The notes under the pieces are model-generated. The model was not told the origin of the DNA, did no database searches, and saw only the letters and a program-made list of their open reading frames with translations. 33,046 bases of DNA, taken from NCBI GenBank assembly GCA_949293185.1, contig CASFCQ010000016.1, positions 1 through 33,046 of the forward strand. Direction: 5' to 3'. The stretch's first letter is position 1, and each line of letters begins with the position of its first letter. Made by a program: the position numbers and the translations under genes. Positions 1-33,046 of the stretch are shown here, one piece after another. The DNA comes from an uncultured bacterium (lineage in GTDB: Bacteria > Cyanobacteriota > Vampirovibrionia > Gastranaerophilales > Gastranaerophilaceae).

Positions 1-158
1 AGAGTATATTATTTTTTTAACCTTTACGCAGTTTTATACAAAAACTTATCCGAACATCGGCAAGGCGAGTGTGTCTGAGCGTAGCGAGTTCGCGAGCCTA
101 TGGTGAGGATTAGTTAATGTTAAAACGGAGTATCAGGTGTAAAAAAATAATATACTCT
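1..158. repeat. Large imperfect palindrome with perfect 19-bp terminal inverted repeats (MITE-like)
   Basis: Bases 1-19 (AGAGTATATTATTTTTTTA) are the exact reverse complement of 140-158. The arms continue to match imperfectly inward: ACCT, GTTTTA and AACTTATCC on the left face ACCT, GTTTTA and AACTAATCC in the reverse complement of the right. The centre (about 70-105) is much more GC-rich and holds short GCGAGT/TCGC palindromes. No open reading frame is present. The element could be a non-autonomous transposon remnant or a long intergenic hairpin. The left edge is the window edge, so a target-site duplication cannot be checked. Confidence 0.6.
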
Positions 159-320
159 TTGTATTAAGCTTCAACAAAATTTCAAATACTACTGAAGCTA
201 ATAAAATAAAAACCACATAATAAATATTATCAACAATTTTTTTAATATAGAGATTGTAATTCTCAATAAAAAATTCTGCAGATACTTAGGATTTTTGTTG
301 CTTAAAAAGCATTGATGTTT
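159..320. other. AT-rich intergenic region
   Basis: Together with the palindrome at 1-158 this makes a gene-free stretch of 320 bases. It is very AT-rich and has no credible coding frame. A short hairpin TGCTT-AAA-AAGCA near 299-312 lies downstream of the minus-strand gene ending at 321 and might help end its transcript, but it is weak. I see nothing else. Confidence 0.5.
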
Positions 321-644
321 TTATATTTGTCTTCGCGTCATCGGCACTGCTTCAAAATCTTTTGCTGAACCGAAATAAGTCTGTTCAAGCACCCTTTGTA
401 TACTTTCCAGTTTGCCTTCTTTATAAATAGGCTTGTATAAATTGTACACTTCAACTTTTGCAACCGGTTCAGAGTTGTCATCAGGTTTGAAAGCTTGTAC
501 AAATACATCTTTTTCATAAATAGAATGTGGGTCATTCGCAAGTTTTTTTATTTTTTGTTTTGCTCTCGCTGAGCAATAATCTTGCGCACTTTGTGTAAAG
601 TATACCCCTTTAAAATTTATTGGGGCAATTGTTCTAATGTTCAC
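321..644 (-). CDS. Hypothetical protein with N-terminal INFKG motif
   Basis: A 107-residue soluble, basic protein of unknown function. The start is GTG at 644, supported by AGAAAGG nine bases upstream and by an extended -10 promoter (TGTTATAAT) further upstream. The N-terminus reads PINFKGVYF and resembles the PVFRG and VVFKN segments at the N-termini of two other unrelated hypothetical proteins in this window (12586-13413 and 28847-29395). The middle is charged (KQKIKK, then a VYNLYKPIYKEGK stretch). There is no signal peptide, membrane segment or recognisable domain. It is a monocistronic gene, divergent from the STAS/rsmI pair. Confidence 0.6.
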   Translation of the reverse strand: MNIRTIAPINFKGVYFTQSAQDYCSARAKQKIKKLANDPHSIYEKDVFVQAFKPDDNSEPVAKVEVYNLYKPIYKEGKLESIQRVLEQTYFGSAKDFEAVPMTRRQI

Positions 645-678
645 GGCTGTAACCTTTCTTTATTGCAATGGCAACTTA

Positions 679-687
679 ATTATAACA
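679..687 (-). promoter_or_regulatory. Extended -10 promoter of the 107-residue protein gene
   Basis: On the minus strand the sequence reads TGTTATAAT, a TGn-TATAAT extended -10 box, about 35 bases before the GTG start at 644. No good -35 hexamer is visible at 16-18 bases, as expected for an extended -10 promoter. Confidence 0.5.
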
Positions 688-829
688 GATATGTATTTTA
701 TTAATATTAAAAAATATTAAAAAATTGGCATGGGAAATTTCTCTGCTATGATTATTTGTGTTGAGGATATCGTTTTTAAAATATCTCATAAAAATTTAAG
801 AAAAATATTATAATCTTGGGTTGTTAATA

Positions 830-1132
830 ATGCAAAAAATTTATATCAACTCCTGGCTGAACACCAAAAAATCGGCTTTTGGGGTAGTTCAAACTGCGGA
901 TAATGAGTTAAAACTCGATTTTTCAAAAGTTGACAATATCTGTCTTAACGATATAGAGCGCCTTTTGGATTTGCAAAAAATAGCTGTATTTAACGGCATT
1001 AATCTCAGCGTTGAAAATATGCAGCCGCAGGTATCAAGACTTTTTGAACAAACAGGGCTATATAAGCTGCTTTCATTCGGAAATTCCTCTATACATGCAA
1101 TAAGAAAACGTCAGGGGCTGGCATTTGACTAA
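830..1132 (+). CDS. STAS-domain protein (anti-sigma factor antagonist-like)
   Basis: About 100 residues with the STAS pattern of SpoIIAA-like proteins: a beta strand ending LKLDFSKVDNI where these proteins have the D-[FL]-S segment, a helix NDIERLLDLQKIA, a strand GINLSVENMQP, and a C-terminal helix SRLFEQTGLYKLLSF. A phosphorylatable Ser/Thr at the usual site after D-x-S-x-V is not obvious (the sequence is ICLND), so phospho-switching is uncertain. An in-frame TTG exists at 821, but ATG 830 is preferred because GGG at 818-820 gives usable spacing. A TATAAT box lies at 809-814. The 3' end overlaps rsmI by 8 bases, so the two are probably translationally coupled. No partner anti-sigma kinase is nearby. 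Confidence 0.6.
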   Translation: MQKIYINSWLNTKKSAFGVVQTADNELKLDFSKVDNICLNDIERLLDLQKIAVFNGINLSVENMQPQVSRLFEQTGLYKLLSFGNSSIHAIRKRQGLAFD

Positions 1133-1946
1133 CGACACTCCACAACTTTATATTGTAGCTACACCTATAGGCAATAGGGATGATTTTAGTGTCCGTGCAA
1201 TAGAAATACTTAAAAATGTCGATATTATAGCGTGTGAAGATTCCAGAACAAGCGCCAACCTTCTTGAAAAGTACGGCATAACAACTAAACTTTACAGCTA
1301 TCATAAATTCAATGAAAAACAAAGAACAGGTGAATTCGAAAAATTATTAAAAGAAGGCAAAAAAATAGCTCTGATTTCTGACGCAGGTACGCCTTGTATC
1401 TCTGATCCCGGACGTGTTCTTGTTAATGAACTCTTCGGCGATGTAAGAATTACCTCTATCCCTGGCGCCTGTGCTGTTATAACTTTTTTGTCAATGATAC
1501 CGAGAAAGACTGAAGAGTTTGCCTTCGCCGGATTTTTACCGAGGGTAAAAAATCAGCAGGCAAAAGTTTTTGAAAAATTTATTAACATTGACACTGTGTT
1601 TTACGAATCTCCAAACAGGTTGTTGGAAACTCTTGAGAATATAAAAGAATTTAGGGGGGAAAATACAGAAATTGCGGTTGGCAGAGAACTGACAAAAATG
1701 TTTGAAGAAGTTAAAGCCGGCAGTGTTACGGAAATCATAGACTACTATAAAACACATCCCCTTAAAGGCGAAATAGTTTGTATGGTTTATGCTTCTGAAA
1801 ATACTGGGGATGAGGATTTTGTAATGATTGAAAAAATAAAAAAATTAAAAGCCTCGAATTTCTCTGACAAAGATATATCAATTATTTTAAACTCTCTATA
1901 TGGCTTTAACAAAAATAAGGTTTACAAACTTTCTATTGGATTATAA
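1125..1946 (+). CDS. rsmI: 16S rRNA (cytidine(1402)-2'-O)-methyltransferase RsmI
   Basis: A SAM-dependent tetrapyrrole-methylase-fold enzyme that methylates the ribose 2'-OH of C1402 in the 16S rRNA decoding centre. Family motifs seen in order: LYIVATPIGNRDDFSVRAIE near the N-terminus, ACEDSRTS, LISDAGTPCISDPG, a proline-glycine loop SIPGACAV, and FYESPNRLLETL. The length of 273 residues is normal. The start is TTG at 1125, with AGGGG at 1113-1117, and overlaps the end of the STAS gene by 8 bases. The gene ends in a hairpin shared with the convergent comEC. Confidence 0.95.
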   Translation: MTNDTPQLYIVATPIGNRDDFSVRAIEILKNVDIIACEDSRTSANLLEKYGITTKLYSYHKFNEKQRTGEFEKLLKEGKKIALISDAGTPCISDPGRVLVNELFGDVRITSIPGACAVITFLSMIPRKTEEFAFAGFLPRVKNQQAKVFEKFINIDTVFYESPNRLLETLENIKEFRGENTEIAVGRELTKMFEEVKAGSVTEIIDYYKTHPLKGEIVCMVYASENTGDEDFVMIEKIKKLKASNFSDKDISIILNSLYGFNKNKVYKLSIGL

Positions 1947-1970
1947 AAAATAATTAATACATTATTTTTT
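1945..1970. terminator. Bidirectional AT-rich hairpin between rsmI and comEC
   Basis: AAAAAATAAT (1945-1954) and ATTATTTTTT (1961-1970) form a perfect 10-bp stem with a 6-base loop. It overlaps the stop codons of both convergent genes. The A and T tracts let it act as a terminator in either direction, although the stem contains no GC pairs. Confidence 0.5.
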
Positions 1971-4412
1971 GTATTGTAGGTCGTTTAAACATAACTGCTG
2001 CATATCCTTTTCAAATTTTTTGCTTACAGTGTTATAACGGTAAATTTCGTATACATTCCCGTCGCTTGTAATTTTTATAGCATTGTCTGTGTCGGTTCTG
2101 TAAATTTTTTGATTGTTTTGAACAAGTGTTTTCAATGTTTGTTTTGTCGGATGTCCATATGGATTCAGACCGGTTGAAATTATTGCAACATCAGAATTTA
2201 ATGATTTTAGCATATTGTTGGATACTGTATTGTTTGCACCGTGGTGACCGGATTTTAAAATTTCTATATCATTATTATTTAAATCTTTTTTAATTTTATT
2301 AAAACTTTTCACACCTGCATCTGCCATAAATAGCATATCGAAGTTGTTATATGATAAAAGAACAACAGTGGATGAATCGTTGTCGCTTTGTGTGTTTATT
2401 TCCGGAGTAAATGTTTTTATTGACAGGTTCTTTTCTTCAAAAATGGTTTTGTTATTTTGAGCAGTTGTATTATTTATCTTGTTATTTTCTGTGTAATTTA
2501 AGATTGCTTTTGTCGTTTTTGAGTTGTCTTTGTGTTTGTTTAGTATAAGATTTTTTACTTGTACTGTGTTCATTACATTAATAGCCCCGCCTGAATGGTC
2601 AGAATCAAAATGGGTAAGCAAAAGAATATCCAGAGTTTTTATACCGTGATCTTTAAGATATTTGTTCATTATTGCATCCGCCTGGGAAAATCCGGAGTCA
2701 GAACCTTCGTAAGTTCCGTGAGCTGTATCAATCATCACGTATTTTTTATCCGGAGTTTTAATTAAAAAACTGTCTGCATTCCCAACATCAAAAACTAAAA
2801 TCTCGAGTTTTTGGTTGTCGGGTTTTTTAAAAGATACGATAAAAATCATAAGAAGAATTAAAAGTACACTCCAGGTTTTGTTATTGTTAAATTTTTTTCT
2901 TAGAGCAAAACCCAAAATGACAAGGATTGAATAATAGATTATTATTTGAAAAATATCAGGGTGTGTAGTTGTGATGAGTGCATTTGGCAGATTTGCAAAA
3001 TAATCGGATATTTTAATTAGGATTGTTACAACAGGATTTAAAACAAATGCAAAAGTCATACAAATTTTATCAACAAAATTTTCAACAGGTATCATTGCCA
3101 GAATAGATGATACAAACCCTAAAAAGCTTATCACTGTAATAAAAGGAGATATTAAAAAGTTAGCCAGTATTGAATATGTTGCAAAAGAGTTAAAGTAAAA
3201 CATCTGTATCGGTGCTGCCCATAGCTGTGCAATAACAGGAATAAAAATTGCACCGAGAATGAATTCGATAACTTTATTTTTAACGTTTTCCAATACCGGT
3301 TGGGCATAAAATATTAACGCAAAAGTTACAACAAACGAAAGCTGAAACCCGACATCATTAATCATTGCAGGATTATATAAAAGCATTAAAAATGCAACAA
3401 GAAATATCAAAGATACGCTGTTAGCACTGCGGTCAATGAGCTTGCCCAGAATTATAAATTCAATCATAATAGCCGCACGTAAAACAGATGCTCCCATACC
3501 GGTCATCAGTGTATAAAAAGCAACAAGTATTGCTCCTAAAATAACAACCAAACGATGATTTATGCGCAAACGGCAGCCGATAAAATACCAGATTCCGAAT
3601 ATTATTGATACATTCATCCCGGATGCGGCAAGTATATGCAGCAAACCTGAATTTATAAAAGAATTTTTTATTGTATCCGGCGGATTTATCGCATCATCAC
3701 CAAAAACAATTCCGCCAAGCACCTCAATATTAGGACTCTTTATGAACTTTTTCTGGTGCTCTAATATATGATTTCTTGTATCATTGAGTTTTTGAAGAAA
3801 TTTTCCTCCAAAACTGTCAGGTTTAGATACTATTTTCCAGTTGTTGTTTGTTACATAAAATGTTGAAAATACCTGATTGTTTTTAAGATAGTTTGCGTAA
3901 TCAAACTGCGACGGGTTCTTTGCTTTGATTGGGCTTCTGAGTTTGCCTTTAAGCTCTATTTTATCAGCAATTTTGATTTTAGATATATTTTCCTGTTTGT
4001 CGTATAAAGTGACAATGGTTTTGGCATTCAGGTTTTCTGCTGTTGCATCGGTAAATTTTGCAGAATCAGGTTTTAAATAAAATTTTGTTTTTGTAGGATT
4101 GTTGGTTGTAGGAATAGATGTTACAGTCCCTGTTATTACCGCTTTTGAGGGAATAAATTTTGACAAATCATCATGATTCTTAATTTGTAGATGACAATTC
4201 AAAAGTGCAAGTGCAAAAGCCAGATAATAAACAATAGCAGATTTGTACGAAATAATATCCTTTAATAATGCAAAAATTGTAATCAAAAACAGTGCTATTG
4301 CAATATAGCCTTCAACTCCGGTGAAAAATCCTATTACCCCGAATATATAAAACGAAGAAAATATAACGACTTTATTCAAATTATTGTTTAACACACTTCC
4401 TTCTTGTTCCAT
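1962..4412 (-). CDS. comEC: DNA internalization competence protein ComEC/Rec2
   Basis: An 816-residue polytopic membrane protein that conducts single-stranded DNA across the inner membrane in natural transformation. The order is complete: N-terminal membrane segments and an OB-like DUF4131 region (about 1-190); the Competence domain with the hallmark HILAASGMN near residue 260 and many membrane helices to about 520; then a metallo-beta-lactamase-like domain from VFDVGNADSFLI (about 540), with THFDSDHSGG near 602 and SGHHGANN further on. These metal-ligand motifs look intact, so the nuclease-like domain may be active. The gene is transcribed alone, convergent with rsmI. No comEA or comF is adjacent. 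ATG 4412 is the natural start. Confidence 0.93.
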   Translation of the reverse strand: MEQEGSVLNNNLNKVVIFSSFYIFGVIGFFTGVEGYIAIALFLITIFALLKDIISYKSAIVYYLAFALALLNCHLQIKNHDDLSKFIPSKAVITGTVTSIPTTNNPTKTKFYLKPDSAKFTDATAENLNAKTIVTLYDKQENISKIKIADKIELKGKLRSPIKAKNPSQFDYANYLKNNQVFSTFYVTNNNWKIVSKPDSFGGKFLQKLNDTRNHILEHQKKFIKSPNIEVLGGIVFGDDAINPPDTIKNSFINSGLLHILAASGMNVSIIFGIWYFIGCRLRINHRLVVILGAILVAFYTLMTGMGASVLRAAIMIEFIILGKLIDRSANSVSLIFLVAFLMLLYNPAMINDVGFQLSFVVTFALIFYAQPVLENVKNKVIEFILGAIFIPVIAQLWAAPIQMFYFNSFATYSILANFLISPFITVISFLGFVSSILAMIPVENFVDKICMTFAFVLNPVVTILIKISDYFANLPNALITTTHPDIFQIIIYYSILVILGFALRKKFNNNKTWSVLLILLMIFIVSFKKPDNQKLEILVFDVGNADSFLIKTPDKKYVMIDTAHGTYEGSDSGFSQADAIMNKYLKDHGIKTLDILLLTHFDSDHSGGAINVMNTVQVKNLILNKHKDNSKTTKAILNYTENNKINNTTAQNNKTIFEEKNLSIKTFTPEINTQSDNDSSTVVLLSYNNFDMLFMADAGVKSFNKIKKDLNNNDIEILKSGHHGANNTVSNNMLKSLNSDVAIISTGLNPYGHPTKQTLKTLVQNNQKIYRTDTDNAIKITSDGNVYEIYRYNTVSKKFEKDMQQLCLNDLQYKK

Positions 4413-4431
4413 TTTTTAATCATATATAAAA

Positions 4432-4474
4432 AGCCCTCCAATTAAAATCTTTTAAGAAGTTTTTTGAAGGGCTT
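4432..4474 (-). terminator. Terminator downstream of the 144-residue protein gene
   Basis: AAGCCCT (4432-4438) pairs with AGGGCTT (4468-4474). Read on the minus strand, the stem is followed by a T-rich run (TTTTTATAT). It separates the gene at 4519-4953 from comEC. Confidence 0.6.
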
Positions 4475-4518
4475 ATATAATTATTTATTGTATTTTAATT
4501 AATCAGTTTCAGCTTAGT

Positions 4519-4953
4519 TTATTTTGTTTCTGCAAGTTTTGCTTTTTGTTCATCAATAACTTTTCTCTGGGCATCGATGATTGTATCTCTTGAGTCGATA
4601 ATCTCTCTTTGTATACCAATAAAGTCTTTTAATTCTTTATTATTTTGTTTTTCCGTAGCAACAAATTTTGCAAGGATTTTGTTTACTTTTTTAGTTTCAA
4701 TATAATCTTTTACGCCTTTTACTATACCAATACCTGCGGCAACAATAGCGGTAGTAATCGCAGCATATTTACCGACTTTTTTAGGATTATTTTTAACAAA
4801 ATTTACTGAATCTTTTGTAAGTGTCTTTGCGTATTTTAACTGTTCTTGAACAAAAGGTTTTACTGTTTTTGTATAAGTTGTTTTAGCGCTTTCTTTATAT
4901 TTTTTTGTCTTGTCGGAAATATTGTTTGCAATAGCAGATAATTTCATTTTCAC
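4519..4953 (-). CDS. Hypothetical one-membrane-segment coiled-coil protein
   Basis: A 144-residue, lysine-rich protein. Residues 1-60 are an amphipathic basic helix region (KTKKYKESAKTTYTKTVK). A hydrophobic segment of about 20 residues (YAAITTAIVAAGIGIVKGV) follows near 63-83. The C-terminus is a charged coiled coil with repeated R-E-I-I-D / D-T-I-I-D / R-K-V-I-D units. This layout resembles YtxH-like envelope proteins, but no family can be assigned. The hydrophobic segment is short and Gly/Ala-rich, so it may be a membrane anchor. It is divergent from the large coiled-coil gene at 5159. Confidence 0.6.
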   Translation of the reverse strand: MKMKLSAIANNISDKTKKYKESAKTTYTKTVKPFVQEQLKYAKTLTKDSVNFVKNNPKKVGKYAAITTAIVAAGIGIVKGVKDYIETKKVNKILAKFVATEKQNNKELKDFIGIQREIIDSRDTIIDAQRKVIDEQKAKLAETK

Positions 4954-5020
4954 ACCTCACTATAGTTACAATACTATAAAGTTGTCGGAATATAAAATTT
5001 TGCCATATTTTTAAAATATA

Positions 5021-5044
5021 TTTACAAAATTATACAATTGTAAA
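5021..5044. promoter_or_regulatory. Possible operator palindrome in a divergent promoter region
   Basis: TTTACAA (5021-5027) and TTGTAAA (5038-5044) are perfect inverted 7-mers separated by 10 bases, within the 205-base gap between two divergent genes. Minus-strand TATAAT and plus-strand TTGTAA-N16-TATAAA candidates overlap it. The region is AT-rich and a chance match is possible. Confidence 0.25.
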
Positions 5045-5158
5045 GTTATGTAAATAATATATAAAAAGTATATACAAAACTGTCAATTTCTTGCTGCACA
5101 AGGTTTTTATTTATATATAGAGAGTAAATTTAAGTAAAGTAAGAAAGAGAGCATTAAA

Positions 5159-6574
5159 ATGGGTGACGGCGTAAGCTTTAATTCAGCTAACAAAGACAAA
5201 TTTAAAGTAGATTTTAAGAAATTTTTTGATTTTAGAACATCATATGCTGTAGAAACATCAGTGCCAACAGTTGACCTTAACGGTAACGGTAACTGGGGCG
5301 TCGGTGACGGTTTTGAACATAGCAATAATGGTGAAGTTAAAACATATGCTACACCGAGACAGGCTTATGGTACAGGTACAACTCCTGCTGTATCAAATTC
5401 TTCACAAGGTAGTGACAGAGAAATTGAAGAAGGCAATGCTGCATTAAGCAGTACTGATGTTAATGTTGTGCGTGCTGCAAAAGGCGGTGTTGATGTTTTG
5501 GTATCTTCACCGGATTCTTCAGAAACAGTAAATGCAGCTAATGCAGAAGTTTCAAACGCAGAAGGTGTTGTTGCAACTAACGAAGAAGGCGTAGTAAACG
5601 CAACCGGAGAAAAAGAAGCAGCACAAGGTGTTGAAGAAACAGCCGAAACTGAAGAAGCCCAAAGCCAATCTAAAGTAGAAGCACAAAGAAAAGATTTAGA
5701 CGCAAAAGAAACTAATTTGACTAAAGCAGAAGCAGCTGAAACAAAAGCTAAAGCTAATGTAACATCGGCTGAAGCGACTGTTAAAAGTGCTCAAGCAAGT
5801 GTTGAATCTGCTAAAGCTGCTGTTGAATCTGCTAAAGCAGGTCTGCCATATAGTGCAGCCGCTGTCGCAGCTGCAGAAGCTGCTCTTGCTGCAGCAGAAG
5901 CTGCATTAAAAGCTGCTGAAGCTAAACTCGAGGTTGCTAAAGCGGAACTCGAAAAAGCTACTGCACAAAAAGAACAGGCAACTGCAGAAAGAGATAAATC
6001 AAAAGCTCAACTTGAAAATGATGAAGAAGCATTGAAAAAAGCACAAGAAGCTCTTGATAAAGCGAAAGAAGATGTAGCTGCCGCTGATAAAAATCTTCAA
6101 GAGGCACAAGATAAATTAAATACGGCTAAAGCTGATTTGGCGACTAAAAAAGCAGAATATGAAGCAGTAAAAGGTAATATACAACAAGAATCATCAGGGT
6201 TGAGCAAGGAACTTGACGAGTTGATTAAAGAACTTGAAGGCGGCGAAGGTGCTGCTGCTGCACAATCCGGAAGTAAGAAAAATGACTGGTTAACAAAAGG
6301 ACAATCAGCAATGAACCTCTTTAATCAGGGTGCAAACGCTCTTAACAGCTTTACTCAGGGCAATGCAGCTGCTCAGGAAGAAGAAGGCTCTTCTAAACGT
6401 CAAATGACAGCAGAAGAAAAAGCAAGAATATATGCTTTTACAGCAAACCTTGAACAATCTTTAAACAACGGTTTTGGACAAATTACATATAACGGACAAA
6501 TGGTTTCTGATGTTAAGAAAAACAATGGTGTAACCAATCCGTTCTTGAACAAGAAAAATCTTGAAGAAGCATAA
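5159..6574 (+). CDS. Large alanine-rich coiled-coil protein, function unknown
   Basis: 471 residues with no signal peptide or membrane segment. Residues 1-80 are Gly/Asn-rich and non-helical (DLNGNGNWGVGDG). Residues of about 110-350 form a long Ala/Glu/Lys helix with short degenerate repeats such as SAQASVESAKAAVESAKA and AAEAALAAAEAALKAAEAKL. The C-terminal 100 residues are Asn/Gln-rich with a conserved-looking tail (NGVTNPFLNKKNLEEA). The start ATG has AGAGAG upstream. It could be a filament, scaffold or surface protein, or an unusual secretion substrate; the sequence does not decide. The neighbouring convergent gene (6839-8062) encodes a second long coiled coil. GC is locally raised by the alanine codons. 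Confidence 0.6.
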   Translation: MGDGVSFNSANKDKFKVDFKKFFDFRTSYAVETSVPTVDLNGNGNWGVGDGFEHSNNGEVKTYATPRQAYGTGTTPAVSNSSQGSDREIEEGNAALSSTDVNVVRAAKGGVDVLVSSPDSSETVNAANAEVSNAEGVVATNEEGVVNATGEKEAAQGVEETAETEEAQSQSKVEAQRKDLDAKETNLTKAEAAETKAKANVTSAEATVKSAQASVESAKAAVESAKAGLPYSAAAVAAAEAALAAAEAALKAAEAKLEVAKAELEKATAQKEQATAERDKSKAQLENDEEALKKAQEALDKAKEDVAAADKNLQEAQDKLNTAKADLATKKAEYEAVKGNIQQESSGLSKELDELIKELEGGEGAAAAQSGSKKNDWLTKGQSAMNLFNQGANALNSFTQGNAAAQEEEGSSKRQMTAEEKARIYAFTANLEQSLNNGFGQITYNGQMVSDVKKNNGVTNPFLNKKNLEEA

Positions 6575-6599
6575 TGAAATTTAAAATGCATAAAAGAAT

Positions 6600-6638
6600 A
6601 CAGCTCCGCTTTATACAATAAAACGGAGTTGTGTTTTT
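6600..6638 (+). terminator. Rho-independent terminator of the 471-residue coiled-coil gene
   Basis: ACAGCTCCG (6600-6608) pairs with CGGAGTTGT (6624-6632), with one G-U pair, and the inner bases extend the stem. GTTTTTAT follows. It lies 26 bases after the stop codon. Confidence 0.75.
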
Positions 6639-6656
6639 ATATTGTATTTGGCTGCA

Positions 6657-6764
6657 CATTGGCTAACACAATGAAAAATACAAGCCAATGGAATATTTAA
6701 CAGACTCTTTGAACAAATGTCAGCAAAGATTAATACCTGTTTAATTGACGGATTCATTAATCTT
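6657..6764. other. Tandem hairpins between convergent coiled-coil genes (possible structured RNA)
   Basis: Two further stems lie between the two terminators. CATTGGCT (6657-6664) pairs with AGCCAATG (6683-6690). AAGATTAAT (6726-6734) pairs with ATTAATCTT (6756-6764). Neither is followed by a T run. Followed by the strong terminator at 6783-6817, this has the shape of a small RNA of about 170 bases, but I see no convincing promoter and no known RNA family signature. Confidence 0.3.
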
Positions 6765-6782
6765 CCTTTTAGGTTTAAATAA

Positions 6783-6817
6783 AATAAAACCCGGTTGTTT
6801 CTTAACCGGGTTTTATT
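6783..6817. terminator. Strong bidirectional terminator
   Basis: AATAAAACCCGGTT (6783-6796) and AACCGGGTTTTATT (6804-6817) form a perfect 14-bp stem with a 7-base loop. It has a T-rich tail on the plus side and TTTTATTTTATTT on the minus side. It serves the minus-strand gene whose stop is at 6839. Confidence 0.8.
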
Positions 6818-6838
6818 TTTATATTGTCTGCTTGATTA

Positions 6839-8062
6839 TTATGCGATGAGGTCTTGGAACATGTTTCTGATTTCTTGTTTGTTGTCATTAACTGTTGTTC
6901 TTGCGTCAGTAGCGGATTGTTCATTTGCGTTAGCAGTTGCTTCAAGAGCTTCTAACATATTAGAGTAGCTGCCTGTATCAAAAGAAATAGCTACGAACGG
7001 ATTAGTTGTTGCAGTTGCTGTTTCAGCATCTTTACCGGTATAATCTTCAGAATCGGTTGTGTTGTTTTCCGGTTGGTTAGTGTTGGGTCTGTTATATTCC
7101 GGTTCAGAATCATTGTTGTCGTAACCGTTGAGTTGATTTTGAACGGAAGCGATTTGAGATTCTTTGTTTGAAATTTGTTGGTTCAATTGATTAATTTCTT
7201 CAGTAACAACAGCTTTTTCATCACCGATTTCATTGATTTGTGTATTAATTGAAGTTACTTGTTTTTTCAAACTTTCATTGTTTTTAACTAATTGTTTGTT
7301 TTCGTTAACAATAGTGTTAATGTTTTTTTCATAAGTTCTGATATTATTTTGTCTTTGGTTCATTTGAGCAATATAGTCATTAGATTGGTCAATCATGCTT
7401 TTAACCTGACTCATCATAGCGCTTATTGCTGAGAATTCGGAAGTGCTTGCAGCGAGTGACGGATTTCCGACTTTGTTTGCTACATATTGAGCAACTTCTT
7501 CTTCTGTTAATTCACCTGCAGCAACTTTTTCATTAGCTTCTTCAGTTGCTTCTTTAATTTTTTTGCTTTCTTCATCAACATTTGCTGCTGAATCTTCGAG
7601 CACTTTTGCAATTTTTTCGCTGATTTGTTGATTTAAGCTATCAATTTCTTTGTTTTTCTTATCATATTGTTCTTGTAATTTGTCTATTTCAGCTTCTTCA
7701 AGTTCAATTTTTTCTTGATTTTCTTTAATTTTTTCTTCGTTTGCTTTTATAGCTGCGTTATTTGCTTCAATCTGAGCATTAAGAGCTTCTTTTTGAGCTT
7801 GTAATGTTCTGATTTGAGATTCTAATTCTTTGTTATAAGACATTTTTTCTGCTTTTTGTGCAATAAGCTCATCGAGTTCAGCTTGTAACTGAGCTAATTG
7901 AGCTTCTAACAAAGCTTTTTCTTCATTTTTTTTAGCTTCATCAGCTTTAGAAGTCTCTTCTGTTTCAAACAAACCTGTTGTATCTTCAGCAGGAGCAGTA
8001 GAACCGTTTGTTCTTGATGTTCCTTGAGTATTATTTACACCATTGATACCAGTAATTGTCAT
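6839..8062 (-). CDS. Large coiled-coil protein, function unknown
   Basis: 407 residues, no signal peptide or membrane segment. The N-terminal 40 residues are Thr/Asn/Gly-rich (GINGVNNTQGTSRTNGS). A long Glu/Gln/Lys/Leu coiled coil runs from about 40 to 165 (LEAQLAQLQAELDELIAQK) and again from about 215 to 305 (IAQMNQRQNNIRTYEKNI), split by a more globular piece with EELTEEEVAQYV-like content. A Pro/Asn/Asp-rich linker leads to a C-terminal helix ending IRNMFQDLIA. It resembles SMC-like or tape-measure-like coiled coils only in composition. The start ATG has AAAAGGTG upstream. A 10-bp AT hairpin (8093-8116) sits in its presumptive leader. It is convergent with the alanine-rich coiled-coil gene. 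Confidence 0.6.
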   Translation of the reverse strand: MTITGINGVNNTQGTSRTNGSTAPAEDTTGLFETEETSKADEAKKNEEKALLEAQLAQLQAELDELIAQKAEKMSYNKELESQIRTLQAQKEALNAQIEANNAAIKANEEKIKENQEKIELEEAEIDKLQEQYDKKNKEIDSLNQQISEKIAKVLEDSAANVDEESKKIKEATEEANEKVAAGELTEEEVAQYVANKVGNPSLAASTSEFSAISAMMSQVKSMIDQSNDYIAQMNQRQNNIRTYEKNINTIVNENKQLVKNNESLKKQVTSINTQINEIGDEKAVVTEEINQLNQQISNKESQIASVQNQLNGYDNNDSEPEYNRPNTNQPENNTTDSEDYTGKDAETATATTNPFVAISFDTGSYSNMLEALEATANANEQSATDARTTVNDNKQEIRNMFQDLIA

Positions 8063-8172
8063 TGCTTACACCTTTTTTAGAATACACACATATATATAAA
8101 AACAAATTTTTATATACAATTTCAATATTTGTTATATCTGTTACAATTCTTTACAATATGCCTGACATACAA

Positions 8173-8198
8173 AAAGAGAGCTGCATTGAGCTCTCTTT
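8173..8198 (-). terminator. Terminator of gatB
   Basis: AAAGAGAGCT (8173-8182) pairs perfectly with AGCTCTCTTT (8189-8198). On the minus strand the stem is followed by TTTTT. It lies 24 bases past the gatB stop. Confidence 0.8.
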
Positions 8199-8212
8199 AG
8201 GTTTATATTTAA

Positions 8213-8232
8213 TTTATTTATTTATTTATTTA
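8213..8232. repeat. (TTTA)5 tetranucleotide repeat across the gatB stop codon
   Basis: Five uninterrupted TTTA units cover the last codons and stop of gatB. Gain or loss of one unit would change the reading frame only at the extreme C-terminus. Confidence 0.7.
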
Positions 8233-9673
8233 ATAATTCACCCAACAGTTTGTTAATAATTTGAGGGTTAGCTCTGCCCTTGGTTTCTTTCATAATCTGA
8301 CCTACAAAGAAGCCCATAAGATTAGTTTTTCCGTTTTTATAAGCTTGAACCTGAGCAGGGTTAGCTGCAATAACTTTTTCAACAAGTTCTTTTATTGCGT
8401 TTTCGTCAGATATTACACTCAATCCTTCTTTTTCAATAATTTCTTGTGGTTTTGTTCCGTTTTCCAGCATTTGAGGAAGAATTTTCTTCGCTATGTTGTT
8501 TGAAATAGTACCTTTGCTTATAAGATTTACAAGTTCTGCAAGGTGTTCGGGTGTAAGTTTTGTTTGATTGATATTAATATTATTCTCTTTTAAGAATGCT
8601 GTAATATCTCCGACAAGCAAGTTATTGGTAATTCTGTAATCAGCGCCAAGTTCAAGTACTTTGTCATAGAAAAGAGCTGTTTCCATCTGTTCAACCATAA
8701 CATTTGCATCATAAGCGCTAAGCCCGAGTGATTCATATCTTTTTCGTTTTGCTTCAGGGAGTTCAGGCATTTTCTTTCTGACTTCTTCAACCCATTCTCT
8801 GGAAATTTCAACAGGCATTAAATCCGGTTCAGGAAAGTAACGATAGTCGTTTGCGTCTTCTTTGCTTCTCATTGTTTTAGTAACCTTTTGGTTATCATCC
8901 CAGAGTCTTGTTTCCTGATCAACTTCGCCGCCTTCTTCTACAATTTCAATTTGTCTGTCGATTTCGTATTCAATAGCTCTTTGTAAAGCTGAAAAACTGT
9001 TGATGTTTTTAATTTCGGCACGTGTTCCGAATTTGTCCGAACCTTTTGGCATAACGGAGACATTAGCATCGCATCTCATAGAACCTTCTTCAAGGTTGCC
9101 GTCGCATACGCCTATGTAACGTACAATATTTCTCAATTCTTCCATATAAGCTCTTGCTTCATCAGAAGATCTCATATCCGGTTCTGATACAATTTCCAAA
9201 AGCGGAGTGCCTGCTCTGTTTAAGTCCACAAGCGAGTATAATGAACCGGCAAGTCCGTCAGCACCGGCATGGACAAGCTTTCCTGCATCTTCTTCAAGGT
9301 GAGCACGGGTAATACCGATTTTTTTGCCTTTAATATTTATATAACCGTTTACACAAATAGGCTGGTCATATTGTGAAATCTGATAACCTTTCGGCAAGTC
9401 CGGATAAAAGTATTGTTTACGGTCAAATTTGCATCTTGAAGGAATTTCACAATTTAGTGCAAGTCCTAACAAAATTCCCATATTGACGCATTCTTTATTC
9501 AAAACAGGCAATACACCCGGCATTCCGAGAGTAATTGTGCTTGTATGGGTGTTAGGTTCTGCGCCGAACTCTGTTGAGTCAGGGGCAAATATTTTAGACT
9601 TTGTTTTCAGCTGGGCATGAACTTCAAGCCCTATAACTACCTCGTATTTATCTCTAATTGCTTGTGAAACCAT
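8222..9673 (-). CDS. gatB: Aspartyl/glutamyl-tRNA(Asn/Gln) amidotransferase subunit B
   Basis: The tRNA-binding and transamidation subunit of GatCAB. It phosphorylates and amidates misacylated Asp-tRNA(Asn) or Glu-tRNA(Gln), using ammonia channelled from GatA. Its 483 residues match the family. Motifs seen: VVIGLEVHAQLKTKSKIF at the start, FDRKQYFYPDLPKGYQISQ, ITRAHLEEDAGK, DLNRAGTPLLEIVSEPDM, GSMRCDANVS, AEIKNINSF, and a C-terminal YqeY-like tail ending in GFFVGQIMKETKGRANP. The start ATG at 9673 follows AAGGAAG. gatA and gatC are not adjacent, which is common. An extended -10 promoter lies at 9713-9721. Confidence 0.96.
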   Translation of the reverse strand: MVSQAIRDKYEVVIGLEVHAQLKTKSKIFAPDSTEFGAEPNTHTSTITLGMPGVLPVLNKECVNMGILLGLALNCEIPSRCKFDRKQYFYPDLPKGYQISQYDQPICVNGYINIKGKKIGITRAHLEEDAGKLVHAGADGLAGSLYSLVDLNRAGTPLLEIVSEPDMRSSDEARAYMEELRNIVRYIGVCDGNLEEGSMRCDANVSVMPKGSDKFGTRAEIKNINSFSALQRAIEYEIDRQIEIVEEGGEVDQETRLWDDNQKVTKTMRSKEDANDYRYFPEPDLMPVEISREWVEEVRKKMPELPEAKRKRYESLGLSAYDANVMVEQMETALFYDKVLELGADYRITNNLLVGDITAFLKENNININQTKLTPEHLAELVNLISKGTISNNIAKKILPQMLENGTKPQEIIEKEGLSVISDENAIKELVEKVIAANPAQVQAYKNGKTNLMGFFVGQIMKETKGRANPQIINKLLGELLNK

Positions 9674-9712
9674 ATTTTCAACTTCCTTAATTACATAATT
9701 ATCCTTGAGATA

Positions 9713-9721
9713 ATTTTAGCA
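9713..9721 (-). promoter_or_regulatory. Extended -10 promoter of gatB
   Basis: On the minus strand TGC-TAAAAT lies 40 bases before the gatB start. A small hairpin, AATTATC (9697-9703) with GATAATT (9709-9715), sits just at the predicted transcript start. Confidence 0.4.
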
Positions 9722-9818
9722 CAAATAATGTTATTCTTTATTTATACAGTAATTTTTATAAACTTTTTTCACATTTACAAATAGTGCTTGCTATTTTGGC
9801 TATTTTATAGATGAATAA

Positions 9819-9847
9819 TTGATATTTGCCTTAAAATATGCTATTGA
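9819..9847 (+). promoter_or_regulatory. Probable sigma-70 promoter of the BI-1-like gene
   Basis: TTGATA (9819-9824), 17 bases, then TGC-TATTGA (-10 at 9842-9847). The -35 is good and the -10 is weak but has an extended TG. The start codon is 25 bases downstream. Confidence 0.4.
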
Positions 9848-9871
9848 ATAAGTAAGAAACGGAGGTTTTAT

Positions 9872-10612
9872 ATGTTTAGAAGTACAAATCCTGTGTTATC
9901 AAGAATGGATAACAGCGATATACAAATGTTGGAAAGTAGACCTATGACAGTAAACGGAACAATAGGCAAAACATTTGTGTTGATTCTGATTGCCTTTGTC
10001 GCTGCAGCTGCAATGGTTTACGAAGCTATGATGGGCTATACAGACAAAATGATGATGGTTATGGGAATAGCACTTGTCGGTGGATTGATAACCGGATTGG
10101 TTGCCAGTTTTGTTCCTAAATTAGCAAAATTTTTAGCTCCGGTATACGCATTTGCCGAAGGTGCCTTGTTAGGCGGCATCTCAATATTTTTGGAGGTAAA
10201 ATTTCCGGGGATTGCTATTCAGGCAATTTCGGGCACATTTATTGCATTTCTTGTAATGCTTTTCTTATACAGAGTAAAAGCTATCAGAGCAACAGAAAAA
10301 TTCCGTGCAACAATAATGACCGCTTTGTTCACTATAATGATAATCTATCTTGTTGATCTTGTGGGAAGCTTCTTCCATTTTTCCATCCCGTTTGTATCAG
10401 GAAACGGGGTGATGGCGCTTGTATTTAGCGCAATAGTTGTTCTTGTAGCTTCATTAAGTCTTATACTTGATTTTGATTTTATTGAAAAAGGAGCTCAAAA
10501 TCTCATACCCAAGGATTATGAATGGTACGGCGCTTTCGGGCTGACTGTAACTCTTGTTTGGTTGTACATAGAAATTTTAAAACTTATAGCATTGTTAAGA
10601 GGGGATGATTAA
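9872..10612 (+). CDS. Bax inhibitor-1/YccA-family membrane protein
   Basis: A 246-residue protein with about seven hydrophobic helices. It has the layout of the YccA/BI-1-like group COG4760: a soluble N-terminus of about 30 residues with SNPV-like start (RSTNPVLSR), a first helix VLILIAFVAAAAMVYEAM, a conserved PVYAFAEGALLGGISIFLE segment in helix 3, FRATIMTALFTIMIIYLV, and a final LILDFDFIEKGA followed by WYGAFGLTVTLVWLYIEIL. Members of the superfamily leak calcium or protons in a pH-dependent way, and the acidic LDFDF pair fits that, but the role of this subgroup is not established. GGAGG lies 6 bases before ATG 9872. The stop abuts the queE stop on the other strand. Confidence 0.85.
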   Translation: MFRSTNPVLSRMDNSDIQMLESRPMTVNGTIGKTFVLILIAFVAAAAMVYEAMMGYTDKMMMVMGIALVGGLITGLVASFVPKLAKFLAPVYAFAEGALLGGISIFLEVKFPGIAIQAISGTFIAFLVMLFLYRVKAIRATEKFRATIMTALFTIMIIYLVDLVGSFFHFSIPFVSGNGVMALVFSAIVVLVASLSLILDFDFIEKGAQNLIPKDYEWYGAFGLTVTLVWLYIEILKLIALLRGDD

Positions 10613-11296
10613 TCATCTTATATCAAAAAACTTGTGCACCTGACCGATGAGTCGTGTGTTGTGATATTTTTTAGAAAAATAATTAAAGGTTTCCATGATT
10701 TTTTCGTGCGAAACCTTTATTGTATTTCCGTCCATTTTTGGTTGAAGTATTATCGGGATACTATATTTTTTTGCAAGGTTGATACATTCTTGCAGTTCAT
10801 AATCAACAACTGCATCATCAAAGACAAGTTTTGCAAATGTATCTTTGTTATTTTGGGTTGCAATATTCAAAAATTCATCGTGCTGTGTGTAAACATCTCC
10901 TATTTTTGCACTGGAGTCGAGTTTAAAATCCATGGAAATAATATCAACATAATCAATAACAGTTTTTAAAGCACCTGCGAGAGTGCCGTTTGTTTCAAGA
11001 TAAATTGTAAGATTCATTTGTTTTAGTTCAGGCAAAAACTCTTTCAAAAACTGGTAATGTAAAAGCGGTTCGCCGCCGGTTAAACTTACGGAGTGTATTG
11101 AATCAATGTCAAAAGTTTTTATGCGTTCAATCAGGGATTGAACGCTGTACTCTTCTCCTTTGTCAAATTCCGTATCGCAATAATCACACAAGAGATTGCA
11201 TCCGCAAAATCTTATGAATAGTTGTCTGTAGCCGATATATGGACCTTCTCCCTGTATTGAATCGAAAATCTCTGCGATTTTTGTTTTATATGTCAT
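10613..11296 (-). CDS. queE: 7-carboxy-7-deazaguanine synthase QueE
   Basis: A radical-SAM enzyme that converts 6-carboxy-5,6,7,8-tetrahydropterin to 7-carboxy-7-deazaguanine in queuosine (preQ0) synthesis. The N-terminus has the signature EIFDSIQGEGPYIGYRQLFI. The 4Fe-4S cluster motif is C33-x3-C37-x2-C40 within CGCNLLCDYCDTEF. SLTGGEPLL follows near residue 72. The 227-residue length is normal. Its start overlaps the 3' end of dnaJ by 11 bases, so the pair is probably co-transcribed and coupled. queC, queD and queF are not in the window. Confidence 0.93.
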   Translation of the reverse strand: MTYKTKIAEIFDSIQGEGPYIGYRQLFIRFCGCNLLCDYCDTEFDKGEEYSVQSLIERIKTFDIDSIHSVSLTGGEPLLHYQFLKEFLPELKQMNLTIYLETNGTLAGALKTVIDYVDIISMDFKLDSSAKIGDVYTQHDEFLNIATQNNKDTFAKLVFDDAVVDYELQECINLAKKYSIPIILQPKMDGNTIKVSHEKIMETFNYFSKKYHNTRLIGQVHKFFDIR

Positions 11297-12380
11297 TTAA
11301 TAAATTCTCCCTGATATTGTGTTTGGAAATTAATTTTAACTGTTCGTATAACTCAATCTCTTTTGTCGTCATTTCTTTGGGCACAACTATTTTAACCGTT
11401 ACAATCTGGTCGCCTTTTTTGCTGTTTTTTCCGTTAGATGTTCCCTGCTGGGACAATCTGAATTTTTGACCTGTTGAAGTATAAGGCGGAATTTTCATAG
11501 AAACATTTCCGCTTAATGTCGGAACTTCAATATTTGCCCCTAGAACTGCTTCAAAAGGTGTTATTGGAATTTCACACAGCACGTTGCTGCCTTCGTATTT
11601 AAAAAAGCTGGATTCTTCAATATCTATAAAAAGATATAAATCCCCGCTTTTACCTCCGTTGTAGCCTTTATTGCCTTCATCCGCAATTCTTATTTTTGCT
11701 CCTTTTTTTACTCCGGCGGGGATTTTTACATTAAGCTTTTTGTGAATGGAAACTTCTCCGCTTCCCTTGCATAAAGGACATTTCGCCCCGTTAATAAACC
11801 TTCTGCCTTCGCATTTAGGGCATCTTTCACTGTGCAGAACATTGACTGTTCTGTTTGTACCTGAGATTGCCTCTGATATTTTTATAGTAACGTTTAGATT
11901 TATATCTCTGCCGTTTTCCGGTTTAAGTTTTTTCTTTTCTGTTTTAGGTTTGTTGTTTTTAGGTATGTCGTTAGTAAATAATCCGTCAAGTATATTTTCA
12001 AACACTTGAGAAAACGAACTTTTGTCGTGATGTTTGTCTTCTGTTTTTGCTTTTTGTTCGGGTTTAAAGTCCGTTTTGGTTTGAGTTGATTCCGACTGAG
12101 AATATGCTTTTTTTGCCTGTGTTTTTGAGGTTGATGTGTAAGATGATTTGTAGTTAAAGCCTTTTAATATATCATACTGGCTGCGTCTTTGTTCATCGAT
12201 TAAAACTTCGTATGCTTCGGTAATTTCTTTGAAGCGTACAATGCTTTCCTGTGAGTTGTCATTCACATCCGGATGCCATTTGCGTGCCTGTTTTCGGTAG
12301 GCGGATTTTATCTGAGCCTCGTCAGCTTCGGGCTCAATTCCTAAAATTGCATATAAATCTTTTTGATAATATTGATACAC
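11286..12380 (-). CDS. DnaJ-family co-chaperone with a reduced zinc-finger region
   Basis: A J-protein with an N-terminal J-domain (DLYAILGIEPEADEAQIKSA, then the catalytic HPD in KWHPDVND), so it should stimulate DnaK. In place of a Gly/Phe region there is a long Ser/Thr/Lys-rich linker. The zinc region holds only two of the four usual CxxCxGxG motifs (CPKCEG and CPLCKGSG, 10 residues apart), enough for one zinc site. The C-terminal substrate-binding domains are typical (VKIPAGVKKGAKIRI, GDLYLFIDIEE, FEAVLGANIEVPTL, GDQIVTVKIVVP). I chose GTG 12380 because CGGAT precedes it and the J-domain then starts at the usual distance; an in-frame GTG at 12407 would add 9 residues without a ribosome site. 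Confidence 0.85.
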   Translation of the reverse strand: MYQYYQKDLYAILGIEPEADEAQIKSAYRKQARKWHPDVNDNSQESIVRFKEITEAYEVLIDEQRRSQYDILKGFNYKSSYTSTSKTQAKKAYSQSESTQTKTDFKPEQKAKTEDKHHDKSSFSQVFENILDGLFTNDIPKNNKPKTEKKKLKPENGRDINLNVTIKISEAISGTNRTVNVLHSERCPKCEGRRFINGAKCPLCKGSGEVSIHKKLNVKIPAGVKKGAKIRIADEGNKGYNGGKSGDLYLFIDIEESSFFKYEGSNVLCEIPITPFEAVLGANIEVPTLSGNVSMKIPPYTSTGQKFRLSQQGTSNGKNSKKGDQIVTVKIVVPKEMTTKEIELYEQLKLISKHNIRENLLNDI

Positions 12381-12585
12381 TTTTTTTATCCGATTAATGT
12401 AATACACACAAATATTTTTAATAATATTTTATCAAAAGTCAGATATTTCATATAGTCAACTTATACATATTTTATAGGTAAGAAAATACGGATTGTTTTA
12501 TGGAGTCTGACTAAAAATTTATAAAAAATTGTAAAATTTAAAAATTTTGGTAACAAAATTTTCCTTTTATGCGTATTAACCCTGT

Positions 12586-13413
12586 ATGAAGATTAAAGGT
12601 CATACGCAGTACAATTATAATACAATTGTTTCTAATCAGGTTAAATATCCTGTATTTAGAGGTGCAAGGGATATAAACCTCAAATATATATATGAAAATC
12701 GTTTGAGACTATTGCCTCAGCGTATGCGTCTAAAAGTAACAAATGTAGTTGAAAATAATGGTGATATTTTTGAGCCGTTAAAAGATATCCATCTGAGAAC
12801 ATATGCCCCGCTTTTGGAATGCAAGACGCTGGGTAAGGCACAAAATATGTTTTTTGAGTTCAGAGATGTTTTGCCTGCATATATTGCAATACAGCATAAA
12901 TCACCAAACGTAAAGAAAATAATGGAATCAACTTCGCTGGAAGAATTGTCGCTTATTCTTTTAAAAGAACGCTGGGGCAAACTAAAAACCATTGATGAAA
13001 TAGCAAAAGATTTAGGGTTAAAAAGCAGAAGCGCACTTGCCTGGATTATGGATAAAATAAGAATCCCTGATTTTGGCAGAAACTATCACAAACTATTGAG
13101 TGCTACTGATGAAAACCTTAACAGAGAAATTGCACAAAAAACAAAAGATTTTAACGCTGCACACAGGGGCATTGTTGTTTCCCGTAACCGTGAATTGAGT
13201 CAGAAATATAAAGAGCTAAACAGGCTGATTTCACAGATTGCCTGGGATAGGCTGCCTCATATTAAAGCTGCTTTTTCTGAGGTGTCTGCACGAACAAATG
13301 GTAAAGAACGTTTTGCTGTTTTTTGGCATGAAAATCCTGAATATGCCAAAGAATTTGCTCAAATGAAAAAGACAGTTGCTGCTGAGTTTAGAAAACAGCG
13401 TAAAGCCGAGTAA
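12586..13413 (+). CDS. Hypothetical protein with possible helix-turn-helix and N-terminal PVFRG motif
   Basis: A 275-residue basic, mostly helical protein without signal peptide or membrane segment. Near the N-terminus it carries YPVFRGARD, like the F-[KR]-[GN] motifs of two other proteins here. Residues of about 125-165 look like a helix-turn-helix (TIDEIAKDLGLKSRSALAWI). The C-terminal 60 residues are Lys/Arg/Glu-rich (RFAVFWHENPEYAKEFAQ) and could bind nucleic acid. No family is recognised. The start ATG 12586 has no clear ribosome site, and a TATTAA sequence lies only 6 bases upstream, so a leaderless transcript is possible. Confidence 0.55.
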   Translation: MKIKGHTQYNYNTIVSNQVKYPVFRGARDINLKYIYENRLRLLPQRMRLKVTNVVENNGDIFEPLKDIHLRTYAPLLECKTLGKAQNMFFEFRDVLPAYIAIQHKSPNVKKIMESTSLEELSLILLKERWGKLKTIDEIAKDLGLKSRSALAWIMDKIRIPDFGRNYHKLLSATDENLNREIAQKTKDFNAAHRGIVVSRNRELSQKYKELNRLISQIAWDRLPHIKAAFSEVSARTNGKERFAVFWHENPEYAKEFAQMKKTVAAEFRKQRKAE

Positions 13414-13428
13414 ATGCCTAATTAGACT

Positions 13429-15039
13429 TTAATCATCACTTTTAGGCAGAAGAATACATCCTGTATTTGGATTGTATTCGCAAACGCAGTTTTTTCCGTT
13501 ATTTTTTGCGTTATACAATGCAACGTCCGCAAGCTCTATAAGTGTTTGTTCATCTAAAGCACACGACGGGTATTCACTCATACCTATACTTACCGTAGGA
13601 CAGATGAAGATTTCGTCTTTTACATTGATTTTTATCTTGCTGATATTTTTTCTGATTCTTTCAGCAATAATTTTTGCATCTTTTATGTTTGTTTCCGGAA
13701 GGATAACAGTGAACTCTTCTCCTCCGTATCTTGATGCGATATCAATTTTTCTTATTGTCTGCTGTATGCAGTTTGCAATTTCTCTTAAAACCTGATCCCC
13801 TACGGGATGTCCGTATGTATCGTTAACCTGCTTGAAATTGTCTATATCCATCATAAGCAGAGTCATTTCATGGTTGTATCTTGATGAACGTTTTATTTCA
13901 TTTTCAAGCAGTGTGTAAAAATGTCTGTATATATAGAGTTTTGTTAAACCGTCTTTTGTTGCAAGTTCGTATAATTTTGCGTTATCAATTGCAATAGCAG
14001 CCTGATTGGCAAGAGCCTCAATAAACTCTAAATCCTGTTTGTTAAATAATTTTCCGTTGAGTTTATTTGTAATGTTTATTACACCGATAGGTTCACCTTT
14101 GGCAATCAATGGTACGCATAATAAAGAATTTACACTAAGCTCCTGACCGTTATCTATAAATCTCGGGTCATTTTGTCCAAGATTGGATATGATTGATTTT
14201 TTTTCTACAAAAACAGTGCCTGCTATGCCTTCGCCCACTTTGATTTTAGAACATTCAATGAGCCCGTTGTTAATTTCTGTTTCAAGATTTTTATCGGCCA
14301 GACCGTATACAACCTTTGTTTGCAGCACATTTTCCGTAAAGTTGTACAGCATCAAAGACCCTTTTTCTGCCTCAATTGTTTCAAGCGCCTTGTTCAAAAT
14401 TACTCTCAGGAGGCGTTTTAAATCATCGATAAAATTAACAGCCTGAGATATGTTATATAAGATAGAAATGTTGTGCAGCGACTTTTGTAATCGTTTAAGA
14501 TCGTTTTCCTGTTCTCTTCTTTTAATATATTTAATGAGTATTGGACCGATATAGTTAAAAATTTTGGTTAAATATCTTAAATCTTCATCGGAATATTCAT
14601 TGTTATTATCTTTTGTTCCTAAAGAGCATATAAAATAAGGATTGTTATCTTTCTGGAAAAGTTTGAAATAACAGCTTTTTAAATTTTCAAGGTCGTATTT
14701 TTCCCAGAAAGAACGATAAATAGGTTTTCCTGCTGAGTCAGAAACTTTAATGAATTCATTTTTGTTTAAAACTTCCCAGAAGCCCTCATCATCATTTTCA
14801 AACTGAAAGTATTCCTGAGTTTCGTTACTGCTCGTGGCTACCATGTAATAAACCTGGTCATGGTTAATAAAAAATCTTACGTCAGATATATTTAACCCCT
14901 GAGTGATAAAATCTGTAACTTTTTCTATTAAATCCTCTATAGAATCTGCCTGTGTTGCAATAATGCTTAGTTCAAACAGACTGTTCAGGTCATAAAAATT
15001 TTTTTGCAGTGTAGTAATTTTTTCAGAAAGATTTTCCAT
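13429..15039 (-). CDS. Diguanylate cyclase with two GAF-type sensor domains
   Basis: A 536-residue cytoplasmic protein. It has an N-terminal GAF-like domain (about 14-170), a short helical linker, and a second, clearer GAF domain (about 195-350, with GSLMLYN, KVGEGIAGTVF and LLCVPLIAKGEPIGVINITN). A C-terminal GGDEF domain has the active signature RYGGEEFTVILPE near residue 440 and the upstream NDTYGHPVGDQVL. The allosteric I-site RxxD is present as RKID, five residues before GGEEF. It should make cyclic di-GMP from two GTP, with product inhibition, and is probably switched by a small ligand bound to GAF. No EAL domain is present. It is a single gene with ATG start at 15039. Confidence 0.9.
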   Translation of the reverse strand: MENLSEKITTLQKNFYDLNSLFELSIIATQADSIEDLIEKVTDFITQGLNISDVRFFINHDQVYYMVATSSNETQEYFQFENDDEGFWEVLNKNEFIKVSDSAGKPIYRSFWEKYDLENLKSCYFKLFQKDNNPYFICSLGTKDNNNEYSDEDLRYLTKIFNYIGPILIKYIKRREQENDLKRLQKSLHNISILYNISQAVNFIDDLKRLLRVILNKALETIEAEKGSLMLYNFTENVLQTKVVYGLADKNLETEINNGLIECSKIKVGEGIAGTVFVEKKSIISNLGQNDPRFIDNGQELSVNSLLCVPLIAKGEPIGVINITNKLNGKLFNKQDLEFIEALANQAAIAIDNAKLYELATKDGLTKLYIYRHFYTLLENEIKRSSRYNHEMTLLMMDIDNFKQVNDTYGHPVGDQVLREIANCIQQTIRKIDIASRYGGEEFTVILPETNIKDAKIIAERIRKNISKIKINVKDEIFICPTVSIGMSEYPSCALDEQTLIELADVALYNAKNNGKNCVCEYNPNTGCILLPKSDD

Positions 15040-15261
15040 AGTAATTATTCTATTAGAATTTTAACAATAATTCAATTATTTTATAGGGGTAGATAATAAT
15101 AGCGTGAACAAAATAAATTACCGATGTTAACAAAAGTTATAACAATAGCAAAAAAAATTTATTACGGTTGTTTACTTAATGGAATCTTTAAATTATTATA
15201 AAATTCCTTGAAAGAATATTTTTGATAAACACAGTCGTCTATTTTAAACGGGAAGTAACAA

Positions 15262-16548
15262 TTGTCTGAATACAGCACAACATATTCACTAATAATGCCA
15301 AAGGTAAAGCTTACACCTATTAAGCAAAAAACCAAAAAGGAAGAGATAAAAGAGATTATAAAAAATCCTGATGACCCTCTTGCTCAGTTTCCTATACGCG
15401 CTTTTGCGTATTCAAACGAAGTCGGCGCAGCTGTTTCTGCTATGCCTGTATGGGGTAAAGCTGCAGAAATGTTATTGTGGATACCTGCGCTTATGTATCT
15501 TGGTGCTGATATATATGACAAATACAGACGCGGTAAAGAAGGCGATTACACAAGAGCTTCTGCTGCTGCAGCTGTGCAACAGGCGATATTTCAGGCTCTT
15601 GCCAGTGTAATTTTACCGACGGCTGCTGTTAAGATGGGGCAAAATATTGCAGGTTATACAGCAAAATTTGACGGTACTCATCTCAGTGCAACAGCAAAAG
15701 AAGAAACTTTTAACAGGCTTTTGGATGAATTTGACAATAAAAATTTCGCAAAAGGCTCTGTTGTGGATTCTGACGGCAGTATAAAAACCGGATTTGAAAG
15801 AGTGAAGGGGCGTATCATAGATGAAAAACTGAAGCCGGCTCTTGCTTCGACGCGTAAAGACCTTAAAACAGAGGGGCTGTTTGCAAAAATTGTAAGATTT
15901 TTCGGGCATACAAAACGTCCTGTCGCTTCTGCACAGGCTGATGAATCGGATGTTCTTGATTTCTTTGAAAAGCATGCTAAAAAACTTTTTGATAAACAAA
16001 CTATTCTTGAAAATTCTACAAGAGAACAAATTGCTGCAGAGCATCCGGAATTGTTAAAATTGTATGACAAAGCAACACAAAATTCCGAAAAAAGGGCAAA
16101 ACTCCTTATTGAAAAATCCCCAGATTATCTTGTTAAAAAGATTTTGAACTCAGAATCTAAAGCTCAAAGGTCTCTTATTCAGGCAATAACTAAAAATTAT
16201 GACAGTGTTGAAAAAAGAAGAATACTTGTAAAAGATAAGATAGATTCAGCAAGGGTTATTCAGCAATTATTGAAAAATCCTGACTATAAACTCTCTATTG
16301 AAAACTATGCTAACCGTGTAGAAATTGCACGTACGGCATTGAGAAATTATTTAAAAGGCAAAATTTTTAAACTCGGATTGTTAAAAACAGCAGGCGGTTT
16401 TATTGCATTGGGGCTTCTTGCCGTTCCTATCGATAACTTTGTTCATAAATATATTATAAAGAAATTTGTTGAACCCGGTTTAGAAACTGTTGAGTCACTT
16501 GCTAATAAAAACAAAGAACCGGTGGACGGACGTAAAATAGGTATCTAG
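15262..16548 (+). CDS. Hypothetical membrane-associated protein
   Basis: 428 residues, no recognised family. The start is TTG at 15262, with GGGAAG 6 bases upstream; there is no nearby ATG with better support. Residues of about 60-80 (AAEMLLWIPALMYLGADIYD) are hydrophobic, as are 100-125 (AIFQALASVILPTAAVKMG) and a segment near 375-395 (LLKTAGGFIALGLLAVPID). The central 230 residues are charged and helical (AEHPELLKLYDKATQNSEKR). This looks like a protein with membrane-inserted ends and a large helical soluble core. It is unlike its neighbours and is probably monocistronic. Confidence 0.55.
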   Translation: MSEYSTTYSLIMPKVKLTPIKQKTKKEEIKEIIKNPDDPLAQFPIRAFAYSNEVGAAVSAMPVWGKAAEMLLWIPALMYLGADIYDKYRRGKEGDYTRASAAAAVQQAIFQALASVILPTAAVKMGQNIAGYTAKFDGTHLSATAKEETFNRLLDEFDNKNFAKGSVVDSDGSIKTGFERVKGRIIDEKLKPALASTRKDLKTEGLFAKIVRFFGHTKRPVASAQADESDVLDFFEKHAKKLFDKQTILENSTREQIAAEHPELLKLYDKATQNSEKRAKLLIEKSPDYLVKKILNSESKAQRSLIQAITKNYDSVEKRRILVKDKIDSARVIQQLLKNPDYKLSIENYANRVEIARTALRNYLKGKIFKLGLLKTAGGFIALGLLAVPIDNFVHKYIIKKFVEPGLETVESLANKNKEPVDGRKIGI

Positions 16549-16561
16549 TTTTTGTAATTAT

Positions 16562-16590
16562 TTTTTGACTTAGCCCTGTTGTGGTATAGT
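16562..16590 (+). promoter_or_regulatory. Extended -10 promoter of the secreted carboxypeptidase-regulatory-like gene
   Basis: TGG-TATAGT (-10 at 16585-16590) with a weak -35 (TTTTTG) 17 bases upstream. The 70-base leader contains TTTGTTT pairing with AAACAAA, and ATCTGC pairing with GCGGAT just before the ribosome site. Confidence 0.45.
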
Positions 16591-16661
16591 TTGTTTTTTA
16601 GTTTTAAACAAAAATAGAATCTGAAAAATCTGCTTTGTAAAAAGGCGGATATGGAGGATTT

Positions 16662-17468
16662 ATGAATAAATTTAAAAAATTTGTAATAACAGCATTCGGT
16701 TTTGCATTGAGCTCAACAATATGTTTTGCTGCAATAAACGGTAATGTAGAAAAAAACGGGATTTCAGGTGATTACAATCAGGTAATAGATTCCAAAACAC
16801 AAACTCCGATAAGCCAGGCAGATGTCAGCTTGCCGTCCAAGGGCTATAAGACGCAAACCGATGATATGGGACGTTTTTCTTTAGGTGCAAAAATAGATGC
16901 GCCTACTATAATGTCTGTGGAAAAAGAAGGGTACAAGCCTTTTTCTCTTACAATTGACGGGCAATCATCGGGGAAACCGCTGGTTATCGGTATTGAAAAG
17001 ACAAATCCCCATGACATTATTATAGACAAAGATCTTTATCATATAGGTGATGATAACTATTCAGAACGTTCTGCTAATGCTTCTGATTTTAGAATAAAAG
17101 CTATCGGACCTTTTTACACCAAAAATTTTAATATAAAAAAGATGCCCCCTGATGGAGAGATGTATCTGATAATCGGCTCTGTTATAGGCATTGATACAAA
17201 AATGGCAAGAGATATGGGACAATCAAGAGTAACTACGTCCTTTGCAGCTCCGCCGCAGATATATTTTAACGGCAATATGATTGCAGAACTAAATCTCAAT
17301 GGCGACAACCAACAGATTAAAATTCCTCGAAGCCTTATCAGAATCGGACAAAATCAGCTTACAATAAAAGCCGGTAAAAATCTTTTCCAGACGGCTTATG
17401 TTGATTATGACGACATAGAAATTATGAATTTGTTTATTGAATCAAAATCCAAAATTGCTGCAGAATAG
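16662..17468 (+). CDS. Secreted protein with carboxypeptidase regulatory-like domain
   Basis: 268 residues. Residues 1-23 are a Sec signal peptide (KKFVITAFGFALSSTICFA, cleavage after Ala). Residues of about 40-110 fit the beta-sandwich of CarboxypepD_reg/peptidase-associated domains: TPISQADVSLPSKGYKTQTD, then DDMGRFSLGA and SVEKEGYKPFSLTID. The remaining 150 residues look like a second beta-rich domain (DGEMYLIIGSVIGID, PPQIYFNGNMIAELNLNG). It is likely periplasmic or exported. Such domains usually bind or stabilise a partner and have no catalysis of their own. GGAGG lies 7 bases before ATG 16662. Confidence 0.65.
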   Translation: MNKFKKFVITAFGFALSSTICFAAINGNVEKNGISGDYNQVIDSKTQTPISQADVSLPSKGYKTQTDDMGRFSLGAKIDAPTIMSVEKEGYKPFSLTIDGQSSGKPLVIGIEKTNPHDIIIDKDLYHIGDDNYSERSANASDFRIKAIGPFYTKNFNIKKMPPDGEMYLIIGSVIGIDTKMARDMGQSRVTTSFAAPPQIYFNGNMIAELNLNGDNQQIKIPRSLIRIGQNQLTIKAGKNLFQTAYVDYDDIEIMNLFIESKSKIAAE

Positions 17469-17485
17469 CCGGTTTTTAAAACCGG
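17469..17485. terminator. Weak hairpin between convergent genes
   Basis: CCGGTTTT (17469-17476), one base, AAAACCGG (17478-17485) is a perfect 8-bp inverted repeat just past the stop of the secreted protein gene. The single-base spacing means the actual hairpin must open inner AT pairs. No long T run follows. Confidence 0.35.
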
Positions 17486-17501
17486 TATAAATTATGAAGT
17501 C

Positions 17502-18005
17502 CTATGTGATTAAATATGGTGTTAAATGGTTACGTTCAGGTGCTTTAGCTGCCATACGCGCTTTGTAATCAGCTCTGTAATTATGCCATTTATTTTTTAT
17601 ACTATCTGTCATTCTTTTAAAAATATTCTTACCGCTGCTTTTTTTGACGGTATCTTTTGGCGAAAATACCATTGTTAAAATTGCGGCTAATGACACTATA
17701 GAGCCGATAATAACAGCTGTTTTATCGCTTTTTAGAGTTTTCCATAGAGGATTTTCTTTTTCTGCAGGTATATTGGTTTTTGGGGTAGGAGTATTCTGTT
17801 GCGCTGTTACTGCAGACTGAGGCAATGTGTTATGCACAGTTGTTCTATATGTATTATGCGAAATGTTCATAGGAGCAACAGTCTTTACAGGCATAGGCTG
17901 TGGGATTGAGTTTTGCGGATATGCTCCTGGGTAAAATCCTGCAGGTGCTATATTCCCCTGTTGTATATAGCTGGCGTTAACTCTTGAATTATAACCATTT
18001 ACCAT
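17502..18005 (-). CDS. Hypothetical protein with Pro/Gln-rich N-terminus and one membrane segment
   Basis: 167 residues. The first 90 are low-complexity, rich in Pro, Gln, Asn, Thr and Ala (GFYPGAYPQNSIPQPMPVK). A single hydrophobic segment lies near 93-113 (TAVIIGSIVSLAAILTMVF), followed by a basic tail (KKSSGKNIFKRMTDSIKNKW). By the positive-inside rule the basic tail should be cytoplasmic and the Pro-rich part outside, without a cleavable signal. AGGAG lies 11 bases before ATG 18005. No family is recognised. Confidence 0.55.
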   Translation of the reverse strand: MVNGYNSRVNASYIQQGNIAPAGFYPGAYPQNSIPQPMPVKTVAPMNISHNTYRTTVHNTLPQSAVTAQQNTPTPKTNIPAEKENPLWKTLKSDKTAVIIGSIVSLAAILTMVFSPKDTVKKSSGKNIFKRMTDSIKNKWHNYRADYKARMAAKAPERNHLTPYLIT

Positions 18006-18113
18006 AATTTTTTTACACTCCTGTTTTCACACTTCCGTAGTACCTTTTAGAAAACAAAACAAAATCTAAAATTGCCTGTAGAAAAATAAAAATAAAGAAA
18101 TGTAAACAAAATA

Positions 18114-18141
18114 AAAGCCCTCCTATGTTTAGGAGGGCTTT
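18114..18141 (-). terminator. Rho-independent terminator of secY
   Basis: AAAGCCCTCCTA (18114-18125) and TAGGAGGGCTTT (18130-18141) form a perfect 12-bp stem with a 4-base loop. On the minus strand it is followed by TTATTTTGTTT. It lies 18 bases after the secY stop and ends the ribosomal cluster. Confidence 0.85.
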
Positions 18142-18158
18142 AGGTTTCTATTAACTTT

Positions 18159-19511
18159 TTACTTATTTGTTTCTTTCAGGAAGCTTTCATAATTTCTTGC
18201 AAGGAGCTGTGTCTTAATCTGATTGATGAAGTCAAGTGCAACACCGACCATGATGATTAATGACGTAGCCCCGATACCCTGAAGGGTTGTGATGTTGGTG
18301 ATATAAGAAGCGCCTGATGGAATCAGTGCAACCACACCCAAACAAAGTGCACCTAACAGAGTAAGTCTTGAAATAATTTTGTCGAGAGCTTCTGCCGTCG
18401 GTTTTCCGGGTTTTATACCTGGGATTGAAGAACCGTATTTTTTCAGATTGTTTGCGATTTCTTTCGGCTGCATATTAGGCATAATAGAAGCGTAAAAGAA
18501 AGTTAAAAATACAATCAATAAGAAATACAATACATAATGAACCCAGCCTGAAGGATTCAAGAAATTTGCTAACCATGTGATAGTATCTTTGAGTGCCCCT
18601 GCAGGTAAATTTGCCTGACCGATAATACTTATAACGGTTGTCGGGAACAGCAAAATCGCAATCGCAAAGATGATTGGCATTACGCCGCCGGGGTTCATCT
18701 TGAACGGAATGTAAGTGTTTACACCGCCGTATATTTTGTTGCCTACCTGACGTTTAGGGTTAACTATAAGAACTTTTCTGATAGCTTCCTGCATAATTAC
18801 AATCAATACCATTGTAGCAAAAAAGATTGCCAGTAAAACCAGCAGTGACAACTGCAATGATGTATCATTGGCAACAAGCTGACCTGTTTTTTCAAAGTAA
18901 AACGGTATTCTTGAAATAATACCTACAAAAATCAGCATAGAACCGCCGTTTCCGATACCTCTTTCCGTCATCAATTCAGCCAGCCACATTACAAATACAG
19001 AACCTGCTGTCAGAATAATAGCAGACCCTATAAAGAACGCAATGTGGGATACACCAGGCAAAATTGCGGCAGGTGCCTGATGCAAAAGATATAAAAGGAA
19101 AATACAAGCCTGAAAGAAAGATATAAATACAGTGAAATATCTTGTGTATTGAGAAATCTTTCTTCTGCCTGCTTCGCCTTCTTCTTTTTGCAGCTGCTCA
19201 AGGTGCGGAATAATTACCGTTAATAGCTGCATTATAATTGACGCGGTGATGTAAGGACCTATACCTAAAGCAAGTATTGATACGTTAGCTAAAGCACCGC
19301 CGGAGAACAAATCAATAAATCCGATTATATTGTTCCCCTGTGCAATTTTAGAAAAAACTTCGTTATTGATACCATATAAAGGAAGAGCAACACCAAGTCT
19401 AAAAATTACAATCATTGCAAAAGTAAATATTAATTTTGACTTCAATCCGGAAGCCTGAAACATAGAAACCACATCATCCATTGATGGGGGTTTCATTCTT
19501 GCATTTTGCAT
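18159..19511 (-). CDS. secY: Protein translocase subunit SecY
   Basis: The channel subunit of the SecYEG translocon. Its 450 residues with ten membrane helices match the family. Conserved pieces: FRLGVALPLYGIN in TM1, FSGGALANVSILALGIGPYI (plug and TM2), QLLTVIIPHLEQLQKEEGEAGRRKI (first cytosolic loop), MTERGIGNGGSMLIFVGI, NPKRQVGNKIYGGVNTYIPFK, and a C-terminal ETNK tail. The start ATG 19511 has GGAG upstream. It follows rplO by 161 bases, a larger gap than usual in this operon, and that gap holds a hairpin and a possible secY promoter. Confidence 0.96.
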   Translation of the reverse strand: MQNARMKPPSMDDVVSMFQASGLKSKLIFTFAMIVIFRLGVALPLYGINNEVFSKIAQGNNIIGFIDLFSGGALANVSILALGIGPYITASIIMQLLTVIIPHLEQLQKEEGEAGRRKISQYTRYFTVFISFFQACIFLLYLLHQAPAAILPGVSHIAFFIGSAIILTAGSVFVMWLAELMTERGIGNGGSMLIFVGIISRIPFYFEKTGQLVANDTSLQLSLLVLLAIFFATMVLIVIMQEAIRKVLIVNPKRQVGNKIYGGVNTYIPFKMNPGGVMPIIFAIAILLFPTTVISIIGQANLPAGALKDTITWLANFLNPSGWVHYVLYFLLIVFLTFFYASIMPNMQPKEIANNLKKYGSSIPGIKPGKPTAEALDKIISRLTLLGALCLGVVALIPSGASYITNITTLQGIGATSLIIMVGVALDFINQIKTQLLARNYESFLKETNK

Positions 19512-19570
19512 TTATTTTTTCTCCATATTTCTTTTAATAGAGGTGTAGACAAATTTTTTTAAGTCTATAT

Positions 19571-19599
19571 ATTATTCCTCTGCTTTCTCCGCCTGACAA
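19571..19599 (-). promoter_or_regulatory. Possible internal promoter for secY
   Basis: On the minus strand TTGTCA (19594-19599), 17 bases, AATAAT (19571-19576): 5 of 6 matches in each box. It lies 60 bases before the secY start. A TAGAC/GTCTA hairpin (19546-19567) lies in the resulting leader. Confidence 0.4.
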
Positions 19600-19632
19600 A
19601 TTTTCCCCATATCAGTACGGAGAATATAAGTT

Positions 19633-19663
19633 AACAGCAAGCCGTATTTGTCGGCTTGCTGTT
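19633..19663 (-). terminator. Hairpin between rplO and secY (attenuator or terminator)
   Basis: AACAGCAAGCC (19633-19643) and GGCTTGCTGTT (19653-19663) form a perfect 11-bp stem with a 9-base loop, 10 bases after the rplO stop. On the minus strand the tail is only AACTTATATT, so termination may be partial. Confidence 0.6.
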
Positions 19664-19672
19664 TTAACTTTT

Positions 19673-20125
19673 TTAAACCAGTTCAGCCTTGCCGCCTGCT
19701 TTTTCGATTTTTTCTTTAGCTGACGGAGTGAAGTATCTGGCTTTAACGGTTACTGCTTTAGAAATTTCACCGTTGCCGAGTACTCTTAAAACTTCTGAAC
19801 TCGGGTGAGCTTTGCCGTTTTGGATTAACCAGGTCAAATCAATTTCAGATGCGTCTAATTTTTCAATATCTTTAACATTGATTTGAGCACAGTTAAGAGC
19901 TGCAAAGTTTGTGAAGCCTTTTAATTTAGGCATTTGTCTGTAAGACGGCATTTGTCCGCCTTCAAAACCTCTCTTTTGAGAGCTGCCGGAACGTTGTCCT
20001 TCACCGTTATGACCGCGGCAAGATGTTTTTCCGCGACCTGATGATCTGCCTCTGCCTACTCTTTTGGTTCTGTGAGTAGCGCCGTCAGCAGGTCTTAAAT
20101 CTTCTAATGTTATTCTTTCTGCCAT
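19673..20125 (-). CDS. rplO: 50S ribosomal protein L15
   Basis: 150 residues with the L15 pattern: a start MAERITLEDLRPADGATH, the Gly/Arg-rich region KRVGRGRSSGRGKTSCRGH, then RGFEGGQMPSYRQMPKLKGF, and a C-terminal domain ending EKAGGKAELV. It assembles late into the large subunit near the central protuberance. It lies 33 bases downstream of rpmD in the same transcript. Confidence 0.97.
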   Translation of the reverse strand: MAERITLEDLRPADGATHRTKRVGRGRSSGRGKTSCRGHNGEGQRSGSSQKRGFEGGQMPSYRQMPKLKGFTNFAALNCAQINVKDIEKLDASEIDLTWLIQNGKAHPSSEVLRVLGNGEISKAVTVKARYFTPSAKEKIEKAGGKAELV

Positions 20126-20158
20126 TTTATATTGTCCTTTAATTAATTATGTACTTAA

Positions 20159-20350
20159 CTATTTAATAACTGTTACAAGATGCGGAACTTTGTTAACCAT
20201 ACCCATAATAGTAGGACTTGCAAAGTGTTCAACAACATCGTTAGTCTTTTTTAAACCGAGTGCTCTAACAACTTTAATCTGTTCTTTTGTTGAGCCGATT
20301 AAACTTCTTGTAAGTTTAATCGAAACTTTTTCAAATTTATCTTTAGCCAT
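20159..20350 (-). CDS. rpmD: 50S ribosomal protein L30
   Basis: 63 residues with the bacterial L30 fold: KVSIKLTRSLIGSTKEQIKV, VRALGLKKTNDVVEH, and a C-terminal GMVNKVPHLVTVIK. It sits between rpsE and rplO as in the classical spc operon. L30 is, to my knowledge, missing from photosynthetic Cyanobacteria and plastids, so its presence helps place the organism outside that group. Confidence 0.95.
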   Translation of the reverse strand: MAKDKFEKVSIKLTRSLIGSTKEQIKVVRALGLKKTNDVVEHFASPTIMGMVNKVPHLVTVIK

Positions 20351-20394
20351 TTTGTTATTTCCTTTTCTTATTTGTTTTGATTAAAACTTACACA

Positions 20395-21066
20395 TTATGC
20401 ATTGAGCATTTGATTAAGAGACAAACCTCTTACTTTAGCTACATCATTGAATGTTCTTAATCCTTTTAAAGCTTCCATTGTAGCGTTAGCTGCGTTAAGC
20501 GGAGATTTTGAACCTAATGATTTGCTCAGAATGTTTTCGATACCGGCAAGCTCTAATACTGCACGAACAGCACCGCCTGCGATAACACCAGTACCTTGAG
20601 AAGCAGGTTTCAACATAACAGCACCGGCTCCTGAACGACCTGTGATAGGGTGAGGAATAGTTGTTTTGAAAATAGGTACTGTAATAAGATTTTTTCTGCC
20701 TTCTGCAATAGCTTTTTGAATAGCAATGATAACTTCAGAAGCTTTTGCACAGCCAACACCGACTTGACCTTTGCCGTTACCAACGATAACGATAGCTCTG
20801 AAGCTTAATTTTTTACCGCCCTTAACAACTTTTGTTACACGGCTGATTTGAACTACTCTTTCTTTCCATTCGGATTGAGGAGCGTTTTCAACTGTTTCTA
20901 CTTTTTTTCTGCCTTTGCCTTTAGCCTGACCTCTGCCTTTTTTAGCCGGAGCAGGTTTTTCTTCTGCAGGTTGTTCAGTTGCTTCTACAGTTTCAACAGC
21001 TTCTGCTGTTTCTGTAGTTTGTTCAGTTTCAACTGTTTCAACTTCTTGAATTTCTTTTTCTTCCAC
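20395..21066 (-). CDS. rpsE: 30S ribosomal protein S5 with long N-terminal extension
   Basis: Core S5 begins near residue 65 with [20 protein letters not shown], followed by [37 protein letters not shown], and [21 protein letters not shown]5 helps maintain decoding accuracy and the mRNA entry site. The start is GTG at 21066, preceded by AAGGAAAGG at good spacing, giving 223 residues. An upstream in-frame ATG near 21201 would run through the promoter and structured leader and is rejected. The 60-residue extension is acidic and repetitive ([19 protein letters not shown]), then basic ([14 protein letters not shown]). It is the first gene of a four-gene unit, rpsE-rpmD-rplO-secY. Confidence 0.94.
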
Positions 21067-21115
21067 TTTATTACCTTTCCTTAGTGTAATTGTAAACGTT
21101 TGGGTAAATATTAAA

Positions 21116-21174
21116 GACAATTTAACAACAAAAATGAGGCAGGAAAAAATCCGCCGAGTGTATATTAAATTGTC
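21116..21174 (-). promoter_or_regulatory. Structured leader of the rpsE operon
   Basis: In the transcript, GACAATTTAA (21174-21165) pairs perfectly with TTAAATTGTC (21125-21116) as a 10-bp outer stem. Inside it GGCGGA (21155-21150) pairs with TCC-T-GCC (21144-21138), with one bulged T. The element lies between the predicted promoter and the GTG start, where ribosomal-protein autoregulatory sites often sit. No known r-protein leader family is recognised. Confidence 0.45.
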
Positions 21175-21196
21175 GGGTAACTTTTCTGACATTATT

Positions 21197-21224
21197 ATCA
21201 TACATGGTAATTTTTTTTAAGCAA
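21197..21224 (-). promoter_or_regulatory. Promoter of the rpsE-rpmD-rplO-secY operon
   Basis: On the minus strand TTGCTT (21219-21224), 16 bases, TATGAT (21197-21202). The predicted start near 21190 gives a leader of about 120 bases before GTG 21066. Confidence 0.45.
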
Positions 21225-21331
21225 TACAATTGGTAATATTTTGTAACGTAAACAAGCTTAATTTTCCCATTTTTAAAATTTGACTTATAATATATACATA
21301 TTTTGTCCATCAAAAACAGAAAGGCGGCGCT

Positions 21332-23566
21332 ATGCATAAACAAGCCAAAATGAAAAAAATATTAACGGTACTTTTTTTACTTGCAATGATGAACGCCCAG
21401 TCTGTTTTTGCCGAAGAAAACGTTGTTAATGTAAATTATGACAACTCAAACTATTCTCAAGCCGGTACTGCATATTACAACAAAGGACTTGAGCTTTTAA
21501 AAGCAAATAACTATACTGAAGCAATTGCGGAGTTTCGTAAAGCTTTAAGAGAAAATCCTGCAGATAAATCGGCAAGAATCCAGCTTGTTAATACATATCT
21601 GGAAAGAGCGCAATATTATAACAACAAAGCGATGGATTATAACAAAGCCGCAAATGATCTGCGTTCAGCTATTTTTTATATGAAATATTATAACAATGAA
21701 CCTGCGGAAGCTAAATATATTGCGGATATAAATACAATGGAAGAAAATCTTGATACCATTTTGTATGCAATAAATGCAGACCAAACACCTAAGGGACACC
21801 TTACCATGGGCAAATCTCTCAGAGCACAGGGAGAATTTGCCGCCGCAATGACAGAGTTTCAAAAAGCGGTTAATGATACATCTTGCCGAAAAGAAGCTCT
21901 CGCAAATATAGGCTCGATTTACTATATATTAAATTTAAACGCACAGGCTGTTGATAATTTAAAAGAAGCAATTGTGCTGGATGGAAAAAACAGTGATCTT
22001 CATTTAAAACTTGCAGGAGCTTATGAAAGACTGGGTAAAATTGATCTCGCTGCGGAAGAATACAATCTTGCTCTTTCAAAGACAGGCAGCAATGATGATA
22101 TTCTTATGTCTTTAGAAAATATCTGGCGTCAAAAGGTTGCTGATACTCCTCAGGACGCGGAGGCTCATGCTAACCTTGGTGCTGTTTTGCAAAAGAAGAA
22201 GGACTATCAGGGGGCACTTGCAGAATACAGAAAAGCTGAATCTATTAATCCTTCAAATACAACTACCCGTTTGAATATGGGAACTTTGTATCAGGAACAA
22301 AAAGATTATGAAACAGCAATCGAAGCCTATGATACAATAACAAATTTCAATCCGAACTTTATGCTTGCATACCTTTATAAAGCCCAGTGTTATAAAGCTA
22401 TGGGGAAAAAAGATGCGGCTATTGAAAACTATAAACTCGCGCTCAATCTTGACCCTTCTAATCAGGATATTAAAAATGAATTGTACAATATGTACGAAAC
22501 AACCATGACACCTGAGGAAAAACTGACTTATCTAAAACAGCAAATTACAGAAGAACCGAAAAATGCCGGGCTTTTATACAATTATGCGTATGAACTTCAT
22601 AAAGCTAACAGAATAGCAGAGGCAATTCCTTACTACAATCAGGTAATAAAGCTTGCCCCAAAAAATGAGAACGCGTACATCAACCTTGCACAAGCCTATA
22701 TGCAGCAAAGCAGTTATGATAAAGCACGTGCATTACTAAGCGACGCACAGGGCTTGTTTCCTGAAAACAAAACAATAAAAAAACAACTTGCTTCTATTGA
22801 TGCAGAAACAATATCCCTTCTGTATAATGATGCCTCAAAGCTCTATGCAGAAAAGAAATATCAGGAAGCAATTAATATCTATAATAAAATTGTGCCTATG
22901 ACTCCGGAAGCTCTTTTGGGTATAGGTGCTTGTTATCAGGCTCTCGGCAATAACAAGATGGCTGCACAATCTTATGCAAAATCATTGCAGCTTGACCCGA
23001 AAAATATTGAAACCGCTTATTTTACGGCTCTTGCTTACGCAAATGATAACGATTATGCAAATGCAAAGACTTATGCTAAAAAAGCGCTGGCAATAAATCC
23101 GGAACATAAATCAACAAAAGATTTGCTGGCTTATGTAACAGAACAGGAGTCCACAGCGCAAATGGATAAAGCTCTTTCCATGATAGAAAAACAGCAGTAT
23201 ACAGAAGCCTTGAATGTGTTAAATAATGTGGTAAAAGCTGACCCTAAAAATGCCGATGCTTATTACTACAGAGCTACTGTGTATGATGCTCAAAAGAAAT
23301 ATCAGCAGGCAATAAATGATTATAAAAAAGCTCTGCAATATAACCCCAAACTGACAATAACAAACTATTCGATTGCAATTGACTATGATTATCTTGCTCA
23401 GTACTCAAATGCCCTGACTTATTATAAAAAGTATCTGACAGAAACCAAAAAGGTTGCCGAAACAAATGACTACACCAGATATTCTCAAAAGAGAATACAG
23501 GAACTAAAAGCCTATGACAAACCTGTATCAAACACAACAACAAAACCGGCCGCTTCAAAAAAATAA
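21332..23566 (+). CDS. Secreted TPR-repeat protein
   Basis: 744 residues. The first 27 form a Sec signal peptide (KKILTVLFLLAMMNAQSVFA). The rest is almost entirely tetratricopeptide repeats, more than a dozen, with the W/Y-x2-A/G...A-x3-Y/F...P pattern. Examples are YTEAIAEFRKALRENPADKS, YQGALAEYRKAESINPSNTT and YQQAINDYKKALQYNPKLTI. A short Thr/Lys-rich tail ends it. It is probably a periplasmic protein-binding scaffold; the partner is unknown. ATG 21332 has AAGGCGG upstream. A TATAAT box lies about 45 bases before the start. The 3' end overlaps dusB by 53 bases. Confidence 0.8.
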   Translation: MHKQAKMKKILTVLFLLAMMNAQSVFAEENVVNVNYDNSNYSQAGTAYYNKGLELLKANNYTEAIAEFRKALRENPADKSARIQLVNTYLERAQYYNNKAMDYNKAANDLRSAIFYMKYYNNEPAEAKYIADINTMEENLDTILYAINADQTPKGHLTMGKSLRAQGEFAAAMTEFQKAVNDTSCRKEALANIGSIYYILNLNAQAVDNLKEAIVLDGKNSDLHLKLAGAYERLGKIDLAAEEYNLALSKTGSNDDILMSLENIWRQKVADTPQDAEAHANLGAVLQKKKDYQGALAEYRKAESINPSNTTTRLNMGTLYQEQKDYETAIEAYDTITNFNPNFMLAYLYKAQCYKAMGKKDAAIENYKLALNLDPSNQDIKNELYNMYETTMTPEEKLTYLKQQITEEPKNAGLLYNYAYELHKANRIAEAIPYYNQVIKLAPKNENAYINLAQAYMQQSSYDKARALLSDAQGLFPENKTIKKQLASIDAETISLLYNDASKLYAEKKYQEAINIYNKIVPMTPEALLGIGACYQALGNNKMAAQSYAKSLQLDPKNIETAYFTALAYANDNDYANAKTYAKKALAINPEHKSTKDLLAYVTEQESTAQMDKALSMIEKQQYTEALNVLNNVVKADPKNADAYYYRATVYDAQKKYQQAINDYKKALQYNPKLTITNYSIAIDYDYLAQYSNALTYYKKYLTETKKVAETNDYTRYSQKRIQELKAYDKPVSNTTTKPAASKK

Positions 23567-24560
23567 TAAAGAATTCCAAATAAAAATCGGTAATGTTTTG
23601 CTAAAAAGTCCGGTAATGCTTGCCCCTATGGCGGGTATTACGGATTTGCCTTACAGACAGTTAATAAGAAGATTTTCTAAAGACAGTCTTTTGACAACGG
23701 AAATGATAAGCTCTGAAATGCTTATGCAAAACAGAAAAGACGGTGATAAGATTCTTGAGAACAGAGAAAATGAATTACCTCTTTCTTATCAGATTTCAGG
23801 ACACAAGCCGCAAATGATGGCAACTGCTGCAAAAAAGCTGATGAAACTCGATAGAAAACCTTCCGTTATAGATATAAATATGGGCTGTCCGGTGCGCAAG
23901 GTTGTTTGCGGCGGTGACGGGTCTGCGCTTATGCGTACACCTGAGCTTGCATCTGACATAGTTAAAGCAATAAAAGATGTTGTTGATGTTCCTGTCAGCG
24001 TAAAATTTCGTCTGGGGTATACATCAACAGAAATGAATTTTCTCGAATTTGCACGTCTTATGCAGGATTCCGGCGCAGACGCTATGACCATACATTGCAG
24101 AACCCGTTCTCAAATGTATTCAGGCTGCGCAGATTGGAGCAAAATTGCGGGTATAAAAAAAGAGATAACCGTTCCAGTGTTTGTCAACGGAGATATAACA
24201 AGTCCGCAAAGAGCAAAAGAGTGTCTTGAACTAACAGGGGCGGACGGTATAGCTGTCGGGCGTGCAACACTCGGAGCACCTGATTTAATTCACCGCATTG
24301 AACACTACCTGTTAACAGGTGAGTTGCTTGAGGAAGCGGATATAAAAACTAAAATAAAATGGGCAATAGAACATCTGGCTGCGGAAGTTGAGCTTCGCGG
24401 CGGAAAAAATGCAATCCCTTTTATGAGAAAGTTTTATCCTTATTACATAAAAGGAATTCAAAACGCAGCAGCAGTACGCGGAAAACTTATGAGTGCAACG
24501 GATTACAATGTTATTGTTGAAGAATTAAATCAAATATTGAACTCAGCGCAGGCTTTGTAA
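23514..24560 (+). CDS. dusB: tRNA-dihydrouridine synthase, DusB family
   Basis: A FMN- and NADPH-dependent enzyme that reduces uridines in the tRNA D-loop to dihydrouridine. Its 348 residues show the DusB pattern: LLKSPVMLAPMAGITDLPYR (FMN site), ISGHKPQMMA, DINMGCPVRKVVCGGDGSAL (GCP catalytic cysteine), SVKFRLGYTS, AMTIHCRTRSQMYSG, PVFVNGDITSPQRAKE, and GADGIAVGRATLGAPDLI, then the C-terminal helical domain. ATG 23514 has AGGAAC upstream and lies inside the end of the TPR gene. The first 18 residues are a variable tail, so the true start is not certain, but no better start codon exists before the core. Confidence 0.94.
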   Translation: MTNLYQTQQQNRPLQKNNKEFQIKIGNVLLKSPVMLAPMAGITDLPYRQLIRRFSKDSLLTTEMISSEMLMQNRKDGDKILENRENELPLSYQISGHKPQMMATAAKKLMKLDRKPSVIDINMGCPVRKVVCGGDGSALMRTPELASDIVKAIKDVVDVPVSVKFRLGYTSTEMNFLEFARLMQDSGADAMTIHCRTRSQMYSGCADWSKIAGIKKEITVPVFVNGDITSPQRAKECLELTGADGIAVGRATLGAPDLIHRIEHYLLTGELLEEADIKTKIKWAIEHLAAEVELRGGKNAIPFMRKFYPYYIKGIQNAAAVRGKLMSATDYNVIVEELNQILNSAQAL

Positions 24561-24561
24561 G

Positions 24562-24843
24562 ATGGAAAACTGTGACAAAAAATTTTATACATATATAATC
24601 TTAACTGTTGATAACAAACTGTATTGCGGTTACACAGACGACCCTCAAAAACGTTTTGAAAAACATCAGGCTGGACTTGCCGCAAAATACACAAGAGCGC
24701 ACAAACCTTTAAAAATGGTTTATATAAAAGAATTCGCCACAAAGTCTGACGCGATGAAAGAGGAGTGCCGCATTAAAAAACTTAAACGTAAACAAAAAGA
24801 GGAACTTATTTGGGCAAATTCTGCAAGCCGGACTTTGGTTTAA
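24562..24843 (+). CDS. GIY-YIG domain protein (UPF0213/YhbQ-like)
   Basis: 93 residues, a single stand-alone GIY-YIG nuclease domain: YTYIILTVDNKLYCGYTDDP carries the two strands of the motif, RFEKHQ supplies the catalytic-region Arg, and ARAHKP-like RAHKPLKMVY and a downstream Glu in KEECRIKKLKRKQKEEL complete the family pattern. These small proteins may cut branched or damaged DNA, but their role is poorly known. The start codon is one base after the dusB stop, so the two are co-translated. Confidence 0.88.
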   Translation: MENCDKKFYTYIILTVDNKLYCGYTDDPQKRFEKHQAGLAAKYTRAHKPLKMVYIKEFATKSDAMKEECRIKKLKRKQKEELIWANSASRTLV

Positions 24844-24856
24844 TAAATATTTGTGC

Positions 24857-25012
24857 TTAATTTTGTGTAGTATACGGCTCGTTATAATAGATATAATTTT
24901 TGATAACGTTGTTTTTGGGTAAATATTGTTTTAGCATAACAGGTTTGTACATATTTTTTATAATGTTTTTCTTTTGTTTTTTTTCAAACTCATATAAAGA
25001 ATAAATGTGCAT
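24857..25012 (-). CDS. Possible small Lys/Tyr-rich protein
   Basis: A 51-residue frame beginning MHIYSLYEFEKKQKKNIIKN. The case for it rests on a very strong ribosome site (AGGGGGAG) just before ATG 25012. The in-frame ATG at 25042 would lie upstream of that site and is less likely. The protein is basic and has no known domain. It lies in a 327-base gap that otherwise holds only AT-rich sequence and the presumed promoter of the lytic transglycosylase gene. It may be real or a chance frame. Confidence 0.4.
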   Translation of the reverse strand: MHIYSLYEFEKKQKKNIIKNMYKPVMLKQYLPKNNVIKNYIYYNEPYTTQN

Positions 25013-25170
25013 ATTCTCCCCCTCTCTTTGTAAACATTTCACTTCATCGCATTAACAACTATACTTTATATATGCTATATTTATTGATAAATAACCTTAC
25101 TCTCTTATACCAATTAGAGGAATACTTATAACGTTTTTTTAAATTTAAATAATCAAGGGAACAAAATAAA

Positions 25171-27204
25171 TTGGACTGGAAAAAAAAATTAAAATTTATA
25201 ATTATAGCTTCGGCTTTTGCGGTATTGATTTTGATAGTACTGACAAATGTTTTTAAGATGACGAGAGTATCAGAAAAGGATTTAAAGGCATATAATCAGG
25301 GGCTTCAATATGTAAAAAGCGGAGATTTTGAAAATGCTTATTTTAACTTTTCTAACGTCTCAAAAACTTCCGGTATATATGAAATTGCACTGTTGAGACA
25401 GGCAATGAGTGCGGACAAGCTGAATGATTTTCAAACCGCTGCAAAAAAATACAGGATGTTTATAGAAAAATATCCTGAATCTGTGTTTATAGAAAAAGTA
25501 TACTACTCGCTTGCTCAAAATAGTTATAAAGAGAAGGATTATAACAGAGCAGAAAAAACTTTTCAGGATATAAGAAAACTTTTTAAAGACAGTGATTATG
25601 CAAAAGCATCCGACTACTACCTCGGATTAATACAAAAAGAAAAACTAAAAGAAAACGATAACGAAAAAGAAATTTTACAAAAAAAACTTAAAGCCAAGGA
25701 GTTCTTTGTTCAATATCTTGCAACTACTCCGGATGGGCGATTTGCAACGGATTGTATAAATGAAATAGCAGCCCTTGGGTTGCCGATTACTCCTTATGAG
25801 TATTTTTTAATAGGACAAACCTGCTTTAAAACAGGACAGTATCAGCGTGCATTCAATAATTTTAATTTGTCTGATATGCAGCTTGCGTGGGGATATTTGA
25901 GTATACTTTATACTAAAAGAGGCGAGTACCTTAAAGCACGGGAAATATTCGAAACAAACTATATAAAATATTCAAAAAATATTGCAGCAGAGGAGCTTCC
26001 TGCGGTGCTGGAAAACTACGCTTCATTGAGCCCGGTTGGGATGAAAGACGGCTGGTACAAGGCTCTGTCGCTGGCTCAGACTTATCGGGCACAGGGTGAA
26101 GATTTTATTCTATACAGACTTGCAAAACTCGTCAGCGGAGAAGAAAAAAACAGATTAAACAGACAGATTTTCACCCAGTATGAAAACGGCAAATATGCTG
26201 CAGATGCTGTTGCTAACCTCTTCTGGGAAGCTTACAAAAGAGGAGATTATCAGGAAGCAAAGATGCTCGGAAATATCCATATGAGAGATTATCCGTACAC
26301 AAATTCTGCGCCTAAAGTTTTATTTTGGACAGCCAAAATTGCGTCAAAAGAAGGCAGAAAAAGTGATGCAAAAGCCTTGTATCAGAGAGTTGTCGCAAAA
26401 TACCCGGACAGCTACTATGCATATCGGGCATCAAAATTATCAGGATACGGGCAGTCTAACGATTGGAAAACAAGGGTCACGCACAGATTACCTGAAAAAA
26501 CAGCTTACATTGAATTTCCTGCTAAATATACAAAAATTACTGATGATAACTTAAGTGTTGTTGATACAATCTTAAAACTTAATGATTTCAAGCTTATACA
26601 GGAAATCGACGAAAATAATAAGGCTCTTTTAAGCTGGATTAAATATAAAGAAGGTGAGTATGCAACATCCGCAGTTCTGGCGCGTGACTTTATTGATTCG
26701 CTGGAGCAGAAGCCTGACTTTGAAGATAGTTTATACAAACTTGCTTACCAGCTGCATTATCAGGACGTTATTAATAATACGGCAAGAGTGTACAAACTTG
26801 ACCCTTATATTGTTACTTCAATAATAAGAGAAGAAAGCTATTTTAATAAAAACGCAAAAAGTATTGCCGGTGCTGCGGGGTTAATGCAGATTATGCCGTC
26901 AACAGCCAGATATATTACAAGCAAAAACGGAATTTCATACAGCGGGGTTTCTTCCTTATATAATCCAAAAACAAATATAAACATCGGCTGTGCTTATCTT
27001 CATTATGTCAAAACAACATTACACAACAATGATTTGCTTGTTGTTGCTTCTTATAACGGCGGACCTAATGCGGTGCAAAATTGGAAAGATAACCTCTCTT
27101 ATCAGAATTTTGATGAGTTTGTTGAGAATATACCCTATCCGGAAACCGCAGAATATATCAAAAAGGTTTTCAGAAGCTACTGGGTTTACCTTAATGTATA
27201 CTAG
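25171..27204 (+). CDS. Membrane-anchored Slt70-type lytic transglycosylase
   Basis: 677 residues. An N-terminal anchor (FIIIASAFAVLILIVLTNVF) is followed by a superhelical TPR-like domain (about 40-500; for example YNQGLQYVKSGDFENAYFNF). A C-terminal SLT domain (about 535-670) has catalytic Glu in ITSIIREESYFNKNAKSIAG, then AAGLMQIMPSTARYI, NINIGCAYLHYV and VASYNGGPNAVQNW. It cleaves the MurNAc-GlcNAc bond of peptidoglycan with 1,6-anhydro product. It is the Slt70 layout but with an uncleaved anchor. The start is TTG 25171, with AAGGGA upstream. It follows the dusB cluster but is separated from it by 327 bases. Confidence 0.9.
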   Translation: MDWKKKLKFIIIASAFAVLILIVLTNVFKMTRVSEKDLKAYNQGLQYVKSGDFENAYFNFSNVSKTSGIYEIALLRQAMSADKLNDFQTAAKKYRMFIEKYPESVFIEKVYYSLAQNSYKEKDYNRAEKTFQDIRKLFKDSDYAKASDYYLGLIQKEKLKENDNEKEILQKKLKAKEFFVQYLATTPDGRFATDCINEIAALGLPITPYEYFLIGQTCFKTGQYQRAFNNFNLSDMQLAWGYLSILYTKRGEYLKAREIFETNYIKYSKNIAAEELPAVLENYASLSPVGMKDGWYKALSLAQTYRAQGEDFILYRLAKLVSGEEKNRLNRQIFTQYENGKYAADAVANLFWEAYKRGDYQEAKMLGNIHMRDYPYTNSAPKVLFWTAKIASKEGRKSDAKALYQRVVAKYPDSYYAYRASKLSGYGQSNDWKTRVTHRLPEKTAYIEFPAKYTKITDDNLSVVDTILKLNDFKLIQEIDENNKALLSWIKYKEGEYATSAVLARDFIDSLEQKPDFEDSLYKLAYQLHYQDVINNTARVYKLDPYIVTSIIREESYFNKNAKSIAGAAGLMQIMPSTARYITSKNGISYSGVSSLYNPKTNINIGCAYLHYVKTTLHNNDLLVVASYNGGPNAVQNWKDNLSYQNFDEFVENIPYPETAEYIKKVFRSYWVYLNVY

Positions 27205-27245
27205 TTTGTAACAAACAGATTATAGGCATTTGCCGGATAAGCAGC

Positions 27246-27251
27246 TATAAT
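27246..27251 (+). promoter_or_regulatory. -10 box placing transcription start at the ATG of the OppF-like gene
   Basis: A perfect TATAAT is separated from ATG 27258 by only six bases. Transcription from it would start at the ATG itself, and no Shine-Dalgarno is visible. No good -35 is seen. Confidence 0.35.
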
Positions 27252-27257
27252 ATTTTT

Positions 27258-28217
27258 ATGCAGACACTTGTTGATATAAAAAATTTGAATATGTATTACC
27301 CGATTTTGTCAGGTAGCTGGAGTTCCCAAAAAGAATATCTCCACGCACTTAATAACATAAACCTTGAGATAAAAAAAGGTGAGATTCTCGGGCTTGTGGG
27401 CGAATCAGGGTGTGGAAAATCAACGCTGGGCAAAGCTGTTTTAAAACTTATTGAGCCGGAAGGCACTGTTAACTTTGACGGTCAAAATGTTTTAAAACTT
27501 AAAAATAAAGAGCTTAAAGATTTTAGAAAAAAATCACAGATGATTTTTCAAAATCCGTATTCCAGCCTTGACCCGAGAATGACCATATACAAAATTCTCA
27601 GAGAACCGCTGGTTGTACACGGTATCCGTGATAAAAACGAGATTAACTCAAGAATACATGAAATAATCAACCTTACCGGTTTAAACGATGAAGATTTAAA
27701 ACGTTATCCGCATGAGTTTTCGGGCGGGCAAAGACAGAGGATAGCAATTGCGCGGGCTTTGATTTTAAAACCTGACTTTCTTGTTGCTGACGAGCCGGTT
27801 TCTGCTCTTGATGTAAGTATTCAGGCACAGATAATAACACTTTTGAAAGATTTAAAAGAAAAACTCAACCTTACCATACTTTTTATTTCGCATGATTTGG
27901 GGGTTGTAAAGTACCTGTGTGACAGAATTGCTGTGATGTATTTAGGAAATATTGTGGAGCTGGCTGATTCTCAAACTTTATTTAAAGAGCCAAAACATCC
28001 CTATACACAGGCATTGATAAGCGCAGTACCTTCTATTCACAAAAAGGAAACTGAGGAAATAAAGCTGCAAGGCGAGCTGCCTTCGCCTAAAAATCCGCCG
28101 GTTGGCTGCCGTTTCCATACCAGATGTCCTTATGTCCAAGACATTTGTAAACAAAAAGAGCCTGACATAATTAAACTATCAGACTCTCATTGTGTTCGTT
28201 GCGTTCTTTATAAGTAA
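27258..28217 (+). CDS. Oligopeptide/dipeptide-type ABC transporter ATP-binding protein (OppF/DppF-like)
   Basis: 319 residues. Walker A is GESGCGKST (48-56), the Q-loop FQNPYSSLDPRM follows, the ABC signature is FSGGQRQRIAIARAL, Walker B is FLVADEPVSALD, and the H-loop is LFISHDLG. The C-terminal oligopeptide_ABC domain with its cysteine cluster (CRFHTRCPYVQDICK) is intact. This domain marks the OppD/OppF subfamily, which usually works as a heterodimer with OppD and with permeases OppB/OppC. None of those genes is next to it, so it must act with partners encoded elsewhere. It may be translated from a leaderless mRNA. It ends convergent with the next gene. Confidence 0.9.
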   Translation: MQTLVDIKNLNMYYPILSGSWSSQKEYLHALNNINLEIKKGEILGLVGESGCGKSTLGKAVLKLIEPEGTVNFDGQNVLKLKNKELKDFRKKSQMIFQNPYSSLDPRMTIYKILREPLVVHGIRDKNEINSRIHEIINLTGLNDEDLKRYPHEFSGGQRQRIAIARALILKPDFLVADEPVSALDVSIQAQIITLLKDLKEKLNLTILFISHDLGVVKYLCDRIAVMYLGNIVELADSQTLFKEPKHPYTQALISAVPSIHKKETEEIKLQGELPSPKNPPVGCRFHTRCPYVQDICKQKEPDIIKLSDSHCVRCVLYK

Positions 28218-28230
28218 AAATTACTTTTTA
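28212..28230. terminator. Small hairpin with T run between convergent genes
   Basis: AAGTAA (28212-28217), AAA, TTACTT (28221-28226), then TTTTA. It overlaps the stop codons of both convergent genes. Only 6 bp with one GC pair, so it is weak. Confidence 0.35.
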
Positions 28231-28706
28231 TTGGCGTATTTTAAGAATTTTTGCTGTTTGGTATACATCATTTCTTCTTTGATTTTCAGGTTGCCGTTTG
28301 CGTCAAGACCTATCACAAAATGAGCTGGGATTTTGTAATCACTTGTAGAAGGTCTTCTTAAGCAGGTAATTTTAAAGTCACCGCCCTGTTTTGTGATTTT
28401 GCGTTCTGTGTAGTAGTTTTTATATTTGTTAATTTTTGCAAGATTCGCGCCAAGTCTCATCTGGTTAAAGTACTGTTTTGTGTTAGCAGTAACTGTTGCT
28501 GTTGTGCCGTCCGGTTTCATTACTACTCTTATTATTCTCGCATTTGGTGAGTAGTAATCCGTAATAGTTTCACTATAAGTATTTGCGGCATCAACATATT
28601 TGTTAAAAAATGCCAGAACCTGTTCAGGAGTCGTTGTTGCCGCATTAGCCGCAAGGCTTATTCCTGTAATTATAAAAACAGCCAGCAAAGCAAATAATTT
28701 TTTCAT
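28221..28706 (-). CDS. Secreted NTF2-like/SnoaL-like protein
   Basis: 161 residues. Residues 1-22 are a clear signal peptide (LFALLAVFIITGISLAANA). The mature part begins TTTPEQVLAFFNKYVDAANT, and the order helix-helix-strands (TITDYYSPNARIIRVVMKPD, then FNQMRLGANL, KITCLRRPS, HFVIGLDANGNLKIKEE) is like the NTF2 cone fold. It shows no catalytic residues that I can name. It is likely periplasmic. AGAAGGAG precedes ATG 28706 and a TATAAT (28754-28759, minus strand) lies upstream, so it has its own transcript and is not part of the operon above it. Confidence 0.55.
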   Translation of the reverse strand: MKKLFALLAVFIITGISLAANAATTTPEQVLAFFNKYVDAANTYSETITDYYSPNARIIRVVMKPDGTTATVTANTKQYFNQMRLGANLAKINKYKNYYTERKITKQGGDFKITCLRRPSTSDYKIPAHFVIGLDANGNLKIKEEMMYTKQQKFLKYANKK

Positions 28707-28753
28707 TTAATATTTTCTCCTTCTCACACGTAATAAATAATATTAGTACACAT

Positions 28754-28759
28754 ATTATA
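28754..28759 (-). promoter_or_regulatory. -10 box of the secreted NTF2-like protein gene
   Basis: TATAAT on the minus strand, 48 bases before ATG 28706. No strong -35 is visible. Confidence 0.3.
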
Positions 28760-28824
28760 TAACGAAAAAAGCACCGATTTGTTCAGTTGTTAAGATATTC
28801 TGTTACAAACTAAAAACAGGACTA

Positions 28825-28842
28825 TTATAACAATTGTTATAA
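28825..28842. terminator. Perfect 18-base palindrome after the three-gene operon
   Basis: TTATAACAATTGTTATAA is fully self-complementary and starts 4 bases after the stop of the last operon gene (28847). On the minus strand it is followed by TAGTCC, so it lacks a T run. It could be a weak terminator or a binding site for a dimeric regulator. Confidence 0.3.
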
Positions 28843-28846
28843 AAAT

Positions 28847-29395
28847 TCAGGCTTTTAGCGATAATTTATATGTTTCAGGTGCATTTTTGTTGCGCAAGTA
28901 CTCAAGTATAGCGCCTCCTACTTCCTCATTTGGATCAAATGGTATTTGTACCGGGTTTTGGGAGTTTTTTAAAAACATAGTCATCAATGGACCAAATGCG
29001 TCGGGAACAAGGGTTTTTCTATAAATTCCGGCAAGCATTACCTGTACGTTATGAGATTTTGAATAATTAAATCTTGAAATAATCGGATAAGTATCTCCAA
29101 CATTTTTTGCACCTGCGTCTATTATCCTGTTTAAAAGGAACAAACCTGCAGTTATATCTTTTTCGTTTTCACTGCTCTTAAGCATATTCAAAACAGGATT
29201 AACAGCTTTTTCTTTATAGGAGGCAATTTTTTGAGCAAGATTTTCGTCAAAAACTGCATGATTAACTTTTTCATCCGGTAATACAAATGATTTTTTAAAA
29301 TGTTCAACCATTTGGCAAGGGGCTTCCTCATGTACAGCCGGGTATGCCGGTGATATTGAATAAAAGTTTTTAAAAACAACAGGTTGTATGTGCAT
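28847..29395 (-). CDS. Hypothetical helical-repeat (HEAT-like) protein, third gene of the B12-riboswitch operon
   Basis: 182 residues. The N-terminus, HIQPVVFKNFYS, carries an F-[KR]-[GN] motif seen in two other proteins of the window. Residues of about 55-170 consist of antiparallel helix pairs with a HEAT-like spacing (AVNPVLNMLKSSENEKDITA, GLFLLNRIIDAGAKNV, VQVMLAGIYRKTLVPDAFGP). No signal peptide. AAGGGT lies 9 bases before ATG 29395. It starts 20 bases after the upstream gene's stop, so it is in the same transcript. Confidence 0.55.
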   Translation of the reverse strand: MHIQPVVFKNFYSISPAYPAVHEEAPCQMVEHFKKSFVLPDEKVNHAVFDENLAQKIASYKEKAVNPVLNMLKSSENEKDITAGLFLLNRIIDAGAKNVGDTYPIISRFNYSKSHNVQVMLAGIYRKTLVPDAFGPLMTMFLKNSQNPVQIPFDPNEEVGGAILEYLRNKNAPETYKLSLKA

Positions 29396-29415
29396 AAGTT
29401 GTACCCTTGTAAAAA

Positions 29416-30972
29416 TTATGAGTAAACAAACGGAGGACCGTTTTTAATTTCGTACAGAATATTTTCAGCTCTGGTTTTTAGCTCTGTCTTGTCTTTACCA
29501 TTCATTGCCTGCACTCTGAATTCATCCATCAATGGTTCAATAACACTGCGTTTTTTGGTTTCAAAGTTTTTCAATTCAACACTGACAAGACGTTTTTGTA
29601 AATCCAATTCTGTTTTTGCGTTTTCTTTTATGACTTCTGCTTCCTTTACAGCCTCAACGGTTTTTGCTCCGACATAACCTACTGTGGTTACTGCAGCCAT
29701 TCCGCCAAATACCATTTTTAAAAGAGGGCTGTGCGGGTTAACTATCATATTATACAGATGGGAGCATAAATCCCCTGTGTAAGAGAACAAAACAGGCTTG
29801 TTGGACGGTTTGCCGGCAATTGCTTCAGCACCTTCATCCGTGAGTTTTTCTACCTCTCTGACAACATAATCTTTGTAATTTTTGTAAGTTTCACCGTTAA
29901 AAGAGGTATATTCACCTTTCGGCAGGTTTGTTAAATCAGCAAAAAATTCATCGAGTTCTTTTTTGTTGAGGTTCAGAGATACAATTCTGTTTTTTAATTT
30001 TTCAAGCACACCCTGAGAAGGTTTTTCAATTTTAGAAAAACTGCTGCCGAATTCTTTTAACGTTGTTGATGCAATATCTTCACAAGTCTTTGCTGCCATT
30101 GTGAGATTTTTCATTGACAAAAATCCCAAAACAGCTGCTGCCGCTGCACTCAATCCTACACAAGCCGCTGCAAGTAAATTATTTTGTTTTTTATCTGAAC
30201 CAATATTAGAAGACGGGTTTTGAGAATTTTTAAATGATATAAATTTTTTAAATGTTGTATTTTCATTGCCTACATTGTTTTTGTGCAAGACAGAGTTGAG
30301 TTCTTTTGCTTTTTCAGCAAGCATATTCCTCAAAATTTGCATTTTCCCCGAAAAGCTTTTGGTTTCGACTTCAATAAGCTGCTCCTGAAGATTTCTTTGA
30401 ACATCTGCCTGTTTTTTTCTTACCCAGATTTCTTTTACCCCGTCAACGAAGTTTTTAGCAACAAATCCGATTGAACTCAGTACAAAAACTCCAAGTGCCC
30501 CCATTACGTTACGGTAGTTAGGGTCGCGAATCATTAAAAGCATTGCCAGATGCGGTTCATCGTTAACAGAAACATGTTTTGTTACTTCCTGCAATGTCTG
30601 CCAGGGTTTAAGATTCTTTTTAATTTCAGCAGCCTTTCTTAAGCCGTACATTGAACCTGCTAGCAAAGCAAAAACACCAACAGTAGTGGCAAGCAGCGGT
30701 GTAAGAGAACGCTGCAAAGATTTTTCTTTTGTTTTTTTAGACTCTTTGCTGTCAAATGTGGATGGTTTTATTGTTTTGTCCGGAATGACAAGATTGTCAT
30801 ACATATTATCTATGTCTGCCGTTAAAGTTGTAGAGAATACATCTCTGTCTTTTATAAGGTTGTTTACAACAACACCTTCTTTTAATTCGGATATGTTCTT
30901 TTTTTGCGTCTGTGTTTGATTGCGGTATTGTTTTTGGGTTTCTAAATCCTGATATGGTTTTATATAGCTCAT
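29416..30972 (-). CDS. Hypothetical four-helix membrane protein with internal duplication, second gene of the B12-riboswitch operon
   Basis: 518 residues. There is an N-terminal soluble region of about 85 residues, and four hydrophobic segments near 90-112 (PLLATTVGVFALLAGSMYGL), 155-175 (GALGVFVLSSIGFVAKNFV), 265-287 (LLAAACVGLSAAAAAVLGFL) and 425-446 (FGGMAAVTTVGYVGAKTVEA). A coiled coil follows segment 2 and another follows segment 4, and the two coils align (NLQEQLIEVETKSF with DLQKRLVSVELKNF). So the protein is two copies of a helix-loop-helix-coil unit. No transporter signature is seen. It starts 3 bases after the stop of the upstream gene, indicating coupled translation. Confidence 0.6.
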   Translation of the reverse strand: MSYIKPYQDLETQKQYRNQTQTQKKNISELKEGVVVNNLIKDRDVFSTTLTADIDNMYDNLVIPDKTIKPSTFDSKESKKTKEKSLQRSLTPLLATTVGVFALLAGSMYGLRKAAEIKKNLKPWQTLQEVTKHVSVNDEPHLAMLLMIRDPNYRNVMGALGVFVLSSIGFVAKNFVDGVKEIWVRKKQADVQRNLQEQLIEVETKSFSGKMQILRNMLAEKAKELNSVLHKNNVGNENTTFKKFISFKNSQNPSSNIGSDKKQNNLLAAACVGLSAAAAAVLGFLSMKNLTMAAKTCEDIASTTLKEFGSSFSKIEKPSQGVLEKLKNRIVSLNLNKKELDEFFADLTNLPKGEYTSFNGETYKNYKDYVVREVEKLTDEGAEAIAGKPSNKPVLFSYTGDLCSHLYNMIVNPHSPLLKMVFGGMAAVTTVGYVGAKTVEAVKEAEVIKENAKTELDLQKRLVSVELKNFETKKRSVIEPLMDEFRVQAMNGKDKTELKTRAENILYEIKNGPPFVYS

Positions 30973-30975
30973 TAA

Positions 30976-31683
30976 CTATTCTTCGCTTTCTTGTTCGGTG
31001 AATGGGTGCGGCATATGTTTTGTATTAAACAGTGTTTCTTTAGTAGTATTTTCTTCAAAAATCATTTTTTGTTCTTCGATTCTTTTTATTTCCTCGTCCT
31101 CTTCATTTTCGGCTTCGGAAATACCAAAAAGACTAAAAATTTTCTTTTTAATATCTTTAAGTTTGTCTGATATTTTCTTTTCAATAGCTGCTTTTGCTTC
31201 TCCAAGCATTGCTGTTAATTTATCAGCTATATCAATTATTTTTTGCTTAAAAGAGTCGATTGTTTTTGTTATGTTATTTGCAAAATTTTGTATAGTGTTG
31301 CTTATTGCCTGCAAAGCTTTTGCAGCAGGGGTAACAATAACATCCAAAGCGACAGTTAAAGCTTTAGCTATTGGTTTTGGCAGGGATGAATTTAATATAG
31401 CAAGTTTCATTGCATTAATTTGTGTCTGCAAATTATCGAGATGAGCCTGCAGAGTTTGGGCTGCAAACATCTGCTGGGTATGGAGTCTTGCCTCTTTTTG
31501 CGCCTTAAGCATCTGTCCGATAGCATAACACTCATTCCAGGTCATTTCTTTAGGCTTGTTATCTTTTTTTACGCTTCCGCCGCCTCCCATACCGTTACAG
31601 ATGGGACAAGCCCCCATTGGCAAACCGTGCGGACAAGTCCCTATTCTGTTGTTATTAGCTGCTCTTGAAAGCGTTGCCGCCAT
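30976..31683 (-). CDS. Hypothetical protein with N-terminal Cys/His knuckle, first gene of the B12-riboswitch operon
   Basis: 235 residues. Near the N-terminus it has CPHGLPMGACPIC (C17, H19, C26, C29), a probable zinc-binding knuckle, followed by a Gly run. The middle (about 60-190) is long amphipathic helix (ALQAISNTIQNFANNITKTI, DSFKQKIIDIADKLTAMLGE). The C-terminus is acidic (SEAENEEDEEIKRIEEQK). No signal peptide or clear membrane segment, although residues 90-130 are fairly hydrophobic and may lie on a membrane. AAGGA is 7 bases before ATG 31683 and is buried in a leader hairpin below a cobalamin-riboswitch core. The function is unknown. Confidence 0.6.
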   Translation of the reverse strand: MAATLSRAANNNRIGTCPHGLPMGACPICNGMGGGGSVKKDNKPKEMTWNECYAIGQMLKAQKEARLHTQQMFAAQTLQAHLDNLQTQINAMKLAILNSSLPKPIAKALTVALDVIVTPAAKALQAISNTIQNFANNITKTIDSFKQKIIDIADKLTAMLGEAKAAIEKKISDKLKDIKKKIFSLFGISEAENEEDEEIKRIEEQKMIFEENTTKETLFNTKHMPHPFTEQESEE

Positions 31684-31691
31684 AAAAAATT

Positions 31692-31733
31692 CCTTGTTTT
31701 CTTAATTCCTCAGCGCTGCGGGAAAAAACAAGG
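31692..31733 (-). promoter_or_regulatory. Hairpin that sequesters the ribosome-binding site (riboswitch expression platform)
   Basis: In the transcript CCTTGTTTT (31733-31725) pairs perfectly with AAAACAAGG (31700-31692), and inside it TTCC pairs with GGAA. The 3' arm contains the AAGG of the Shine-Dalgarno (31695-31691) for ATG 31683. This is the layout of a riboswitch that controls translation initiation. Confidence 0.6.
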
Positions 31734-31763
31734 ACAAAATAAGTTTATTCTTATAATATGACC

Positions 31764-31877
31764 CCATGCCTAAATCCCGAAGCTATGGTTATTATTTGTC
31801 ATTTTTGATGACAAAGAGTATTCCGGCTATACGGTTGCGGCTCAGCCCGGGATTTTCACCCATGTTCCCTCTTTTGT
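31764..31877 (-). promoter_or_regulatory. Cobalamin riboswitch
   Basis: Read on the minus strand, the core shows the conserved elements in order: ACAAAAGAG-GGAAC, then GGGTGAAAATCCC, then GCTGAGCCGCAACCGTAT, then AGCCGGAATACTC, and the closing strand CTCTTTGT (31818-31811), which pairs with ACAAAAGAG (31877-31869, one bulged A). These match the Cbl-family pattern GGGAA...GGUGAAAAUCC...CCGCAACyGU...AGyCrGAAUAC known from B12-controlled genes. A further hairpin (CCATAGC with GGCATGG, 31788-31764) follows. The usual L5 kissing partner is not clear. It is the leader of the operon 31683-28847. Confidence 0.85.
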
Positions 31878-31880
31878 TCA

Positions 31881-31909
31881 ATTGTACTTTTGACAAAAGT
31901 CAGTGTCAA
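31881..31909 (-). promoter_or_regulatory. Near-consensus sigma-70 promoter of the riboswitch operon
   Basis: TTGACA (31904-31909), exactly 17 bases, TACAAT (31881-31886). It overlaps the stop codon of the upstream membrane protein gene. The predicted start near 31874 puts the first transcribed bases at the first strand of the riboswitch core. Confidence 0.75.
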
Positions 31910-33046
31910 TTTTCTTTCTTTGTATTTTCATATATTGTCACATATCCCTGATAACGAACATTTTCCGAACGAAAATCGTAAACCTGTTTAATTTTGAATC
32001 CTTTAGGTTCAAAGAAATTGTGATCAATATAGCATCTGGAATCCATAATAATTGCGCCATCTTTATACTGGTCGGAAGTATAGAATCCCCCGCCATGTTT
32101 TTCATATACACATGAAAATGGTCTGTATGTCGGATAATAAGCATTTCCGTTTTTGGCAATTTTATACTCAGTTTTTGTATCTTTTGTTTCTTTTAACATA
32201 ACTGTGCTTGTTATAACCTGTTTTGTTACAATAATATAATCGTAATCATCATATTTGTAATTAGGTGCATTTTCAGCCAGCAGTGTGTCTATGTTATATC
32301 CATGATTATTTAAAATATTCAATATATAGATATTGTCTAATGCATCCGGTATCAAGGCAATTTTTGCACCTTTAGGTGTTTTTTGCTCTATATAATCTCT
32401 CATATAACAATAAGCATTTTTTCCTTCAAATCCGACATATAAAGCACATCGTATGCGTTCTCTGGCATGCATAATTGTCGGGGTTTTTAAAATCACATTA
32501 AATATATCTATAAACCCTCTTCCAGAAAGATTTACGCTGATGATAACAAAATAAGACATTACAAAAAAGAATATTAAAAGTTTTATTATATTAGTCTTTT
32601 TAATATAAGAAACAGCAAGCAGAGGTGCTGAAATTACAATCAAAAAAGTTAAAAACCTTATACTGAATACCATGTAAGCTATTGAAAAAGAAAGACAGGC
32701 TACGTTTATCAAAAACATAATACCGAAAGCAAATATAACGTTAAGTTTTTTACTGTGTCTTTTTGCTGCTCCCGCTCCCAATACAACAGATGTAATCAAA
32801 GACGGTAAAAATACCAAAAATCCTAAAATACCTGCTCCGGTTTTTACATTAAGAAGTCTGTTATTTATTTCATTATTGTCAGACATTTCCACACCGAGAT
32901 CCATCGGTATATGTAAAAATGAAAGAACAGCTTCTCGTGCCTGCAATATATGATCACCGACATATTCACTGTATCTGAAACCGGAAAAATCGAAGAGCAT
33001 AAAGAAGTATTTAATATAATTAGCAACAAAAGCTTTAAATCCGCCT
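31906..33046 (-). CDS. Polytopic membrane protein, 5' end beyond the window (glycosyltransferase-like layout)
   Basis: Partial. The frame stays open past the ATG at 33000 to the window edge (upstream residues include GGFKAFVANYIKYFF), so the gene begins outside and the internal ATG is not its start. Within the visible 380 residues, about four hydrophobic helices (GILGFLVFLPSLITSVVLGA, VIFAFGIMFLINVACLSFSI, FLIVISAPLLAVSYI, LLIFFFVMSYFVIISVNLS) are followed by a soluble C-terminal domain (KGAKIALIPDALDNIYILNI, then YDDYDYIIVTK). This matches the C-terminal half of GT-C membrane glycosyltransferases (ArnT/PMT-like), but the catalytic N-terminus is not seen, so this is a guess. The operon promoter of the next gene overlaps its stop. 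Confidence 0.6.
   Translation of the reverse strand, partial: GGFKAFVANYIKYFFMLFDFSGFRYSEYVGDHILQAREAVLSFLHIPMDLGVEMSDNNEINNRLLNVKTGAGILGFLVFLPSLITSVVLGAGAAKRHSKKLNVIFAFGIMFLINVACLSFSIAYMVFSIRFLTFLIVISAPLLAVSYIKKTNIIKLLIFFFVMSYFVIISVNLSGRGFIDIFNVILKTPTIMHARERIRCALYVGFEGKNAYCYMRDYIEQKTPKGAKIALIPDALDNIYILNILNNHGYNIDTLLAENAPNYKYDDYDYIIVTKQVITSTVMLKETKDTKTEYKIAKNGNAYYPTYRPFSCVYEKHGGGFYTSDQYKDGAIIMDSRCYIDHNFFEPKGFKIKQVYDFRSENVRYQGYVTIYENTKKEN

Follow-up and report, generated by a model that had tools for sequence, protein, structure and literature searches.

Here, we found that an operon of three uncharacterised genes, P235-P518-P182, is preceded by a genuine AdoCbl-II riboswitch, identified far above chance by covariance models and covariation, and that the two occur together throughout an order of gut bacteria, Candidatus Gastranaerophilales. 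Judged by its sequence, the riboswitch itself is a typical representative of an established class. The novelty lies in the link of this RNA, across a whole order of mainly B12-auxotrophic bacteria that lack the usual importer, to an operon that is uncharacterised; none of the papers searched describes the operon or its riboswitch link. Regulation of the operon by a cobalamin riboswitch is well supported by the leaders. Our best, still tentative, explanation is that the riboswitch acts as an OFF switch on P235-P518-P182 and that the operon is a corrinoid acquisition system unrelated to BtuB-BtuCDF, ECF-CbrT and BtuM.

An AdoCbl-II riboswitch precedes the operon

The window, that is, the whole stretch of 33,046 nucleotides analysed here, contains the following elements of leader and operon:

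31881-31909, minus strand: sigma-70-like promoter TTGACA-17-TACAAT, a consensus match only (11 of 12 positions)
31808-31885, minus strand: AdoCbl-II (RF01689) aptamer core, from covariance models and P3/P5 covariation
31764-31788, minus strand: P13, predicted hairpin CCATAGC-TTCGGGATTTAG-GCATGG
31684-31733, minus strand: predicted expression platform hairpin CCTTGTTTT...AAAACAAGG, then T6, adjoining the ATG; recurs in relatives
30976-31683, minus strand: P235, 235 aa, invariant CPHG-x3-G-x-CPxC, then a long amphipathic helix
29416-30972, minus strand: P518, 518 aa, internal duplication, four hydrophobic segments, conserved C-terminus EIKNGPPFVYS
28847-29395, minus strand: P182, 182 aa, soluble, probably helical, conserved QxxLAGxYRK and FDPxEEIGGAI

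The original prediction placed a cobalamin riboswitch at 31764-31877 of the minus strand. Every core segment that it named is present there in the order given, and its coordinates are correct and take in P13 (31788-31764); the expression platform extends beyond them, to 31684. At the Rfam gathering threshold no family matched in the window. At an E-value threshold, RF01689 was the sole Rfam family to match the leader, on the minus strand (31885-31808) and over its full length (1-81 of 81), with a significant score of 33.3 bits (E 2.5e-6; E 4.4e-6 in a genome-wide search) that lies below the curated gathering cut-off of 36.5 bits. The class-I cobalamin riboswitch, RF00174, was dismissed, as its covariance model gave no match in the entire genome. 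RF01689 also matched on contig C31 of the same genome (33.8 bits) and weakly at C8:7026 (18.4 bits); the latter was taken as chance, since it appears inside a 756-aa ORF.

The cobalamin identity was borne out by an independent covariance model, trained on 16 aligned riboswitches ahead of nrdD only, which included the nrdD leader of the same genome and excluded all operon leaders. This model scored the window leader at 52 bits (E 5e-10). In a search of the window and of 79 named P518-encoding loci, 78 of these loci had a single match each, on the same strand and in the corresponding position. The single locus without a match (L178) lies on a contig that begins 499 bp upstream of P518 and therefore cannot contain the leader. 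In the P5 stem of 30 operon aptamers, pairing holds in 115 of 116 cells and includes GC/AT/TA exchanges; for the first three pairs of P3 it holds in 83 of 90 cells, compared with a shuffle mean of 76.7 and with none of 5000 shuffles as good. Thus, P3 and P5 both show the compensatory changes that mark the paired elements of RF01689.

Could the leader have decayed, or changed its ligand, so that it no longer responds to cobalamin? The score of the window leader under the gathering cut-off would agree with this, but many orthologous operon leaders exceed the cut-off (39.1 bits in G013:C8 and 39.7 bits in G019:C9, for instance), the aptamer core is invariant among operon leaders and common to the nrdDG leaders of the same genomes, and P3 and P5 covary. 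We consider such a loss of response highly improbable. The AdoCbl-II, or AdoCbl-variant, riboswitch was described from marine metagenomes (PMC2864571); the window leader shares its core sequence, its P3/P5/P6 architecture and a 3' P13 with complementary loop, and differs in a score just under the cut-off and in an uncharacterised target operon.

In these genomes, the same riboswitch is also located ahead of nrdDG (class III RNR), metE, cobT and an OprB porin with CbiM and, in some members of the order, ahead of operons encoding a TonB receptor (BtuB-like), BtuC, an ATPase (BtuD) and BtuF. All of these belong to the customary targets of B12 regulation, so that in this lineage the RNA very probably functions as a B12 sensor. 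The window's own genome carries a second riboswitch of the AdoCbl-II class, ahead of nrdD-nrdG (L084:3088-5831, G000:C31). In G038:C76 (L094:1882-2413), two such riboswitches are arranged in tandem within a single intergenic region, one preceding cobT and the other an OprB-porin operon, and in G050 (L221) the riboswitch precedes an OprB porin, then CbiM.

Architecture of the leader from promoter to start codon

The putative operon promoter overlaps the preceding gene at its stop codon, and other promoter-like sites in the region have 9 matches each, compared with its 11 of 12. The transcript probably starts near 31874, within the Rfam match, which leaves the closing stem ACAAAAGAG/CTCTTTGT of the original prediction as the outer helix. 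Between the -35 and -10 elements lies a near-palindrome, CTTTTGTCAAAAG (31899-31887, minus strand), which is largely conserved in the leaders of the genus and is a possible operator for a second regulator.

In the window and in close relatives, the P13 loop GGGATTT could base-pair with AAATCCC in L5/P5 (31855-31849), a complementarity that suggests an L5-L13 kissing-loop contact. In the predicted platform hairpin, an SD-like AAGGA (31695-31691) sits in the 3' arm. Taken by itself, the window's hairpin has an unremarkable folding energy (z only -0.65), and the argument for a platform is therefore its recurrence: most relatives have equivalent hairpins with altered arms. In two other families (L079 and L081), a clean terminator is followed by a separate SD. 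The nrdDG copies of these genomes differ, as their SD adjoins P13 (on C31, instead of a separate terminator), whereas the window leader has a terminator/SD hairpin.

Within the genus, the 5' strand of the aptamer, GGGAACAGGGGUG, is able to pair with the 5' arm of the terminator, UAUCCUUGUUUUUC; in other genera, AUAAGAGGA is able to pair with UCCUCUUA. Own arms gave -10.5 kcal/mol on average versus -9.2 kcal/mol for swapped arms, with a permutation p of 1e-4 that is inflated by relatedness, a few terminator arms being mis-assigned and the window's own arm ranking only 10th. Such alternative pairing would be consistent with antitermination and with an OFF switch. At high AdoCbl, the aptamer would fold together with the L5-L13 contact, the downstream hairpin would form and expression would be off. 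When AdoCbl is scarce, the aptamer 5' strand or P13 would pair with the 5' arm of the hairpin and the operon would be made.

The proteins of the operon match no known family

P235 is followed by P518 in all 21 mapped loci and P182 comes next in 18, and both the leader and this gene order are kept across the order. P235 has ten invariant positions, mostly within CPHG-x3-G-x-CPxC. P518 has 22, and its internal duplication reaches z values of 7-15. Neither P235 nor P182 has a clear signal or TM segment. The downstream genes had been described at the outset as encoding a Cys/His-knuckle protein, a duplicated membrane protein and a helical-repeat protein, which is roughly correct. The accompanying claim that the riboswitch stands in front of genes of no recognisable B12 function also agrees with our searches: P235, P518 and P182 match no family, having no relative in Pfam, NCBIfam, PHROG or the PDB beyond helical noise. 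Predicted AlphaFold models were poor (pLDDT 56 and 64), and a fold search with the P518 model gave nothing below E 0.2, the model quality being too poor for use. The operon genes encode no ATPase, binding protein or beta-barrel.

For P235, several candidate identities were dismissed: a cobalamin adenosyltransferase (Cob_adeno_trans, E 0.04, below cut-off), coronavirus-like or SctB-like proteins (helical matches at chance level), a baseplate hub (a helical stretch only, E 9e-6) and an apolipoprotein homologue (the amphipathic helix only, E 0.002).

B12 need, synthesis and uptake across the order

How does the operon relate to the B12 economy of its hosts? The P518 family is placed in Candidatus Gastranaerophilales, and we surveyed 212 of its genomes, each at least 90% complete, scoring operon presence by P518; genomes negative for P518 may still have P235. 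P518 is present in 196 of the 212. The ribonucleotide reductase NrdJ, which requires AdoCbl, is encoded by the window's own genome and by 36 of 40 relatives. CbiC was found in only 3 of the 212 genomes, which leaves 209, the own genome included, without de novo corrin ring synthesis. A strong BtuC-type permease was found in 18, and about 194 (~91%), again including the own genome, lack BtuC. Most of these bacteria thus depend on a corrinoid whose ring they are unable to make, and they have no BtuC.

All three genomes with CbiC are without P518 (Fisher p 3.6e-4), these being deep branches that are not independent of phylogeny. BtuC and P518 are found together in 16 genomes, and a simple exclusion between them across the order found no support (p 0.63). 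Among the genomes tested that have NrdJ, 34 of 35 with neither CbiC nor BtuC carry the operon, versus 7 of 12 with either (p 0.003, from a non-random sampling and with statistics that ignore phylogeny). P518 also occurs in the NrdJ-less genera g36, g39 and g42.

The 16 genomes without P518 include the corrinoid makers with CbiC (G036, G038 and G050), two with a riboswitch-driven BtuBCDF (G020 and G042), two with a variant operon, riboswitch-P235-P182-P182' (G122 and G202; L216 and L217), seven with neither riboswitch nor NrdJ (G113, G131, G137, G160, G165, G170 and G195) and G200, which lacks NrdJ and has the riboswitch ahead of nrdDG only. G125 has NrdJ and no riboswitch and is an unexplained exception. 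Among the 23 members of its genus, G020 is both the sole genome with BtuC and the sole one without P235. Such a distribution is what one would expect if a corrinoid acquisition system could be dropped where B12 is unneeded or comes from another source.

A candidate system for corrinoid acquisition

The original prediction had offered two readings, a new corrinoid-linked envelope system or control of something unexpected by B12. We favour the corrinoid-linked one, because the genomes mostly need AdoCbl without its synthesis or BtuC and because the other targets of the riboswitch are canonical; the second reading is less favoured. The word envelope holds only in part, for P518 with its four hydrophobic segments, as P235 and P182 have none that are clear. 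With less certainty than for the OFF switch, we speculate that P518, assisted by P182 and by P235, which looks like a metal-binding protein, may import a corrinoid or hand it on. This would give the operon a transport role, one that we put forward as tentatively as corrinoid acquisition itself. It is possible, but doubtful, that P235-P518-P182 is an undescribed importer, unlike BtuCDF, ECF and BtuM, and at the same time the main B12 route of the whole order.

Against corrinoid acquisition stand the coexistence of BtuC and P518, the presence of P518 in NrdJ-less genera, the lack of an energy-coupling part in the operon, the G125 exception and the poor structure models. The first two of these observations, together with the missing ATPase and binding protein and with the control of nrdDG and metE by the same aptamer, would suit an operon that serves some other process during B12 shortage, either envelope-related or structural or a B12-independent substitute as nrdDG and metE are. 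We regard this as somewhat unlikely: no enzyme-like family is found among the operon proteins, and operon loss coincides with that of both the riboswitch and NrdJ, or with another source of B12.

The operon might instead handle corrinoids inside the cell, as a chaperone or in storage, dealkylation or delivery, with uptake left to a transporter encoded elsewhere. P235 and P182 look soluble, the invariant Cys/His motif of P235 could ligate a metal or cobalt, and G122 and G202 retain P235-P182 while dispensing with P518. However, the four hydrophobic segments of P518, its presence in most of the order and the lack of similarity to known trafficking proteins, the adenosyltransferase match falling below cut-off, make this quite unlikely in our judgement.

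Corrinoid acquisition by P235-P518-P182 can be compared with the known routes. With BtuB-BtuCDF, the operon shares the expected regulation and, in some members of the order, the same riboswitch ahead of it, but the proteins are unrelated in sequence: searches of P235, P518 and P182 against Pfam and NCBIfam found none of the BtuBCDF parts (TonB receptor, FecCD permease, ATPase, Peripla_BP_2), so that receptor, permease, ATPase and binding protein are all absent. With ECF-CbrT and BtuM, the likeness is one of discovery logic, namely an auxotroph without BtuCDF and a B12-linked membrane protein (PMC5997447, PMC6072759). Indeed, CbrT was predicted from gene organisation and the absence of BtuCDF and was confirmed later in E. 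coli lacking btuF, btuC and metE (PMC5997447), an assay that also served for BtuM (PMC6072759). In BtuM a Cys serves as cobalt ligand (PMC6072759), a partial likeness to the invariant Cys/His of P235. P518, in contrast, has a duplicated 2x2-TM arrangement with long helices, and Pfam, NCBIfam and PDB profile searches related none of the three proteins to a known S component.

For most B12-importing prokaryotes, the membrane proteins for uptake are yet to be identified, according to the BtuM study (PMC6072759). The riboswitch-marked operon is a candidate to fill this gap in bacteria that mostly use an AdoCbl-dependent RNR and are unable to make corrinoids. If this is true, it would add a route to the competition for B12 in the gut and assign a function to three protein families that lack annotation; if the operon does not serve uptake, B12 would control a process never linked to it before.

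Genes flanking the operon

The gene upstream of the leader (31906-33045, minus strand) encodes a membrane protein with weak similarity, below cut-off, to LA3751-type glycosyltransferases. It is one of a tandem pair in the genus (L064-L066), and other genera are without it at this place. On the 3' side of P182, L070, L072, L076 and L077 carry a set of three genes, encoding an unknown protein of 330-394 aa, a polyprenyl synthetase and a signal peptidase S26, and this set occurs in several genera.
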